From NCBI RefSeq assembly GCF_000303155.1, contig NC_018719.1, forward strand, positions 2,356,001-2,420,000: a stretch of 64,000 nucleotides of DNA. Direction: 5' to 3'. Each line of letters opens with the position of its first letter. Position 1 is the first letter of the stretch. The notes under the pieces were generated by a model that was not told the origin of the DNA, did not search any database, and worked only from the letters and a program-made list of their open reading frames with translations. The translations under genes were made by a program, and so were the position numbers. This DNA comes from Candidatus Nitrososphaera gargensis Ga9.2. Its GTDB lineage: Archaea; Thermoproteota; Nitrososphaeria; Nitrososphaerales; Nitrososphaeraceae. This document shows positions 1-64,000 of this stretch, piece by piece.

Positions 1-184
1 TTGCCCGCTGTCGACACATTTTACTATTCCCATACCATTATCAAAATGGCATTTGCTTATTGATTTCATGTTTGCAGTGCAAACTATTTGCTTATTTGTC
101 AAGGAGTAATTGCTTGGTCAAAACCAGCATCACGCAATCCATGAAATTGAGTCGAGAAGGTGTGACTGTAAGGCGAACTAAACA

Positions 185-580
185 CTCAAGACTAGGGACT
201 ATCACTGGAACGTAACAGGTCCGCGATTTCATCAGCTTATGAGTTTTTCAAAGTACAATATGGTGAATTGGACGTAATAGTTGACGATATAGCCGAAAGG
301 GCGGCGCAGCTAGGCAGCAAGGCGATTGCCACTCTTGAAGAGTTCAAGCAATTGAGCGAGATAAAGGAACATCCAAATCAATATCCAGACGCAAATAAAA
401 TGTTATCAAACCTGTTTGCCGACCATGAAAAATTATCCGCAGCACAAGAGCAATGCTGATACAGTCGATGAAAAGTACAACGACATCGCGACTAATGACT
501 TTCTAATTGGCTTGGTTGAGCAGCATGAAAAGATGGCATGGATGATAAGGGCTCGGAAGGAAAATAATAGAATACCATAA
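185..580 (+). pseudogene. Dps/ferritin-like DNA-protection protein, decayed
   Basis: The three forward frames together spell one Dps protein. Bases 188-235 give a KTRDYHWNVTGPRFHQL-like stretch, which is the ferroxidase-helix signature. A one-base shift near 238 moves to the frame encoding EFFKVQYGELDVIVDDIAERA. A second shift near 440-450 moves to a frame ending in GLVEQHEKMAWMIRA and a TAA at 578-580. The N-terminal helix and any start codon upstream of 185 are not recognisable. Dps proteins normally form dodecamers that oxidise iron with peroxide and shield DNA. With at least two frameshifts and a lost N-terminus this copy should not make a working protein. The family call is firm; the exact 5' limit is not. 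Confidence 0.82.
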
Positions 581-651
581 ATCCTTTTTTCATAACTTTG
601 GAGCTCCGATGGCTCAATGTCTATTGAAAATTATGTTATAGAAAAATGTTA

Positions 652-725
652 TGGGCCGTAAGGGATTTGAACCCTCGACCTTTCGATTATCAGTCGAACG
701 CTCCACCAAGCTGAGCTAACGGCCC
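652..725 (-). tRNA. tRNA-Ile (GAU)
   Basis: The reverse strand folds as a complete cloverleaf: acceptor GGGCCGT paired with ACGGCCC, discriminator A, anticodon stem TTCGA/TCGAA around loop CTGATAA, and T-loop TTCAAAT. The anticodon is GAU, isoleucine. No intron is present, unlike the three other tRNA genes in the window. It sits between the Dps remnant and the aIF1A gene and is transcribed away from aIF1A. Confidence 0.95.
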
Positions 726-842
726 GTTCAATCAAAATTGCTAGCGTTATTTAAGTGTCAGCACCGGTACACTTTTAACCCTATTATTCTAGAGTAGTTT
801 TGATCCAAAATAGGCAAGAAAAAGGTACTTTCTGAATCAGAG

Positions 843-1118
843 TTGAAGGAGATGGTCATGCCTCAGGAGGGCGAACTTCTAGGCAGGGTCATAAAACTAG
901 TCGGAGGTGACAACATTATTGTCAAGTGCACCGACGGCAAGGTGAGAACCTGCAGGATTCGAGGCAAGATAAAGCGTAGGATGTGGATAAGGGACGGTGA
1001 CCTAGTGCTGATAGCTCCGTGGGACTTCAAGTCCGATAGGGCAGACATTATATGGCGCTATATCTCTGCACACGCAGAAAAGATGAAGGCAGATGGCTTG
1101 TTGCAAGGCCTAGATTAG
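843..1118 (+). CDS. Translation initiation factor aIF1A
   Basis: This is the archaeal homologue of eIF1A, an OB-fold protein that binds the small-subunit A site and helps start-codon selection. The core is clear: EGELLGRVIKLVGGDNI, CTDGKVRTCRIRGK, the basic loop KIKRRMWIRDGD and WDFKSDRADIIWRY. The usual N-terminus (GKxKVLSESELKEMVMP) is present in frame from 813, but the codon where ATG is expected (810-812) is ATA, and an in-frame TAG lies a few codons upstream. The first conventional start is TTG 843, which removes about eleven conserved residues. Either an unusual start is used or the shorter form is made. Confidence 0.93.
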   Translation: MKEMVMPQEGELLGRVIKLVGGDNIIVKCTDGKVRTCRIRGKIKRRMWIRDGDLVLIAPWDFKSDRADIIWRYISAHAEKMKADGLLQGLD

Positions 1119-1178
1119 TGGTTTTTAATAAATGAGAATACAAATATCAATATAGAGCCTGTCTGCAACCACAATCGC

Positions 1179-1343
1179 TTGGTGAGGATAGCAAAGAGGC
1201 TCGTCCGCTACAACGTGGCAGACGGCAGGGCCTCTGAAAAGGGGATGCAGGGGCGCATGCAGTATTCCTGCGAAAAATGCGGCAAAAAATTTGGCGCATG
1301 GAAGCACCTCCGGCAGCACAAGGTTGAAAGTCATTCTTATTGA
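1179..1343 (+). CDS. Mini C2H2 zinc-finger protein
   Basis: A short frame of about 54 codons ends at TGA 1341-1343 and carries one C2H2 finger near its C-terminus: CEKCGKKFGAWKHLRQHKVESH, with a CxxC pair and two histidines at standard spacing. The N-terminal half is basic. There is no ATG before the finger except one immediately in front of it; TTG 1179 or GTG 1182 are the most reasonable starts. Single-finger proteins of this kind are frequent in thaumarchaea and probably bind nucleic acid, but no specific role can be assigned. It lies just after aIF1A and ahead of tRNA-Ala. Confidence 0.6.
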   Translation: MVRIAKRLVRYNVADGRASEKGMQGRMQYSCEKCGKKFGAWKHLRQHKVESHSY

Positions 1344-1378
1344 ACACTTAAATTATCAAAATCTCGGCTACAGTTCGT

Positions 1379-1480
1379 GGGCCGGTAGTTTAGTCCGGTA
1401 GAATACCTGCCTTGCATGCTGGCTGGCAATGGCAGCAGAGGAGACGTAGGTGGTCGTGGGTTCAAATCCCACCCGGTCCA
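1379..1480 (+). tRNA. tRNA-Ala (UGC) with anticodon-loop intron
   Basis: Acceptor GGGCCGG pairs with CCGGTCC and includes the G3:U70 wobble pair, the alanine identity element. The anticodon stem CCTGC (1406-1410) pairs with GTAGG (1446-1450). The anticodon is TGC at 1413-1415. About 28 extra bases (roughly 1417-1444) follow position 37, the canonical archaeal intron site normally cut by the bulge-helix-bulge endonuclease. T-arm GTGGG/CCCAC and discriminator A at 1480 are intact. Intron edges are inferred from folding. Confidence 0.92.
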
Positions 1481-1519
1481 CTACATTTTCAAATACGTAT
1501 CCGTGATATACTGCTCTGC

Positions 1520-2226
1520 TTGGATGATGATAATGCAGGCAAAAGGTGTCAGAAAGAACTGCAGAGCTTGGCTGATCCGGAAAAAGCCGCAGTGTTGCAG
1601 CGGTTTTTCAAGGCAGGACAGGGCCAGTACGGCGAAGGCGACGTTTTCCTTGGAGTCGTTGTGCCCAAGTCAAGAGAGGTAGCCAGGAAGTTCAGCCAGC
1701 TCCCACTGGAAGAGGTAAAGGCGCTGCTCAAGCGTTCATGAGGAGCGGCTCGTCGCGCTCTTGATCCTTGCTCGGAAATATGGCGATAGTAGTGCATCTG
1801 GCAGAGAAAGAAGAAGAGAAAAGATCATCGGGTTCACCTTGAAGCAAGTGAACAACTGGGACCTTGTCGACCTCTCTGCACCGAATGCTCGGGGCGCACC
1901 TGATAGACAAAGATAGGCAGTTGCTGTACAGGCTCGCCAAGTCTGGCAGTGTGTGGGAGAGGAGAATAGCGATCATTTCAACATTTTACTTTATCAGGAA
2001 CGGAGAGTTTAACGATACTCTAAAGATTGCAGAGATGCTTTTACACGACGATTACGACCTCATCCACAAGGCCGCCAGCTGGATGCTGCGCGAAGTCGGC
2101 AAGAGGGACGCCGCAGCAGAGGAAGTTTTCCTTAACAGGCACTACATGACCATGCCCTGGACGATGCTCCGCTACGCCATTGAAAGGTTTCCAGAAAGGA
2201 AGAAGCGCCGCTACATGAATATGTGA
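1520..2226 (+). pseudogene. DNA alkylation repair (AlkD-type HEAT-repeat) protein, broken
   Basis: Three frames join into one AlkD-family protein. Frame one (TTG 1520 to about 1738) gives ADPEKAAVLQRFFKAGQGQY, GEGDVFLGVVVPKSREVARK and LPLEEVKALL. A shift near 1735 leads to HEERLVALLILARKY and NNWDLVDLSAP. Another shift near 1883 leads to MLGAHLIDKDRQLLYRLAKS, WERRIAIISTFYFIR, HKAASWMLREVGKRD and a stop at 2226. AlkD proteins are HEAT-repeat DNA glycosylases that remove bulky alkylated purines. The almost full-length similarity means the breakage is recent, but two frameshifts make an intact product unlikely. Confidence 0.85.
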
Positions 2227-2278
2227 TCGCAAGATAGGCGTTAGGTTCAAATATGGTGTTGGGGGGATGCATCCTATC

Positions 2279-2593
2279 ATGGAATACGTATACGCCGCTT
2301 TACTGCTACACAAGTTAAAGCAGAATATCACCGAGGATAGTGTTAAGAATGTTGTCAAGGCCGCTGGCGTTGCCCCTGATGACGTAAGGGTGAAGGCTCT
2401 GGTAGCGGCATTGAGCGAAGTGAATATTGAAGAGGCTCTGAAGGCAGCCCCGGTCGCAGTTGCAGCAGCCGCTCCAACAGCGGGCGCAGCGCCGGCAGCA
2501 GGCGGAGGAGCAGCCGCAGCCAAGGCGGAAGAAAAGAAGGAAGAGAAGAAAGAGGAAGAGGCACTCGAAGGGCTATCTTCCCTGTTCGGCTAA
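2279..2593 (+). CDS. rpl12: Ribosomal stalk protein aL12 (P1)
   Basis: The product is the archaeal P1/L12 stalk protein, which dimerises through its helical N-terminus and recruits GTPase translation factors through its C-terminal tail. It starts [20 protein letters not shown], has an Ala/Pro-rich hinge ([18 protein letters not shown]), a Lys/Glu-charged segment and ends GLSSLFG, the factor-binding tail. ATG 2279 is chosen over an in-frame ATG twelve bases upstream because family members begin [11 protein letters not shown] strong stem-loop terminator follows. Confidence 0.96.
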
Positions 2594-2606
2594 AGCACCT
2601 ATATAT

Positions 2607-2628
2607 ACTGGCTTTAGCCAGTTTTTAT
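2607..2628 (+). terminator. Stem-loop plus T-run after L12
   Basis: ACTGGC-TTTA-GCCAGT forms a six-pair stem with a four-base loop and is followed directly by TTTTATTA. It starts 14 bases after the L12 stop and should end that transcript. Confidence 0.7.
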
Positions 2629-2786
2629 TACATCTTCTTTTTACGCACAAGCAAAAAATCGCCAACTATACACATGTGCGTTTCCAATCCAGTTGTGACT
2701 TTACTGCTAAATGATTATTACTTGAGAGCATGCATCGATAGAACCCAAAATACCCAAATACGGCGCAGGCTTTCAGAACACCTGTT

Positions 2787-3824
2787 GTGGCGATAATTGA
2801 AAAGCTGAGGCAGCTGAGCATCGTCGGGTCTATAGTCGTAATGCCGGACTTTTTCGTTGACCGCATAATCCGGCTTGAGTCAAAAGAGAAGTTTTTCGAC
2901 GCGCTGGGCAAAAAGGCTGCAAGAGGAGGCGGTAGCGTCAGAGGCGTACCGACGGCCGACGTCAAGGGCGGCAACGCTGTCAACGTCGCCTACTGCCTTG
3001 CCAAGCTGGGAGTAAAGGTAGCGTTGTTCACCGTGGCGGACGAGATAGGCGCCGCGATGATAAGACAGGCGTTTTCGCAATTTGGCGACAAGGTGACCCT
3101 CAGGATAACCAGCGGTAAGAACGGTCTCACTACTGCGTTTGAGTTTCCCCACGAAGACACCCTGGTGAACGTGATGATGAGTGACATTGGCGACAACGCA
3201 AATTTCGGCCCAGAAAGGCTGGGCTCCGAGGCTGACAGGGCCATTTTGAAGAATGCCGACGGCGTCATAGTCACAAACTGGGCCAGCAACCAAAAAGGGA
3301 CCGAGCTGACTGAATTTGCGTTCAGGAACTCGCCAAGCGCGTTCCACTTTATCGACCCTGCCGATATTGATACAAGGAAGCAGGACTTTGCGAGCTCGCT
3401 TGAAAAGCTTGCAAGCATGACCGATTGCCTCAGCATCAATGAGAACGAGTGCAACTCGCTTGCAGACGCGCTCGGCCTCGGGCACCTACTGGGCTCAAAC
3501 TACAGCGCGGACGAGGTCAAGGGCGCGGCCAAAAAGATCGCAGGGAAGGTGGGCATCAGCATTGACCTGCATTCCAAGATCGGCGCGGCCTGGTCCAACG
3601 GCAGGGAGAGCACGTTCGTGCACGCAATCAAGGTCGATGCAAAGACGATCACCGGCGCCGGCGACTCATGGGATGCTGCAGACATTATCGGCTACCTTGC
3701 CGGCCTTGACCCGCAGGAGCGACTGCTGTTTGCAAACTGCTGCGCCTCGCTCTACATCAGGGATCCGCAGGGTGAGCCTCCGGCCATGAACAAGGTCTTT
3801 GAGCTAGTAGAAAGGGTGCAGTGA
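2787..3824 (+). CDS. PfkB-family carbohydrate/nucleoside kinase
   Basis: A ribokinase-fold kinase of 345 residues that would phosphorylate a sugar or nucleoside with ATP in the cytoplasm. The N-terminal PfkB signature KGGNAVNVAYCLAKLGVKV lies near residues 56-74. The C-terminal signature TITGAGDSWDAADIIGYLAG contains the GAGD anion hole and catalytic Asp near residue 291. Substrate-specificity residues cannot be read with certainty, so the substrate is left open. The start is GTG 2787; no better in-frame ATG lies upstream. The gene stands alone, meeting a convergent small gene at 3829. Confidence 0.85.
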   Translation: MAIIEKLRQLSIVGSIVVMPDFFVDRIIRLESKEKFFDALGKKAARGGGSVRGVPTADVKGGNAVNVAYCLAKLGVKVALFTVADEIGAAMIRQAFSQFGDKVTLRITSGKNGLTTAFEFPHEDTLVNVMMSDIGDNANFGPERLGSEADRAILKNADGVIVTNWASNQKGTELTEFAFRNSPSAFHFIDPADIDTRKQDFASSLEKLASMTDCLSINENECNSLADALGLGHLLGSNYSADEVKGAAKKIAGKVGISIDLHSKIGAAWSNGRESTFVHAIKVDAKTITGAGDSWDAADIIGYLAGLDPQERLLFANCCASLYIRDPQGEPPAMNKVFELVERVQ

Positions 3825-3828
3825 TCAA

Positions 3829-4149
3829 TCAGACCAGCTTGCTTGCGTCAAACGGGTCCTTGACCGATCGGAGCATGTAGAGCATCTTTGTTATGTAGCG
3901 CTGCCTTGAAGGGACCTCGGCCAGCTTGCGCTGGTAAAAATCGATCAGGTGGTCAATAAGGCAGCCGGCATCCTTTGAATCTGACAGGTTGGCAAGTATC
4001 TGCGAGTACCAGTATTCCACTAGCGCGTCCTCGCCGTACTTTTCCTCAAGCTCTACAATGTAGGCAAAGTTGGAGTGGCATTTCCTGCATAGCCCGTGGT
4101 GTGCCTCAGCATAAGAGTTGCTCTCGTGGTGGCCGCATCTTGCTTTCAT
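3829..4149 (-). CDS. Conserved hypothetical protein with Cys/His-rich N-terminus
   Basis: Function not recognised. From ATG 4149 the product is 106 residues. Its first 30 residues hold a possible metal site: Cys5, His7-His8, His17-His18, Cys21 and Cys24. The rest is helical and charged, including a VEYWYSQILANL stretch. A longer reading to 4227 adds residues that overlap the divergent gene starting at 4190, so the shorter start is preferred. It converges with the PfkB kinase, leaving only four bases between the stops. Confidence 0.6.
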   Translation of the reverse strand: MKARCGHHESNSYAEAHHGLCRKCHSNFAYIVELEEKYGEDALVEYWYSQILANLSDSKDAGCLIDHLIDFYQRKLAEVPSRQRYITKMLYMLRSVKDPFDASKLV

Positions 4150-4189
4150 ATCTATGTGTATCAATATACGCAAAGATCCTATTTGAACC

Positions 4190-4477
4190 ATGGCAGGCAT
4201 TTTAAATGACAATGGTGTCATCATCAACTATATGATAGAAGCAGAGGACGCAGTCAGGGTAGTTGACACTGTGGCCAAGAACCTGATGGGCGTATCAAAC
4301 AACAGGTCAAACTTTGAGAGGCTGCCCGACACATTCTGGGGCTACTATGCAAGGGGCCACGACGGCAAGGGCAGGTTCGCAGTAATCGTCACGTACTCTG
4401 AAAACGCGGGCGACGTTGACGAGCTGATAAAGATGTATGAGCAGTGGGTCGCCAAGAGTAAGAAGGCGGTCAGGTGA
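4190..4477 (+). CDS. Conserved hypothetical protein, 95 aa
   Basis: A small soluble alpha/beta protein starting MAGILNDNGVIINYMIEAED, with SNFERLPDTFWGYYARGHDG in the middle and a helical, basic C-terminus. There is no signal peptide or membrane segment. Codon use matches the neighbouring GC-richer genes, which supports real coding. It is divergent from the Cys/His gene and overlaps the 3' end of the next reverse-strand gene by eight bases. I do not recognise a domain. Confidence 0.6.
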   Translation: MAGILNDNGVIINYMIEAEDAVRVVDTVAKNLMGVSNNRSNFERLPDTFWGYYARGHDGKGRFAVIVTYSENAGDVDELIKMYEQWVAKSKKAVR

Positions 4478-4780
4478 CCTGCTCTATGACCCACTCGCGG
4501 AACTTGGCTATGGCGAAATCCTCTGACTGCTTGATAAACGCAGGATCCTTGACGCGCCACTGGTCCTGAGGGATTCCGTCAAAGAATTCTTGCATACACA
4601 GAATGAAACGGAACCTCAGGTTGCGAAGGTTTTCAACAATGCCGTAGCGATACAATGTGCCGGCTATTCCACCAAACGCTTCGTCGTAGTTGCTCTTGAA
4701 CGCCGGGACCTTGAAGGTTTCGTCCAGTATCGCAATGATTTCGTCAAGGTCGCCGCGGAGCGTGATGATCGTATCATCAT
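4470..4780 (-). CDS. Conserved hypothetical protein; 5' frame unresolved
   Basis: The coding frame is clear from about 4775 down to TGA 4470: DDTIITLRGDLDEIIAILDE, then KVPAFKSNYDEAFGGIAG, RFILCMQEFFDGIPQDQW and a helical C-terminus. The start is not clear. ATG 4780-4778 overlaps the stop of the upstream MazG-like gene in the usual coupled ATGA arrangement, but it is in a frame that closes quickly; one base gained or lost near 4772-4778 would join it to the conserved frame. Either the gene is frameshifted or it starts at a non-ATG codon. The first in-frame standard start is TTG 4655. Confidence 0.5.
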
Positions 4781-5031
4781 GTTTTGGTCTTGAGCATTTC
4801 CAGCTTTTTGCTGTAGACGGCCTTTATATTGGCGTCGATGTCAAGGCTGTATTTCGTTGCTAGGTAGTAGAGCAGGGCCGCGGATTCTGTAATCTCTATC
4901 TTGGCGTGCTCGACATTGTTCTTTTCCATGGCAAACGCGATCTCGCCTATTTCCCTCACAAGATGAATGAAGGCTGCTGATCTGTTTTCGCCAAACTTTC
5001 TGTTATAGTATTCAACTGCAACAGAGCTCAT
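4777..5031 (-). CDS. MazG-like nucleotide pyrophosphohydrolase domain protein
   Basis: An 84-residue all-alpha protein resembling the MazG/dUTPase-like fold. HLVREIGEIAFAMEKNN gives the first ExxE-type helix, EITESAALLYYLATKYSLDI the second, and the C-terminal IKAVYSKKLEMLK resembles the family's final helix. Such proteins hydrolyse non-canonical or excess NTPs to NMP and pyrophosphate. The usual ExxExxE...EExxD metal ligands are only partly matched, so catalytic activity is uncertain. Its stop overlaps the ATG of the next gene, suggesting a two-gene transcript. Confidence 0.6.
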   Translation of the reverse strand: MSSVAVEYYNRKFGENRSAAFIHLVREIGEIAFAMEKNNVEHAKIEITESAALLYYLATKYSLDIDANIKAVYSKKLEMLKTKT

Positions 5032-5147
5032 ATTATTATCATGGTTGACGCGGCACCGGATATAAAAATTAGAGGTCCGGCATTATTACTGTATTACATG
5101 TTGTAGTCATCATGAAACTGATTTTTCACATTTAAACATAATAATAA

Positions 5148-5197
5148 GAAGGAGATGGGGATAGCAACTGTTGCTATCCTGCCATCCCCACCTTCTT
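5148..5197 (-). terminator. Long hairpin downstream of the 118-aa secreted protein gene
   Basis: GGATAGCAA (5159-5167) and TTGCTATCC (5171-5179) form a perfect nine-pair stem with a CTG loop. Outer arms GATGG/CCATC and GAAGG/CCTTC extend it with mismatches. In the direction of the 5212-5568 gene the hairpin follows the stop by about 15 bases and is followed by TTCTTATTATTATG, as expected for a terminator; an RNA-stability role is also possible. Confidence 0.6.
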
Positions 5198-5211
5198 CAT
5201 CTTTCATGCGG

Positions 5212-5568
5212 TTAGGGCAATAGGTTGCCGAATTGGATGTTCTGGTTTATGGTTGGAACATTGATCTGGACGTTTCCGTTTGCTCCATTCTGTGTGGCAC
5301 TTTGGCTTATGCTGCTTGATATTGACTGTATAAGGTTCGCGGAACCGGAGCCGGTGGCAACGGCTACTCCTGCTGCAATGTTGTTGCTAACTGCGACAGG
5401 GGTGTTCACCTGTACGTTAAGTTGGGTTGAGACTTGGACATTGTTGTTGATTGTGTCTTGCACTATAGAGCTTGGCGTGATAGCAAAGGCAGCTGGCACT
5501 ATTCCCATCACACCAAACGCGGCTACCATGCCTAACAACGAAGTCGATGTCAGGGTGTTTCTGATCAT
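5212..5568 (-). CDS. Secreted Q/N-rich repeat protein (curlin-like composition), 118 aa
   Basis: Residues 1-29 form a signal peptide: basic start, hydrophobic LLGMVAAFGVMGIVPAAF and AFA cleavage motif. The mature part is almost free of Lys, Arg, Cys and aromatics and is rich in Asn, Gln, Ser, Val and Ile with alternating polar/hydrophobic residues, for example DTINNNVQVSTQLNVQVNT and ISQSATQNGANGNVQINVP. That pattern resembles curlin or other beta-solenoid amyloid subunits. The protein is probably exported; amyloid formation is an inference. It is divergent from a second protein of the same type at 6053. A hairpin follows the stop. Confidence 0.75.
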   Translation of the reverse strand: MIRNTLTSTSLLGMVAAFGVMGIVPAAFAITPSSIVQDTINNNVQVSTQLNVQVNTPVAVSNNIAAGVAVATGSGSANLIQSISSSISQSATQNGANGNVQINVPTINQNIQFGNLLP

Positions 5569-6052
5569 GTCAAGGTGGTTGTAAAAACATTGGAAATAAG
5601 GGATACACCATTTTGTCTTTCGCTAAATCTTTTATTGTTGCTTTTAATTTTTTGATTTTGGCAAAAACTCATTGTAAATTTGCAATATCTTGTTGAATTG
5701 CAATAGAATGATTCCCCAAACCCGTCAAGGATGACTCTTGTCCCAAAAATGTACAGTTGTAATTCAAAATAATATCGGGTAACAAGTGCGTTCAAGCATT
5801 TGCAGAATAGTCATGAGGTGCTTATCAGTACTATGGGACGGTGTACACATTTAGGCATTCCCTTGTGGAGAACATGGCACACAAGTCTAATTAGTGAAAA
5901 ATGGAAAACAGACTAGTATCACTATGCCGATATCCATAAAGTTTCTGCTATTCCAGATTAACTGAGCTGAAAATCATGGTGCTAATTTTGTGTTTTATTA
6001 AAAGACAATAATTCTAATCCTTTAAAGACAATAATTTCACCACCCCTTCGAC
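5569..6052. other. AT-rich divergent intergenic region
   Basis: These 484 bases separate two divergent secreted-protein genes. They contain long A/T runs (for example around 5622-5660) and no open frame with coding character. A plausible TATA element for the 6053 gene is TTTTATTAAAAG near 5994-6005. Nothing else, such as an RNA fold or tandem repeat, was recognised. Confidence 0.5.
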
Positions 6053-6430
6053 ATGAGAACTCTACCTATCGGCCTAATGGCCGCAAGTCTTATGGTGGTC
6101 AGTGCAGCTGTTCCGGCATTTGCACTGAACCAGAGCACCATCATAAATAGCAACGACAATGTCAACCAAGGCAATGTCCAACTCTCAAAACAGTGGGCAA
6201 AGGCAACGACGACAACTAATCAAGGCGTCAACCGCCCACAAGCGTCAACAAACCAGCTTGCTGTTGGTTCTGTCCAAGTTGGCGTAACAAGTCAGGACAA
6301 CAGTCAGACCTCGACCTCAGGCAACTTCATAGGCCAGTCTTCCACACAAAGCGCAAACAACATTCACGTCTCATCGAGGACTACCACCACTTCGCAAACG
6401 GCCGTATGTGCAGTGTTTGCGGCCTGTTAA
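6053..6430 (+). CDS. Secreted Q/N/S/T-rich protein (curlin-like composition), 125 aa
   Basis: An N-terminal signal peptide (MRTLPIGLMAASLMVVSAAV, then PAFA) is followed by a mature chain of short polar repeats rich in Gln, Asn, Ser and Thr: NSNDNVNQGNVQLSKQW, QVGVTSQDNSQTSTSGNFIG, QSSTQSANNIHVSSR. It ends CAVFAAC, with two cysteines that could form a disulfide. Composition and length match the divergent 118-aa protein and the polar repeats of the 969-aa protein downstream, so the three probably belong to one extracellular structure. That grouping is inference. A T-rich terminator follows. Confidence 0.7.
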   Translation: MRTLPIGLMAASLMVVSAAVPAFALNQSTIINSNDNVNQGNVQLSKQWAKATTTTNQGVNRPQASTNQLAVGSVQVGVTSQDNSQTSTSGNFIGQSSTQSANNIHVSSRTTTTSQTAVCAVFAAC

Positions 6431-6448
6431 GCGCTGATGCCGACTAGC

Positions 6449-6474
6449 TCGGCCCTCTTTTTTCTTTTTGATAT
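6449..6474 (+). terminator. T-rich terminator
   Basis: CTCTTTTTTCTTTTTGATATTTTAT begins about 20 bases after the stop of the 125-aa secreted protein gene. It is a typical archaeal oligo-T termination tract without a strong stem. Confidence 0.5.
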
Positions 6475-6623
6475 TTTATAAAATTGCTATACAGTGATTA
6501 AAGTAGCCAGTTTTGATCAAGTCGTAGCAAAGGAAACTTGGAGCAAAAACGCGATCTGCTCAATAGAAGATTGCGTTAGAGCCATCAAGTTCAATGCAAA
6601 CCGCAGCTCTATTGATATCCTGT

Positions 6624-6890
6624 CTATATTCGGATCTGCATTTTCCCGATTACTTCGCCGATTTGATTGTACTTTCTAAGAAAACGCTGTCCTCTTTCAG
6701 TTATGTTGTATGTTTGCGTATATGCATCGTATTCTACCAGGCGCCTCTCTGTCAAGAGTGAAAGATAGTCTGTCGCCTGCACGTAGCTAAGGTAGACTCT
6801 GTGCATTATCTGTGGCTTGCTCAAACTGTTGTTAGCGATAGCTTCCAATATTTGACCTATTATATCTATTTGAGTTCTATACTGCATCAA
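6624..6890 (-). CDS. Winged-helix transcriptional regulator (HTH_45-like)
   Basis: An 88-residue single-domain DNA-binding protein. The order is helix 1 (TQIDIIGQILEAIA), the helix-turn-helix SKPQIMHRVYLSYVQATDYL, recognition helix and wing (LLTERRLVEYDAYTQTYNIT), then ERGQRFLRKYNQIGEVIGKM. This matches the archaeal winged-helix family that often begins with a 'RTQIDIIGQILEA' segment. It lies inside the surface-protein island, next to the AbrB-like gene on the same strand, so it is a candidate local regulator. An AATTCTAGA word lies about 55 bases upstream of its start. Confidence 0.8.
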   Translation of the reverse strand: MMQYRTQIDIIGQILEAIANNSLSKPQIMHRVYLSYVQATDYLSLLTERRLVEYDAYTQTYNITERGQRFLRKYNQIGEVIGKMQIRI

Positions 6891-6983
6891 CTAGAACACC
6901 ATTATAGAGTGTCTTTCAGTAAGCATATAGGTCTTTCTACGCCGAATTCTAGAAAATATTAGTATAACATCACCTAACTTAAG

Positions 6984-7262
6984 CTAGGGGATGACCCTAA
7001 TTTCCCATGCCCCTGCGATCAAATTTTCACGCTGGAGCTTCATGATCAGAGTGTTGGCCTTGGTGTGTTCAAACAAAGCGAAAATATCTCCCGGCTGCAC
7101 TGGAAAGAAATTCCGGATTTTCTTTGTTATCGTAAAGCGGTATTGTGAATCTATTGTGACAGTGTCCAAGACGTATAGCACGTCATGGGCATAGTAGTTA
7201 TTGGTAGTAGTATCCTGCAATAACGCATTATCAGGCTGATAAGGTGGTTTATTAAATCGCAA
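6984..7262 (-). CDS. AbrB/SpoVT-like transition-state regulator
   Basis: A 92-residue protein whose middle part reads as a swapped-hairpin AbrB domain: VTIDSQYRFTITKKIRNFFPVQPGDIFALFEH, matching the family pattern of a beta-strand, a short R-F-T-I/KKIR turn and a PGD turn. The N-terminal 30 residues are Asn/Tyr-rich. AbrB proteins dimerise and bind AT-rich operators. It is divergent from the 969-aa secreted protein and could control it; the shared intergenic DNA is AT-rich and contains the AATTCTAGA word. Confidence 0.65.
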   Translation of the reverse strand: MRFNKPPYQPDNALLQDTTTNNYYAHDVLYVLDTVTIDSQYRFTITKKIRNFFPVQPGDIFALFEHTKANTLIMKLQRENLIAGAWEIRVIP

Positions 7263-7427
7263 TACATAAGCGTCGTGTAGATTAAATTCTTTAAGCTTTC
7301 CCTGAATATTTCCTATATGCCCTTCTATAAGAAAAATTCAATCTAGATACTCGTAAATTTAACGAGCAGCCGATACGTCTAGAATTGTACAACATATTAT
7401 TTAAGCATATTATCACATTAGAATGTA

Positions 7428-7441
7428 ATAATTATATAAAC
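7428..7441 (+). promoter_or_regulatory. TATA-like element for the 969-aa secreted protein gene
   Basis: TAATTATATAAACC lies about 30 bases ahead of the TTG start at 7469, which is the position and composition expected of an archaeal TATA box serving a transcript with a short leader. Confidence 0.5.
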
Positions 7442-7468
7442 CAAAATTCTACTGTTTGAATTATTCTA

Positions 7469-10378
7469 TTGAATTCTAGAAACTTCATTTATCCTAAATG
7501 TGCATGCTTGTGTTCGGAATTGATATTGCCACAAAATTTTTCGGTAGTCGCAATTCTCTTAGCGATCGTTATTGTAGCTACAATATTCTCGCCGCTGTCC
7601 ATTGCCAGAGCGCTTGCTTCTGATGTTGGCAACAATGATATCAGGAGAACTAGCGGGAATTATATCATTAATTACGTCTATGAGATCGAAGTTGAAAAGC
7701 CCAAGCTGTCAGTAGACAAACCCAAGGTAGCACAGGGAGGCAGCATTACCATCAAGGGTACAAACTTTGCAAATTCGACAGTTAGCATACAGGCATTTGA
7801 TGAAAAGCTTTTGATTTTCAAGGAAAACGGCGACAAGCAAAATCAGACCGCTGGTTTGCTGCTCACACGATCCGATATAGCACTGGCTCAACCTGCAGTG
7901 GGCAAAGCCTCTGTGATGAAGAAATTCGCCCACGACAATAATAATTCCATACAAGATAGTAATGGAACAGTCACTCTGGTCATCAAAGCCCCCTCTGAAG
8001 GAGCGCAAAACTACTCTGCCGATCTTCAATGCAAAAGCATGCCCGGTTCCTCCATGCGCGAGGATCCTTTGATCATCTCACTTGGCAGCGGAACCGTAAA
8101 CGGCTCTTCAAGACAATTTGTAAACGCGTCTCTTCCTGCGGGCGACTACCAGAATTGCGAAATCGTTGTGACGTTACCAGAAACCGGCAAAACGTTCAGG
8201 TCAGAATCGTTCGACTTTGCCGTTGTTCCTGACGCATATGCAAAACCTGACGGCAAGGCAGTGGTTGCCGCCAGCAATGGCTCTTTTCAGTTGCGTGTGT
8301 CATTGCACAATAACATTCAACCCGGCAAGTATGTTTTCATGGCGGAGGAACAGCTAAAGGATGATGATGATGATAATAATGACGCAAAGCGCCAGCCAGC
8401 CAGAGCAATAGTTCCAATACAGGTAGTTGCCAAACAATACACGTCGACGACAACTACGCACACAAGCATCGAATCAATTCAAGAATCTATTGTAGAAGGT
8501 TCAGTTCAATCAAGCAACAGGTCTACCACTACTAGCACCGATATGACCAACAGCAACGACAATGTTTCCAATGATCACCAGGGGCCTGATAATAATGGCA
8601 ATAATGATAATAACGGCTCGGGGGGAGGTGGAGAGCAACCACCAACTACCACTTCTCCATCAGATGACGGGCCGAAAGAGGTCTGCACTACAGACGACTT
8701 CTCATTTGAATCCCCAAATGATGCCTCCCATACAAACACCATATTGCAGACATCTATCCAGACTGCAAACAACGCAATTATTAACGACGATGTCATCACC
8801 ATAACCCAGAGGATCATTGGCGCGACAAATGCGAGCCAGAATGTTATCATGAGTGTTGACATCAGAAATGATAACGAAGTCATGCAATCGATCAGGCAGA
8901 ACATAGTTCAAGAAGCAGAGATAGAACACTGCCAAACCGTTGGAGAAGTAGATGGCGATGGCGTTGATGGGAGCGGCGGGGTCAGAGCCACCAACACAAC
9001 AAACCTTGTCCTATCAGCCGCACTGCAAGAGGCGTACAACATATACTCTGACTCGGATGTAATCCAGATACAGCAAACCATCATAATTCCAAAGTATTGC
9101 AGCGCCAATGTCTATGCGCCTATCACAATGGATGACAGGAACAGAATCTCACAGTTGATAGATCAGGACATCGTCCAGAAAAGCAAAATCAAATTTACAA
9201 CTGATGGCAGCACGGCAGGCCAGGGAAGAAGCGCTGCAGACAATGCCGGGCAATATTCATATTTGCAGAAGAACTATATCACACAGCTCTCAATACAGGG
9301 CGCCAGTAACATAGCTCTTGACAACAACGTCATCAACATCAATCAGGCAATCATTGTCCCTGCTTCCTGTGAAGCAGATGTATATGCGCCGACAGTGGTA
9401 AGGAGCAGTAGCGACATACAGCTCTCGATAATCCAAAAAGCTGAACAGGTTTCAACCATACAACAGCTTGCAGGCCAGCAACCCGGCATAACAATCGCTA
9501 ACACAATAAGCACTGGCAACAACAGCAGCCAAGCAGTTGGCGGCAGCGTTTTCACAAATACAATTATCAATCATGCAGAGCAATACGGCGAAAACCTGTT
9601 CATAGATAACGATAACCTGCAAGTCGTTCAGCAGGTATTCTTTGTCAATGATACCACCGGCTGGACGCTTGATAATTATCAGGACAAGCTGGCGGAGGAA
9701 TTTGGCGATAGCGGCAATAACAGCGACAATAGCACCAGTAGTAGCAGCTTGATAGCCACTGGCAACCAGACATCTGATGCTCCTTTAGATGCGGCCGATG
9801 ACACTGGTGATAATAATAACGATACAGCATTGGCAGAGGAAGAAACAGAAACTGCAGACAATACTTCTTCTGGCAACGATACAGCTTCTTCAGCGGATAA
9901 TAACATTAGCAGCGATCCAACAGCAGCCACCACCTCAAATACAACCACCATAGTGCAGCAATCAGGCTTGCAAGATGCATCCAATTACAATCAGAACAAT
10001 AGCACTATCAACGTGAATCAGGACGCCGAAGGGTACCAGATTGATACTGCTGCATCAGTCCATGACACAAATGATGGAGAGCAGGCAAACGGGCAGGCGC
10101 AGGAACAGGACGCCGCAATTGCCAGCGACAGCGATATGCCGGCAGGCGACGACAATAGCACCTCAACCGTTGAAAATGGCATCGAGCAGACTGGCGTGCA
10201 ACTGGCAACTAATTATAGCGGAGAAAACAACGAAACGACAGTCGATCAGGGGGCGTTAGGGAATCAGGTTAACGCAGGCATTGAAGTAGCTAATGAAAAT
10301 AATCTCGCGCAGAGCGACGGGCAGGATCAAAGCCAAGAGGCCACGATTACTACTGGCGGCAATAGCACAAGTACATAG
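7469..10378 (+). CDS. Large secreted repeat protein with Q/N-rich beta-solenoid-like repeats
   Basis: The 969-residue product begins at TTG with a hydrophobic export segment near residues 25-50 (VVAILLAIVIVATIFSPLSI). Residues 75-290 look like beta-sandwich domains, starting with an IPT/Ig-like strand (KPKVAQGGSITIKGTNFANS). A low-complexity linker follows (NDNVSNDHQGPDNNGNNDNN). Then come about four diverged repeats of roughly 90 residues built on 'Q..I..A.N....D..I.I.Q.IIVP..C.A.VYAP'. An Asp/Asn/Thr-rich spacer leads to two clearer repeats of about 75 residues (QSGLQDASNYNQNNSTINV and QTGVQLATNYSGENNETTV). Many Asn-X-Ser/Thr sites suggest glycosylation. No enzymatic motif is seen; a structural surface or matrix role is inferred. 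Confidence 0.75.
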   Translation: MNSRNFIYPKCACLCSELILPQNFSVVAILLAIVIVATIFSPLSIARALASDVGNNDIRRTSGNYIINYVYEIEVEKPKLSVDKPKVAQGGSITIKGTNFANSTVSIQAFDEKLLIFKENGDKQNQTAGLLLTRSDIALAQPAVGKASVMKKFAHDNNNSIQDSNGTVTLVIKAPSEGAQNYSADLQCKSMPGSSMREDPLIISLGSGTVNGSSRQFVNASLPAGDYQNCEIVVTLPETGKTFRSESFDFAVVPDAYAKPDGKAVVAASNGSFQLRVSLHNNIQPGKYVFMAEEQLKDDDDDNNDAKRQPARAIVPIQVVAKQYTSTTTTHTSIESIQESIVEGSVQSSNRSTTTSTDMTNSNDNVSNDHQGPDNNGNNDNNGSGGGGEQPPTTTSPSDDGPKEVCTTDDFSFESPNDASHTNTILQTSIQTANNAIINDDVITITQRIIGATNASQNVIMSVDIRNDNEVMQSIRQNIVQEAEIEHCQTVGEVDGDGVDGSGGVRATNTTNLVLSAALQEAYNIYSDSDVIQIQQTIIIPKYCSANVYAPITMDDRNRISQLIDQDIVQKSKIKFTTDGSTAGQGRSAADNAGQYSYLQKNYITQLSIQGASNIALDNNVININQAIIVPASCEADVYAPTVVRSSSDIQLSIIQKAEQVSTIQQLAGQQPGITIANTISTGNNSSQAVGGSVFTNTIINHAEQYGENLFIDNDNLQVVQQVFFVNDTTGWTLDNYQDKLAEEFGDSGNNSDNSTSSSSLIATGNQTSDAPLDAADDTGDNNNDTALAEEETETADNTSSGNDTASSADNNISSDPTAATTSNTTTIVQQSGLQDASNYNQNNSTINVNQDAEGYQIDTAASVHDTNDGEQANGQAQEQDAAIASDSDMPAGDDNSTSTVENGIEQTGVQLATNYSGENNETTVDQGALGNQVNAGIEVANENNLAQSDGQDQSQEATITTGGNSTST
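9948..10356 (+). repeat. Two tandem protein-level repeats near the C-terminus of the 969-aa protein
   Basis: Two units, approximately 9948-10135 and 10180-10356, align at protein level: 'QQSGLQDASNYNQNNSTI' with 'EQTGVQLATNYSGENNET', then 'VNQDAEGYQIDTAASV' with 'VDQGALGNQVNAGIEV', and both end in Gln/Asp-rich runs. DNA identity is limited, so the duplication is old or was maintained by selection on the protein. Confidence 0.6.
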
Positions 10379-10390
10379 GCGGCTAGAGAA

Positions 10391-10422
10391 GGTGCAAGAG
10401 ATGACCTTTTTCTCATCTTGCC
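10391..10422 (+). terminator. Imperfect stem-loop after the 969-aa gene
   Basis: GCAAGAGATGA and TCATCTTGC form an imperfect stem around a CCTTTTTC loop, about 15 bases past the stop. It separates the secreted gene from the glycosyltransferase starting at 10504. Confidence 0.45.
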
Positions 10423-10503
10423 TCTTACTTCAGAAATTAGTTCTATTAGAAAGAAGTGATATTGGAAATAAATCAATATCGTATATAGAGTAGGCGGTCA
10501 AAC

Positions 10504-11754
10504 GTGAGGGTTTTGATGGTATCAGGAGAATATCCGCCGATGAAAGGCGGGGTTAGTAGATATACTCACAGTCTTGTTCAAGCACTTGCCAAAAAAGTGG
10601 AGGTGGCTGTAGCTACGAATATAGCTGTTAACAACAAGGTAGCACAAAAAGGAGATATTGACGACAATTTCAAAGATGGCAACAATACAACAACAATCTA
10701 TCCGCTAATCCGAAAAGGTGACAAAGAAAATTCTGATCGCTTGCTTGAACTAGCCTTTAGACTGAAGCCAGATATTATCAATATCCAATACGAACGCGGG
10801 TTATACGAAATAGATACACCATTTCACATGATACAAAACACGTTATTTGGAACAACTCTTGACAAATTTTATCGAGCATCTCCATTCCCTACGGTAACCA
10901 CGATTCATACGGTATATCCGTACAAGGAATATCACAAGTACATACGCCAAAGAGCTGAAAGAAAGGCGGGCAAACTCCGCTTTCTTCCACTACCATTACG
11001 TGCAGCGATAAGAAGCCAGATAATGGAACAACGATACAGGCTGCTATTGAAAATCGTCCAATTATCTGGCGGAATAATCAGCCCGGCAAGGACAATTCAC
11101 GATATAGTTGGACGAGGGACAGTGATTTATCACGGGGCAGAGCCTGCCATTCTCACCAACGCTGATTATTTTCCGCTTTCCAGCATGAAAAGGGAAGAGT
11201 TCAGAAAAGAGTTTGGATTGCCTGCAAAAGAGATGCTCTTACTTGCGTTTGGATATGCAGGATTCTACAAGGGCTTTGACATACTAGACAATTTGGTTCT
11301 TCCAAAGGATTGGAAGCTAGTGATAAAGCAGGATCGACATGAACGAGGTAATGAGCATCCCATGCAAGTTAAAAATGCGATTAACCTAAACCTTGGGTAT
11401 TTAGACGACAGGATCCTTTCAATGCTCTTTTTTGCCTGTAACGCCATAATATTTCCATACAAGCTGGTTTCCATTTCTGGCGTGATGTTTGACGCTTTGG
11501 CGCATGGCCTGCCCTTTGTAGCAAGCGAGCTTGAGTTTTTTAAAGAATTTGCTGACATGGGATTAGGCATAGTATGCAAAAGGGATGCTAAATCCTTTAG
11601 CGACGCAATTCATTATCTTGATGAAAACTATTCTCAGTACAGAAGAAGCATTGAGCAGTTTGGTCCCAAACTTCAATGGAGAAATATCGCCGATCGTCAC
11701 ATAGAGGTTTACTCGAAGAATATCTCTAAGCGTTCAGCCACTCTTTCAACTTAG
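10504..11754 (+). CDS. GT4-type glycosyltransferase
   Basis: A 416-residue GT-B fold enzyme expected to transfer a nucleotide-activated sugar in surface-glycan assembly. The N-terminal Rossmann half starts MRVLMVSGEYPPMKGGVSRY, the glycine loop typical of GT4. The C-terminal half has LLLAFGYAGFYKGFDILDNL, IIFPYKLVSISGVMFDALAH and GLPFVASELEFFKEF, which corresponds to the donor-binding region. The usual E-x7-E is only partly matched (S-G-V-M-F-D-A-L-A). The start is GTG 10504. Codon use is noticeably richer in A/T than in the chaperone or histidine genes. It pairs with a second GT4 gene 250 bases downstream. Confidence 0.85.
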   Translation: MRVLMVSGEYPPMKGGVSRYTHSLVQALAKKVEVAVATNIAVNNKVAQKGDIDDNFKDGNNTTTIYPLIRKGDKENSDRLLELAFRLKPDIINIQYERGLYEIDTPFHMIQNTLFGTTLDKFYRASPFPTVTTIHTVYPYKEYHKYIRQRAERKAGKLRFLPLPLRAAIRSQIMEQRYRLLLKIVQLSGGIISPARTIHDIVGRGTVIYHGAEPAILTNADYFPLSSMKREEFRKEFGLPAKEMLLLAFGYAGFYKGFDILDNLVLPKDWKLVIKQDRHERGNEHPMQVKNAINLNLGYLDDRILSMLFFACNAIIFPYKLVSISGVMFDALAHGLPFVASELEFFKEFADMGLGIVCKRDAKSFSDAIHYLDENYSQYRRSIEQFGPKLQWRNIADRHIEVYSKNISKRSATLST

Positions 11755-12000
11755 CTTTTATGATCAATTCATACATTTTTGCAAAGACGACAAGAAAGCC
11801 GATTGTTGATGATGTAATTTTGGTTGTCTCGCCATGATAACCATAAAGTTGCAAAGCAGCAAAGCGTTGAAGAAAACTTGTGAATAGAGCGCTCAGAATT
11901 TAAGCAGGTATCTAAAATATTTAAAAGAAAGCAGTAACAACCAAACTGGCTAATCCGCCAGATCTCTTATTATGTTTGGATTATTTCGGATAGCGAACAA

Positions 12001-13158
12001 TTGAACATTGGAGTAGTTCATCATAGTCTTGATGGCAAAGGCGGAAGTGGCAGGCTTGCAATCAATACTATAGAGCTTCTCAAGGACATGGGTTTCTACG
12101 TTATCCTCATCATCTGCCAAAGACCTAACTTGGAGAAACTAAAGACAACATACAATAAAGATATTCATGTCGACAGGATAAAAGCGTTGTTTCCGGCACA
12201 GATAAGAGCATTTGGCATTTACCAACGTATGCTTACACTTATTCCAGCGGCCTTAACAAACGTGGATCTTCTTATCAGCACACACGGAGATTTGCTTCCC
12301 TACCATATTACGAATAGATGTCCGTTGATATCATACTGCCATTATCCCACCATAGCCTTATCGATGGACGGAGGAGCTTCTAGATACACGAATTCGTTGC
12401 TGTGGCGATCTTATTTTGCTCCTTATGAGCGAATGACAAGATATCTGAGCAAACCAGCCCATGTCAGAGGAAGAGTGCTCACGAACTCGAAATTTAGCAA
12501 AAACGCAATAACACGTCTGTATCCAGATATTGAGCCAACAATAGTTTATCCAAGTGCAGATACCAAGTCGTTCAAGAAAGCATTGATGTCAGACAAAAGA
12601 GAGGACAAGATTCTGGTCCTATGCAGATTCACGCCCGAAAAGTCAATTGAAAACGCTTTGATCTTAGCCAAGAAACTGCATACCAAAACAACAATAATAG
12701 GCAGTCTGATTCCGTCAAATCGTTATTACTTTGACCATCTAGTTCAGATGTCAAGATCTTTGGGTATTGAAGACTTGATTGAGTTTAAGCCAAATGCTAG
12801 TTTCAATGCAATCATAGAGGAGATGTTCAAATCAAAAGTGTACTTGCATACAATGCGTGGAGAACATTTTGGAATCTCAATAGTCGAGGCAATGTCTGCA
12901 GGTTTGATTCCTGTTGTTCCAGACTATGGCGGGTGCGCTGAAATTGTTCCAGAGGAATATCAGTATGACGGAATTGACACTGCTTATGCGACAATTCAAT
13001 CTGCACTTGATGCATCGTTCTCAGACCGTAAGCGGGTAAGCGATATCGCGGATTTGTTTTCAGACAATACCTTTAAGATGAGCATGAAAAAAATTGTTGA
13101 GCAAGAATTGGGAGTAAGGCCTTCAGAGAGATTGAGGCATACGGCGACTGAAGCATAG
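12001..13158 (+). CDS. GT4-type glycosyltransferase, ALG11-like
   Basis: A 385-residue GT-B enzyme. The N-terminus MNIGVVHHSLDGKGGSGRLA carries the acceptor-side glycine loop. The C-terminal donor site is textbook: KILVLCRFTPEKSIENALIL, then GEHFGISIVEAMSAGLIPVV with the E-x7-E pair, then GGCAEIV. The GEHFGIS variant and general layout resemble eukaryotic ALG11 mannosyltransferases, suggesting a mannose-like donor in N-glycan or polysaccharide synthesis. The start is TTG 12001. The 246 bases between the two GT genes hold a short reverse open frame without a usable start, probably noise. Like its partner it is A/T-rich. Confidence 0.87.
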   Translation: MNIGVVHHSLDGKGGSGRLAINTIELLKDMGFYVILIICQRPNLEKLKTTYNKDIHVDRIKALFPAQIRAFGIYQRMLTLIPAALTNVDLLISTHGDLLPYHITNRCPLISYCHYPTIALSMDGGASRYTNSLLWRSYFAPYERMTRYLSKPAHVRGRVLTNSKFSKNAITRLYPDIEPTIVYPSADTKSFKKALMSDKREDKILVLCRFTPEKSIENALILAKKLHTKTTIIGSLIPSNRYYFDHLVQMSRSLGIEDLIEFKPNASFNAIIEEMFKSKVYLHTMRGEHFGISIVEAMSAGLIPVVPDYGGCAEIVPEEYQYDGIDTAYATIQSALDASFSDRKRVSDIADLFSDNTFKMSMKKIVEQELGVRPSERLRHTATEA

Positions 13159-13560
13159 CCTCTAAAGATAAGAGTTGCAACACAAGAACTGCAACAAGTG
13201 AAATGATGGAGGTTTGGTCTGGTCAAACCAAAATTTCCTTAAGACTCTAATCGGCCTCTTCTTGTGCTACCAAGTAGCAACCTAGCTGTTATTCTTAATG
13301 AAAGGTATATGATTTTGAAAAAATTATGGAGTATCCAACGCTGGCACAGATCCCTCAACCAGGGCAAATAGCCAAGGAACAGACTGTCTTATCATATCCT
13401 CTTCTCACATCTTGAATACATCATCACGTTCGGTATTCTATCCAATACTCACGCTTTATTCCGTTAAACGAGTTGTTTATCTTTGAAAGAACTACGGTTC
13501 AGATTGTCAAGATGAAATGGTTTTCAGGCTAAACTTTATGAAGATTTATTAGTAAAAAGG
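13159..13560. other. Non-coding stretch between GT gene and tRNA-Leu
   Basis: Four hundred bases with stops in all frames. A 29-codon forward frame from ATG 13325 has no recognisable features. No RNA fold, inverted repeat or copy of the tRNA-Leu 3' end was found that would mark an integration site. Confidence 0.5.
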
Positions 13561-13683
13561 TGCGGGGGGTGGGATTTGAACCCACGAATCCCTAAGGAAT
13601 GAGGTGTCCCAGTCAGACTGCAACATCTGAGCATCGTGTCAGAATTTGATCTCACGCCGTTGACCGGGCTTGGCGACCCCCGC
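13561..13683 (-). tRNA. tRNA-Leu (reads best as CAA) with intron
   Basis: On the reverse strand the acceptor GCGGGGG pairs with CCCCCGC, with discriminator A. The T-arm is GTGGG-TTCAAAT-CCCAC and the variable arm is long (TTCCTTAGGGATTC), as in class II tRNAs. The anticodon region reads GTGAG-ATCAAA, giving CAA for leucine, followed by about 40 extra bases before CTCAT closes the stem; this is an intron at or next to position 37/38. Position 26 appears absent or shared in this fold, so exact splice sites need mapping. Confidence 0.88.
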
Positions 13684-13728
13684 CCACGCTCGTTTGCTGT
13701 CTGGCGAATATAATATCGTTTTGCGCCG

Positions 13729-14316
13729 CTATTCGATGTTGATGGAGACGCCAGAGCCGCTTCTACCTTTGAGCCTGAATGAGATTTCGAGGATGCCGTT
13801 CTTGTACGTCGATTTCGCGGCCTTGGGGTCTACCATGTCTGGCAGCTCGACGCGTTTGTGGTAGCGGGGCTGTCCCGTAACCGACTCGATCGTGACCGAG
13901 TTTTCATCTGCCGTCACGCGCAGGTTTTCCTTGCTGACGCCGGGCACCTCGGCAACTACCCTGAGCTCGTCCTTGCCCCTGATAACATCAACCAACGGCT
14001 CGCGCTCTTCCTTGACCGACAGCCCTCCGCCAAGCAGGTTGGGGAAAGCGTCGATGTTGCCGAACTTGCGAACCTCGGGCTTGCCGTCCGGCCCAATCTT
14101 GACAGAATAACCGTAAACTATTGGGCCCATTTCGCGGACCACAGAGCCGTCGTCTAGCTTGCGCTCCTTCACCAGATTCTTTGGAACCTGCTGCTCAAAG
14201 TTCTTGAACGCCTCCTGCATCATCCTGTCCATTTCCCTCATCATCTCATCGATGTCTGGGAACCATGATCCGATGCGCCTTCTTTTGCCAAACCATTCAT
14301 CAAATGGTGACGACAT
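13729..14316 (-). CDS. Small heat-shock protein Hsp20
   Basis: A 195-residue alpha-crystallin-domain chaperone that holds unfolding proteins for the Hsp70 system. The N-terminal arm is Met/charge-rich (IDEMMREMDRMMQEAFKNFE). A segment shared with the second Hsp20 follows (GPIVYGYSVKIGPDGKPEVR). The alpha-crystallin domain spans about residues 107-190: EPLVDVIRGKDELRVVAEVP, GVSKENLRV and the A-x-x-x-n-GILEI signature AAKSTYKNGILEISF. The tail ends VSINIE. It lies directly downstream of dnaJ on the same strand but has its own TATA-like element, so it may be transcribed alone as well as with the Hsp70 genes. Confidence 0.93.
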   Translation of the reverse strand: MSSPFDEWFGKRRRIGSWFPDIDEMMREMDRMMQEAFKNFEQQVPKNLVKERKLDDGSVVREMGPIVYGYSVKIGPDGKPEVRKFGNIDAFPNLLGGGLSVKEEREPLVDVIRGKDELRVVAEVPGVSKENLRVTADENSVTIESVTGQPRYHKRVELPDMVDPKAAKSTYKNGILEISFRLKGRSGSGVSINIE

Positions 14317-14334
14317 ATAGGTAAAAAAATGGGT

Positions 14335-14352
14335 GGAAATTATATTTTAAAG
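14335..14352 (-). promoter_or_regulatory. TATA-like element between dnaJ and hsp20
   Basis: On the reverse strand ACTTTAAAATATAATTTC lies 20-36 bases upstream of the hsp20 ATG at 14316 and just after the dnaJ stop, a good match to an archaeal TATA box. It implies separate hsp20 initiation. Confidence 0.5.
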
Positions 14353-14359
14353 TATGGTT

Positions 14360-15472
14360 TTAGATGTCATCATCAAGCTCTCTGTCGAGCTCCTTGAGAA
14401 GCGACTTTAGTCTGTCGTTGAGTTTGGTCGGCACTTTGACGTTTATCTTGACCAGCTGGTCGCCCCTGCCAGACCTGCCGTAGCGCGGGAGGCCCTTGCC
14501 CTTTACTTTGAGTATTGCGTTTGCTGCCGTGCCCTGCGGGATCTTTAGTTTCTCATGACCTTCGATCGTTGGCACCTTGAGCTCGGTGCCAAGCGCAAGG
14601 TCGGTAAACTTGACATCAAGGTTGTAAAGCAAGTGGCCGTCTTCAAGCCTTTCAAATCGCGGGTCTGGCTGGACGTGGAGCCTGACCACAAGGTCACCGG
14701 GTATTCCCGAGTCGGAAATCTCGCCTTCGCCACGCATCTGAAATGCCATGCCATCCTCTACCCCCGGCGGGATTTCCAGCTTGATCTTTTTCACCTGCCT
14801 TGCCATGCCCGCTCCCTGGCAGTTTCCGCATGGCCGCTCTACAATCTGGCCGCGGCCTTGGCATGTCCTGCATGGCTCCATTGTGACAAATGTGGAAAAC
14901 CGGTTCTGGCTGTAGACGCGCCTTGTCTGGCCCTGACCGTCGCATACAGTGCACTTGCGCGGCTTTGTACCCGGCGCGGCTCCGGTGCCACCGCACTCGC
15001 CGCACCGGCCCATCCTCGGCACATCAACTTCTTCCTTCCTGCCCCTGAGCACGTCTTCAAGCGTGAGCTCCATGTCGTAGATAATGTCACGGCCCTTGCG
15101 CCGGCCACCAAAGCCAAACAGGTCCTCGCCAAAAAAGCCGCCGCGCCTTGCGCCGCCAAAGAACTGCTCAAATATATCCCGGAATCCGCCAAACCCCATA
15201 TCCCGGAATATCTCGTCAAAGTTCGCCTCGGAGCCGCGGAACACTTCTTCTTGCCCGACGTGGCCATACGTGTCGTAGCGCTTGCGCTTCTCGTCATCAG
15301 AGAGCACGGCGTAGGCTTCGGATATCTCTTTGAACTTTTCCTCCGCAGCCTTGTCCTTGTTCCTATCCGGGTGGTACTGCAGTGCCAGCTTTCGATAAGC
15401 GTTCTTGATCTCTTCCTTGCTAGCGCCCTTTTGTACTCCTAGAACTTCGTAATAGTCACGCTTGCTGCTCAC
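14360..15472 (-). CDS. dnaJ: Chaperone DnaJ (type I Hsp40)
   Basis: A 370-residue co-chaperone that delivers substrates to DnaK and stimulates its ATPase. The J domain occupies residues 1-70 with the HPD motif (QYHPDRNKD). A Gly/Phe-rich linker ([18 protein letters not shown]) follows. The zinc-binding region has four CxxCxGxG-type repeats: [33 protein letters not shown]-terminal substrate-binding and dimerisation domains complete it. Full family length, no odd residues. It is third in a grpE-dnaK-dnaJ cluster, with only a short gap to dnaK. Confidence 0.97.
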
Positions 15473-15519
15473 TGCTTTTCATCACCGTGCTGTAGTAGTA
15501 ATAGTAGGTTCAATTAGTG

Positions 15520-17391
15520 TCACGGATTGGGGTTTGGCCCTGCGGCGCTTCCACCACTGCCACCAGCGCCGCCTGCAAAGCCGGCTCCTCCGGCGCCCGC
15601 CTGTGGACCAGCTGCTGTGCCAGACGGCGTTGCGCCGGCGCTCTGGTATGCCGCTGTGCTGATCTCTGCCAGCACATTTTTCAATTCCTGTATCTTGGCC
15701 TTGATTGTGTCAACGTTGTTGCTTGAAATCGCGTCGCGCAGTTCCTGCGAAAGCTTGTTCACCCTTTCTGCCTGATCTGGCCTTACCTTGTCCTTGAGGT
15801 CCTGCTTGACCAGCTTGTCTGCGGCGTAGATGAGGTTATCCGCCTCGTTGCGCACTTCGGCCTCCTCCTTCTTTTTCTTGTCGGCCTCGGCGAACTGCTC
15901 TGATTCGCGCTTTAGTTTTTCGATCTCGTCCTTTGACAGCTTGTTGTTAGCGGTTATCGTTATCTTGGCTTCCTTCTGGGTCGCTATGTCCTTTGCCGCA
16001 ACGTTCAGTATGCCGTTTGCGTCAATGTCAAACGTCACTTCTATCTGGGGCACTCCCCTTGGAGCCGGCGGTATGCCTGACAGGTTGAACATGCCAAGCG
16101 ACACGCAGTCGCTTGCCATAGGCCGTTCGCCCTGCACCACATGTATAGTCACCGCCGTCTGGTAGTCGGCTGCAGTGGTGAACACCTTGCTCTTCTTGGT
16201 CGGGATCGTAGTGTTGCGCTCAATCAGCGGCTCTTTCAGTCCGCCGAGCACCTCTACTCCAAGCGTCAGCGGAGTCACATCCACAAGCAGTATGTCGGTA
16301 GAAACGTCGCCGGCGATAATCGCGCCCTGCACGGCAGCGCCCATCGCTACCGCCTCCATCGGGTCGATGCCCCGCTCCGGTTCCTTGCCCATGACCGACG
16401 CCACGAACTGCCTCACCATCGGCATCCTCGTTGGCCCGCCGATCAGGATTATCTTGTCCACGTCTGCCGCCGTCAGTTTGGCGTCCTGCATGGCCTGCAG
16501 CATCGGCTGCCTGCACCGCTCGATTATCGGCTTGAGCAATTCTTCAAGCTTTGCCCTTGTTAATTGCAGTATCAGGTTCTTGGGCCCGGACTGCGGGTCA
16601 TACGCGAGGAAGGGCAGGTTGATCTCTGTGGTAACCACATTTGAAAGCTCTATCTTGGCCTTTTCTGCGGCCTCCCTGATCCTCATCATGGCCGCCTTAT
16701 CGTTTCTGACATCAAGGCCGGATTGCTTCTTGAATTCATTTACGACATATTCGACAAGTGTGTTGTCCATATCTGTGCCGCCAAGCTGCGTGTCGCCAGA
16801 AGTGCTTTTTACCTGGAACACGCCGCCGCCCATCTCCATTATTGTGACATCAAGCGTCCCTCCGCCAAGGTCGAAGACCATGATCTTTAGGTCCTTGTTT
16901 GCCTTGTCAAGGCCGTACGCAAGCGACGCGGCAGTCGGCTCGTTGATTATCCTGACCACCTGCAGGCCGGCGATCTCGCCTGCGTCCTTGGTCGCCTGCC
17001 GCTGGTTGTCGTTGAAATACGCTGGAACCGTGATCACTGCCCTGTCGACAGTTTCGCCAAGGAATGCCTCTGCGTCGCGCTTGATCTTTTGTAGAATGAA
17101 CGATGATATCTGCTGCGGGGTGTACTCCTTGCCAAACACCCTGAATTTGAAATCGGTCCCCATCTTGCGCTTTGCTGCAATGACGGTCCCTTCAGGGTTC
17201 GATATCATCTGCCGGCGCGCCGGCTCGCCTACGATAAGCTGGCCGTCCTTGGTGAATCCCACCACCGACGGGAACGCCTTGCCGCCTATCGATGTACCTT
17301 CTGCAGCCTGTATTATTGTCGGCTTGCCGCCTATCATGACTGCGGCCGCCGAATTGCTAGTTCCAAGATCAATGCCTATTATCTTGCCCAT
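15520..17391 (-). CDS. dnaK: Chaperone DnaK (Hsp70)
   Basis: A 623-residue ATP-driven chaperone. The N-terminal ATPase domain begins [14 protein letters not shown]; phosphate-loop motifs [20 protein letters not shown] and [12 protein letters not shown] follow. The peptide-binding domain contains [17 protein letters not shown] and is followed by the helical lid. The tail is Gly/Ala/Pro-rich and ends NPNP instead of a bacterial EEVD-like or acidic end. Hsp70 systems in archaea were acquired from bacteria (established for the family). The gene starts two bases after the grpE stop, indicating one transcript with grpE and dnaJ. Confidence 0.98.
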
Positions 17392-17392
17392 A

Positions 17393-18010
17393 TTATGTTA
17401 TATCACCTGTGTCTTCCTTTGTAGTGTCAGAAACACTATTTTTAACTATCTTCTTGGCGATTTCGACTAGGCTTGGCCTGAGCACTTTGGAGTTGAGCAT
17501 GTAGCCCTTCCGGATCTCGGCAGTCACGGTGTTCTCTTCTATGTCGTCACGTGCCGAATAGGCGATGGCGTCGTGCACGTTGGGATCAAAGGGCGTGCCC
17601 ACCGTCTCTATCTCCCTCACGCCTTCCGAGGCAAGGAGTGAGTCGATGTTCTTCAATATCCCCTCCAGCCCCTCAATGACGACAGTCTCGGTCTTGGCCT
17701 GCTTTGCGACCGACAGCGCCCTCAAGTAGTCGTCGCGTATGTTGAGAAATTTAAGCAGCAGTTCGGCCTTGGCAGTCTCGACCTTTGTGGCGGCCTGCTT
17801 TTCCATCTGCTTGCGGTAGTTGTCAAAATCGGCTATGAGATACTTTAGCTTGTTGAGGCTGTCATCTGAGGATTCCTTTGCCTTTCTCAATTCCTCCTTG
17901 ACCGACTGGAGCTCTGACCTCAACGCTTCCAAGTCCTGCTCTACAGGCTTTTCGTCATCATGAGGCTGTTGTTGCTCTAGAGTCTCGTCCTTTTCCAAGA
18001 CATGTCTCAA
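17393..18010 (-). CDS. grpE: Nucleotide exchange factor GrpE
   Basis: A 205-residue GrpE that exchanges ADP on DnaK. An acidic N-terminus ([20 protein letters not shown]) is followed by a long coiled coil (about residues 25-95), a four-helix-type segment ([20 protein letters not shown]) and a C-terminal beta domain ending with the family pattern [20 protein letters not shown]. It is first in the grpE-dnaK-dnaJ order. An inverted repeat TTACG-N8-CGTAA lies 19-36 bases upstream of its start, in the divergent interval shared with thioredoxin. Confidence 0.95.
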
Positions 18011-18028
18011 AAGTCAATCAGACAATAA

Positions 18029-18046
18029 TTACGTATCGCCTCGTAA
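18029..18046. promoter_or_regulatory. Inverted repeat in grpE/thioredoxin divergent interval
   Basis: TTACG-tatcgcct-CGTAA is an inverted repeat with perfect five-base arms in the 74-base gap between the divergent grpE and trx starts. Its position fits an operator or a control site for heat or redox stress, but no regulator is identified. Confidence 0.35.
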
Positions 18047-18084
18047 GGAATGAATATAGCCATTGCCGTGTAATTTCTCAGTAC

Positions 18085-18525
18085 ATGAGCAATTCAGACG
18101 ATGAGCTTGAGGCGATCAAGCAGAGAAAGATGGCCGAGCTGCAAAAGGTGGCAGCCATAAAGGCAATGATGTCTGCCCTCTCAGAGCCAATAGTGCTAAC
18201 TGACTCTAACTTCAAGAGCGAGGTTGAAAAGTATCCCCTCATGCTAGTAGACTTTTGGGCCCCTTGGTGTGGTCCGTGCAGGATGGTCTCGCCCACCATC
18301 GAGCAGCTGGCAAGAGAATACTCTGGCAGGGTGGCATTTGGCAAGGTCAATGTCGATGAGAACCAGATGATCGCGGCTTCCTTTGGGATCCAAAGCATCC
18401 CGACTATGATCATATTTAAGAACGGCAAGGTGGTCGATATGATGATTGGTGCAATGCCAAAGGGCCAGATTGAGATGAAACTAAAACAACAATTGTCAAA
18501 CAACAGCAGCTCGATTTACGGATAG
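18085..18525 (+). CDS. Thioredoxin
   Basis: A 146-residue cytosolic thiol-disulfide oxidoreductase. It has a 45-residue charged N-terminal extension (SDDELEAIKQRKMAELQKVA) ahead of the thioredoxin fold. The active site WCGPC is in LVDFWAPWCGPCRMV near residues 56-66, and the cis-proline loop is IQSIPTMIIFKNG. Everything needed for activity is present. It is transcribed divergently from grpE-dnaK-dnaJ, hinting at shared stress control. Confidence 0.95.
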   Translation: MSNSDDELEAIKQRKMAELQKVAAIKAMMSALSEPIVLTDSNFKSEVEKYPLMLVDFWAPWCGPCRMVSPTIEQLAREYSGRVAFGKVNVDENQMIAASFGIQSIPTMIIFKNGKVVDMMIGAMPKGQIEMKLKQQLSNNSSSIYG

Positions 18526-18554
18526 ATAATAATAAAAAGAAAAAGAGCGCGCAC

Positions 18555-18773
18555 TTAGTGGATGCCTAAGTGCGGGAACGAAGCAACGCTGATTCCCAGT
18601 TCGCCCTGGAGCTTGCGGATCTTGGTCGCATATTCCCTCATCTTAGCGTTGTCGCCTTGGACTTTTGCGATCCTATATCCCTTCCATGCCTTCCTCAGTG
18701 CGCCCCAGCTCTGGCCGGTTGTGAAGTTGCCTCTGCTTGCGGTTTCGTTGTGGAGTGACATTATGGCTGTCAT
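18555..18773 (-). CDS. Conserved small basic protein, 72 aa
   Basis: Not recognised. The product is helical and basic: GNFTTGQSWGALRKAWKGYR, IAKVQGDNAKMREYATKIRK, then LQGELGISVASFPHLGIH. The second ATG (18761, MSLHNE) is an equally good start. GC-rich codon use like its neighbours supports coding. It converges with thioredoxin, with a T/A-rich gap of about 30 bases between them. Confidence 0.6.
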   Translation of the reverse strand: MTAIMSLHNETASRGNFTTGQSWGALRKAWKGYRIAKVQGDNAKMREYATKIRKLQGELGISVASFPHLGIH

Positions 18774-18921
18774 GCTGAGATAATTCCTAGTTGATACTTA
18801 GCACCATTAGTCAACTTTCTCGAATTCTGTAGTGAAAACAGTTGACACAGGGCAAGCTATGAGGCGAAAATTATGAAAATTTAGTATTTGAGACGGTTCA
18901 TCTCACATATTTTACAAAAAT

Positions 18922-19476
18922 TTGGCCCTTCTCAGACACGGTCAATTTTTAACCCGCGAGTACCTAGTTCCTGAGGTGGGCCTGAAAAAGAAGAGGGACG
19001 AAGAAAAGCAAAAGAGCATCGAACGATTTTATGCGCTCCTCAAGGCGCTGATGGATGAGCTCTTCGAGTACGCCCCCAAATCAAAACACGTCAAGATGCC
19101 ATTCAACGTCTCTTACGGCCTGATCTACGACGATCGCGATTCCGTGCTTTTCACCGGTGTCGACCAAAAGACTGGGAAAAAGATGTACCTCTACAACGTG
19201 CGCGTCATCGGGAGGATGTTTGAGCAAAAGCGGCAGGCGATGCTAGAAGACAAGACTACGGATACTCTGTTCAGCTGGATCGCCGACGTGTGCTCTCTGT
19301 ACATCCACCCGTTCGTCTACGACCATGTCGTAAATGTGCAGCATAGAGGAGAAGGCGCAGCAGAGCGCACCACCAGGCAGATAGTCAGAGGGTTCTTGGA
19401 AAAATTGACAAGCGACCCAGAGCTAAAATACGTGCTTGATACGATACGCGACCCGGCTCCTCCGGATCAAAAATAG
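18922..19476 (+). CDS. Hypothetical protein, 184 aa
   Basis: No family recognised. A basic helical N-terminus (KKKRDEEKQKSIERFYALLK) is followed by an alpha/beta region (NVSYGLIYDDRDSVLFTGVD, KKMYLYNVRVIGRMFEQKRQ) and helices to the end. No signal peptide, membrane helix or metal motif is seen. Starts are ambiguous: TTG 18922, or GTG about 57 bases further in (VGLKKKRDEE), which would trim a hydrophobic-looking N-terminus. It stands alone between divergent and tandem small genes. Confidence 0.6.
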   Translation: MALLRHGQFLTREYLVPEVGLKKKRDEEKQKSIERFYALLKALMDELFEYAPKSKHVKMPFNVSYGLIYDDRDSVLFTGVDQKTGKKMYLYNVRVIGRMFEQKRQAMLEDKTTDTLFSWIADVCSLYIHPFVYDHVVNVQHRGEGAAERTTRQIVRGFLEKLTSDPELKYVLDTIRDPAPPDQK

Positions 19477-19547
19477 CTGACGAATGCGCCAAGCCGGTTT
19501 GGTATTGCAGTAGATAATGCTGGTTCAATGCAATTGTATGCATATAT

Positions 19548-19763
19548 ATGGAGATCAGGTGCAACATCTGCGACGAAATCATCAGCACTTCAGCCGTCGA
19601 GCAGCACGTAGCGGGAAGGAACCACGCAATCAAGAAAAAGGTGGCCGAGTTCCACGAGATGAACGTGCAGGTCAAGGCGTCGTGTCAAAATGACACGTCT
19701 GTTATCAAGGCGTGGATAAAGGACCTGTACAATTATGATTTTCTGTCGACTGGAAAAACCTAG
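19548..19763 (+). CDS. Small C2H2 zinc-finger protein, 71 aa
   Basis: The first 30 residues are a zinc finger of the U1/matrin-like type: CNICDEIISTSAVEQHVAGR followed by NHA, giving CxxC-x12-H-x5-H. The remainder is helical (KKVAEFHEMNVQVKASC, IKAWIKDLYNYDF). Such fingers usually contact RNA or DNA backbones. Together with five other mini-finger genes in this window it suggests a lineage-expanded set. The gene ends just ahead of the DUF6438-like remnant. Confidence 0.65.
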   Translation: MEIRCNICDEIISTSAVEQHVAGRNHAIKKKVAEFHEMNVQVKASCQNDTSVIKAWIKDLYNYDFLSTGKT

Positions 19764-19800
19764 AGAAAAACTTCAAAGGTGGGCTTGTGTCAATTTGGCT

Positions 19801-20299
19801 GTGGCTGAACGATTGGCAGCACCGGTAACGGCTGGTCTTGCAGTCGGAACTGCGTTTGTAATCTTGTTTGCATTTTTCGCAGGCAACAATATCATCATTC
19901 CATTGCATAAAGATCATGACTCTGCAATAATCACTTTAGAGCGGACGGTATGCTACGGGACGTGCCCAGACTATTCTTTGACGATTTACGGAAATGGCGC
20001 GGTTGTCTATGAAGGTCATCGCTGGGTAGCAGTAACCGGCCGCCAGACTTCGTCAATACCTCAACAAGAGGTAAAGGAACTTGTCGATTACTTTCATAAT
20101 GTATGATACTTTTCCATGAAGGATGAGTATGATTGCCACTGCGGCGACGTGCAGTCATAACTATATCAATCAAGCTTGGTAGCATATACAAGAAAGTAAT
20201 AGACCCCTCTATGGACTGGCACAGCTCAGGAATCGGGAAGATCGGATAGACAGTGTTGTCAATTCTGACAGGTGGGTAAAATGTCCATCAGACCAGTAG
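19801..20299 (+). pseudogene. Membrane-anchored DUF6438-like protein, decayed
   Basis: From GTG 19801 the product has an N-terminal membrane anchor (APVTAGLAVGTAFVILFAFF) and then ITLERTVCYGTCPDYSLTIY, the hallmark start of the DUF6438 family, plus GNGAVVYEGHRWVAVTGRQT. The frame meets TGA near 20104. The family's C-terminal half continues in other frames: YFSMKDEYDC in frame after the stop, AVITISIKLGSIYKKVID near 20150-20210, and RIDSVVNSDRWVKCPSDQ ending at TAG 20297-20299. At least one stop and two frameshifts have accumulated. A similarly built protein with a stop codon lies at 37001-37615. Confidence 0.75.
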
Positions 20300-20339
20300 A
20301 CGGTTTCGCCAGATGCAGGATGTATATGATTATTATAGC

Positions 20340-20774
20340 CTAGGCGTAATTGCCCTTTATCGATGACTTTGCGCCGCACGCTTCGCAGATGAGGAATGCT
20401 ACTTTTGGCTTGCTCTTTTCCGTGTGCGTGTCGGGGCTTCCACATACAGGGCACTGGACATAGTCCTTGATGTAGCGGTCGATCAGCGCGCCAAATGAGG
20501 ACGGGGTCTTGCGCCCAAGGAATATCACCCGCTCGCCGGCAATGTATCCGGCAGACGCCAGCTCTTTGTTAAGATACAGTAGCAACTTTTCCGGGTCTCT
20601 GCGCAGCGCTTTTGGAAAATCCATAAAGTTACGGAAGATAGTGTTCTTGCCGACCCAGATTATCTGCGGGGTCGGGATTTCAAGCCTTGACCTTGCCTTC
20701 TTGGCAGTGCCGCCCAGCTTGTCCTGCAGCCTCTTTAGCAGGCTTTCATACTCGGCAGACTGCGCCTTGGTCAT
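20340..20774 (-). CDS. Translation initiation factor aIF2 subunit beta
   Basis: A subunit of the aIF2 complex that carries initiator Met-tRNA to the ribosome. The central alpha/beta domain includes EYESLLKRLQDKLG, IPTPQIIWVGKNTIFRNF and RDPEKLLLYLNKELASAGYI. A C-terminal zinc ribbon is formed by CPVCGSPDTHTEKSK and LICEACGAKSSIKGNYA (two CxxC). ATG 20774 (MTKAQSAEYES) fits family length better than 20795. It directly follows the DNA methyltransferase gene on the same strand, with a gap of about 27 bases. Confidence 0.9.
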   Translation of the reverse strand: MTKAQSAEYESLLKRLQDKLGGTAKKARSRLEIPTPQIIWVGKNTIFRNFMDFPKALRRDPEKLLLYLNKELASAGYIAGERVIFLGRKTPSSFGALIDRYIKDYVQCPVCGSPDTHTEKSKPKVAFLICEACGAKSSIKGNYA

Positions 20775-20801
20775 ATATTGGTAGATCGGTAGCACTTCTG
20801 T

Positions 20802-21866
20802 TTAATTAATGTTGACGATGCTAAAGCCGCTGCCAAGGCGCTTTTTGGTGACTGCGATTGCAGCCGGCGACGAGTCGCAGCCGATCCAGCGACGGCCCAG
20901 CTTTTGAGCGATGGCAAGTGTCGTGCCTGAGCCGCAGAAAAAGTCTGCTACAAGGCCGTCCTCCTTTGAGAACTGGCCTATTATGCGCTCCAAAAGCTGG
21001 GCGTGCTTTTCAGTGCCATAGCCGGTGGAGTAGTTGTACGCCTGTATGTCTAGCCAGACATTGTCGATTATCCTGTGCGTCTTGGGCGGTATCCAGTACT
21101 CGGCATATTTCACGCCCGGTCGCTTGCGCACAAATTCCAGTTTTTTGCCGGTCGATTCCCAGTATTCTTCAAGCGTCATCATGCTGGAGAATTTCTGCTC
21201 GTACAGGCGATAGTTCTCAACTGCTTTTAGCGCCCTCTCTTTTGCCCACTTCCACTGCCCCCTTACCAGCCTGACGCCAAAGATCTCGTAGCGCATGGTC
21301 GGCCTATTGACGTTGCTCCAGAACCCCATCCACTTTGCCTTTGAATGGTGCTTTGCAAGCGGCGGGGCGAACTTTGTCTCTGCCGACTTGGAATACCATA
21401 GTATCGAGTCGTAGGCGGTGTGCATCCTGTCTATCGACTCGAACTGGTACTGGAGGTTCTTCCTCCTGCCGCGCTTTACAATAATTTCATTCCTAAAGTT
21501 TTCAGGGCCAAAGATGCGATCCATCATGACCTTGACATAGTGGACGGCGTGCCAGTCCAGATGAACGAAAATGGAGCCGTCCTTTGACAAGAGTTTGCGG
21601 ATCTCGGCAAGGCGCTTGTGCATCATCTCAAGGTACTTGCTCTGCTTCCAGAGGTCTTCAAACGCAAGGTTGCTGTCGTTGTCGACGCGGCGGAAGTAGC
21701 GCTCGCCGCTAAGAAAAGGTGGGTCGATGTAGACAAGATCGATCTTGCTTTCAAAGCCATGCTTTTGCAGGTAATTGATGCAGTCAAGGTTGTCGCAGTG
21801 GAAGAGAAGGTTCTTTTTCAGGTCTGAATCGTGCGGCTTTAGGGCGAGCCGAGTCCTCTGTGCCAT
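20802..21866 (-). CDS. Solitary beta-class DNA methyltransferase (N6-adenine or N4-cytosine)
   Basis: The catalytic motif IV DPPF (DLVYIDPPFLSGERYFRR) precedes the SAM-binding motif I (ADFFCGSGTTLAIAQKLGRR), the beta-class order found in Type III Mod-like and many N6-adenine enzymes. Further motifs are DGSIFVHLDWHAVHYVKVMM and a central target-recognition region (about residues 150-260). ATG 21866 (MAQRTRLALK) is preferred over TTG 21911. No restriction endonuclease or helicase gene accompanies it, so it is an orphan with a probable regulatory, protective or mobile-element role. The recognition site cannot be predicted. Confidence 0.88.
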   Translation of the reverse strand: MAQRTRLALKPHDSDLKKNLLFHCDNLDCINYLQKHGFESKIDLVYIDPPFLSGERYFRRVDNDSNLAFEDLWKQSKYLEMMHKRLAEIRKLLSKDGSIFVHLDWHAVHYVKVMMDRIFGPENFRNEIIVKRGRRKNLQYQFESIDRMHTAYDSILWYSKSAETKFAPPLAKHHSKAKWMGFWSNVNRPTMRYEIFGVRLVRGQWKWAKERALKAVENYRLYEQKFSSMMTLEEYWESTGKKLEFVRKRPGVKYAEYWIPPKTHRIIDNVWLDIQAYNYSTGYGTEKHAQLLERIIGQFSKEDGLVADFFCGSGTTLAIAQKLGRRWIGCDSSPAAIAVTKKRLGSGFSIVNIN

Positions 21867-22139
21867 AACTTTGAGATTATAATACTTGTTATTATCCAGA
21901 TCGGATAGCAAGCTCTTGCTACCTGAAGCGATACATGAACATTAATTAACTTAAAAGTATTAATTCAGTATAGCCCTGTCAATTATCGTCAGAGGGTTTC
22001 TTACCTTAAGGATTACATATCTGACGAAGATTTTACAGAATCTTAGTCGTTGAATCCAGAGATTTAACGGACTCTTGCGATTTCGTATAGCGCCATAGCA
22101 TGAACTCTTTGAATAAGAGAACTAAACGCTTGATATTTG

Positions 22140-23160
22140 TTAGACTAAACCAACAGAACGAAGTGTTCCAGATATGTTAGCATAAAGCTTGTACGTTCCA
22201 CCAGTCGTGTCATGTATTACTGCAAAAGTGCCTTGTGGGACATCTGCGGTAGTTAGTGCACCCGCTTTGGTATCTATAGGGATTCTTGCGTATGGTTCAA
22301 AGTTCAGTCTGGTTGCAAAGAATGGTTTTATTGCACCATTGTTTGTAATATTGGCAATAACACCATTTGATATATTGCCACCTAGGAAACCGAAGCCTTC
22401 TACACCTGATGCCAAACTAAGATTTGTCTTATTTGCTTCTAGCATCCAATGCATACAGTGTCATGTGTTATGGCAGCAACATCAAGCCCTATTGAAGGGT
22501 CGGTGGTTCCGCCTTCTACAGTACATTTCATCAAAGTATTACTAAAGCCCTTCATAAGGAAACCTGTTACATTGCCATCATCGCTTGACTGAACTCTTAC
22601 AAATTCCAAAAGATTATCGTTGCAATCTGTCTCAAGTGATATATCAAAACCACCAACACCCCTAACGTTTATGTGAATATCTTTAAAAATATTATAATTG
22701 GTGCTGGTAGTCTGTAGAAAGCCTTGATTAAAATCGTTCACTCTAAAGCCTGAAAAACGGACCTAGTGAAATACGAGGTATTGAATGCCAAGCCATTACC
22801 CAGCGATGTACTTTGCATTCTGAAATTTTCAAAATTGTTAAACGATCTCTTTGTAGTGTCTGCCATAGCAAACATCGGACTTACAGCCGAGCCATTGCAT
22901 TGTAGTAGTGTTCCGTCACCCTCACCTTGGATACCTATTCCTGCCTTATTGACGGTTATCGTAGAAGTTATGGTATAGGTACCAGATTTCATGTGAATTC
23001 TGCCGCCAGTGGTAGGCAGGTTATCTATAGCATACTGGATAACCGTTGCCGCCGAGGTGCTAGAACTGTCTACAGTACTTGTTGTGCCGTTTATTGCCTT
23101 TATCGTGCCGCCATCATTGATAAAGTCTGCGGCCTTAACCTTTACAGGATCGATTGCCAT
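22140..23160 (-). pseudogene. Right-handed beta-helix (pectin-lyase-fold) protein, frameshifted
   Basis: Three successive reverse-strand frames form one protein. The N-terminal part (from ATG 23160) has ADFINDGGTIKAINGTTSTV, QYAIDNLPTTGGRIHMKSGT and a Thr/Val-rich helix rung typical of pectate-lyase superfamily tail or surface proteins. A shift at about 22740 leads to NDFNQGFLQTTSTNYNIFKD and DISLETDCNDNLLEFVRVQS. Another near 22450 leads to LEANKTNLSLASGVEGFGFL and a C-terminal beta domain ending GTLRSVGLV. Such proteins are common as viral tail-spike or secreted carbohydrate-binding modules. No export signal is visible, which favours a viral or mobile origin. Confidence 0.75.
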
Positions 23161-23212
23161 ATTGCATCCAGCTTCTCATACTTCATTTCGTAGCTGTGGA
23201 TCATGTGGCCGA

Positions 23213-23371
23213 TCAACTGTCCTCTGATTGCATGGGCTGTATTTTCTGGTCACTGCAGGATGAGCATGAAACACGCAACATGATCAGATTAATGCCGCGA
23301 GATCGAAAAGAGTCTTCCTCCTTGTTTGTGATGGTTACTGAGGCACCACAATAAATGCAGCGCTTAATCAT
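23213..23371 (-). CDS. Small zinc-ribbon protein, 52 aa
   Basis: Two CxxC knuckles (CIYCGASV and CSSCSDQ) sit 30 residues apart, a zinc-ribbon arrangement. The ATG at 23371 overlaps the stop of the upstream small gene in an ATGATTAA arrangement, a sign of translational coupling. No function is assigned. It is the last of three consecutive tiny zinc-protein frames. Short length keeps confidence moderate. Confidence 0.45.
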   Translation of the reverse strand: MIKRCIYCGASVTITNKEEDSFRSRGINLIMLRVSCSSCSDQKIQPMQSEDS

Positions 23372-23495
23372 TGACAAGGTTGCTCCTCTCCAAGATTTTG
23401 TTCGCAGGTATTCTTCGGATCCGCCTATAGCAACTATAGCACAATTCATTGTACGCTATTCCGATTTTGCGATAGCATTTCATGCACAGCATCAT
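23364..23495 (-). CDS. Small zinc-ribbon protein, 43 aa
   Basis: MMLCMKCYRKIGIAYNELC continues into CYSCYRRIRR, giving CxxC-x11-CxxC, a compact zinc ribbon with an arginine-rich tail. Its start codons overlap the TGA of the preceding zinc-finger remnant, and its TAA overlaps the next start. This head-to-tail coupling suggests all three arose as one transcript. Function unknown. Confidence 0.4.
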   Translation of the reverse strand: MMLCMKCYRKIGIAYNELCYSCYRRIRRIPANKILERSNLVND

Positions 23496-23672
23496 CTGCG
23501 AGAGAAACCTCCTCTTCTCGAATGGAAAATGGGATCTTCGGTGGTCAGACGCCATGCATGTTCAGCGTCTTTGGTGCTGAATTCGTGGGAGATCACGTGA
23601 TGGCCTATGAATTGTTCTTTATGAGCAAGAGGTATCTTGCATAGCCTGCAAAAAACCATCGAGCTTGCCATA
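23492..23672 (-). pseudogene. Mini C2H2 zinc-finger protein with a one-base frameshift
   Basis: The frame starting ATG 23672 reads MASSMVFCRL, then fails. One base later the other frame continues KIPLAHKEQFIGHHVISHEF, STKDAEHAWRLTTEDP and ends GGFSRR at TGA. Removing one base near 23640 restores CRLCKIPLAHKEQFIGHH, a C2H2-like site, and one 59-residue protein. The region is short, so this may also be chance, but the restored Cys/His spacing is persuasive. Confidence 0.42.
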
Positions 23673-23818
23673 GTATTATTACTTCTGAATAGAAATGTCT
23701 ATATTATCCTGTTGTAGTGAAAATATAGAAGAATTTTCTAGATTGTGGAATTGTTATTGACCAAACAGTCCTTCCAAATGTACGTCTTTGGCTTGAAATT
23801 TGAAAGTGTGAGATGCAC

Positions 23819-24058
23819 CTAGCAGTGCAAATTGTTGTCGCTAAACGATACTCCCATCAATGAAAAAGCATAACCGCGGCAAACGATGACAACCTCGTCA
23901 ACTGCTTCTCTGAAGCACAGATCTCTTAACACTTGGAAGGATGTTGAATTGTTGTTGTCTACACACACATAACCGGATAATAGCTGTTGTTTTGAATTTG
24001 GGTAAAGCTGATCAGAATTGCACACAATCTCGAAGGAAGAAGCTGCAAGACGAATCAT
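23819..24058 (-). CDS. Hypothetical protein, 79 aa, downstream of GT2
   Basis: Unrecognised. Its ATG follows the GT2 stop codon immediately (TAG then ATG), so it is probably co-translated with that gene. The sequence includes ASSFEIVCNSDQLYPNSKQQ and EVVIVCRGYAFSLMG. There are four cysteines and no clear membrane segment. Codon use is A/T-rich. It could be the end of the surface-glycan operon or a non-coding frame. Confidence 0.4.
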   Translation of the reverse strand: MIRLAASSFEIVCNSDQLYPNSKQQLLSGYVCVDNNNSTSFQVLRDLCFREAVDEVVIVCRGYAFSLMGVSFSDNNLHC

Positions 24059-25462
24059 CTATCTAGTTCCCCACTTATCAGTCTTCAGTGTAAGCCAGGA
24101 ATAGATTACCAGCCACGATAGTACCGTTGTTGACAGCACATTCATCATCGGCTTGTATTTCCAGACAGAATCATTGGGGTTTCTAAACTTTGAATCCAGC
24201 GCTTCGATTAGTCCAGTTACTAGGTGTGATGCCGCAAAAAAGATGCTGAACATGTATTCGCCTCTAAAGAAAGGTTCGTACACAAGTACAGTGAATATGA
24301 TCAGTGGCATGGTGAGTGATGCCATAAATTCAAGATAGAATATGAACACCATGAGCGGGTTATTGTGCCAGAAGAACGAGCTTACAAAGAACTGGGCCCG
24401 AAGGTAACCCCTCTTCCACCTAACTTGCTGCTTTATGAATCCCTTGAATTTTTCAGGAACGTCGGTAAATACTACTGCTGATGCGACATATACTGCCTTC
24501 CATTGCACAAGCGTTTGCGCGGTAAGAACCCGGTCTTCGGCATCGTCATATCTTGATGCCCTGTCCAAGTTTGTTTGTGCAAAATGGGAAAGCAGTTCAG
24601 GCTTTGACCATGGCTTTGCCGTCACGAATGATGTCAGTTCTCTATCGTCGCCTATGATGACCTTGGCATTAGTCCAGCGTGGAATAAACTCGCTTATTGC
24701 TTCGCGCCTGTAGGCACACAAGCAACCGGAGCAGCAAATGACAAGGCCAAACGTGCTCTCGCAAGTTTTATGTATGTTGAATTGTACATCATACCAGACC
24801 GACTGTAGTTTTGTCATGATGTTTTTGCTTGCATTCCAGACTTTTGCATTTCCTACGACTGCTCCAATCTGTTTGTCGCTGTTGAATGTCTTTACGAATT
24901 GTTCTACTGCGTTTCGATGGACAATGCTGTCGGAGTCAATAAACACAACATACTTGCCCCTTGACATCATAAAGCCCGTTCCGATAGCTTTTCTTTTCCC
25001 TGCGTTCTTTTTGTGAAGAACTTTGAGCTTAGGGTATTTATGTGCAAGCTCGTCCAAGACTTCCTTTGTTCCGTCTTTGCTTCCGTCATTCACTGCTATG
25101 ACCTCTATGTTCTGGTATGTAGACTGAAATATCGAATCAATTACGAGTCTAATCATGGATTTTTGGTTATAGATCGGTATTACTACAGATACCAGATCGT
25201 TGCTCACCTGCCCTTTTGCAGGGTCCCTGTATACACCCCAAGCAACTATCAGGATAAGGACAGAGTGGATAGGAACTATAGTTGAATAAATCATGAAGGG
25301 ATTGTTCAAATCAAGTGTACTGTACCCTCCTATCACAAGGAATGACACAAGACCGCTCAAGAAAAGAAACCGCAATGCCTTGGCGTACTTTTTTACTACA
25401 ATTCTTCCATTCTCATCGATGGTCTGGGTATTTTCGAACTTCTGTAGATCCTGTACTTGCAA
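24059..25462 (-). CDS. Membrane-bound processive GT2 glycosyltransferase (hyaluronan/chitin-synthase type)
   Basis: A 467-residue integral membrane synthase that would polymerise sugar from UDP-sugars at the inner face and extrude the chain. Two N-terminal membrane helices (about residues 30-75) precede the GT-A domain: VVIPIYNQKSMIRLVIDSIF, VNDGSKDGT, the metal-binding DSDS near 175, an acidic catalytic segment IGDDRELTSF, and QQVRW near 344, the Q-x-x-R-W signature of processive enzymes. Three or more C-terminal membrane helices follow. It starts one base after the NodB-like gene stops and lies in an operon with a sulfoquinovose synthase, pointing to an extracellular, possibly acidic, polysaccharide. 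Confidence 0.9.
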   Translation of the reverse strand: MQVQDLQKFENTQTIDENGRIVVKKYAKALRFLFLSGLVSFLVIGGYSTLDLNNPFMIYSTIVPIHSVLILIVAWGVYRDPAKGQVSNDLVSVVIPIYNQKSMIRLVIDSIFQSTYQNIEVIAVNDGSKDGTKEVLDELAHKYPKLKVLHKKNAGKRKAIGTGFMMSRGKYVVFIDSDSIVHRNAVEQFVKTFNSDKQIGAVVGNAKVWNASKNIMTKLQSVWYDVQFNIHKTCESTFGLVICCSGCLCAYRREAISEFIPRWTNAKVIIGDDRELTSFVTAKPWSKPELLSHFAQTNLDRASRYDDAEDRVLTAQTLVQWKAVYVASAVVFTDVPEKFKGFIKQQVRWKRGYLRAQFFVSSFFWHNNPLMVFIFYLEFMASLTMPLIIFTVLVYEPFFRGEYMFSIFFAASHLVTGLIEALDSKFRNPNDSVWKYKPMMNVLSTTVLSWLVIYSWLTLKTDKWGTR

Positions 25463-25463
25463 G

Positions 25464-26204
25464 CTATTGTCTGCCTCCTCTCACAGTTAGTTCGATGCCG
25501 GTCAGCTCTGATGCATTGAGGAAATTTGCCCGCTTGTCTTTTAGTGCGTCAACGATTTCTTGGACCTTGCTCAGCGGTACAGTGTTATCTATGTCAATTT
25601 GGATTGGCCTGTCATTTTCGTCATACTGCAAGTCTCGGATGAATGCCCCAGAAATTGACGACGCGTTGTAAACAGTAACCCTGAACCAGATGAAGTTGCC
25701 CTCATGGTATTTGTGATAGCGATCAGTATAGGAGAAATCAGCGAGTATTTCAGAACGGGCCAAGAGCGAGTAAATATTTTCATCCGTGCTGCCATACGGC
25801 GCTCGGAACGATTTGGAGTTGAGATCTCCTGCGAGGTCAACTGCATTTTTGCCGTCCAGTATTTCCTTGAGCTGTTCCGAATAATCTGCTATTGCAGTGA
25901 GGTTCCCATAGTTGTATGTGCTGCTTCCGATGTCGACATTCTCGCCAAATGAGGCTACACATTGCGGATGATTTTCGGCGATTATCCCTGAGAAGAATAC
26001 CACGGCATCCAGATTGTTCTTCTTCAGAATGTCGGATACTTCTGAGCACCAGTATGGAACGTCATTATTTTCATTTATGATGCTGAAAGCAAGCATGACT
26101 GGAGGACCCCGGGGTGGCTGCAAGAACGGCGGCAGAGCGATGGCCACGCCAACGACTAGAACTGCCACTGTGGCAAATATCCCACCTACGAAAGTCCTTG
26201 TCAT
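25464..26204 (-). CDS. NodB-fold polysaccharide-deacetylase-like protein lacking metal ligands
   Basis: An N-terminal membrane anchor (residues 5-25) exposes a NodB-like domain outside the cell. The fold is marked by residues 92-102 (IGSSTYNYGNL, aligning to the family motif IGNHTxxHxNL) and by FRAPYGSTDENI at 133-144 (motif 3, RxPYG). However motif 1 (TFDDG) is replaced by AFSII at 39-43 and both motif-2 histidines are replaced (Ser/Tyr), so the Asp-His-His zinc site is gone. The protein should not deacetylate by the known mechanism. It probably binds the polymer made by the adjacent GT2. Start ATG 26204. Confidence 0.75.
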   Translation of the reverse strand: MTRTFVGGIFATVAVLVVGVAIALPPFLQPPRGPPVMLAFSIINENNDVPYWCSEVSDILKKNNLDAVVFFSGIIAENHPQCVASFGENVDIGSSTYNYGNLTAIADYSEQLKEILDGKNAVDLAGDLNSKSFRAPYGSTDENIYSLLARSEILADFSYTDRYHKYHEGNFIWFRVTVYNASSISGAFIRDLQYDENDRPIQIDIDNTVPLSKVQEIVDALKDKRANFLNASELTGIELTVRGGRQ

Positions 26205-26237
26205 GCAATCTACCTGCTGTGTCGCATGTCGGTGATC

Positions 26238-27440
26238 CTACCGTGTAAGGATTGGAGGTTGGCTTACTTGTTTCCAGTATGGCTTTGGCATTATCACTTC
26301 TTTCTTTGCAAGTATCCTCTTCTTGAACCGCATCAGATCGGTGAGCATAATGTCCACTTCTTCTTCCAGCGTCCTAGTCGGCCTGAACCCTAGATTCCTG
26401 AGCTTCTCTGCCTTGACCTTGTAATGGTGCTCTTCCTTCTCGACCCTTGGATTATCCACCGGCTCGATTTCAACATCCATTCCTTTCTTGCCGGCTACTT
26501 GCTGGACCGTCTTTGCGAGATCGTTGATCTTGTAGACCGTGTCCAGCTGGTTGAACACCCGGTATTCGCCCTTCTCTGGTGGGTTCTCTGTCGCTATCGT
26601 GAGGCACTGTATGGAATCCGTCAGCGCCAAGTATCCTCTTGTCTGGCCGCCTTTGCCATACGGAGTAAGCTTGTGGCCGATGGCAGCTTGCGCGCAGAAC
26701 CTGTTTATGGCCGTGCCAAAGCATTCGTCAAAGTCGAACCTTGTCAGCAGCTCATCCAAAATCATCTGCTTTGTCCTTGTGCCATAGACTATCCCCTGCA
26801 TGACATCCGTAGATCTCAGGCCCCAGAGCCTGCACGCAAACATTATGTTGTTCGAGTCGTGCACTTTGCTCCAGTGGTACCAGCTGCCGGCCATTCTCGG
26901 GAACGGGATTGTTGCCTTTTTCCCTTTGTATTCAATTTCAAAGAATCCTTCCGGGATTTCAAGCTCGGTATCATATCCGTATTCGCCCATCGTTCCAAGC
27001 TTTAGCAGGTGGCAGTCAGGAACAACTTCTTTGATCGCGTAGAGCAGGTTGAGGTTTCCAATCACGTTGTTATGTTGCGTATATACGGCGTGCTCTCTGT
27101 CAACCATGCTGAACGGGGCGGAGGGCTGTTCCCCTAGGTGGACTATGGTGTCTGGCTTGAACCACTTGATGTAGTCCCTTGCAAAGCTATAGTCCAGCAA
27201 GTCTCCTTCTTTAAAGGCGATAGCGCCCCTGGCGTCTGGATATGCCATATTAAAGACGTGTATCCTCTCATCCATTTCGCGGATTGGAGTAGCCGATACT
27301 GATCCAACTTTTGCAACATTTCTTCTTCGAGAGTAATTGTCAATTCCTGCAACGCTGTGCCCCCTTGTTGCGAGGTGCATCGCCAAGCTCCAGCCAATGT
27401 AACCGTCGATGCCAACGATCAGGACTTTTTTTCCGTTCAT
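26238..27440 (-). CDS. UDP-sulfoquinovose synthase (SQD1/Agl3-type)
   Basis: A 400-residue extended SDR enzyme that converts UDP-glucose and sulfite to UDP-sulfoquinovose. The NAD-binding loop is GIDGYIGWSLAMHLATRGHS. Family-specific catalytic motifs are intact: LGTMGEYGYD and YHWSKVHDSNN (Tyr and Lys of the SDR dyad), plus RFDFDECFGTAINRFCAQAA and GKGGQTRGYLALTDSIQCL, which separate this family from ordinary UDP-glucose epimerases. In Sulfolobus the homologue Agl3 makes the sulfo-sugar of the S-layer N-glycan. It heads an operon with the NodB-like protein and GT2, so a sulfonated surface glycan is likely. Confidence 0.9.
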   Translation of the reverse strand: MNGKKVLIVGIDGYIGWSLAMHLATRGHSVAGIDNYSRRRNVAKVGSVSATPIREMDERIHVFNMAYPDARGAIAFKEGDLLDYSFARDYIKWFKPDTIVHLGEQPSAPFSMVDREHAVYTQHNNVIGNLNLLYAIKEVVPDCHLLKLGTMGEYGYDTELEIPEGFFEIEYKGKKATIPFPRMAGSWYHWSKVHDSNNIMFACRLWGLRSTDVMQGIVYGTRTKQMILDELLTRFDFDECFGTAINRFCAQAAIGHKLTPYGKGGQTRGYLALTDSIQCLTIATENPPEKGEYRVFNQLDTVYKINDLAKTVQQVAGKKGMDVEIEPVDNPRVEKEEHHYKVKAEKLRNLGFRPTRTLEEEVDIMLTDLMRFKKRILAKKEVIMPKPYWKQVSQPPILTR

Positions 27441-27685
27441 CTTACTAGAAGATTCTTTAAATATTAAAAGCCATTATGCAATGGCAATATATAGAAAAAT
27501 ACTAGATTGGCGCTCTATTAATGGGGACAAAGTAATATAAAGTCCATATAATGGGAACAGCATAGACTAGACGCTCAGGCGCATTTTGTACCGAATTTTT
27601 ACACCTTTACAGGCGCTGAACTGAAATTATCATGGATAAACCAGCCTTTGCTTTTAATCATTACGATTTTTGCTTCTAGGCGATA

Positions 27686-27698
27686 GGACCCATTATAA
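27686..27698 (+). promoter_or_regulatory. TATA-like element for the DegT aminotransferase
   Basis: ACCCATTATAAAC lies about 55 bases upstream of ATG 27750. A transcription start 25 bases downstream of it would fall after 27705, which argues for 27750 rather than 27705 as the translation start. Confidence 0.4.
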
Positions 27699-27749
27699 AC
27701 AAAAATGCTATATGATATGGCATTGACCACCCACACTGTATCTTCAAAC

Positions 27750-28874
27750 ATGATCCCAATAAATAAGCCCTGGATAGGCGAAGAAGAAAAGCGCGAAGTG
27801 GCAAGCGTGCTTGAAGAAAACGCGCTCACGACTGCAGCCCGCGACGGCGGCAGGCGCGTGCGCGACTTTGAATCTCAGATGAAGAGCTACCTGAAGGCCA
27901 AGCACGTGGTATCTGTCAACTCGGGCACTGCCGCGCTCCATGCCGCGCTGATGGCCGCTGGCATAAAGCAGGGCGACGAAGTGCTCATCCCATCGTTTAC
28001 TTTTGTAGCCACCGCCAACGCCGTTGTAGCGGCCGGCGGCAGACCCGTGTTTGTCGACGTCAAGAAGGATGACTATACCATCGACGTTTCTGACCTGAAG
28101 AAAAAAATCACGAAAAGAGCCAAAGTGGTGATCCCGGTGCACCTCTACGGCCACCCATCCGACATGGACGAGATAGGCGAGCTGGCAGACAAACACGCCC
28201 TTGATGTCGTGGAGGACGCGTGCCAGTCGCTTGGCTCGACCTACAAAAAGAAACAGACCGGCACGTTTGGAGTGATGGGCTGCTTCTCGATGTATGCAAG
28301 CAAGGTGCTGACTGCCGGTGAGGGTGGCGCGGTCGCAACAGACAGCGACGAGCTGGCAGACAGGCTCAAGATGATAAGGAACCATGGCATGGTGGAGGGC
28401 TACGACACCAGAGTCCTAGGGCTGAACCTGCGCCTGCCAGAACTGAGCGCGGCTGTTGCAAAAGTGCAGATGCAAAAGCTTGACAAGATGCTCCAGATCA
28501 GGAGGCGCAACGCAGAGCTGATGAGCAAGCTTTTGTTCCCGTCTGCCAAAAAGCACGGAATAAAGATCCCGGAGGAGACTGCCGACAAGAAATTCAACTG
28601 GTACCTCTATACAGTAGCATTTCAGAACGGCAGCCGCGACAGGATAAAGAATGCGCTCGTCAAGGACAACATCGGCGCGACCATCTATTACAACCCGCCG
28701 GCGCACAAGACGCCCTACTACATGCAGGTGGCGCCCAAGACAAGCTTGCGGGCGACTGACTGGTGCGCGGACCACGTGCTTTCCCTGCCAGTGCATCCAT
28801 ATGTGAGTGAGGCTGACATTGACCACATTGCCAGCAGCCTGAAGGCGGTGCTTGAGAAGAGCAATATATCATAA
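27750..28874 (+). CDS. DegT/DnrJ/EryC1/StrS-family sugar aminotransferase
   Basis: A PLP-dependent enzyme that aminates a keto-sugar nucleotide, commonly in surface glycan biosynthesis. It begins MIPINKPWIGEEEKREVASV as family members do. Cofactor-site motifs follow: VNSGTAALHAALMAAG, EVLIPSFTFVATANAVVAAG, the Asp of VVEDACQSLGS, and the internal-aldimine lysine in SMYASKVLTAGEGGAV. The C-terminal region carries NWYLYTVAFQ and LSLPVHPYVSEADID, also typical. It is divergent from the sulfoquinovose/GT2 operon across a 309-base gap, so the two probably serve the same glycan. Confidence 0.9.
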   Translation: MIPINKPWIGEEEKREVASVLEENALTTAARDGGRRVRDFESQMKSYLKAKHVVSVNSGTAALHAALMAAGIKQGDEVLIPSFTFVATANAVVAAGGRPVFVDVKKDDYTIDVSDLKKKITKRAKVVIPVHLYGHPSDMDEIGELADKHALDVVEDACQSLGSTYKKKQTGTFGVMGCFSMYASKVLTAGEGGAVATDSDELADRLKMIRNHGMVEGYDTRVLGLNLRLPELSAAVAKVQMQKLDKMLQIRRRNAELMSKLLFPSAKKHGIKIPEETADKKFNWYLYTVAFQNGSRDRIKNALVKDNIGATIYYNPPAHKTPYYMQVAPKTSLRATDWCADHVLSLPVHPYVSEADIDHIASSLKAVLEKSNIS

Positions 28875-28910
28875 TAGTCGTAGAATAGGATAATAACATA
28901 ATTTTCGTAG

Positions 28911-28926
28911 CCTTTTTATATTATAT
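28911..28926 (+). promoter_or_regulatory. TATA box of amt
   Basis: CCTTTTTATATTATAT starts 38 bases before the amt ATG, a strong archaeal TATA element for a highly expressed gene with a very short leader. Confidence 0.6.
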
Positions 28927-28948
28927 GTTGACCTACTAAGGGTCGGAA

Positions 28949-30175
28949 ATGCCGATCGATACGGGAGACACTACGTGGATGTTAATCTCCACCGGCCTTG
29001 TCATGATGATGACACCGGCGCTCGGATTTTTTGAAGCTGGTTTGATAAGGGCCAAAAATTCGCTGTCAGTAATCATGCAGACTTTTTCCGGCCTCGCAAT
29101 CCTTTCAATCCTCTGGTTCGTAATTGGTTTCACTCTTGTTTTCGCCCCGTCGCAGGGCGGCTTTATCGGAGGACTTGACTGGTTGTTCTTTAACAACGTG
29201 CCCTTTAACGACAGCCTTGACTATGCGCCCACTATCCCTGGCGTGACGTTTGCATCATACCAGATGATGTTTGCAGTCATTACCCCGCTTTTGATCACCG
29301 GCGCGTTTGCAGAGCGCATGAAGTGGAGCTCATTTTTCGTGTTCATTATCGCGTGGAGCATCTTAGTCTACTACCCGCTTGCGCATTGGATCTGGGGAAG
29401 AGGTTGGCTTGCAGACATGGGCGTGTTCGACTTTGCGGGCGGCATCGTCATCCATACGAGCGCGGGCCTCGGCTCGCTTGCGGCCGCGCTGGTGCTTGGG
29501 CGCAGGAAGAATTTCGGGCCAGACATCATGGTACCCCACAACATTCCCCTCGCAGTCATTGGCGCGACTCTGCTCTGGATCGGCTGGTTCGGCTTTAACG
29601 CCGGGAGCGTTCTTGCGTCAGGCGCGCTCGCAGCCAACACGCTGCTTGTGACCCACATAGGTTCTGCCACATCGGCAATGGTCTGGATCTTGCTCTCGTG
29701 GAAGAGGTCGGGCAAGCCTTCAACAACCGCGGTCATTAACGGCGCAATTGCCGGGCTTGCAGGCGTGACCCCAGCTGCCGGCTTTATCAGCGCGCAAAAC
29801 TCATTCATTCTGGGAATCGCGCTGGGCCTCGCGTCATATTATGCCATCCTGCTCCTCAAGGAGCACTGGAAGATAGACGATGCGCTTGACGTCAGCTCTG
29901 TGCACGGCGTGACAGGCATCGTCGGCTCTCTGGCAATAGGCCTTGTCGCAAGCACGCTCATAAACCCTGCCGGGCCGGACGGGCTGCTGTACGGCAACCC
30001 GATGCAGCTTGCAATCCAGGCGCTTGGCGTGGCAGTGGCAGCTGCTCTTGGATTTGGCGGGACAGTGGTCATTATGAAGGTAATAAACGCCACGATAGGG
30101 CTAAAGGTCAGGGAAGAAGAGGAGGACATCGGGCTCGACGTTACGCAGCACGCAGAGCGGGCGTACGTCAGCTAA
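28949..30175 (+). CDS. amt: Ammonium transporter Amt
   Basis: A 408-residue Amt/MEP/Rh channel with eleven hydrophobic segments, importing ammonium for assimilation and, in ammonia oxidisers, supplying the energy substrate. Signatures are WMLISTGLVMMMTPALGFFE at the N-terminus, FDFAGGIVIHTSAGLGSLAA containing the first pore histidine, and LDVSSVHGVTGIVGSLAIG containing the second. The cytoplasmic C-terminus (KVREEEEDIGLDVTQHAERA) keeps the conserved helix used for subunit coupling and PII control. No glnK/PII gene adjoins it. The 5' TATA element supports ATG 28949. Confidence 0.97.
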   Translation: MPIDTGDTTWMLISTGLVMMMTPALGFFEAGLIRAKNSLSVIMQTFSGLAILSILWFVIGFTLVFAPSQGGFIGGLDWLFFNNVPFNDSLDYAPTIPGVTFASYQMMFAVITPLLITGAFAERMKWSSFFVFIIAWSILVYYPLAHWIWGRGWLADMGVFDFAGGIVIHTSAGLGSLAAALVLGRRKNFGPDIMVPHNIPLAVIGATLLWIGWFGFNAGSVLASGALAANTLLVTHIGSATSAMVWILLSWKRSGKPSTTAVINGAIAGLAGVTPAAGFISAQNSFILGIALGLASYYAILLLKEHWKIDDALDVSSVHGVTGIVGSLAIGLVASTLINPAGPDGLLYGNPMQLAIQALGVAVAAALGFGGTVVIMKVINATIGLKVREEEEDIGLDVTQHAERAYVS

Positions 30176-30307
30176 AAAATCTTTTCTGTGATCATAGAAT
30201 CTCATACACGCATGTCAGGGCAAAAATTCTGACTGATCTGTCTGATATAGATCATTTAGGATAATTGCCAAACTCTTTTATTGGCTTGTACACTTCTTTT
30301 TCCATCG

Positions 30308-31492
30308 TTGAGGCTCATTATCTACACTGGCAAGGGTGGCACGGGCAAGACAGTGACTTCGTGCGCGACTGCGATCAATATGGCCGAGCGGGGCTATAGG
30401 ACGATTGTGATCTCGGCAGACCCGGCGCACACGCTAAGCGACGCCTTGATGATGCAAGACATCAGCGGCAGTTACGATCAGAAGCAGGTGCTCCCAAACC
30501 TTGCTGCGCTGCAGATAGACCCGGTGACCGAAATGAGCAAGCAGTACGACCCGATACTGTCGTACATGGCGTCGATATTCTCTGCAAAGGGGATCGACGA
30601 GACGCTCGCTTACGAGATTGCAATGCTGCCGGGCATGACGCAGTTGTTTTCATTGCTCAAGATAGAAGAGATCGAGCGCACAAAGTCGTTTGACGCAGTG
30701 GTGCTTGATATGCCGGCCTCCGGCGAAGCGCTACGCTACCTGTACTTCCCCAAGCTGGTCGGAAGTATTGGGCGCAAGCTGACGGGCCTTGCCGGCCTCT
30801 TTTCTGGCTTTGCAAAGGTGTTCCAGCCAGTAGCCAAGATACCCGCCCCAAGCAGGGACGTGATAAAGAGCGAGATGGATTTTCTGGATAGGCTTGACGA
30901 GCTTGCCAAGATCATAAGGGACAATGACACCGCAAGCATCAGGCTCGTCGCAAACCCTGACACATTCAGCATAGAAAACGCCAAGAGGGCGCTCATGTCT
31001 GCAAGTCTCTACGGCATCAACGTCGACATGGCGGTGGTGAACAAGATAATGGCCGGCTCGTCCGATGAATACTATGCAAAGTGGGCCAGCTATCAGCGAT
31101 CAAAGGTGGAAGACGCCAAGGCCAACTTTTACCCGCTGCCCGTAAAGGAGGTGCAGCTCTACGGCACAGAGCTTCGCGGCGTCGAAATGCTGAGAAAACA
31201 CGGCGAGGTGCTCTTTGGCAGTGACGACCCGGCCAAGATATTCTACAGGGGCAAGCCGTACCTCTTTGTAAACGAGGGCGCTGCCATCAACATGACAGTG
31301 CAGGTGCCGTTCACAGAGAAGGACGACTTTTCCATCGAGCGCTACGGCGACCAGCTCACAATAACCGTCAGGACGCCTGTGGGGCAGGTAGCCAACATTG
31401 TCCCGCTGCCCGTTGCAACTGCCGGGATGAAGCTTGCAAAAGCCAAGCTCATGAACCACGAGCTTAACGTGCTCTTTGAAAAGGTCACATAG
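30308..31492 (+). CDS. ArsA/Get3-family ATPase
   Basis: A P-loop ATPase of the TRC40/Get3/ArsA group. The deviant Walker A lies at the very start (LIIYTGKGGTGKTVTS), followed by the switch region VISADPAHTLSDALM and VVLDMPASGEALRYLYFPK. The C-terminal 80 residues form a small all-beta domain (KDDFSIERYGDQLTITVRTP) seen in archaeal and bacterial ArsA-like proteins and resembling an Hsp20-like module. Anion-pump genes (arsB) are absent, so targeting of tail-anchored membrane proteins or another chaperone role is more likely than arsenite efflux. TTG 30308 is preferred to TTG 30281 because family members begin at the beta-strand. Confidence 0.88.
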   Translation: MRLIIYTGKGGTGKTVTSCATAINMAERGYRTIVISADPAHTLSDALMMQDISGSYDQKQVLPNLAALQIDPVTEMSKQYDPILSYMASIFSAKGIDETLAYEIAMLPGMTQLFSLLKIEEIERTKSFDAVVLDMPASGEALRYLYFPKLVGSIGRKLTGLAGLFSGFAKVFQPVAKIPAPSRDVIKSEMDFLDRLDELAKIIRDNDTASIRLVANPDTFSIENAKRALMSASLYGINVDMAVVNKIMAGSSDEYYAKWASYQRSKVEDAKANFYPLPVKEVQLYGTELRGVEMLRKHGEVLFGSDDPAKIFYRGKPYLFVNEGAAINMTVQVPFTEKDDFSIERYGDQLTITVRTPVGQVANIVPLPVATAGMKLAKAKLMNHELNVLFEKVT

Positions 31493-31498
31493 GCGCTA

Positions 31499-31618
31499 CT
31501 ACCGCCTGCTCTTTCGGCGGTCATCAAGCTCCCACTTTGTCACAAGGATGATGCCAAATACAGGAAAGCTAGCGAGAAAAGCATACGGGAAAACTGCGAG
31601 AAATACGGAAGGCTCCAT
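31499..31618 (-). CDS. Predicted 39-aa single-span membrane microprotein
   Basis: The frame from ATG 31618 to TAG 31499 encodes MEPSVFLAVFPYAFLASFPV followed by FGIILVTKWELDDRRKSRR: one hydrophobic span and a strongly basic, cytoplasm-facing tail. It lies in the gap between arsA and the ferredoxin on the opposite strand, ending six bases from the arsA stop. The clean hydrophobic/basic partition is unlikely by chance, but there is no second line of evidence. Confidence 0.42.
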   Translation of the reverse strand: MEPSVFLAVFPYAFLASFPVFGIILVTKWELDDRRKSRR

Positions 31619-31731
31619 GCCCGGTGATTATTATTGCCGGTAATGCATCACTATTAAACGCTGCACCAATGCTGTACTGTCATGTTTGGGCGCGTTATTG
31701 TCTCGCGACTTGCAGGAGCCCAAGAAAAAAG

Positions 31732-31747
31732 AGTTTATATAATATAT
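31732..31747 (+). promoter_or_regulatory. TATA box of the ferredoxin gene
   Basis: AGTTTATATAATATAT ends about 24 bases ahead of ATG 31771. It implies a nearly leaderless transcript and strong expression. Confidence 0.6.
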
Positions 31748-31770
31748 GACTTGATTAGTTTTGAGAAAGA

Positions 31771-32307
31771 ATGCCAATAGATCCAGACTTTCCAAGGAAT
31801 CATCAGGTGATAGGCAAGATCAAGCACGCAGATGGCGAGCACTTCCACTATAGGTGGGGTCCGGGAGCTGCCAAAGAAGCTGCTGAAAACGAAGAGGTCA
31901 AGGCAGCTTATGAGCACAGGGGAGAGGAGCTGGTCCCGCTTGGTGTTAGCGGCACGATGGTCGCAGTGGATTGGGACGCTTGTGTCGCTGACGGCGCGTG
32001 CATCGAAGCCTGTCCAGTGCAAGTATTCCAGTGGTACAGGACCGAGCACGATGTCCCAGCAAAGGACGCACACAACCAAGTATTTGCTGGCACTGGCAGC
32101 TCTGTCAAAGAAGAGCGCAAGGACTACACAGACAAGGCAGACCCAATAAGGGAACATGATTGCATATGGTGCATGGCATGCGTCTCTGTCTGCCCGCCAC
32201 AGGCTGTCAAGGTAGACCAGTCGAATCTAGAGTTCCATGAAAAGGCTTCAGGAACGTTCAACGAAGCTTTGGCAAAGGGAAGCGCACCACCACCTCATGC
32301 GCACTAA
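31771..32307 (+). CDS. Zinc-containing 2[4Fe-4S] ferredoxin (Sulfolobus type)
   Basis: A 178-residue electron carrier. The N-terminal extension is His-rich ([20 protein letters not shown]) and supplies the zinc ligands known from Sulfolobus ferredoxin. The dicluster domain has [18 protein letters not shown] and [18 protein letters not shown]. The first cluster motif has the C-x5-C-x3-C form rather than C-x2-C-x2-C, as in zinc ferredoxins that hold a [3Fe-4S] or modified cluster there. About 30 residues are inserted between the cluster motifs, and the tail is His/Pro-rich (APPPHAH). It probably serves 2-oxoacid oxidoreductases. Confidence 0.92.
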
Positions 32308-32398
32308 CTAACACTCTTCCTCTTCTTTTCTCTTGTTTTATATCTCTCGCATATGCTACTATTGGATAGCAGAGTTGCCTGTAGTCTCTGACTCGTAC

Positions 32399-32950
32399 AT
32401 GGGCATATTCATGCCGCCCGACATTTCATTCCGCATAAAGCAGTTCATGGCGGCAAAAGTAGATTTCCCATTCATAAGAAAGGACGAGTTGATGGCGGCA
32501 TTCTACCTTTTTGGCAAGGACTATGGGGTTCCAGAATCCGAGGTCAAGGCTGCAACCGACATTGCCAAGACGACCGTCGAGCAGGTGGCAAGGGACATCC
32601 GGCTCTACGCTGCCACGCCCCAAAAGATGGATGCCAGATTCACGCGGGAGAACTATACCAAGAGATCGCTCCAAATAGTGGTCGATAGCGGCGCCCAGGC
32701 AGATTTGGATAGCCGAGTTGCCGGTGACCCGGCTATACTATCTGACTGCTTTGCGCAGCATGTCGCGTACCATAAGCAAGGGTTCTTTTTCGAGCTCTTC
32801 CATCCATTCAAGGGCGAGCAGCTGTCGGCGTCCCTCAAGAACAGACTTGAAGGGAGGATGCTCCTGCTCGGCTTTAACGTAAAAGACAGGCAGTCGCTGC
32901 CGTTCAAAAGCTCGCTAGAGCCCTTTTTCAAGTGGATGCTAAAAGTTTGA
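32399..32950 (+). CDS. Hypothetical protein, 183 aa
   Basis: No family recognised. From ATG 32399 (MGIFMPPDISFRIKQF) the protein is soluble and mostly helical, with ELMAAFYLFGKDYGVPESEV and KTTVEQVARDIRLYAATPQK in the first half and FFELFHPFKGEQLSASLKNR in the second. Upstream in-frame ATG 32333 would add residues that overlap the T-rich region after the ferredoxin and is less likely. The gene converges with the next reverse-strand gene, the two 3' ends overlapping by twelve bases. Confidence 0.6.
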   Translation: MGIFMPPDISFRIKQFMAAKVDFPFIRKDELMAAFYLFGKDYGVPESEVKAATDIAKTTVEQVARDIRLYAATPQKMDARFTRENYTKRSLQIVVDSGAQADLDSRVAGDPAILSDCFAQHVAYHKQGFFFELFHPFKGEQLSASLKNRLEGRMLLLGFNVKDRQSLPFKSSLEPFFKWMLKV

Positions 32951-33493
32951 AGAATGATCGATGACTCTTACCATGTGCTTGACATCAAACACCATCACTT
33001 CTTTTGGCAGGTTGATTGCAAGCACCCGCTCTTCCGGCGGGTTGTAGCGCAGAACGTGCACCAGCGCCCCTGACTTGCCAAACTTTCTGCCCGTCCGCTT
33101 TTCGATCACTATCTCTGGGTTGAACAGCGCGTCGAACGCGAAAAAGTAGGTCCCGCCCCACACATTTACAGAGTATTCCACCCTGTAGTAGGGAACAGAC
33201 ATCCTTGGAAACATCAGCGCGCTTGCTGCATGCAGATTTTCGCCCTCATCGTACATCCTGCCTCCGTGGAAGCTGTCGACAAACGGCACTTTTGCATAGA
33301 CGGTGGAATTGGCAGACTTTCTCGTGCATATCGTTTCATAACGCTTGAATTCGGAATCCGGCATGGTGGCCGGCCCGTACCTTGCGTCGTCATGGAGCGT
33401 TATCTTGCGGTTGACAAGAAACTTTTCCTTCGACTCTAGCAGGCGCCGGATGTTTTCAACAAACTGGTGCTCGTTGCATTCGTACAGCGGCAT
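32939..33493 (-). CDS. Hypothetical protein, 184 aa
   Basis: Not recognised. A mixed alpha/beta protein starting MPLYECNEHQFVENIRRLLE. Later segments include ARYGPATMPDSEFKRYETIC, YAKVPFVDSFHGGRMYDEGE, EYSVNVWGGTYFFAFDALFN and ERVLAINLPKEVMVFDVKHM. No export signal or metal-site pattern. An in-frame TTG at 33514 would overlap the upstream gene, so ATG 33493 is used. It forms a two-gene reverse unit with the 89-aa gene. Confidence 0.6.
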   Translation of the reverse strand: MPLYECNEHQFVENIRRLLESKEKFLVNRKITLHDDARYGPATMPDSEFKRYETICTRKSANSTVYAKVPFVDSFHGGRMYDEGENLHAASALMFPRMSVPYYRVEYSVNVWGGTYFFAFDALFNPEIVIEKRTGRKFGKSGALVHVLRYNPPEERVLAINLPKEVMVFDVKHMVRVIDHSSNF

Positions 33494-33500
33494 ATACTTA

Positions 33501-33770
33501 CTAACCACCAACACCCTTGACTACCTGGGAGATCGTCATCTTTGAACCACAGATGGTAATGATCGGGTCCTTTGGGTAGGCGTCGCCGATCTCTTCAGAG
33601 ACGCTTATCGTCTCGTCGCCCTTGACGTACAGCATCTTGTTCCAGAACTTGCCGTCAGCAACAATCGTGACGGTGTCATCAAGCAGGAACCCGATTTCAG
33701 AAAGGCTGGCCTGCACCCTCTCCAGTGGCACAAGTACAGAAATCGACTTTAGTTTCTGTTCGCCTTTCAT
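33501..33770 (-). CDS. Hypothetical protein, 89 aa
   Basis: A small beta-rich protein starting MKGEQKLKSISVLVPLERVQ, with SLSEIGFLLDDTVTIVADGK and a Gly-rich end (VVKGVGG). No recognised domain. It ends eight bases from the start of the 184-aa gene, so the two are probably co-transcribed. Confidence 0.55.
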   Translation of the reverse strand: MKGEQKLKSISVLVPLERVQASLSEIGFLLDDTVTIVADGKFWNKMLYVKGDETISVSEEIGDAYPKDPIITICGSKMTISQVVKGVGG

Positions 33771-33817
33771 ATGTCATCGTTTTATTCACGTTTCAGGTAT
33801 AAAAATCGGTCGCAACG

Positions 33818-34257
33818 CTAACTGAAGCATGTTTCCGTTTGCAGAAAGGAGATGACGTTATCGTCGTTGCGTTCTACTATCCATTTATCATTGGTATTAT
33901 AACAACCTACAAACATTTCTTCCGGTATACCCTCAGGGACTTATAATATCCGCAGTTATATGTAAGGATAGTATTCTGTGCCGATTCTGTTAAGCATGAC
34001 TTCAAGATAATCCTGCCTATAGTCCACTACCAGCCTGCCGCTTCTATCGGTATGGGCATCTGCATCAGGATATTTTGCAAGAAAAGCCTTGACCTCTGGC
34101 AGGTCTTCTGTGTTGTTGGTCAACACCTAGTCAGGAAGTTCCTCGTACGAAGGATGCGGTTTTCGCGGGCATTGACCGCTATAACCATCCCTACTACAAG
34201 GACAGCTATTGCCAGACCAAGGAATGCCAGCCAGACCTTTGATACATTATGTAACAT
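33818..34257 (-). pseudogene. Membrane-anchored protein of unknown family, frameshifted
   Basis: ATG 34257 opens with MLHNVSKVWLAFLGLAIAVL and a full membrane span, then RENRILRTRNFLT. A one-base shift near 34130 continues VLTNNTEDLPEVKAFLAKYP, DADAHTDRSGRLVVDYRQDY and LEVMLNRIGTEYYPYI to a stop near 33957. Another frame continues VPEGIPEEMFVGCYNTNDKW and DDNVISFLQTETCFS to TAG 33818-33820. The pieces look like one extracytoplasmic protein of about 145 residues, now broken twice. Family unknown. Confidence 0.6.
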
Positions 34258-34404
34258 AGACCGACCAGCATTATTATCATATTGTTTTACAACGCTTGAA
34301 AAATTTGGAATTTTTGTACAAGTAAAAAGCAAAAGGACCCGCTCCTTCTGTCTTAACATTCATTAGCAATTCTTGGCAATATTTGCTGTGGGGTACAACA
34401 AATA

Positions 34405-36600
34405 ATGAGCCCGCATGGCACAGTTTCGCTCAAGGTACTGGAATCGTATACCAGAGACGTGGGCAGGGGGATCGCCAGAATCGACTATGACACCATGGAC
34501 TCGCTTGGCGTCAGGACAGGTGACATCATTGAGATCAAGGGCAAACGCAGGACGGTGGCAAAGATCCTTCCGCTTTACCCATCGGACGAGCAAAAAGGCA
34601 TCATCAGGATTGATGGCCTTGTCAGGAACAACGCAGGCACTGCGATAGGCGACAATGTAACCGTGAAAAAGGCAAAGACAATCCAAGCTGAAAGAGTTAC
34701 TGCGGCCCCTCTCGAGCCGATCCCGCCGATCGACGAGAGGTATCTTACCGACGCGCTCGAAGGCACTTCTGTCGTAAAGGGCGACAATGTCATGATTCCC
34801 TACTTTGGAGGAAGGCTGACGTTTGAAATTGGCAGCATAACTCCTGCTATTGGTCCAGAAAATGCTGCTATTGTTACGCAAAAAACCAAATTCTCGATAG
34901 TAGAGAGAACCCAAGCAGCCAGAGGCCTTCCCCAGGTAACATACGAAGACATTGGCGGCCTAAAGGAAGAGATTCAAAAAGTCAGAGAAATGATAGAGCT
35001 TCCGCTGCGCCATCCAGAGATATTTGAAAAACTGGGAATTGAAGCTCCAAAAGGCGTACTGCTGTACGGTCCCCCAGGCACTGGCAAGACATTATTGGCA
35101 AAAGCAGTAGCTAACGAGAGCAATGCTCACTTTATCAGCATATCTGGACCAGAAATAATGAGCAAGTTTTACGGAGAATCGGAAGCTAGGCTCAGAGAGA
35201 TATTCAAAGAAGCGCGTGATAGGGCTCCAACTATAATGTTTATCGATGAGATCGACTCTATTGCTCCCAAGAGGGAAGAAGTAACAGGAGAAGTTGAAAG
35301 AAGGGTAGTTTCACAGCTTCTGTCATTGATGGATGGTTTGGAAGCAAGGGGCAAAGTCGTCGTCATCGCCGCCACAAACAGACCTAACGCGGTTGATCCT
35401 GCACTAAGGAGGCCGGGCAGGTTCGACAGAGAGATCGAGATCAAGGTACCTGATAAATTCGGGCGCCTTGAAATATTGCAAATCCACACGAGGAACATGC
35501 CTCTAGAATCTGATGTCAACCTGCCAAAGATATCATCAGTCACCCACGGTTTTGTGGGGGCCGATCTGGAGTACCTTTGCAAAGAGGCCGCAATGAAGTG
35601 CCTGAGAAGGGTGCTGCCAGACCTTGATCTGGAGCGGGAAAAGATTCCCCCAGAAGACCTTGAAAAGCTGATCATAACTCAGGGCGACTTTGAAGGCGCG
35701 ATAAAGGACGTGATGCCGTCTGCGATGAGAGAGGTCTTCTTGGAGTCCCCCGATGTGAGCTGGAGCGACATTGGCGGCCTTGAACAGGTCAAGCGCGAGC
35801 TGCAGGAAGCGGTGGAATGGCCCATGAAGTACCCGGAGCTTTATGCAAAGATAGGACACACGGTTCCAAAAGGGATTCTTATCCACGGGCCGTCAGGAAC
35901 AGGCAAGACGCTACTCGCAAAAGCTGTTGCCACAGAGTCAGAGGCCAACTTTATCAGCATCAAAGGGCCGGAACTCTTGTCAAAATGGGTCGGAGAGTCA
36001 GAGCGCGGCATCAGAGAGGTGTTCAAGAGGGCAAGGCAGGCTTCCCCATGTGTGATATTCTTTGACGAAATAGATGCCATAGCTCCCATACGTGGAGGTA
36101 TGATGGGAGAAGGAGGAAGCACCAGCGGAATATCGGACAAGGTCGTATCGCAAATCCTGACTGAAATGGACGGTATATCTTCCCTTCACGGCGTGGTCGT
36201 CCTGGCGGCTACAAACAGGCCGGATATGGTTGACCCGGCGCTCCTGCGCCCCGGCAGGTTTGACAGAATAGTGTTCGTGCCAAACCCGGACAGGGAGACA
36301 AGAAGGAAGATACTCCAGATCCATTCAGAAGGCAAGCCCTTGGCCGAAAACGTCGACCTTGACAGGATTGCTGACATCACCGATGGGTTCAGTGGCGCCG
36401 ACATTGCCGCGGTGGCCAACGCTGCTGTGTCGCTTGTGCTGCACGAGTACCTTGCAAAGTACCCGACGCCAGAAGAAGCTGGAAAGCACGCGTCAGAAGC
36501 TGACGTGACTATGCGCCACTTTGAGGAGGCAGTGAAGAAGATAAGGACACAGAAGGAAATGAAGCCGGAAGAAAAGACCTCGCTGTCACTCTACACGTAG
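34405..36600 (+). CDS. CDC48/VCP-type AAA+ ATPase, copy 1
   Basis: A 731-residue unfoldase/segregase. The N-domain (residues 1-180) includes [21 protein letters not shown]1 carries [20 protein letters not shown], the Walker [13 protein letters not shown] and the arginine fingers [13 protein letters not shown]2 has [32 protein letters not shown] and [12 protein letters not shown]. All catalytic residues are present in both rings. The partner gene at 54731-56896 is inverted and about 20 kb away. Two stretches in D1 (34933-35207 and 35257-35351) are base-for-base identical between the copies although flanking DNA differs. The C-terminus ([12 protein letters not shown]) differs between copies. 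Confidence 0.97.
34933..35207 (+). repeat. 275-bp tract identical to 56106-56380 (inverted copy in CDC48 copy 2)
   Basis: Every base from CAGGTAACATACG to AGAGATATTCAA matches the reverse complement of 56106-56380, including third codon positions, while sequence on both sides differs. This is the D1 Walker A region. The pattern points to recent gene conversion. Confidence 0.9.
35257..35351 (+). repeat. 95-bp tract identical to 55962-56056 (inverted copy in CDC48 copy 2)
   Basis: A second uninterrupted identity, TCTATTGCTCCCAAG to GAAGCAAGGGG, follows a 49-base diverged gap. It covers the region after Walker B of D1. Confidence 0.9.
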
Positions 36601-37000
36601 GAAATACAGAAACTATTCCGATGTATCTGCCTTTTTGCGGATAGTAACTGATCCGCGGAGCAGCAACTGACGGCGCACGACATACCATGCTGCAAATGCG
36701 ATGCCAAGCGTCCACAGGAAGGAGAAATAGGGATCCCCTTTATTGTTGCTGTTTCTTTCGTATCGTGGCTGGCGTCAAGTTTCAACACTGAATGTTTTAT
36801 CGTAGACTATGAACCAGACTACCAGCCGCCACCCGACGCCCGCTCGGGCGGTTGCGACACGGTCTTTACCAAGGCTCTCAGGACACTGACAGGAAACATG
36901 TACAGAGAGCCGTTCTACGATGCAATTTATGATCCCATGGCAGTACTGAGTCAATCCCATTGAGCGCTACCTACTACCCCCGTCAACGAAGAAGCTATGC
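36601..37000. other. Interval without a supported gene
   Basis: Two open frames overlap here. On the reverse strand a frame ending at TAG 36613-36615 encodes a hydrophobic helix (PYFSFLWTLGIAFAAWYVV) with a basic tail, but it lacks any standard start codon. On the forward strand a frame ending TGA near 36961 encodes TECFIVDYEPDYQPPPDARS and TLTGNMYREPFYDAIYDP, also without a standard start. Either may be a gene remnant; neither is supported as a working gene. Confidence 0.35.
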
Positions 37001-37615
37001 CTATGCATAGGCGCAATCCGACCTTGGCATGTTCTTGTAGTGCGAGAGTACCTCGTCTATCGCTGAAACTATTGCCTTGAACCTTTTCAGCTCTGCCATA
37101 TTGTGGTTGAGTTCATAATTCTGGCGAAACTCTACCTTGTTGGTTTCACCATTTGAAGTGATTTGCAGCTCTGTCTTGTCTTCTGGAGCGATTAACCTGC
37201 ACGGGATGATGGCTAAAGGCGGACACTCTTCGGTTAGGTCATTCAGAGAAAAGAAATCGTTCTCTTCAATTGCCTTTCAGATAAACTCCAGCTCTTGCTG
37301 CGAAAGGGCAAGGGTTGCATGCTGGGTCGGCATTATCGAATAGCAGTTCTTGACGGTGAACAGTCCGACAGCGGTATCGTCCACCGTAAGTGTATAGTCA
37401 AGCCCAATACCATAAGAGTACGTAATCTTGAAGTTGTCAGGCACTACTTGGCCGTTGTTGTCGTCATCGCCATCTGATAATATCTGCACACCGTTGGATA
37501 TGCCATTATCGCTGATGGCTACAATGTTATTTCCAAAGGTGGCAAATAATATCATGAACGCAATCCCGGCTGCAAGACCGGCTATGACGAGTGTAATAAT
37601 ACTACTGCCAGCCAT
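37001..37615 (-). pseudogene. Membrane-anchored extracytoplasmic protein with an in-frame TGA
   Basis: From ATG 37615 the product has a membrane span (SSIITLVIAGLAAGIAFMIL) and ITYSYGIGLDYTLTVDDTAV, with a layout like the DUF6438-type remnant at 19801. The frame is interrupted only by TGA at 37277-37279, after QQELEFI, and then runs on in the same frame for 91 more codons (KAIEENDFFSLNDLTEECPP, LQITSNGETNKVEFRQNYEL, SAIDEVLSHYKNMPRSDCAY) to TAG 37001-37003. A single nonsense change explains this. Full length would be 204 residues. Confidence 0.65.
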
Positions 37616-37705
37616 AGGCGTTGACGATAATGTGTTGTATGTGCCTCTCCTTGTAATGAGTTTTTATCCAAACGCATATGTTGCCGAGCAGATATCGCCT
37701 CGGAT

Positions 37706-37843
37706 TCACAACTTTAGTAGCTCTTTAGTCTTCTCGGAGCCATACCTGTCCGAGTTGGCCAGGGCGTCCATGCCTATGCGAGAACCTGCTTTGACCTTTT
37801 GCAGCTGGGCATCAATAACATAGTCAAGGTCTTCTTTGACCAT
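37706..37843 (-). CDS. Hypothetical small protein, 45 aa
   Basis: The frame ATG 37843 to TGA 37706 encodes MVKEDLDYVIDAQLQKVKAG, SRIGMDALANSDRYGSEKTK and ELLKL: an amphipathic, highly charged helical peptide. It looks coding by composition but has no recognisable family and is short. Confidence 0.4.
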   Translation of the reverse strand: MVKEDLDYVIDAQLQKVKAGSRIGMDALANSDRYGSEKTKELLKL

Positions 37844-37995
37844 CGGAACTGGGAGAGGATGCCGATAGAATTAAGCTATATGGTGCATTTTACCGGTCAT
37901 GTTTTGTTGCATGCAATTACATTCTTGCATAGCCCAAAAGTGCCGTAGAATATTCAAACGCTGTACAACATGGCGAAAACCCAAGAATAATAGAA

Positions 37996-38202
37996 TCAGG
38001 TTTGCTCTGGAGTTTCTCCCTTTCCCTTCTCCTCAGTCCGAGATTGCACCCTCTCCTCCATGGCAGGTGTACTGCCTTTTGGTGTCGCTTCCTTTGTGGT
38101 AATGGTAGCATGAGTCTTTCTGCTATGACGTTCAAGCTCGTCTCTGGTATCAAAAGGTATATCGCATATGGGGCAGCTGATCGTCTCTGTTGTATCTACC
38201 AC
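37996..38202 (-). CDS. Mini C2H2 zinc-finger protein, 68 aa
   Basis: Residues 10-31 are a classical finger: CPICDIPFDTRDELERHSRK followed by TH (C-x2-C-x12-H-x4-H). A Lys/Glu/Thr-rich disordered tail follows (ITTKEATPKGSTPAMEERVQ). It probably binds nucleic acid. It is in tandem with another single-finger gene at 38267-38398. Confidence 0.7.
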   Translation of the reverse strand: MVDTTETISCPICDIPFDTRDELERHSRKTHATITTKEATPKGSTPAMEERVQSRTEEKGKGETPEQT

Positions 38203-38266
38203 GGGTACGCTTGGTACTCTATAGTATTTAGAAGTACAATTGTCGCGAAGAGGCTTTTTTCCTCTG

Positions 38267-38398
38267 CTATCTTGTTGTCAGTTCCCCGCCTGCGACAGCG
38301 TGGTCGCTCACCTTGTGTGCATTCAGTTGGCTATCAGAGCTGAAACTCATCCCGCATAGGTCACACCTGAAGCCATTTTCCTGCTGCCTTTCTGGCAT
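38267..38398 (-). CDS. Mini C2H2 zinc-finger protein, 43 aa
   Basis: ATG 38398 to TAG 38267 encodes MPERQQENGFRCDLCGMSFS then SDSQLNAHKVSDHAVAGGE, one finger with C-x2-C-x12-H-x4-H spacing. There is nothing beyond the finger but short tails. Translation start and spacing are clean. Confidence 0.62.
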   Translation of the reverse strand: MPERQQENGFRCDLCGMSFSSDSQLNAHKVSDHAVAGGELTTR

Positions 38399-38512
38399 GG
38401 AGACTGTGGGACAATATTGGATTTATGGCTGCCCCCATCTTATGACAGTCATGGCTCGTCGTTTAGAATGATACGTTGAAATTTCATGCTGCTATATCTA
38501 TGTTGTATAATA

Positions 38513-38959
38513 ATGGCAAGAGGCAGGTTCGCTTCTAAGAAGGTAATAGATTTTGCCGAGAAGGATTTTGTCACTCTGGACGAGAACACGCTGATTGCGG
38601 AAGCTGCAAAGGCAATGTATGAAAGAGATGTTTGCAGCATCATAGTCACCCGCAATGACCGCGCGTCAAATACCCGGCGCGCCGTGGGGATCATTACTGC
38701 GAGGGACATGCTCCACCGCGTAATTGCCCTGAACAAGAGCCCATTCAAGACAGTCCTAAGCAGGATAATGAGCACGCCGCTTGTGACAATCGACAGGGAC
38801 TCATCCATAGAGGACGCGATCTCGCTCATGAGGAGCAAAAAGATTACGCGGCTCCCGGTGATAAACGAGGCTGGCGACTTGCTGGCGGTAGCGTCGCTGA
38901 AGTCGCTTGTTAGGATTGCGCCAAGCCAGAAAGAAGCCCAAGACGCAATTGGTGTCTGA
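38513..38959 (+). CDS. Two-CBS-domain protein
   Basis: From ATG 38513 (MARGRFASKKVIDFAEKDFV) a 148-residue protein forms one CBS pair (Bateman module), a fold that senses adenine nucleotides. CBS1 has TLDENTLIAEAAKAMYERDV and GIITARDMLHRVI; CBS2 has TIDRDSSIEDAISLMRSKKI, TRLPVINEAGDLLAVASLK. There is no attached effector domain, so it probably works by binding a partner. It differs from the four-CBS protein at 39563. Confidence 0.88.
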   Translation: MARGRFASKKVIDFAEKDFVTLDENTLIAEAAKAMYERDVCSIIVTRNDRASNTRRAVGIITARDMLHRVIALNKSPFKTVLSRIMSTPLVTIDRDSSIEDAISLMRSKKITRLPVINEAGDLLAVASLKSLVRIAPSQKEAQDAIGV

Positions 38960-39005
38960 TTTTGAAATCATTAACTCCTATTTAGGGCAGTTATTGTTAT
39001 CAGCC

Positions 39006-39128
39006 ATGCCAGAATACGCCTGCGATGAGTGCAGATCTGCTTTCGCTACTATGGAAGCGCTCGCCGCACACTACAAGCGCGATCACCCCGAGGTGGCGAA
39101 AAAGTATCTGAAGGACACTTCATGCTGA
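39006..39128 (+). CDS. Mini C2H2 zinc-finger protein, 40 aa
   Basis: MPEYACDECRSAFATMEALA then AHYKRDHPEVAKKYLKDTSC: a single finger (C-x2-C-x12-H-x4-H) and a short basic tail. ATG 39006 lies 46 bases after the CBS gene on the same strand, and the two may share a transcript. Confidence 0.65.
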   Translation: MPEYACDECRSAFATMEALAAHYKRDHPEVAKKYLKDTSC

Positions 39129-39136
39129 GTCGTTAT

Positions 39137-39312
39137 TTATGGTGGCGTTCTATCGACGTTGCAGCTAATGATGTCAGAAGCGTCTATCACTTTTCCCTTG
39201 TAGTGACCGCCTACGCCATCTTCGATCCTGAATTTTCCTCTGCCCTTATGAGCTATTCTGGCCCTGACCTCCTGCCCGTTGACGTCTACTTCACATCAAG
39301 AGGAATGGTCAT
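39137..39312 (-). pseudogene. Small basic protein, probably frameshifted
   Basis: The frame ending TAA 39137 encodes EVDVNGQEVRARIAHKGRGK, FRIEDGVGGHYKGKVIDASD and IISCNVDRTPP, a plausible beta-rich protein, but it has no start before an in-frame TGA. ATG 39312 opens MTIPLDVK in a second frame, which would fit as its N-terminus after a one-base correction near 39285. Confidence 0.4.
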
Positions 39313-39437
39313 CTATCATTGATTATCTGGATGCACTTTATAGTACTTAATACTGCCAAGGCGCCATCGGTCGGCAGCATTATTGCCAAGATAATTAATT
39401 AACGTATAATAGTAGGAACTCGAACAAAAGTGGCAGC

Positions 39438-39548
39438 GCGGATGTGGCAGAGTGGTCTTCTCCTTTGCAAAGGAGGACACAATAATGCGTCGGCCTTGAG
39501 AGCCGATTCGCCCTCGGGCGATCAGGAGTTCGAATCTCCTCATCCGCG
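39438..39548 (+). tRNA. tRNA-Ser (UGA) with an apparent D-loop intron
   Basis: Acceptor GCGGATG pairs with CATCCGC, and discriminator G73 is the serine identity base. Anticodon stem TCGGC/GCCGA encloses CTTGAGA, giving TGA at 39497-39499. A long variable arm (TCGCCC/GGGCGA) and T-arm AGGAG/CTCCT mark a class II tRNA. The D stem GCA (39447-39449)/TGC (39486-39488) is intact, but its loop holds about 25 extra bases (roughly 39458-39482) with the perfect hairpin CTCCTTTGCAAAGGAG. Removing them leaves the standard loop GAGTGGTCTAA and an 86-nt tRNA. Splice sites are inferred. Confidence 0.9.
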
Positions 39549-39562
39549 CCTTTTTACATTTT

Positions 39563-40660
39563 TTACATTCTTCTTGCTGACTCGCGGTGTTGCTTGTACT
39601 TTACCCGCTGGCTATGCTCCGACTTGATCCTCCTATCGAGCCGAGCAATGAGCTCTTTCGATGCGCTCAGTGGGTCATAGCCCACAGCCTTGGCGTCTAT
39701 CACACCCCTTGACGTGATAAGCCGCGTCCGAAGCGAGTACTTGCGGGTCTTGTGCTTGTCCGCATAGACCACCACTGATCGCACGTCGCCCAGCTTACCC
39801 TGGATCTTTTTCAAAAAGCGGGCCAGCTGCTCCTGTATCTCTGTGCGATCCTGCCCGTCTTCAAGGTGCGCCATGTGTATCATAGGCTCGCTGGTCTTCT
39901 TTGGCAGCACGAGCTCAAGTGCATCCTTGGGCGTGACTATGCCCATCGGCCTGCCGTCGCCAGCTACAACCACTTCCTCATTGCGCTTGAAGTGGTCTGC
40001 AAGGGAGTTGAGCTTGGTGCCCGGCTCTACTGAGACGGTCCTCCTCATGATGTCCCTTACCTTGACATCCTTTATTGCCGCGGTTCCGCCAGATATCGCC
40101 GCAGACTTGCTCGTGCGCTCCCTCGGGGTGGCGATTATCCTAGCCACGTCGATTATGCTGAGCATCCCGCGCAGCACTCCCTTTGTGTTTATCACGGGCA
40201 ACCGAGAGATGTTGTACCTCCTCATTTTCGAGACTGCGTCGGCAAGCGAGGTTTCTTCTTCAATGACTATGGCGCCGGACATGACCTCGTCGACGATGGC
40301 GTGCCCAAAGTCTGCAGTAGACACAAGGTCGGTCTCGCTCACGATGCCAACAAGCCTGCCATTTTCCACGACAGGCAGGGCGCGGTTCCCGCTCCCTATG
40401 ACAAGTTGCGCCGCCTTTTCAACGTCCTGATTAGGGCCAACCATCGACGTGTTGACAATATAGCTCTTCACCTTCGAAGAAGGCTGCGCGCTAGAGTTGA
40501 GAAGCTGCTTTGCAAATATCATGCCAAGGTACTTGCCGTCATCATCAACCACTGGTATCTGGTTTATCGACTTGTCGGCCATCATGTTGAGCGCCCTTGC
40601 GACCGTGTCTTCAGAACTGAGCTTAAAAACATCTGTCACCATTATTTCTGATACTTTCAT
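39563..40660 (-). CDS. Four-CBS-domain protein fused to a hibernation-factor-like domain
   Basis: A 365-residue cytosolic protein. Four CBS repeats occupy about residues 1-255 (SEIMVTDVFKLSSEDTVARA; GPNQDVEKAAQLVIGSGNRA; DEVMSGAIVIEEETSLADAV; RDIMRRTVSVEPGTKLNSLA). The C-terminal 100 residues (QEQLARFLKKIQGKLGDVRS, VVVYADKHKTRKYSLRTRLI, GYDPLSASKELIARLDRRIK) have the beta-alpha-beta-beta-beta-alpha order of HPF/RaiA ribosome hibernation factors. The fusion suggests that nucleotide level, sensed by the CBS module, controls ribosome binding; this is inference. It ends 15 bases from tRNA-Ser. Confidence 0.82.
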   Translation of the reverse strand: MKVSEIMVTDVFKLSSEDTVARALNMMADKSINQIPVVDDDGKYLGMIFAKQLLNSSAQPSSKVKSYIVNTSMVGPNQDVEKAAQLVIGSGNRALPVVENGRLVGIVSETDLVSTADFGHAIVDEVMSGAIVIEEETSLADAVSKMRRYNISRLPVINTKGVLRGMLSIIDVARIIATPRERTSKSAAISGGTAAIKDVKVRDIMRRTVSVEPGTKLNSLADHFKRNEEVVVAGDGRPMGIVTPKDALELVLPKKTSEPMIHMAHLEDGQDRTEIQEQLARFLKKIQGKLGDVRSVVVYADKHKTRKYSLRTRLITSRGVIDAKAVGYDPLSASKELIARLDRRIKSEHSQRVKYKQHRESARRM

Positions 40661-40761
40661 GCCCTAATAGGAAGATCTCGACCTTACTATTTTAACCGTT
40701 CACTTTTTGCTGCTGGCAGCAATAGGTTAAGTTATAATGCGTCTTTTGCTTCAGGCTATCC

Positions 40762-41877
40762 ATGGAAAAGGAGCGGCGGCTCGTCGTGGTGGCAGTGGCC
40801 GCTGTAGTCATTGCAGCAGTGACGACTGCCTTTTTTGCGCCGTCGCAGACCACGCTTCCGATACCAGAGCCTAGGCGGAACAGCGGCGGCAACAGCACCA
40901 GCTCGGGCGTGCAGGTGCTTGCAGAGAACCTAGAGGTGCCCTGGGCGCTGGACGTTGCCGAGGACGGCAGGATCTTTTTCACCGAAAGGGCAGGCAGGAT
41001 AAGGGTGATCGAGAACGGCACGCTGCTTGAAGACCCTGTGGCGTTTATCAATGTGGAACAGAACGAAGAATCCGGGCTCTTAGGGCTGGCGCTCCACCCC
41101 AACTTTACAGAGAACCACCTGCTCTACATCTACCACACGTATTCCAACGGCTCAAGCATCTTGAACAAGGTGCTGATGCTCACTGAAAGGGACAACCAGA
41201 TCATCGAGTCCAAGGTCATAATCGACGGCATCCCGGCGGCAGACAGGAACGACGGCGGCAGGATCAAGTTCGGCCCTGACGGCAAACTATACATCGCGAC
41301 AGGCGATGCGCGGCAGCCCGAGCTTGCGCAGGACGGCAGGTCGCTTGCCGGCAAGATCCTGCGGCTGAACCCGGATGGCACAATACCGGAGGACAACCCG
41401 TTTGAAGGCTCGCCCGTGTACTCGTACGGCCACCGCAACATACAGGGTCTGGCATGGCATCCGGAGACAGGCGAGCTGTACGCAAGCGAGCACGGGGATC
41501 AGGGCAATGATGAGATAAACATTATCAGGCCGGGCGCCAACTACGGCTGGCCCATCGAGGACTGCAATGCCGAGCGCTTCGAAGAGCCGGTCGTGTGCTT
41601 TACCCCTGCGATAGCGCCGGGCGGGATCGTGATTCCAAGCTCTGACAGGCTGGGCTACCAGAGCGACATTGTGCTGGCGGCGCTGAAGGCGCAGCAGCTC
41701 CGATTAGTAGAGCTCCCGTTGGATTCTGAAAGGAATATCCTTACAGGCTACGGCAGGATCCGCGATGTGGTTGAAGCGCCGGACGGCACGCTGTACGTCG
41801 CCACGAGCAACAGGGACGGCAGGGCTATACCGGAACAGGGCGATGACAAGATTTTAAGGATCACCAACCCACAGTAG
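40762..41877 (+). CDS. Membrane-anchored PQQ-type glucose/sorbosone dehydrogenase-like protein
   Basis: A 371-residue six-bladed beta-propeller exported through an N-terminal helix (VVVAVAAVVIAAVTTAFFA). Family motifs are VPWALDVAEDGRIFFTERAG, GLLGLALHPNFTENHLLYIY, ILRLNPDGTIPEDNPF, YGHRNIQGLAWHPETGELYA and SEHGDQGNDEINII. Relatives oxidise aldose sugars using PQQ, but many archaeal members have unproven cofactor use. A Ser/Asn linker sits between anchor and propeller. Two bases separate its stop from the HMG-CoA reductase start. Confidence 0.88.
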   Translation: MEKERRLVVVAVAAVVIAAVTTAFFAPSQTTLPIPEPRRNSGGNSTSSGVQVLAENLEVPWALDVAEDGRIFFTERAGRIRVIENGTLLEDPVAFINVEQNEESGLLGLALHPNFTENHLLYIYHTYSNGSSILNKVLMLTERDNQIIESKVIIDGIPAADRNDGGRIKFGPDGKLYIATGDARQPELAQDGRSLAGKILRLNPDGTIPEDNPFEGSPVYSYGHRNIQGLAWHPETGELYASEHGDQGNDEINIIRPGANYGWPIEDCNAERFEEPVVCFTPAIAPGGIVIPSSDRLGYQSDIVLAALKAQQLRLVELPLDSERNILTGYGRIRDVVEAPDGTLYVATSNRDGRAIPEQGDDKILRITNPQ

Positions 41878-41878
41878 C

Positions 41879-43021
41879 GTGGCTGTAATGGACAATAATA
41901 AAAAAAAGTTCTATGAAATGGACAGGGACGAGCGCCTCGAATATGTGAGAAAAGCCACAGGAATATCTGACATTGAGACGATGCTTAGGCCGCTTGCCTT
42001 CGAGGACGCAGACAGGATGGTAGAGAACGCGATCGGGGTAATGTCCGTGCCCATGGGCATTGCAACAAATTTCGTCATAAACGGCAGGGAGTACATGATC
42101 CCGATGGCCATAGAGGAGCCGTCGGTGATCGCGGCCGCCAGCAAGGCTGCCAGGATTGCGAAAATAAATGGAGGGTTCACCGCCGAGGCTGACGAGTCGC
42201 TCATGATAGGGCAAGTGCAGGTTGTCGGCGCTGGCAGAGCTGCGATGCAGAAGAAAATATTGAAGAGCAAAAAGCAGCTGCTGGCTATTGCCAATTCAAA
42301 GAGCAGGTCGGTTATTGCTATCGACCTTAAGGTGCGACAGGTGCGCGACACCAGCCCAAACAAGATGGGCAGCATGCTGCTTGTAGAGCTTATAGTCGAC
42401 ACCAAGGACGCAATGGGCGCAAACGCGATAAACACAATGTGCGAAGCGATAGCGCCAACAGTCGCTGAAATTGCTGGCGGCGAAGTCGTGTTAAAGATTT
42501 TGTCAAATTATGCTACGAAAAGGATGGCCAGGTGCAAAGCAGTCTTTGATAAAGAAGAGCTTGGCGGAAGCGAGATCGTAAGGCGGATATTGTACGCTTA
42601 CGCGCTTGCACATTCTGATGTTTACCGTGCAGTCACGCACAACAAGGGTATTATGAATGGGATCGACGCGGTCGCGCTTGCAACAGGGCAGGATTTCAGA
42701 GCGATTGAAGCCGGGGCCCACGCCTATGCTGCAAGGGACGGCACCTACCGCTCATTAACAAGGTGGCGCAGGACAAGGGAAGGCAACCTTGCCGGCGAGA
42801 TCGAGCTGCCGTTGGCAGTGGGCATAGTTGGCGGCGTGGTCAACGCCCACCCGACTGCAAAACTTGCGCTCCAGATTCTTGGAGCAAAGAGCGCCAAAGA
42901 GCTGGCTATGGCGATGGCTGCAGCCGGCCTCGCGCAGAACCTGGCTGCAATCAGGGCGCTATCGGCAGAGGGGATTCAGGCAGGCCACATGAGGCTGCAC
43001 AGCAGGAAATTTAGCAAGTAG
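41879..43021 (+). CDS. Class II HMG-CoA reductase
   Basis: A 380-residue enzyme of the mevalonate pathway supplying archaeal isoprenoid lipids. The class II signature is clear at the N-terminus (NAIGVMSVPMGIATNFVING and EEPSVIAAASKAARIAKING), with the dimethyl-cofactor region (MGANAINTMCEAIAPTVAEI), the segment around AVTHNKGIMNGIDAVALATG and GIVGGVVNAHPTAKLALQIL. The class is typically called degradative from the Pseudomonas enzyme, but here the reductive direction is expected. It is shorter than many relatives because the C-terminal extension is missing. GTG 41879 or ATG 41888 are both possible starts. Confidence 0.9.
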   Translation: MAVMDNNKKKFYEMDRDERLEYVRKATGISDIETMLRPLAFEDADRMVENAIGVMSVPMGIATNFVINGREYMIPMAIEEPSVIAAASKAARIAKINGGFTAEADESLMIGQVQVVGAGRAAMQKKILKSKKQLLAIANSKSRSVIAIDLKVRQVRDTSPNKMGSMLLVELIVDTKDAMGANAINTMCEAIAPTVAEIAGGEVVLKILSNYATKRMARCKAVFDKEELGGSEIVRRILYAYALAHSDVYRAVTHNKGIMNGIDAVALATGQDFRAIEAGAHAYAARDGTYRSLTRWRRTREGNLAGEIELPLAVGIVGGVVNAHPTAKLALQILGAKSAKELAMAMAAAGLAQNLAAIRALSAEGIQAGHMRLHSRKFSK

Positions 43022-43031
43022 ATATATATCA
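43018..43031 (+). promoter_or_regulatory. TATA-like element of the his operon
   Basis: AGTAGATATATATC lies 31-44 bases ahead of hisG ATG 43062, immediately after the HMG-CoA reductase stop. It is the likely start of the hisG-hisD-hisC-HAD transcript. Confidence 0.5.
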
Positions 43032-43061
43032 TGCAAAACGCCTTGCTGATAGCTACTATCA

Positions 43062-44039
43062 ATGCCTACAGTGAAATTTGCAGTCCCAAAGGGAAGCATT
43101 GAAGAAGTCACGTTCAAGCTGCTGGAGCAGGCGTGGCAGCACGTGAGCGGCCGGGGGCGTACATATCGGGTCAAGTTGGGGGACCCCGAGATCGACGTCA
43201 AGATATTGAGGCCACAAGAGATTCCTACCTACGTTCAGGAAGGCTTTTACGACGTAGGCATCACTGGCAGGGACTGGATACTTGAGGCAAAGGCTGATGT
43301 TGAGGTTTTGCTCGACCTCGAGATCGGGCGCGTCAAGCAGGTGATCGCTGTCCCATCAAGTTTCCCTTACAAGAGTCTGGATGAGATGATTGCAGATTTT
43401 GCCAAGACGGGCAGGACGTTGAGGGTGTCCTCCGAATACCTTACAACGACCTCGATGCACCTTAAGTCAAACGCCGCGTACAAAAAGGCGTACGGCAATG
43501 CTGATCCCATGATAATAACTCCTTGGCTGAGGGTGGGTGAGAACAAGAAGGTCGAGATATTCCTCTCGTTTGGCGCGACAGAGGCCAAACCGCCAGAGGA
43601 CGTCGACGCTATCTTTGACATTACAGAGACAGGCACCACCCTTGCCCAGAACAACCTGAAGATAATCGACACAGTTGCAGAATCGACCGCAGTGCTTGTG
43701 GCAAACAAGAAATCCCTCAAGGATCAGACCAAGAGGGAAAAAATAGCCGACATGATAGCGCTTTTAAGAGGCGTAGTCGACGGACGGAAAAAACTGCACA
43801 TTTTTGTCAATGTCAAGAAGGAGAACCTTCCAAAACTGCTGAAGGAATTGCCGGCCCTCAAGAGGCCGACTGTCAGCCCGCTTTCGGAAGACGGCTGGTT
43901 CGGCGTCAACACGGTAATCGACAAGAACGAGTTTATCAGGATAGTGCCCAAGATGAGAAAGCTGGCGCAGGGGCTGGTGGTGCTGGAGCCAAAGCAGATA
44001 CTGCCTCTTGATGAGATAAACTTGGACGGATATTCCTGA
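43062..44039 (+). CDS. hisG: ATP phosphoribosyltransferase HisG (long form)
   Basis: First enzyme of histidine synthesis, joining ATP and PRPP. The periplasmic-binding-protein-like catalytic part includes FAVPKGSIEEVTFKLLEQAW, VGITGRDWILEAKADVEVLL and the PRPP loop region DIFDITETGTTLAQNNL. A C-terminal HisG_C regulatory domain (about residues 235-325, HIFVNVKKENLPKLLKELPA) is present, so no HisZ partner is required and feedback by histidine is expected. It heads the operon; its TGA is followed at once by the hisD ATG. Confidence 0.95.
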   Translation: MPTVKFAVPKGSIEEVTFKLLEQAWQHVSGRGRTYRVKLGDPEIDVKILRPQEIPTYVQEGFYDVGITGRDWILEAKADVEVLLDLEIGRVKQVIAVPSSFPYKSLDEMIADFAKTGRTLRVSSEYLTTTSMHLKSNAAYKKAYGNADPMIITPWLRVGENKKVEIFLSFGATEAKPPEDVDAIFDITETGTTLAQNNLKIIDTVAESTAVLVANKKSLKDQTKREKIADMIALLRGVVDGRKKLHIFVNVKKENLPKLLKELPALKRPTVSPLSEDGWFGVNTVIDKNEFIRIVPKMRKLAQGLVVLEPKQILPLDEINLDGYS

Positions 44040-44040
44040 G

Positions 44041-45333
44041 ATGAAGATAATCAATGTCGCCGAGCCAGCTATTGGGGCCGCGCGGCTGCGCAAGGCAACC
44101 GCAATCCCGGACTCGCTTTTTGCAGACGCGATGGCGATAATGAAAAGTGTGGCAGAGCACGGCGACTCGGCTGTTCTTGACTATACCGCGAAATTTGATG
44201 GTGTAAGGCTTGACTCGCTCAAGGTGGGCGAGCATGAGATAAAGCATGCATACAGGCAGGTCACAAAAGAGCAGGTCAGGGCAGTCAGGCTCATGAAAGA
44301 GCGATTGGCAAAGAGCGAGCTGGCGGTGCTTAAGCAGCTGAAGGGAATCGCGGTGTCGGCAGAAGGCGTAAGGATAAATCGCATGGTAAAGCCAGTCGCA
44401 AGCGTCGGGTGCTACATACCCGGCGGAAAGGCACGCTACCCAAGCACGGTTGTCATGTGCGCGGTGCCTGCCAAGGCAGCCGGCGTAAAGAGGATCGTCG
44501 CGGTGTCGCCCCCAATGAAGGATGGCACCATCGACCCACTGACGCTGGTCGCAGCAGACATTTGTGGAGTTGATGAATTCTACAAGGCGGGTGGCGCGCA
44601 GGGGATAGCCGCGCTTGCCTACGGCACGCAGTCGATAAAACCGGTGAGCAAGATAGTAGGCCCCGGCGGCATGTTTGTGACGGCTGCAAAACTAATCGCT
44701 TCTGGCAATGTTTCAACAGACATGGTGGCCGGCCCGACAGAGCTGCTGATATACGCCGACACGACAGCAGACCCGCGGCTTGTGGCAGTCGACCTAATCT
44801 CGCAGTCAGAACACAGCACCGACACGATCTGCGGCTTGGTGACAACGTCTGAAAAGCTGGCGTCACAGGTGCATGCTCAAGTACAATCGCTGGTCGAAAA
44901 GATCACCCGGTCAGACATTGTAAAGTCCAGCTTGGAGAATAATGGGTTTATCGCCGTCTGCAAGAACGAAAGCGAGTGCATCGAGTTTGTGAACGAGTTT
45001 GCGCCAGAGCACCTAGAGATAATGTGCAAGAACGCCGATGCGGTTGCAAAAAAGATAGATTCTGCAGGGCTCGTGCTGATAGGGCAGTACGCGCCGTCGT
45101 CTGCAAGCGACTACTCGCTTGGCTCCAACCATGTGCTCCCGACCCTCGGGTTTGGCAAGTCGCGCGCATCGCTGTCAGTGCTCGACTTTATAAAAATTGT
45201 AAACAAGGTCAAGGTTAGCAAGGCTGGGCTTGCAAAGGTAGACAGGTCGGTCAAGGAAATGGCGGTCGCAGAGGGGCTCCTGAACCACTACGAGGCGGTG
45301 AGGGCGAGGACAGAGGATGATGAAGAAGAATAA
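44041..45333 (+). CDS. hisD: Histidinol dehydrogenase HisD
   Basis: A 430-residue zinc- and NAD-dependent enzyme catalysing the last two oxidations to histidine. Landmarks are SVGCYIPGGKARYPSTVVMC, IVGPGGMFVTAAK, MVAGPTELLIYADTTADPRL, the SQSEHSTD catalytic/zinc segment, and the C-terminal PEHLEIMC. Length matches the family. Its 3' end overlaps the hisC start by 17 bases. Confidence 0.96.
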   Translation: MKIINVAEPAIGAARLRKATAIPDSLFADAMAIMKSVAEHGDSAVLDYTAKFDGVRLDSLKVGEHEIKHAYRQVTKEQVRAVRLMKERLAKSELAVLKQLKGIAVSAEGVRINRMVKPVASVGCYIPGGKARYPSTVVMCAVPAKAAGVKRIVAVSPPMKDGTIDPLTLVAADICGVDEFYKAGGAQGIAALAYGTQSIKPVSKIVGPGGMFVTAAKLIASGNVSTDMVAGPTELLIYADTTADPRLVAVDLISQSEHSTDTICGLVTTSEKLASQVHAQVQSLVEKITRSDIVKSSLENNGFIAVCKNESECIEFVNEFAPEHLEIMCKNADAVAKKIDSAGLVLIGQYAPSSASDYSLGSNHVLPTLGFGKSRASLSVLDFIKIVNKVKVSKAGLAKVDRSVKEMAVAEGLLNHYEAVRARTEDDEEE

Positions 45334-46402
45334 TAGTAGCAGTCGGTTTGACGACAGCATAAGGAGGATCGCCAAGCTTGGCCACTACACCAAGCCAGAA
45401 AAGGTGCAGGGCGCGATCAAGCTGGACTCGAATGAAAATTTCGCGCTGGACAGAGATTTTGTGGCGGGCATTGCGGCCGAAGCGGCACGGCAGGTAGACT
45501 TGAGGGAATACCCGCTTGACCAGCTGGACGAGCTTTATTCACAGCTTGCGAAATATGCCGGCGTCAGCGTAAAATGCGTGGCGGCTGGCAGCGGGTCGGA
45601 CCAGATAATCGAGCTTTTGCTGTCGACGCTTGGCAGCAGGCGGGCGACGGTGTTTTCACCCACGTTTTCGTATTTCATCAACAGGTGTGAGCTCCACGGC
45701 ATCAAGGTTGACAAGGTGCCGCTTGATCAAGACTTTACTCTTGACAAAAAGGAGTTTGTAAGGAGCGCAAGAAAATCCGATCTTATCTATATCTGCTCGC
45801 CAAACAACCCGACAGGCAACCAGATAGGCAGGCAAGAGGCAATAGACATCATTGACTCGCTTGAGGACAAGCTGGTGCTTGTCGACGAGGCATATGTCGA
45901 TTTCGCCGACTACTCGTTGTCAACCTATGCGACAAAACGCGACAACATAATCGTGCTGCGCACGCTTTCAAAGGCGTTCGGGCTGGCAGGCGCAAGGGTT
46001 GGCTATATGGTGGCAAATGAAAAGTTTGTGCGCACGTTCAGGTCGACCATCCAGTCTCCCTACCCGATAAGCACACTATCACTTGCCATCGCGTCAAGCG
46101 TGCTTGCACGCGCAGACCACATCAGGCAGACGGTAAACGCGGTAAGGAACGAGCGCGGCAGGGTACTTGCCAAGCTTGCCAAGGTGGATAGCATCAAGGT
46201 ATTTCCATCAGACGCCAACTTTCTCTTTATCGAAGCAGGCAAGAACTACCAGCGGATTTCAAAGGTGCTCAAAAGCAGCGGCGTTGTTGTCAAGGAGCTT
46301 GGCAGCATAGCCGGCCACAGAGGCTGCATGAGGGTGACGATAGGCACACGGGAAATGAACGACAAGTTCCTCCAGTGCATAGAAGAAGGGTCGCTGCAAT
46401 AA
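45317..46402 (+). CDS. hisC: Histidinol-phosphate aminotransferase HisC
   Basis: A PLP fold-type I aminotransferase of 361 residues. Substrate-phosphate and cofactor contacts are visible: IKLDSNENFALDRDF, GSGSDQIIELLLS, SPNNPTGNQIG, the Asp of VLVDEAYVDFADYS, and the PLP lysine in RTLSKAFGLAGARVGYMVA. The start at ATG 45317 overlaps hisD, consistent with translational coupling. It is followed with no spacing by the HAD phosphatase gene. Confidence 0.95.
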   Translation: MMKKNNSSSRFDDSIRRIAKLGHYTKPEKVQGAIKLDSNENFALDRDFVAGIAAEAARQVDLREYPLDQLDELYSQLAKYAGVSVKCVAAGSGSDQIIELLLSTLGSRRATVFSPTFSYFINRCELHGIKVDKVPLDQDFTLDKKEFVRSARKSDLIYICSPNNPTGNQIGRQEAIDIIDSLEDKLVLVDEAYVDFADYSLSTYATKRDNIIVLRTLSKAFGLAGARVGYMVANEKFVRTFRSTIQSPYPISTLSLAIASSVLARADHIRQTVNAVRNERGRVLAKLAKVDSIKVFPSDANFLFIEAGKNYQRISKVLKSSGVVVKELGSIAGHRGCMRVTIGTREMNDKFLQCIEEGSLQ

Positions 46403-46403
46403 T

Positions 46404-47342
46404 ATGTTGTCGTTTGATTGTGTGCTCTTTGACATAGACGGCGTGCTTGTAGACATACGCAAGTCCTACAACGCGGCCATCAAAAAGACCGTAGAATACA
46501 TGCTAAAATCGATAACAGACAGAAGATCCTTCCGCGGTCTTGTCACCGACCAGATCATACTAAAGTTCAGGCAGAGTGGCGGCTTTAACAATGACACCGA
46601 CACGACCTATGCGATAACGCTTGCGATGCTTGCCAGCCAGCCAAAGAGCGTTGCAGAAGGCAGGAAGTTCCTGATGAAGGTGGCAGGCAACGCCGACGAG
46701 GGCGGATACGTGTCGGTGGAAAAGTTCCTTGCAAACTATGATATAGAGAAATGGAAAAAGCTGTTGAACTACCCGGCGCCTGTCAAGGACAGCATGCTTG
46801 CAAGGGTGTTTGATGAGCTCTTTTATGGGCCGGAGCTGTTCAGAAAGCAGAACAGCTTGGAGCCCAAGTACTGGGCCGGCGGTAAGCCATTTATCAAAAA
46901 CGACAGGATCGATGTGAGCATAAAGACGATGAAAAAGCTGCATGAAATGTTCAGAGGCAACCTTGCAATAGTGTCAGGCAGGAGCCGACTTGCGGCAGAA
47001 TATTCGCTCAGGCCGGTGATGAAATATTTCAACCTTGACGCTTGCGTTTTTTTGGAGGATGAGAAGCGCGAGTACGCCAAGCCAAACCCCTATGCGATCA
47101 AGCGCGCGATGAAAGTCATGAATGCAAAAACTGCCATCTATGCGGGCGACTCTGCCGAGGACCTGCTAATGGCAAGACGCGCTGAGAAAGAAGCAGGTGT
47201 GAAAATAGCGTTTGTCGGCATCTATGGCAACAGCCCCAACCCCGCCAGAACGGTAGCGCAGTTCAGGCAGGAAGGCGTTGAGGCGGTTGCAAAGAGCGTG
47301 AGCCAGCTGATCCGTATCATAAATGCGATAGGGAAAGCATAG
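46404..47342 (+). CDS. HAD-superfamily phosphatase, candidate histidinol-phosphatase
   Basis: A 312-residue HAD hydrolase. Motif I is DIDGVLVDIRKS with nucleophile Asp and acid/base Asp near residues 10-12; motif II is IVSGRSR; motif III is the Lys of YAKPNPYAIKRAM; motif IV is AGDSAEDLLMARRAEKEAG. A helical cap (about residues 20-180) is larger than in simple phosphatases. It starts two bases after hisC and no other histidinol-phosphatase is in the window, so it is a good candidate for that missing step. Substrate is inferred from context only. Confidence 0.82.
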   Translation: MLSFDCVLFDIDGVLVDIRKSYNAAIKKTVEYMLKSITDRRSFRGLVTDQIILKFRQSGGFNNDTDTTYAITLAMLASQPKSVAEGRKFLMKVAGNADEGGYVSVEKFLANYDIEKWKKLLNYPAPVKDSMLARVFDELFYGPELFRKQNSLEPKYWAGGKPFIKNDRIDVSIKTMKKLHEMFRGNLAIVSGRSRLAAEYSLRPVMKYFNLDACVFLEDEKREYAKPNPYAIKRAMKVMNAKTAIYAGDSAEDLLMARRAEKEAGVKIAFVGIYGNSPNPARTVAQFRQEGVEAVAKSVSQLIRIINAIGKA

Positions 47343-47402
47343 CGGCGGCATATAGTCTGCTATCGGAATCACATACGGCTATTGCAATCACACTGGGGCG
47401 TA

Positions 47403-48023
47403 TTACTCTACCTTGATTTCCCTACCCTTTGGCTTGGCCTTTTTGTTGAAAGTTATTTCCAGTATTCCGTTGGTAAAGGTAGACTTGGCTGTTTCAATAT
47501 CTGTTTCCGGCGGAAGCTCTACCACCTTGTAGTACCTCCTCTTGGCGTTTTCTACAGTGGAGACCTCTACAGTGCTATCGTAAGCGCTTATCTTGATATC
47601 CTGCTTTGACACGCCGGGCATATCGATTGTCACTTTTACCTCCTTGTCAGACGTTATCACATCGGCAAGCGGCTCTAGCTCGGAACTTAGCATCGGAGTC
47701 GCGGCCGCACCAAGTGACGGCCTGACGTTGCCAAACTCTCTTATCTTGGGCTTGCCGTCGGGCCCAATGGTGGCAGTGTAGCCATAGACCAGCGGCCCCA
47801 CTTCCCTTACCTTGCCGCTGGGCGTTTCATACTCCCTTACGAGCTCTTTTGGCACGCGCCCGATGTCCTGAATTGTCTCTTCGAACATCCTTTCTATGTC
47901 CCTCCGCATGTCTTCAAACTCTCTGAACATGCTTCCTGTTGTTGACGCGCCCCAAGGGCTCCACCTCCTAGAGCCCATGAACCTCCTGAACCAGTCGTCT
48001 ATGTCGCGGTCTCTCATGGTCAT
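47403..48023 (-). CDS. Small heat-shock protein Hsp20, second copy
   Basis: A 206-residue Hsp20 lying in reverse orientation inside the histidine gene cluster. The N-terminal arm is Trp/Arg-rich (DIDDWFRRFMGSRRWSPWGA). A shared central element (GPLVYGYTATIGPDGKPKIR) closely matches the Hsp20 at 13729. The alpha-crystallin domain includes EPLADVITSDKEVKVTIDMP, GVSKQDIKI and AKSTFTNGILEITF. The tail is basic (KKAKPKGREIKVE). Its promoter region faces hisB, with a 12-bp palindrome between. Confidence 0.93.
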   Translation of the reverse strand: MTMRDRDIDDWFRRFMGSRRWSPWGASTTGSMFREFEDMRRDIERMFEETIQDIGRVPKELVREYETPSGKVREVGPLVYGYTATIGPDGKPKIREFGNVRPSLGAAATPMLSSELEPLADVITSDKEVKVTIDMPGVSKQDIKISAYDSTVEVSTVENAKRRYYKVVELPPETDIETAKSTFTNGILEITFNKKAKPKGREIKVE

Positions 48024-48099
48024 CTAACTATGACCTCCTTCTTCATGATCGAATGGACACAATATCGGAATTAAGCATTACACCAAAAAAATCTGCTAG

Positions 48100-48124
48100 A
48101 CTCTTAAGAGTTTAAATAAAGTAA
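48100..48124. promoter_or_regulatory. Palindrome plus TATA-like element between hsp20 and hisB
   Basis: ACTCTTAAGAGT (48100-48111) is a perfect 12-bp palindrome. It overlaps GAGTTTAAATAAAGT, a TATA-like element about 25 bases upstream of hisB. It could be an operator for either divergent gene. Confidence 0.45.
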
Positions 48125-48143
48125 AAGGAGTTTAACACACACC

Positions 48144-48734
48144 TTGGCTGCCGCAAGGAAGGCGAGAATTGAGAGGGTCACAAAAGAGACCGCAGTCACC
48201 GTGCAGGTCAACATCGACGGCACTGGCAAGACAAGCGTCAGGACTGGCCTCTCGTTCATTGATCACCTCATCACTTCGATAGGCAAGCACGCCATGATAG
48301 ACATCATGCTCAACGGCAAGTCAAACGACGGCATAGTGCACCACCTTGCAGAGGATGTCGCCATTGCGCTGGCGCAGACGATAGACAAGGCGCTTGGCGA
48401 CAGGGCAAAAATTATGAGGTTTGGCTATGCGCTCATTCCAATGGACGAAGCGCTTGCATACGTATCAATTGACCTAGTAAAGCGCCAGTACCACAAGGTA
48501 GAATTGAAACTTACGCGCGACAGCATCGAAGGCATGCCCAGAGAAGACCTTGAGCACTTTGTAAGGTCACTTGTCCAGAACCTGAACGCATGCACACACA
48601 TGATCGTGCAATATGGCGACAACGACCACCACAAGGTCGAAGCCGCGCTCAAGGCGTTTGCAGTAGCGCTCCGGATGGCGACTGGCATCGACAGCAGGAG
48701 GAAGGGCGTGCCAAGCACAAAGGGGGCAATGTAG
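48144..48734 (+). CDS. hisB: Imidazoleglycerol-phosphate dehydratase HisB
   Basis: A 196-residue manganese enzyme, dehydratase-only form. Metal-binding histidine motifs are SFIDHLITSIGKHAMIDI, DGIVHHLAEDVAIALAQ and DNDHHKVEAALKAFAVAL. No phosphatase domain is fused, so another protein must remove phosphate from histidinol-phosphate, possibly the HAD protein upstream. TTG 48144 is the only start that keeps the family N-terminus (RKARIERVTKETAVTVQVNI). It opens the second histidine transcript, hisB-hisH-hisA-hisF. Confidence 0.95.
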   Translation: MAAARKARIERVTKETAVTVQVNIDGTGKTSVRTGLSFIDHLITSIGKHAMIDIMLNGKSNDGIVHHLAEDVAIALAQTIDKALGDRAKIMRFGYALIPMDEALAYVSIDLVKRQYHKVELKLTRDSIEGMPREDLEHFVRSLVQNLNACTHMIVQYGDNDHHKVEAALKAFAVALRMATGIDSRRKGVPSTKGAM

Positions 48735-48737
48735 TTT

Positions 48738-49367
48738 TTGGCCAAGATAGCGATATTCGACTACGGCGCAGGCAACCTCTTCAGCCTGAAATCGGCCCTT
48801 GAGCGCAACGGGGCAGAAAGCGTCAAGATAATCTACGACCTCAAGGATTTGGAAAAATTCGACGGTCTGGTGCTGCCTGGCGTGGGCAACTTTGACCCGG
48901 CGATAAAGTCAATAGAGGGCAGTGCAGAGCACCTAGATAAGGCGATCGAAGAAGGCAAACCGGTGATGGGCATCTGCCTTGGAATGGAGATGCTCTTTGA
49001 GAGGAGCGAAGAAGGCAAACTCGAAGGGTTGAAGATACTGGACGGCGACGTCATGATGCTTCCAAAGGGCAAGGTCAAGATCCCTCACATGGGCTGGAAC
49101 AACCTGCAGATAATAAAGGGCGACAGCAAATTTCTAAAGGGCGTCAGGGACAACTCGTGGGTGTATTTCGTGCACTCGTATAGGGCCGTGCCAAAGAACC
49201 GCAGTCTGGTTGTGGCCACCTCCGACTACGGGGTGAGCGTCCCGGCGGTCGTTGAAAAGGGCAACCTGATAGGCGTGCAGTTCCACCCAGAAAAGTCAGG
49301 CGACGTCGGCGCGCTAATGCTCAGGAATTTTATTGAAATGTGCGACGACAAAAAAGAGGCAAAATGA
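48738..49367 (+). CDS. hisH: Imidazole glycerol phosphate synthase glutaminase subunit HisH
   Basis: A class I glutamine amidotransferase, 209 residues, supplying ammonia to HisF. The catalytic cysteine is in MGICLGMEMLFERSEEGKLE; the His/Glu pair is in GVQFHPEKSGDVGALMLRNF. The N-terminal IAIFDYGAGNLFSLKSALER is typical. The start is TTG 48738, three bases after the hisB stop. Its end overlaps the hisA ATG (ATGA). Confidence 0.95.
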   Translation: MAKIAIFDYGAGNLFSLKSALERNGAESVKIIYDLKDLEKFDGLVLPGVGNFDPAIKSIEGSAEHLDKAIEEGKPVMGICLGMEMLFERSEEGKLEGLKILDGDVMMLPKGKVKIPHMGWNNLQIIKGDSKFLKGVRDNSWVYFVHSYRAVPKNRSLVVATSDYGVSVPAVVEKGNLIGVQFHPEKSGDVGALMLRNFIEMCDDKKEAK

Positions 49368-50065
49368 AGGTCATAGCCGCTGTCGACATCATGGGAGGGA
49401 GCGTGGTCAGGCTCGTCAAGGGAGACCCTGCAAACAAGACGGTCTACAGTAGCGACCCTGTTGAAACCGCCAAAAAATGGGAGGCGGAGGGGGCCGACAT
49501 GCTGCACATCGTCGACCTTGACGCGGCGTTTGCCAGCGGCAGTAGCAACTTCGAGCTTGTAGCAAGCATTGCTACTGCAGTCAAGATCCCGGTACAGGTA
49601 GCCGGCGGCATCAGGACTATTGAAAAAGCAGAAGAGATGCTGGCCAAGGCGTCAAGGGTGGTGATCGGCACAATGGCGTACAGCGAGCCGGAGACTGTGA
49701 AAAGGCTGGCCAAAAAGAACCCCGGCAGGGTTGTCGTGTCAATAGACCAGATCGACGGCAAGGTGATGGTAAAAGGGTGGAAGGAGTCAACAGGGATCAC
49801 AGTCGCAGACGCGATATCCCGGTTTTCAGAGATGAGCATAGACGAATTCCTGCTTACAAGCATCGAGCGCGACGGCACGCTGGAGGGCCCCGATGTCAGG
49901 ATTCTGGCTGAGGCCGCCAAGTCTGCAAGGATAATCGCAAGCGGAGGGATCGCAAGCCTTGAGGACATCGTGAAGGTCAGGAGCGCCGGCTGCAGTTCCG
50001 TGATACTTGGCAAGGCGATGTACGACGGCAGGGTGAGCATTGAGAAGGTGAAGGCGCTGGCATGA
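49364..50065 (+). CDS. hisA: ProFAR isomerase HisA
   Basis: A 233-residue TIM-barrel isomerase for the fourth step of histidine synthesis. The two catalytic aspartates are in [19 protein letters not shown] and [17 protein letters not shown]. Phosphate-binding loops are QVAGGIRT and [13 protein letters not shown]. In frame, ATG 49364 overlaps the hisH stop and gives the usual N-terminus; longer readings upstream run into hisH. The gene overlaps hisF by four bases. Confidence 0.95.
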
Positions 50066-50868
50066 CGCTCGCAAAGAGGATAATCCCGTGCCTTGACGTG
50101 GACAACGGCAGGGTGGTCAAGGGCGTGCACTTTACAGAGGTCAAGGACGCCGGCGACCCTGTAGAGCTTGCCAAGAAATACAGCGAGCAGGGGGCCGACG
50201 AGCTGGTGTTCCTTGACATCACGGCGTCGCAGCAGGGCAGGGACACGATGAAAGGCGTGGTCAGAAATGTGGCAAGCGTGATAGATATTCCCTTCACGGT
50301 AGGTGGCGGCATCAAAAAACTCGAAGATGCACGGGACATCCTACTTTCAGGCGCCGACAAGGTTTCGATAAATACTGCCGCGGTAAAGAACCCGGAGCTG
50401 ATAACGCAGCTGATGTCTATCTTTGGCAAGCAGTGCATCGTGGTGGCGATCGACGCCAAGAGAAACTATAGTGTCGAGAAAGGCAAGACGATATTCAAGG
50501 AAAGAGGCAACAAAAAGTTCTGGTTTGAAGTGAGGATCTATGGCGGCAAGGAAGGAACGGGCCTTGATGCGATAGAGTGGGCGAAAGAGGTCGAAAGGCG
50601 CGGGGCCGGCGAGATATTGCTCACCAGCATTGACGCCGACGGCACGGAGAACGGCTATGACATTGCGCTGACAAAGGCGATCTGCAAATCAGTCAGGGTG
50701 CCGGTGATTGCATCCGGCGGCTGCGGGAGCGCGCGCCACATGCTCGATGTATTCGACAAGGCAGATGTCGACGCCGCGCTTGCTGCCTCAATATTCCACT
50801 ACAAAAAGTCGACCGTTGACAAGGTAAAGAAATACTTGAAGAGAAGCGGTGTCAGGATCAGGATATAG
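50062..50868 (+). CDS. hisF: Imidazole glycerol phosphate synthase cyclase subunit HisF
   Basis: A 268-residue TIM barrel that forms IGP and AICAR with ammonia from HisH. The catalytic aspartates are in [16 protein letters not shown] and [15 protein letters not shown]. Phosphate loops are [10 protein letters not shown] and [13 protein letters not shown], and the ammonia-gate/salt-bridge residues of the barrel bottom appear conserved. It ends the histidine cluster; hisI and hisE do not follow and must be elsewhere. A convergent membrane protein gene starts three bases after its stop. Confidence 0.96.
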
Positions 50869-50870
50869 CT

Positions 50871-51239
50871 TTATCGCTGCTTTTCTCTTGCACCTTCGTC
50901 ACGCTCAAAATTCAGCCTTTCGTCAAGCCTCTTTTGCAGTTCTTTGTACAGGTGATACTTTTGGGTCCACTTTGAAAATACTATCAACTGCCTGATGCCC
51001 ACTCCAAGCCATACGAGAAAAACTGCAGCTGCAATAATGGGCAGTGCGACTCCAGCTTCGCCTCTTGTCAGCACGCCGATAATTATAGCGGATATTGGTA
51101 TGATGGTAATGAACGAAAGTATCATTATGATCACCATCTTTTTCGTGAAATCCAGCTGGTGAATGACATTATCTAATATCCCAAGAAGGTTCTCATGTGT
51201 TGCTCCCTTCTTGCCGCTATTGTTCATGTCGCTCATCAA
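50871..51239 (-). CDS. Small two-span membrane protein, 122 aa
   Basis: Two membrane helices (about residues 33-58, KKMVIIMILSFITIIPISAI, and 65-88, GVALPIIAAAVFLVWLGVGI) lie between a polar N-terminus and a charged C-terminus (KYHLYKELQKRLDERLNFER). No known domain. It probably sits in the cytoplasmic membrane with both ends inside. Converges with hisF. Upstream on the same strand lies a small winged-helix gene. Confidence 0.6.
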   Translation of the reverse strand: MMSDMNNSGKKGATHENLLGILDNVIHQLDFTKKMVIIMILSFITIIPISAIIIGVLTRGEAGVALPIIAAAVFLVWLGVGIRQLIVFSKWTQKYHLYKELQKRLDERLNFERDEGAREKQR

Positions 51240-51280
51240 TCCATTCCCTCCTCTCCATTATAAAGAGGGCAGTAACTGTG

Positions 51281-51541
51281 TTACCTGTACTCATATCTTT
51301 TCCTCTCCCCTTGGAAACAATAGTTCATATGGCTCGAATATTGCTCTGGCGATCTCTCTTTTCCTTTCTCCGAAACCCTATACTTGATTATCCTGTTCTG
51401 CTCGCCCCATGACTCTTCGAACCTGATTATCAGGCCCTTTTCTACCAGCTCGTCGATAATGGGTTTGTGCTTGACGTTGTTAAGGCCGCAGTAGCTCATC
51501 AATTGGCTCTGGTTGAGCTCTCCATAATCACTTAGTTTCAA
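51281..51541 (-). CDS. Winged-helix protein, possibly 5'-truncated
   Basis: An 86-residue protein matching the recognition helix and wing of archaeal HTH_45-type regulators: GELNQSQLMSYCGLNNVKHK, PIIDELVEKGLIIRFEESWG, then YRVSEKGKERSPEQ. The usual first helix is missing; only five in-frame codons precede the TTG start before a stop at about 51555. It may be a working short form or a truncated gene. Divergent from the cupredoxin gene. Confidence 0.6.
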   Translation of the reverse strand: MKLSDYGELNQSQLMSYCGLNNVKHKPIIDELVEKGLIIRFEESWGEQNRIIKYRVSEKGKERSPEQYSSHMNYCFQGERKRYEYR

Positions 51542-51799
51542 TATGATGCCTTCCTAATGTAAATCCTCTCTCGATGCGCATGTACCAATTTGACTCAATC
51601 GCCATAGGCATGTATGTTATTGTTGTCTGACCAGAACAGTAGCTGCTGCCATCATTTTCCAGCCAGTAATTAACTATCGGTTGGACAAATAAGCATTCAG
51701 GTAACTCAGTTACGTAGGACAGGTAAACAAGGGTTAAAACAAAAATCGGATCATCATTCCTATATAGTCTGGAAAAGCGTAATACTCTCAATAGCCATA

Positions 51800-52216
51800 G
51801 TGATTGCATCATTCGTCATAGCCAGTGCCATTGTGGCTACTCAGGTTCTATCGGAGAACTTGAACGTCGGCGATATTGGAGGTAAAGGGCCCAGAGACTC
51901 TGTACAAGATCCTGCGCCTATCCCTGGCAATGGAACAGTAGTAGTGAGCATAATCGACAACGCAGGAAGCAATTCATACAACCTGAACCCTGTCGAGGTC
52001 AAGGTCGGAGAAACCGTAACATGGGTGAATGACGACTCTAATATATACACTGCGACCTCGAACGATGGCATTTTTAATTCCGACGTTTTATTCGAAGGGC
52101 AATCGTTCAGCTATACCTTCGACGAAGAGGGCGAATATCCGTACTTTTGCGACATCCATCCTAACATGGTAGGCACAGTCATGGTTGTGACACAAGATGG
52201 CGAGCCAGAAGCTTAA
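51800..52216 (+). CDS. Exported plastocyanin-like cupredoxin with altered copper site
   Basis: A hydrophobic N-terminus (residues 1-17) acts as anchor or signal. The cupredoxin barrel spans 46-131: NGTVVVSIIDNAGSNSYNLN, PVEVKVGETVTWVNDDSNIY, FDEEGEYPYFCDIHPNMVGT. Three copper ligands (Cys117, His120, Met123) are in place. The fourth, a His in the NDDS-x-x-H-T motif, is replaced by Tyr83 (NDDSNIYTATS). The protein at 58641 has that His. GTG 51800 is the only standard start in frame; hydrophobic coding continues upstream without a start. Confidence 0.82.
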   Translation: MIASFVIASAIVATQVLSENLNVGDIGGKGPRDSVQDPAPIPGNGTVVVSIIDNAGSNSYNLNPVEVKVGETVTWVNDDSNIYTATSNDGIFNSDVLFEGQSFSYTFDEEGEYPYFCDIHPNMVGTVMVVTQDGEPEA

Positions 52217-52272
52217 AGTAGCACAAGATCTGGCGATAGCTGGGCTGGATCTATGTTTTTGGCGAAGGGATC

Positions 52273-52560
52273 ATGCCAAGGCAGGAAACAAGGACTTTTA
52301 TTTTCGCTACAAGCTGGCTGATTCTGTCGATAGCAGCATTTACAGTCGTAGTAAGGCAAAAATCAGTTCTTGTGTCTGCCTTGCTGGTTATCAGTGGATT
52401 GATCCTTACTATAGACGGGCTGATAGTCACAAGGAACTTGACCGTTGTTTACTTTCTGGGGCCTGCCATCGGCTTTATCTTTGCCCTGATAGTGCTTGCA
52501 CTTGGAATAGCAAAAAGCGTGATAACAGCAACAAAAAAGTCATCGATTAGTTTAAAATAA
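52273..52560 (+). CDS. Three-span membrane protein, 95 aa
   Basis: Three hydrophobic helices: TFIFATSWLILSIAAFTVVV, VLVSALLVISGLILTIDGLI and VVYFLGPAIGFIFALIVLAL, ending in a basic tail (KSVITATKKSSISLK). No residues suggest catalysis. It follows the cupredoxin gene by 56 bases on the same strand and could be its membrane partner, though nothing proves this. Confidence 0.6.
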   Translation: MPRQETRTFIFATSWLILSIAAFTVVVRQKSVLVSALLVISGLILTIDGLIVTRNLTVVYFLGPAIGFIFALIVLALGIAKSVITATKKSSISLK

Positions 52561-52592
52561 TAATAACCCTTGCCACACCAAAGGATGAGAGA

Positions 52593-52919
52593 ATGTTCAG
52601 CGAGCAACCCGGCCGCACCCCATTTGAAAGCCACCTCGAAAGGTTGAAAGAGCCGGCAAGAACGATAATGGTCGACCTGCGCAACTTTACAAGATCGCTT
52701 GGCACCAACGTTATTGAAGAGGTGAGGCCGCACAGGGTGGTCTATGCCAAGACGATGAACTTTCGGACGTTCCTTGACATCGAGCCGGCCGGCGACTCGC
52801 TTGTGCTCTCGATAAGGTATGGCAGGGCCGCGCCACCGGTAACTGCAACTATCAGGACTACACAGGACGCCGAAAGTGTGAAAAAGCAGATAGCTGATGC
52901 GTACAGCAAGATTCAGTAG
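52593..52919 (+). CDS. Conserved hypothetical protein (DUF5655-like)
   Basis: A 108-residue alpha/beta protein: SHLERLKEPARTIMVDLRNF, VIEEVRPHRVVYAKTMNFRT, FLDIEPAGDSLVLSIRYGRA and a C-terminal helix. The order, with an 'E-R-V-Y-x-T...F..I.P..D.L.L..' pattern, resembles DUF5655-type domains of unknown function found near restriction or transport genes; the resemblance is from memory and modest. No export signal. The 3' end overlaps the acylphosphatase gene by seven bases. Confidence 0.55.
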   Translation: MFSEQPGRTPFESHLERLKEPARTIMVDLRNFTRSLGTNVIEEVRPHRVVYAKTMNFRTFLDIEPAGDSLVLSIRYGRAAPPVTATIRTTQDAESVKKQIADAYSKIQ

Positions 52920-53197
52920 CTGATGTCAAAGCCAGCAAACTCGCCAGTGTATTTTTCAAATTTCACGTTGACATCCTGTACGCTTGCCTTTGGCGGGCCG
53001 ACGTGGCACCACTTGATCACTTCGTTAACTGCTGCCTCGTCGCCTTCAAGGATTGCTTCCACCCTGCCATCTGGCAGGTTACGCACCCAGCCTGCGACCT
53101 TGTGTTGTGTGGCCACCTGCTTTGTGTTCTGCCTAAAGTAGACGCCCTGAACCTTGCCGCTTACAAGGACATGGGCGCGGGTCTTTTTGTCACTCAC
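52913..53197 (-). CDS. Acylphosphatase
   Basis: A 94-residue enzyme that hydrolyses acyl phosphates such as 1,3-bisphosphoglycerate. Both signatures are intact: VSGKVQGVYFRQNTKQVATQ with the catalytic Arg, and GWVRNLPDGRVEAILEGDEA with the catalytic Asn. Full family length. It has no obvious operon partner. Confidence 0.95.
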   Translation of the reverse strand: MSDKKTRAHVLVSGKVQGVYFRQNTKQVATQHKVAGWVRNLPDGRVEAILEGDEAAVNEVIKWCHVGPPKASVQDVNVKFEKYTGEFAGFDISY

Positions 53198-53272
53198 TTG
53201 GCAGTGATGCTATATTATTATTGATTTAAAAAATGTTGTTCCCGCCGTAAAAATGGCGGAAAGACTCTACTA

Positions 53273-54625
53273 CTAGGTCAGATCTCCGCCTTCTTCGCGG
53301 AAGAGGTGCTCGTACGTCGTTCCCTTCCTCACGAGCCTGAACTTGCCGTCGCTATCCTTCATTACTATTGGCGGCTTTGTCTGACAGTGGAAAGGCATGT
53401 TGAACACGACCGAGTATGCGCCCACGTTGTAGAACGAGATGTACCTGCCCACCTCTGACTCGTTCAGATCAGACACCTTTGAAAGTGGAAACACGTCGTA
53501 CGTGTCGCACAGCCTTCCTGCAAGGTGTGTGTTCTTTACTGCCACCGGCGCCAGCGCGGTCGTCCTGTCCTTGCTGTTCACCAACGGCACGACCTCCTGC
53601 GGGTATTCCTGCTTGAGCAGGGCAGCATCGAGCAGGATGTGGTAGCCCGCATCGACTATCACTATCTTGTGCTCGTTGTACTCCTTTGTGTTCACTATCC
53701 TCGATACTAGCATGGACGACTCTGCCACGAGGAAGCGGCCGCTTTCGATCATGAGGGTGAAGGTGCCGTGCGTCTCTGCAAGCTGGTTCAGCTTGCCGAC
53801 GTGGTTCTCGGCCATCTGCGCCGGCGTCGGAACAGGGTCGTTGTAGAACACCGGCGTCCCGCCGCCAATGTCAAACGTGTTGACCTGGAAGGCAGGGTGC
53901 TCCTTCTTCATCTTGGTCATGAACGCGTCCATCTTGTCCAGCGCGTGGGTATAGCACGAAAAGTCGGTGATCTGCGACCCGAGATGGAAGTGGAATCCTT
54001 CAAACTTTAGTAGGTCGCTCCCCATCAGGTGCTTGACCATCTTGGCGGCGCTGTCGATGGTGCCGCCGTTGAATGGGACTCCGAACTTGCCGTTTCTGTA
54101 TGACGCGCGAACTTCGGCCTTGACGCCGACTTCGGGGTTCACGCGTATCATTGTCAGCGGTCTTGCTCCTCCTACCTTGCTTGCAGCTTTTGCAAGGTTT
54201 GTCATCCCGTTAAAAGAACTGACGACAACCCTTCTAACCCCGCTCTGAAGCACTTCGACGTACTCTTCTGGCTCCTCTGTCACGCTTGTGTAGATGACGT
54301 TCTCAGGGTCTGCTCGGCACTGTTTGATAAAGTGGAGCTCGCCTAGCGACGTCAGGTCGAAGGTAACGCCATCCTTCATGAAGGCCTTGATGATTGCCGG
54401 CGTAAAGTTGGCCTTGATCGAGTATGCTACCTTGACAGGGCCCTTGAACTTTGAATAAGCGCTGTGCAGTTCCCGGGCCTTTGCGTGCAGCGTGTCTTCG
54501 TCTACCAGATAGAGCGGCGTGCCGTACTGTTCGACCAGTTTGCTGATGTCAACGGGTTTGACAAAGCGGTTTAGAGCGGCTGCAATGGGCTTTTGTACGA
54601 GTTGGACTTGGGAATTTTCAGCCAA
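53273..54625 (-). CDS. lysA: Diaminopimelate decarboxylase LysA
   Basis: A 450-residue PLP enzyme (fold type III) making lysine from meso-diaminopimelate. The N-terminal barrel carries the PLP lysine in KVAYSIKANFTPAIIK. Further marks are FHFHLGSQITDFSCYTHALD, FDIGGGTPVFYNDPVPTPAQ, a substrate Arg/Glu loop (MIESGRFLVAESSMLV), and the C-terminal GRLCDTYDVFPLSKVSDLNE with the second-subunit Cys. Thaumarchaea often use the alpha-aminoadipate route for lysine; a LysA here suggests either a second route or a related decarboxylase specificity. Monocistronic. Confidence 0.9.
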   Translation of the reverse strand: MAENSQVQLVQKPIAAALNRFVKPVDISKLVEQYGTPLYLVDEDTLHAKARELHSAYSKFKGPVKVAYSIKANFTPAIIKAFMKDGVTFDLTSLGELHFIKQCRADPENVIYTSVTEEPEEYVEVLQSGVRRVVVSSFNGMTNLAKAASKVGGARPLTMIRVNPEVGVKAEVRASYRNGKFGVPFNGGTIDSAAKMVKHLMGSDLLKFEGFHFHLGSQITDFSCYTHALDKMDAFMTKMKKEHPAFQVNTFDIGGGTPVFYNDPVPTPAQMAENHVGKLNQLAETHGTFTLMIESGRFLVAESSMLVSRIVNTKEYNEHKIVIVDAGYHILLDAALLKQEYPQEVVPLVNSKDRTTALAPVAVKNTHLAGRLCDTYDVFPLSKVSDLNESEVGRYISFYNVGAYSVVFNMPFHCQTKPPIVMKDSDGKFRLVRKGTTYEHLFREEGGDLT

Positions 54626-54730
54626 TTTCTTTTAGTTAGGGTTATCATAAAACCAATTGCTTAAAAACATTTGCCCAGCAGTATGTCCGGAAAATTTCAG
54701 ACAACAAAAAGAAGAAAGAAAGGAAAAGAG

Positions 54731-56911
<2,181 letters not shown>

Positions 56912-57050
56912 TTACTGCTCTTTATACCTTTATTATCTTTCGCCCAGAATCTAATACTACAAACGCACAGGTTTGCCAGCAAATTGCAAAAAATTTCTAA
57001 AAATCTACTCGCTAAACAGTTATAACTTTCCTTCGGATTCCAATTATTGA

Positions 57051-57653
57051 ATGAGTAGAGAAGACAATAAGCTGACGCTGCCAGGTGAGCGCGTCGCGTC
57101 AATTGAGGAATTTGAGGGAGGCAAGAACACCTACATGACTCCCGACGGGACGGTGCGCTCTGCAACAGTCGGCACAACAGTTTACGATCTAAAACGCAGG
57201 ATTGTCAAGATTGAGCAAAAGAACTCCCCGATGCTCCCCAAGGTGGGCGACATCATCGTGGGATACGTCGAGATGATGTTCAGCAGCATGGTATCGATCA
57301 AAGTGTTGTACATAAACGACAAGTGGTCCGAGGCGGGTTTCTCCGCGATCGCGTCTGCAAGGATAGGAAGCCGCGCCGATGTCGAGAGAAGAGGCGACAG
57401 GCGCGCGACATTCCACAACGGCGACATTGTGAGGGGCAGGGTGATCAGCCTGCTCAATTCCACGATACACCTCACGCTTACAGAAAAAGAGTACGGATTG
57501 CTGTATGCACTGTGCTTCATATGCGGCGGCGACACTGTCCGCACCAGCGAGAGCACGATAAAATGCGTCGAGTGCGGCGCTTTTGAGAACCGCAAGCTTG
57601 CGCACGATTACGGCAAAGAGTCGTTCCGGCTGGTACTCAAAGCAGGCAAGTAA
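57051..57653 (+). CDS. csl4: Exosome RNA-binding subunit Csl4
   Basis: A 200-residue cap subunit of the archaeal exosome, which feeds RNA into the Rrp41-Rrp42 ring. The N-terminal beta domain is KLTLPGERVASIEEFEGGKN; the S1 domain spans about residues 60-150 (PKVGDIIVGYVEMMFSSMVS, GDIVRGRVISLLNSTIHLTL); and a C-terminal zinc ribbon has CFICGGDT and CVECGAFE. Full family length. It is divergent from CDC48 copy 2 and five bases ahead of pheA, so csl4-pheA may be co-transcribed. Confidence 0.93.
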   Translation: MSREDNKLTLPGERVASIEEFEGGKNTYMTPDGTVRSATVGTTVYDLKRRIVKIEQKNSPMLPKVGDIIVGYVEMMFSSMVSIKVLYINDKWSEAGFSAIASARIGSRADVERRGDRRATFHNGDIVRGRVISLLNSTIHLTLTEKEYGLLYALCFICGGDTVRTSESTIKCVECGAFENRKLAHDYGKESFRLVLKAGK

Positions 57654-57658
57654 TAGTC

Positions 57659-58501
57659 ATGGCCAGAGTTGCCTTCCAAGGTGAGCGGGGAGCTTATGGT
57701 GAAATGGCCGCTCTCCAGTATTTTCCAAAGGCAAGGCTGGCTCCAAAAAAATCTTTTCAGGACGTCTTTGACGCGGCAGAAAACAGCGGCAGCGCCGACT
57801 ATGTCGTCGTGCCGGTGGAAAACTCGATAGAGGGAAGCGTCAACGAAATTTACGATCTCTTGCTCCAGACAAAGATGAGCGTGATAGGTGAGGTCTACCA
57901 GCGCGTCAGGCACTGCCTTATCGCAAACAAGGGCGCAAAAAAGATCAAACATGTCTACTCGCACCCGCAGGCGCTTGCCCAGTGCAGAGGATACGTGCAG
58001 AAGAAAAAGCTTGAGCCTGTTCCAGCCTACGACACCGCTGGCGCAGTCAAGATGATAAAGGAAAACAAGATGATAGACTCTGCGGCAATCGCAAGCAGGA
58101 GGGCTGCAGAGCTGTACGACATGCAGATCCTAGACGAAGGCATTGAAGACAGAAAGAACAACTATACAAGATTCCTCGTGCTATCGCCCAAGAAGGTCAG
58201 CGGTAAGGGCGACGCCAAGGCGGGCAAGTACTATCACCACTACAAGACGTCCATAATATTTTCAGTAAAGCACGTCCCCGGTGCGCTCTTTGGGATAATT
58301 GGCGAGTTTGCTGTCCGCGGGATAAACCTGACCAAGATAGAATCGCGCCCGACAAAAGAGACACCGTGGGAGTACAACTTTTACGTGGACTTTGAAGGCC
58401 ACGTCCAAGACAAGTCGGTGCAGGAGGCACTCAGGTCAATAAAGCCAAAGACGTCGTATGTCAAGATACTGGGCTCGTACAGAAAGGCGGATTTTCGCTA
58501 A
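57659..58501 (+). CDS. pheA: Prephenate dehydratase PheA
   Basis: A 280-residue enzyme converting prephenate to phenylpyruvate for phenylalanine. The catalytic part has FQGERGAYGEMAALQYFPKA, VPVENSIEGSVNEIYDLLLQ, HVYSHPQALAQCRGYVQKKK, SAAIASRRAAELYDM and the T-R-F catalytic segment NNYTRFLVLS. The C-terminal ACT domain (about residues 195-275) includes VKHVPGALFGIIGEFAVRGI and the feedback motif TKIESRP. Phenylalanine feedback control is expected. Confidence 0.95.
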   Translation: MARVAFQGERGAYGEMAALQYFPKARLAPKKSFQDVFDAAENSGSADYVVVPVENSIEGSVNEIYDLLLQTKMSVIGEVYQRVRHCLIANKGAKKIKHVYSHPQALAQCRGYVQKKKLEPVPAYDTAGAVKMIKENKMIDSAAIASRRAAELYDMQILDEGIEDRKNNYTRFLVLSPKKVSGKGDAKAGKYYHHYKTSIIFSVKHVPGALFGIIGEFAVRGINLTKIESRPTKETPWEYNFYVDFEGHVQDKSVQEALRSIKPKTSYVKILGSYRKADFR

Positions 58502-58640
58502 GCGCCTATTCTTCCCTGATATCGATCGACTGCAATGATACAATTCCTTTTTGCTTTTGAGAATGCCTCTTGATACAACGGATGTGACAATTGACGGAAC
58601 TTCTCTTATACAATGTTATCACAGCTGAAGCTGCAATCGC

Positions 58641-59384
58641 ATGGCACCCGAGCCCAAAAAGGATGATGCTCAGAAAGGCGGCTATAGCCCGGACATGAAG
58701 ACTGTCGGATTAGCAATACTGGCGATGGGAATATCCCTTCTTCTGGTTATTATCGCGTGGATGGCGATTGGAGTTGATCCAGACTATTCAGCAGAGGTAA
58801 TGCAGGAGCAGCAGGCCAGCTTGAGGGAACAGTACGGATTGCCACCAGAGGAAACGCTCACCGCTGCACAGCTTGAAACTCCTCCTTCATTGCGTGGTTT
58901 GGAAAATGCGACGGACAATGCAACTTCTTTAGCAACTTCTTCCAACGCTACTGGCAGCAACCAGACTACTACTATAGTAGGAAACCAGACGGCAGCAGGC
59001 AATGCAACAGGCATCGGCAATCAAACTTCTGCTGCGCCAGGCAACCAGACGAACCAGACGGCCGCCACTGGCAACGCTACCGCGGCTGCGCCAGCCGGCG
59101 GTACTGCTGCAGTATCCATAGTGCAAGGCGCGTCGAGCAAAACAAATGATGCATACAATCCAAATCCTGCTCAGATCAGTGCAGGCAGCGCCGTGACTTG
59201 GACCAATGATGATTCCGTCCCGCACACGGCAACATCAGGGCAGAATGCAACGCCGGATGGCACCTTTGACTCTGGCATTCTGCAGCAGGGTGCGAGCTTT
59301 AGCTTCACATTTGAAGAAGCAGGCGAATACCCCTACTTTTGCACCCTCCACCCAAATATGGTTGGAACGGTTAGCGTGAGCTGA
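58641..59384 (+). CDS. Membrane-anchored plastocyanin-like cupredoxin
   Basis: A 247-residue protein with a signal anchor (about residues 20-45, VGLAILAMGISLLLVIIAWM), an extracellular stalk dense in Asn-X-Thr sites (GNQTTTIVGNQTAAGNATGI, GNQTNQTAATGNATAAAP) and a C-terminal cupredoxin. Copper ligands are complete: His in VTWTNDDSVPHTATSGQ, then Cys, His and Met in YPYFCTLHPNMVGTVSVS. It is expected to carry electrons outside the membrane in a copper-based ammonia-oxidation respiratory chain. The stalk may be N-glycosylated. Confidence 0.9.
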   Translation: MAPEPKKDDAQKGGYSPDMKTVGLAILAMGISLLLVIIAWMAIGVDPDYSAEVMQEQQASLREQYGLPPEETLTAAQLETPPSLRGLENATDNATSLATSSNATGSNQTTTIVGNQTAAGNATGIGNQTSAAPGNQTNQTAATGNATAAAPAGGTAAVSIVQGASSKTNDAYNPNPAQISAGSAVTWTNDDSVPHTATSGQNATPDGTFDSGILQQGASFSFTFEEAGEYPYFCTLHPNMVGTVSVS

Positions 59385-59422
59385 CATAACCTTTCTCTCA
59401 TGCGCCAAGAGGCAAAGGACTA

Positions 59423-59788
59423 CTAGCGGCGCCTTGCCTTCTTGCTCCTTTTGCTTTTCCTAGCTACTACTGCTTTTTGCTGCTTCTTTTTCGCCTTTTT
59501 CTTTATCTTCTTTTTCAGCAGCTTTTTCCTGATCTGCTGGTGCTGTTGCTTTCTGACAACCTTTTTCCGCTCCTTCTTCTTTTGGTGGTGGCATGCGCAG
59601 GTGCATTTAAGAAAGTAGTTTGCATCGATCGGCGAAACTTCCCTCCTGAGCACCGCCCAGCCAGTGCATTTGGAATGATTGCCTTCTTCGCACGGCTTGA
59701 GCAGCTTGTCGACTACGATGTCCCTGCTCTTTACTAGGGTGAGCGTCTTGACTGCGGATCGTGATGCCTTGGCCATTTTCTTTGTCAA
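59423..59788 (-). CDS. Cys-containing protein with a very lysine-rich tail
   Basis: A 121-residue protein. The first 70 residues hold CEEGNHSKCTGW and FLKCTCACHHQ, a Cys/His cluster that could bind zinc. The last 50 are almost all Lys, Arg and Gln (KKKERKKVVRKQQHQQIRKK, KAKKKQQKAVVARKSKRSKK). This suggests DNA or RNA binding, perhaps as a chromatin or ribosome-associated factor. Known archaeal families were not recognised. Two in-frame ATG codons (MTKKMAK) both fit the start. Confidence 0.65.
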   Translation of the reverse strand: MTKKMAKASRSAVKTLTLVKSRDIVVDKLLKPCEEGNHSKCTGWAVLRREVSPIDANYFLKCTCACHHQKKKERKKVVRKQQHQQIRKKLLKKKIKKKAKKKQQKAVVARKSKRSKKARRR

Positions 59789-59921
59789 ATGATCGCTGCC
59801 ATCTACTTAAATAGATTTTCAAACCAGCTAGCTAGTTGGCTGACGAGTAATGGCGCTATTGCCTTTGTGTCCCATGACACATGGAGAGTCATGCGCCCAA
59901 TGATGAACCGATAATAACAAC

Positions 59922-60374
59922 CTAGTGCTTTCTGAAGCGCAGGCCAAGGCCTATCACTATCACGCCCGTAATTACGAGCATTAGCGCGCCACTCAGCCCG
60001 AGCGGGTTTGACTTTGTCTGTGCGTGCCCCGTGATCGTGAGGTCGGTATCACCGACATTCACGATCTCGATCCTATATTCGCCAGCTTTTGACGCGGTCA
60101 AGTCGTAGCTGCCAGATCGGGCGTTGCCTTCCGATCTTATCACCTGCCCATCAGGCTCTCGAATGGTAATGTTATACATCGAACCGCTCACAGTGAAGCT
60201 GGCAGTGTTCCCAACGTTCATGTCAGGCGTTATGATGTCCTGTGCCCCCGGCCTGACCGTGCCATCGAGCGGCACGTCTATCACTGTGCCAGAGTAGATG
60301 CTGGACGCCGCGCCTATTGCAATGAACGCTATCCCTGCCGCAATTGCGGCATAGAACATCTTGCCAGCCAACAT
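59922..60374 (-). CDS. Exported beta-sandwich protein with C-terminal membrane anchor
   Basis: From ATG 60374 (MLAGKMFYAAIAAGIAFIAI) a 150-residue protein has an N-terminal signal/anchor, a beta-rich extracellular part (NVGNTASFTVSGSMYNITIR, SGSYDLTASKAGEYRIEIVN) resembling a GOLD or CARDB-like sandwich, and a C-terminal membrane helix (ALMLVITGVIVIGLGLRFRK). A longer reading to 60500 overlaps the upstream 824-aa gene and is rejected. It follows that gene closely on the same strand and may be its partner. Confidence 0.65.
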   Translation of the reverse strand: MLAGKMFYAAIAAGIAFIAIGAASSIYSGTVIDVPLDGTVRPGAQDIITPDMNVGNTASFTVSGSMYNITIREPDGQVIRSEGNARSGSYDLTASKAGEYRIEIVNVGDTDLTITGHAQTKSNPLGLSGALMLVITGVIVIGLGLRFRKH

Positions 60375-60415
60375 ACAGAGTCCCAGCGCGGCGCTATATA
60401 GCGCTTTACCGGCCT

Positions 60416-62890
60416 CTACTTTGCAGCAACAACAACCATAATGTCCGAGCCCTCTGTCCACGCCATGTAGACGTTGCCGTCTGCTGCAACCTTGGGCCAA
60501 GAGCCCTCGTCGTCGCCTACTACGCTTGCCACTTCAAATGTTTCCCCTCCGTCAGAGCTTGACGCAAGTAATACCTTGCCGTCCTGCACCCATGCCACGT
60601 AGACGCCGGCGCCTGATGCGGCCACATGGGACGAAGCGCCGTTGCCAATCTCCAGGGCATCGCCAAAGCTGGCGCTACCGTTGCTCCGGGCAATCGTTAC
60701 CGTGTTATTATTTGTAACGCCTGCGATGTAGACCGCATCGGCTGACGCGGCCATCGTCTGTATCGTCATTTCCGGCAACATCTCAGCTGTTTCAAAATTG
60801 GTGCCGTCAGAGCTTGAGGCAAAAACGTTCACGCCTTCCCCTCTTCCTTCAGTGGCGTTGCCCGACAGTTGTTGTTGCCATGCCAGGTACAGGGCGCTGT
60901 CAGAGCTGGTCATCGCGGGATTGGTGGCGTTGCTGCCGACAACTGCCGCCTCAAACTCAACTCCATCAGAGCTGCGGGCAAGCATGAGGTCGCCGGCAGA
61001 CCCTTCTACTGCGCCTGCAGCAACCCATAGCACATAGATATTGCCCTTGAATATTGCTACATGTGGATCCGAGTTTTCGCCGGTATAGTTGCCACCAAGT
61101 ATCAACGTATCACCAAAGGTCTTGCCGCTGTCATTGCTTGATCTGAGTGCTATCGCTGACTGGTTCTGAGAGTTATAGTCGGCCCACACAACGTAGACAC
61201 TGTTGCCCGAGACTACAATGTCTGGCACAAGCGAGGACCCGCCCTGCTCTGACCTGCCTATGGCGACTGGCTCGCTGAATGTCGCGCCGGAGTCGCTGCT
61301 CTTTGCAAACATGATTTCATGATGGCCAGAAGTATCGTCCTGCCACACCACATAGACATCGCTGCCTTGCACCGCCATGTCGGCGCGCTCGGACCTGCCG
61401 GCGTTGCCGCTCACGTTCATGGGAGTGGTGCTGGCTTCTTCAGTTTCGTTGGCGTTGTTATTGTGAGACAGGGTGACGCTGCCTTGCACGCCAGTCGGCA
61501 GGTGCGTCACGACAAAGGTGTAGTTGCCAGTCTCGTTGAAGATAGCTCTTGCTTCTTCACCGGGTATAAAGAGCGTAAAGATCGGCCTTGTGCCAAAGCT
61601 CATAGCGTATTTTTTAATTGTCTGATCGTCAGGGTCATTGAGCGCTATGGTTATGTTTTCTCCTGCAAGCCCTCCCTCCAGCATACCATCCACGCGCATG
61701 GTGCCGGTGTTATTGTCCTCTGTCGCTGAGAGGTTGACAAATTTGGGAGTTGCAAATTTGATAGGATGCGTGATCTCGGCTCTTGCCGTGCCTTTGTCGT
61801 ACTCGTACGTCACAACTATTCTGTAGTCGCCCTCGCCTGTTTCTCTTGATGCGAAAAAGCCCTGCTGCTCGGGGTAGCTAAAGCTGTCCTGCAGCGTGCC
61901 ATCTGGTGCATAGATGCTGACCAGTATTTCATCATAGCTCTCCACCTTGTTCTTCAGCTGCACGCTGACCTGCACCCATCCATAGATGTACGTCGAGTTG
62001 TGCGCCTTAAGCGTCATTTCCGGCTCGGCTGCAGTCCCGGTTTCGCCGGGCGGGATGAGCGGCACCTGCTTTGGCCTTTCCGGCACGACCAGCCCATAGC
62101 TTGCGGTAACGTTCGAGTCCGCCGGCACTAGCCGCGGCCTATTCTTGCTTCCGTCCTCCCACTGCATGAACACGATGTCATTCTTCTTTGAGTTGCCACA
62201 GTCGTTACAGTCTGCAGGGTAGACGAAATAGAGCTTGTCTTCAAGCCCGCTTACCGTAAAGCCCCGCTCGTCCGCATAGCCTGTCTTTATGATGTTGCCG
62301 TTGATGTCATAGACTGCCGTGAACATGCCGACTCCGTCGTCAGTGAACTTTTCGCTCCAGCCTTCAGACTGGATCCTCTTTGCGCGGATCGTTATGCTGT
62401 GGCTCTTGTCCGCCGGCTTGGTGGCACTGTCATCATCATTTTCAAGCTCGATGTGGTGGTTGATAGTGGTGCGGTAATTCTCCAAGTTTATCGTGACTGG
62501 CTGGTAGATTATTGTATTGTTGCGGTAGACCGGCTTGTTTATCACTACAGTATTGTTTGCAATAACGGTGCCGGTGTTGTTATTCTGCTGTTGTTGTTGT
62601 GGCTGCTGGCCGCTGGCATTTTCAGCTATGGTAGTAGTGCTGCTGTCGCTGTCCGATTCGTTCCGTCTGTCTATGGTAGTCAAGACTGGCTCGGGGCCGG
62701 CATCCTCCTGCTGCCTTGGCATGGCAGAATATGCCGCAAATCCTCCTATGGCTGCGACGACCACAATAATTACCGCGACGGCAGCTCCTTTTTTCCTGCT
62801 CACCGCAAACCAGACGCCGGCTCGATATTTACGAGATATCGAGTTCCAATAAAGAAAATATGTCTTTGCTCTAGAAGAAATTTCTCGCAT
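60416..62890 (-). CDS. Large exported protein with BNR/Asp-box-like propeller repeats
   Basis: An 824-residue surface protein. An N-terminal membrane anchor (about residues 35-55, GAAVAVIIVVVAAIGGFAAY) is followed by a Gln/Asn-rich stalk, beta-sandwich domains (ILVSIYAPDGTLQDSFSYPE; GNYTFVVTHLPTGVQGSVTL), and a C-terminal set of six or so repeats of about 50 residues: 'VYVVWQD..G...I.FA.SSDSGATF.EPV', with S-x-D-x-G-x-T/E-F Asp-boxes as in BNR/sialidase propellers. No sialidase catalytic residues are evident, so binding rather than hydrolysis is likely. A later start near residue 27 is also possible. Confidence 0.75.
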   Translation of the reverse strand: MREISSRAKTYFLYWNSISRKYRAGVWFAVSRKKGAAVAVIIVVVAAIGGFAAYSAMPRQQEDAGPEPVLTTIDRRNESDSDSSTTTIAENASGQQPQQQQQNNNTGTVIANNTVVINKPVYRNNTIIYQPVTINLENYRTTINHHIELENDDDSATKPADKSHSITIRAKRIQSEGWSEKFTDDGVGMFTAVYDINGNIIKTGYADERGFTVSGLEDKLYFVYPADCNDCGNSKKNDIVFMQWEDGSKNRPRLVPADSNVTASYGLVVPERPKQVPLIPPGETGTAAEPEMTLKAHNSTYIYGWVQVSVQLKNKVESYDEILVSIYAPDGTLQDSFSYPEQQGFFASRETGEGDYRIVVTYEYDKGTARAEITHPIKFATPKFVNLSATEDNNTGTMRVDGMLEGGLAGENITIALNDPDDQTIKKYAMSFGTRPIFTLFIPGEEARAIFNETGNYTFVVTHLPTGVQGSVTLSHNNNANETEEASTTPMNVSGNAGRSERADMAVQGSDVYVVWQDDTSGHHEIMFAKSSDSGATFSEPVAIGRSEQGGSSLVPDIVVSGNSVYVVWADYNSQNQSAIALRSSNDSGKTFGDTLILGGNYTGENSDPHVAIFKGNIYVLWVAAGAVEGSAGDLMLARSSDGVEFEAAVVGSNATNPAMTSSDSALYLAWQQQLSGNATEGRGEGVNVFASSSDGTNFETAEMLPEMTIQTMAASADAVYIAGVTNNNTVTIARSNGSASFGDALEIGNGASSHVAASGAGVYVAWVQDGKVLLASSSDGGETFEVASVVGDDEGSWPKVAADGNVYMAWTEGSDIMVVVAAK

Positions 62891-62999
62891 TTGTCTGGGA
62901 CAGCTCGGCCTGCTTTAGCTATAATCTCATCCTGAAATCTTAAATTCATCCGCATGTTAGACGATTAATAAATAATAGAGCTAAAAGCTCTGTACTCTA

Positions 63000-63354
63000 G
63001 CATCCCAAAGAGGATCCTCCGGCTAGACAAATCCATTCGCTTTTACGCCATTGTCGAGGGGTTTGGGTACATTGTCGATTCAGAGGCAAGGGCTGATCTG
63101 CAGCCCTCTCTAACCAGAGAAGAGCTGATAAGTGCGTGCTGTTTGTGTCCATACGCCACAGGACCAGAACGGTACTGGAAGAAAAGCTTGGCAGGGCGCA
63201 GTGCGTAGTCATGTTTTATGAAAAAGTCATACTGGCGTCGATGCCACTTGCCGACAATGACCTTGTGCTGGTAACCGTTGACACTAGCGCAAGGAACTTT
63301 CAGGACATTATGCGCAAGGTGCTAAAGCTGATCGGCAAGTACATTGTGCTGTGA
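63000..63354 (+). pseudogene. Conserved hypothetical protein with one frameshift
   Basis: The 5' frame encodes SIPKRILRLDKSIRFYAIVE, GFGYIVDSEARADLQPSLTR and EELI, then near 63130 a one-base shift leads to VSIRHRTRTVLEEKLGRAQC, VVMFYEKVILASMPLADNDL and VLVTVDTSARNFQDIMRKVL to a stop at 63354. Joined, this is one alpha/beta protein of about 118 residues. The 5' end also lacks a standard start codon in frame. Family not recognised; the fold may be roadblock/profilin-like, which is a guess. Confidence 0.55.
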
Positions 63355-63368
63355 TCCGTCTTCTGCTA

Positions 63369-64000
63369 TTACATCACGTCGACATCATGCGGCTGGCTCT
63401 CGGTGTAGCCGGCTGACGTCATCCTGATGAACTCGGCGTTCTTTTGCATCTCCGCTATCGTCTTGGCGCCGCAGTAAGAGAGCCCAGAGCGAAGCCCGCC
63501 GGCCAGCTGCCTTACAATCTCGACGACGCTCCCCTTGTATGGCACCATCGCCTCGACGCCTTCTGGCACATAGTCGTTCAGGTCGTCAGAGTCTACTACC
63601 TGCGGGCCTTCCTCGCGGTATTTCCTGCCGAGCGATGCGTAGAACGACGCCATGCCCCTGTACATCTTGAATTTCTTGCCGTTCTTGACAAGCGTCTTGC
63701 CAGGGCTTTCGTCCGTGCCGCCAAAGAGGCTGCCTACCATGACAGACGACGCGCCTGCCGCAAGAGCCTTGGTGATGTCGCCAGAGTTGCGGATGCCGCC
63801 ATCGGAAATTACCGGGATATCATAATCGCGGGCGACACTCACGCTGTCAATGACCGCCGTCAGCTGCGGCACGCCTGAGCCTGTGACCACCCTTGTTATA
63901 CATATCGAGCCTGATCCTACGCCTACCTTGACTGCGTCCACACCGGCTTTGATAAGATCCCTTGCCCCCTCGCCCGTCGCGACATTTCCTGCAATAAGCT
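63369..64000 (-). CDS. guaB: IMP dehydrogenase, 3' part (gene continues past window end)
   Basis: The C-terminal 210 residues of GuaB, which oxidises IMP to XMP for GTP synthesis. The reading frame is open through base 64000: [20 protein letters not shown], the active-site loop [17 protein letters not shown] with catalytic Cys, the phosphate site [20 protein letters not shown], the flap [20 protein letters not shown] and [11 protein letters not shown]. The CBS region and N-terminus lie outside the window. It converges with the frameshifted gene at 63000-63354, fourteen bases apart. Confidence 0.95.

Follow-up and report, generated by a model that had tools for sequence, protein, structure and literature searches.

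Three genes for exported proteins rich in glutamine and asparagine (Q/N-rich) lie between positions 5212 and 10378 of the window, the 64,000-nt stretch of Candidatus Nitrososphaera gargensis DNA analysed here, and they raise the question of whether their products build an amyloid-like structure on the cell surface. Because the 969-aa protein shares a motif with glutamine at every fourth residue with the small secreted proteins of its relatives, comparison of the sequences suggests that large and small proteins assemble at the cell surface. If this assembly is true, ammonia-oxidising archaea would have a system of extracellular fibres or coats whose repeat chemistry is its own; these organisms are important in the nitrogen cycle, and their attachment and aggregation are little understood.

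Three secreted Q/N-rich proteins

The preliminary description had proposed three secreted open reading frames of 118, 125 and 969 aa with two regulators between them. All three are present, and by inspection each begins with a hydrophobic segment ending in Ala-x-Ala. The features of the locus are as follows.

5212..5568 (-): 118-aa secreted Q/N/S/V-rich protein, orphan by sequence comparison; signal peptide to about residue 29 (...PAAFA)
5569..6052: divergent intergenic region, 484 bp
6053..6430 (+): 125-aa secreted Q/N/S/T-rich protein, probable small subunit; signal peptide to residue 24
6439..6453 (+): terminator-like hairpin with T-run, 3' of the 125-aa gene; no more frequent overall than in shuffles
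6624..6890 (-): 88-aa winged-helix DNA-binding protein (HTH_45 / Sso10a family), from model matches
6984..7262 (-): 92-aa AbrB/SpoVT-type regulator by resemblance (TIGR01439, below cut-off)
7469..10378 (+): 969-aa secreted multidomain protein, TTG start
10504-11754 and 12001-13158 (+): GT4-type glycosyltransferase genes (Pfam Glyco_transf_4 / Glycos_transf_1), by association only

The Q/N-rich composition also holds, with mature Q+N contents of 28% (118 aa), 26% (125 aa) and about 18% (969 aa); among the 58 predicted genes of the window, whose median is 6%, the 125-aa protein ranks first and the 969-aa protein second. A mobile-island origin was considered and set aside: composition and codon usage are atypical and an intron-containing tRNA occupies positions 13561-13683, but a search for flanking repeats found none.

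Glutamine at every fourth residue

The proteins had been described as alternating polar and hydrophobic residues. However, their lag-2 alternation is not above that of shuffled sequences (z of 1.8 and 0.5, and of -1.4 to 0.4 for the parts of the 969-aa protein). The actual pattern is a glutamine at every fourth residue, expressed as the 13-residue motif Qx3Qx3Qx[AS]xI, and the spacing of four exceeds chance in the 969-aa repeats (p=0.001). In particular, the 969-aa protein has four copies of the strict motif, in two core repeats and both tail repeats; each large homologue has two, as has the 350-aa small protein of genome G041, and the truncated small protein G002_101 has one. Shuffling gives an expectation of at most 0.007 per protein, and the nine loci read in six frames, about 160,000 residues, contain no further copy. 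In the 125-aa protein the strict motif is missing, and a relaxed form only is present, QGNVQLSKQWAKA (p=0.014).

The 969-aa protein is ordered as a signal peptide, an N-terminal beta region, a polar linker, 3.5 repeats, an acidic linker and a Q-rich tail, with these main parts.

7619..8458 (+): N-terminal region, residues 51-330, with a conserved SGNYIINYxYEIE segment
8729..9667 (+): repeats R1 (8729-8932), R2 (8993-9202), R3 (9257-9475) and half R4 (9518-9667)
9941..10375 (+): C-terminal tail, in which the small-protein repeat appears twice, as QANGQAQEQDAAI and QSDGQDQSQEATI

The diverged repeats of about 90 residues noted earlier are thus confirmed, at a spacing of about 88 aa, as three full copies and one half copy starting at residues 421, 509, 597 and 684. 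Cysteines are conserved among the large proteins, including positions 406, 488, 544 and 634 of the 969-aa repeat region, and N-glycosylation sequons are enriched, both in residues 51-330 (8 against 3.1 expected) and in the whole protein (30 against 18.1). The tail resembles the G041 350-aa protein beyond composition (p=0.0007-0.0013), and its profile score is 76.6 bits, compared to a maximum of 56.7 bits in 600 shuffles.

Beta-sandwich domains had been proposed for this protein, and an Ig-like or beta-sandwich region at its N-terminus is no more than plausible: one homologue has a weak Ig-like match (GxPGS), and a model of low confidence shows beta strands. Searches for a known domain or enzyme identity in Pfam, NCBIfam and PDB sequences were empty or at chance level, no C-terminal anchor was recognised, and the Pfam and NCBIfam scans contained no enzymatic domain, which had been named as a finding that would speak against an amyloid-like protein.

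Two AlphaFold runs (pLDDT of 36.8 and 49.1) gave low-confidence models with strands only. Such low pLDDT throughout, and small proteins that are Q/N/S/T-rich with few charged residues, would fit disordered low-complexity matrix or spacer polypeptides without ordered assembly, whose neighbourhood and composition are coincidental; a position-specific motif and the conservation of repeats and cysteines across genera are unexpected for a free spacer, and we consider this explanation very improbable.

Small and large genes are neighbours in relatives

Homologues of the 969-aa protein were found in only two other genomes among 397 sampled in the phylum (L002, 954 aa; L003, 764 aa), and of 70 Nitrososphaeraceae genomes, 67 lack the family, the complete genome G042 among them. 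Relatives were not found on viral contigs or plasmids, and a scan of a genome collection recovered the G002 locus alone. Each of the three genomes that carry the large gene has a small gene beside it. In G041 and G002, a small secreted Q/N repeat gene lies directly upstream of the large gene on the opposite strand (divergent), and these small proteins consist of the same repeat type as the 969-aa tail. Profiles of the small and large proteins match the same 3 of 397 genomes, partly by construction, because the sequences behind the small-protein profile were themselves encoded next to large genes and included the 125-aa protein. Moreover, glycosyltransferase or polysaccharide-deacetylase genes adjoin the module in two of the three genomes.

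The 125-aa protein probably belongs to the relatives' small secreted Q/N repeat family, as judged from its sequence. It resembles the first repeat in the 350-aa protein of G041 (p=0.0007, alternation-preserving shuffles), and its only two cysteines, both within its last seven residues, form a C-terminal pair common to G002_143 and G041_350; when it is left out of the training set, the small-protein profile scores it hardly better than shuffles. The 118-aa protein, by sequence, is an orphan. None of 70 family genomes has a relative of it at E<=1e-3, and it was rejected as a conserved subunit across the 397 genomes, where the weak phylum matches inspected were unrelated (for example, tryptophan-synthase-like); its similarity to the 125-aa protein is marginal (p=0.003). 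The earlier subunit and nucleator logic survives in part: the anchor/subunit relation is supported by the shared motif and adjoining genes, but the 118-aa protein is not conserved.

These comparisons also bear on whether the 969-aa protein is instead a stand-alone adhesin or S-layer-associated glycoprotein with an ordinary beta-rich stalk, beside small proteins of similar composition that do not co-assemble with it. It has the large size, polar linkers and sequons of a large archaeal adhesin, together with a plausible Ig-like N-terminus and glycosyltransferase genes nearby; adhesion proteins of about 1000-3000 aa are induced in biofilms of N. viennensis and N. maritimus (PMC12448741), and the window's two small genes have a weak relationship, or none, to those of the relatives. 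However, it is specifically with small proteins that the 969-aa protein shares its motif and tail repeats, and the large gene always has a small-gene neighbour; we regard a stand-alone adhesin as possible, though somewhat doubtful.

Regulators and intergenic DNA

The 88-aa protein is assigned to the winged-helix proteins by matches above cut-off to HTH_45 (E=3.7e-18, 65.8 bits against a cut-off of 25.5) and the Sso10a family (E=2.1e-18, 66.1 bits against a cut-off of 60). The AbrB-like assignment of the 92-aa protein is a family resemblance only: TIGR01439 matches at E=0.0094, but its 15.7 bits fall below the curated cut-off of 28.3. The two regulators do not both appear as conserved parts. 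No winged-helix ortholog was seen in the relatives' loci (a match of 27% identity only), and the AbrB relative alone recurs, in one of the two relatives: in G002, a 49-53% identical protein is encoded beside a second small gene (143 aa), with the small-gene/AbrB order as in the window.

Upstream of the 125-aa gene, a 13-nt direct repeat, AAAGACAATAATT, lies at 6001-6013 and 6024-6036. It is, weakly, a possible regulator site for this gene by its sequence. The window contains no further exact copy, and matches with up to two mismatches are not above chance; as an operator motif it was set aside, with two exact copies and otherwise chance levels.

Gas-vesicle co-occurrence

Gas-vesicle genes (PF00741) are found in just three of 37 good Nitrososphaeraceae genomes, and these are exactly the three carriers of the 969-aa family, a coincidence with a chance of 1 in 7,770 if the genomes are independent, and the large gene of G041 adjoins a second gvp cluster (gvpA/J, gvpK, gvpF/L). 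A Q-rich 419-aa protein near the G041 cluster looked related, but its repeat differs. The match is a lead on the purpose of a coat, which could be a flotation coat or surfactant film that holds gas-vesicle cells together or places them at the air-water interface. Against this, there are three genomes only, two of one genus and possibly from common warm habitats; the large gene is missing from three gvp-positive genomes of lower completeness (66-85%); and the window genome's gvp cluster is about 0.64 Mb from the module, without such proteins alongside. We consider a flotation role unlikely.

A proposed assembly module

We put at about an even chance that the locus encodes a rare cell-surface or extracellular-matrix assembly module with a large anchor and matching small subunits. 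Sec would export all module proteins. The 969-aa protein would be held at the S-layer surface, where it would serve as a stalk or adhesin that is N-glycosylated and stabilised by disulphides, and its Q-ladder repeats may form a docking and seeding surface for the small protein. The 125-aa protein, and perhaps the 118-aa protein too, would then stack through like-with-like beta pairing into a fibrous or film-like coat that could aid cell aggregation or attachment, with expression probably controlled by the AbrB-type and winged-helix proteins. A more specific claim, that this is an undescribed archaeal self-assembling fibre system in which a glycosylated anchor with a Gln-every-fourth beta repeat seeds small subunits, with a possible flotation link because the module co-occurs with gas vesicles, is unlikely on present evidence; we give a similarly low probability to a true cross-beta amyloid as the assembled form. 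The shared motif and the few carrier genomes make the idea directly testable.

Comparison with known systems

The preliminary description drew a parallel with curli while recognising no curli genes, and sequence excludes curli membership, because QxGxxN repeats are absent and no Curlin_rpt match is above cut-off. In particular, the QxGxxN count is 0 in the 118-, 125- and 969-aa proteins compared to 5 each in CsgA and CsgB, and the curlin-repeat search came back empty, with PF07012 above cut-off in 0 of 70 genomes and a positive E. coli control. None of the neighbouring genes, when translated, was recognised as a curli export gene; the outer membrane that CsgG spans is lacking in this group of archaea. 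The likeness is one of organisation: a small secreted Q/N-rich repeat protein with a partner that bears the same repeat, genes in divergent orientation and a local transcription factor. The large protein shares its strict motif and tail repeats with the relatives' small proteins, and the 125-aa protein shares the relaxed form only. In CsgA and CsgB a Gln spacing of four is missing or no more frequent than by chance. A further difference from curli is the partner, which here is 969 aa long with plausibly Ig-like and with Cys-containing parts.

The statement that no archaeal system of this kind is known was too strong for amyloid generally: among archaea, the sheath protein of Methanospirillum forms an amyloid-like polymer (PMC6242892, PMC10593813). 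The Methanospirillum and Methanosaeta sheath proteins (SH, MspA) are archaeal, secreted and beta-rich and form an extracellular polymer (PMC6242892, PMC10593813). The proteins of the module are likewise archaeal and secreted and may form a polymer; the sheath is a single protein with a cap domain and without a Q-ladder, and PDB matches are absent for the 969-aa protein.

The large adhesion proteins of ammonia-oxidising archaea (for example, the NVIE_000940-001020 region) are secreted, multidomain and attachment-linked in S-layer-bearing cells (PMC12448741). The 969-aa protein is likewise large, secreted and multidomain, but its family is missing from those 67 of 70 Nitrososphaeraceae genomes. 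Further, BAP/Esp-type proteins are large surface proteins with Ig-like and repeat regions that are thought to be matrix-building (PMC7101364, PMC4915627). The 969-aa protein resembles them in its size and its plausibly Ig-like and repeat regions; unlike them, the module has separate small secreted partners, and Pfam and NCBIfam scans give no sequence relationship.

Cluster organization and protein anatomy

The genome is a single contig of 2,833,868 bases, and ORF prediction in the window recovers every ORF of the preliminary description at its coordinates:

5212-5568 (-), 118-aa ORF
6053-6430 (+), 125-aa ORF
6624-6890 (-), winged-helix gene
6984-7262 (-), AbrB-like gene
7469-10378 (+), 969-aa ORF

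Signal peptides were assigned by reading the sequence. Of the 58 predicted genes, none encodes a protein with a higher Q+N fraction than the 125- and 969-aa ones. The 969-aa protein is divided as follows:

1-50, signal or anchor
51-330, N-terminal region, in which an SGxYIINYxYEIE segment and two Cys are conserved
331-405, polar linker
406-735, repeats R1, R2, R3 and half repeat R4 (starts 421, 509, 597, 684)
736-824, acidic linker
825-969, two Q-rich tail repeats

The ~90-residue repeats described earlier correspond to R1-R3 and the half R4, with the consensus TNxILQxSIQxAxNxxxDxxVITIxQxIIxPxSCxAxVxAPVxVNNxNxIxQSIxQxIxQxAxI (window protein and one homologue). Both homologues conserve Cys 188, 230, 406, 488, 544 and 634, as would be expected if the protein were exported and disulphide-bonded. 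N-glycosylation sequons are enriched overall (30 vs 18.1 +- 3.6 expected), mostly in the N-terminal region and second linker, the repeats excepted.

Across ~5-13 kb, G+C is below that of the flanks, and the cluster ORFs and a glycosyltransferase gene at 10504 show atypical codon usage (about -0.09 to 0.03 per codon vs a window median of 0.11), a pattern consistent with recent acquisition or with relaxed selection. This stretch (5000-13300), which takes in the full cluster plus the neighbouring glycosyltransferase gene and is bordered by a putatively intron-containing tRNA gene at 13561-13683, is possibly an acquired island; a search for flanking repeats around it found none. Rfam detects that tRNA gene (123 bases) and another at 1379-1480 (102 bases), both missed by ARAGORN with bacterial settings; their lengths are consistent with introns. 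The window also encodes a large secreted protein with repeated 'VYVVW...SSDSG' segments (60416-62890(-)) and a cupredoxin-like secreted protein (58641-59384(+)), both with N/Q/T-rich linkers; the latter has a relative near the large-protein locus of G041 too.

Relatives and shared repeats

Among 70 family genomes, and 397 phylum-wide, the only other carriers of the large protein are two relatives, G002 (954 aa) and G041 (764 aa); the genome-collection scan gave one match, a contig of G002 (Nitrososphaeraceae archaeon Centralia_MAG_167). In both, a gene for a small secreted Q/N/S/T repeat protein lies directly upstream of the large gene on the opposite strand. The G041 protein (350 aa, three repeats) and the G002 protein (at least 101 aa, running into the contig end) share 61% identity across 97 residues; neither has a match in any other of the 70 family genomes. 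After a second small G002 gene (143 aa) comes, in convergent orientation, a gene for an AbrB relative with 49-53% identity to the window's AbrB, the order of the 125-aa and AbrB genes in the window minus the intervening winged-helix gene. The 118-aa protein is an orphan. G002 also encodes an 841-aa Ig-like surface protein (G002:C31:28897-29871; L013:151-2676) weakly matching the 969-aa N-terminal region (E=6e-10).

Large and small proteins resemble each other beyond composition. In particular, a small-protein profile scores 76.6 on the 969-aa protein (maximum of 56.7 in 600 shuffles). Pairwise p-values, which are per pair and uncorrected for the number of pairs compared, are 0.0007-0.0013 for the 969-aa tail against the G041 350-aa protein (shuffles keeping odd/even composition), 0.0007 for the 125-aa protein against one repeat of that protein, and a marginal 0.003 for the 118-aa against the 125-aa protein. 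Across ~160,000 six-frame residues from nine loci, the strict motif Qx3Qx3Qx[AS]xI is confined to the large and small proteins of this system, a count that serves as a specificity check rather than an independent test, the motif having been derived from these same sequences. The 125-aa protein is probably a member of the small-protein family: besides its similarity to the 350-aa protein, it has a relaxed form of the motif (p=0.014) and, as in the 143-aa and 350-aa proteins, a pair of Cys at the C-terminus; a profile trained without it scores it barely above shuffles.

Repeat blocks in common, neighbouring genes, restricted co-occurrence and conserved Cys are the observed base for reading the cluster as an assembly module, to which we give an even chance. 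The proteins would be exported by Sec, the large one N-glycosylated and held at the cell surface, and the small ones would stack like-with-like on its repeats, with the AbrB and winged-helix proteins putatively in control. That the 969-aa protein is instead a stand-alone adhesin is less likely.

Co-occurrence with gas vesicles

One paper names Ca. N. gargensis Ga9.2 as the sole thaumarchaeote with gas-vesicle genes among those sequenced up to 2013 (PMC3835317). A PF00741 search finds these genes in the window's genome (G000) and is positive in 6 of the 70 family genomes. Among 37 good genomes, the positives are exactly G000, G002 and G041, the large-protein carriers; three incomplete gvp-positive genomes are without the large gene. 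Independent genomes would give such a match in 1 of 7,770 draws, but these are not independent: two share a genus, and two probably come from heated places (the Garga spring and the Centralia soils). G041 has two gvp clusters, one of which (G041:C15; L014:13872-17792) directly adjoins the 969-aa homologue gene, with gvpA/J-, gvpK- and gvpF/L-type genes following it; in G000 the gvp cluster (G000:C1:1717338-1718539; L062) is ~0.64 Mb away. The co-occurrence is a lead rather than a mechanism, and a flotation-linked film is an improbable role for the module. A gene some 3 kb away from the second G041 gvp cluster encodes a secreted, Q-rich protein of 419 aa (L064:4408-5667(-)) whose repeat differs, being of the QIAxQVAxxNGG type.

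Comparison with curli and archaeal amyloids

AlphaFold2 gave low-confidence models (pLDDT 36.8 for 699 aa, 49.1 for one repeat) that are beta-rich but speak neither for nor against amyloid. That the proteins form a disordered matrix is the least probable reading. The preliminary description saw curli-like logic without recognisable curli genes; the curlin motif is absent from the window proteins by motif count, and the PF07012 profile, positive on its E. coli control, found nothing above cut-off in 70 genomes. Amyloid-like polymers are known in archaea (PMC6242892, PMC10593813), where one protein is also reported to contain curli-like repeats (PMC3521004).
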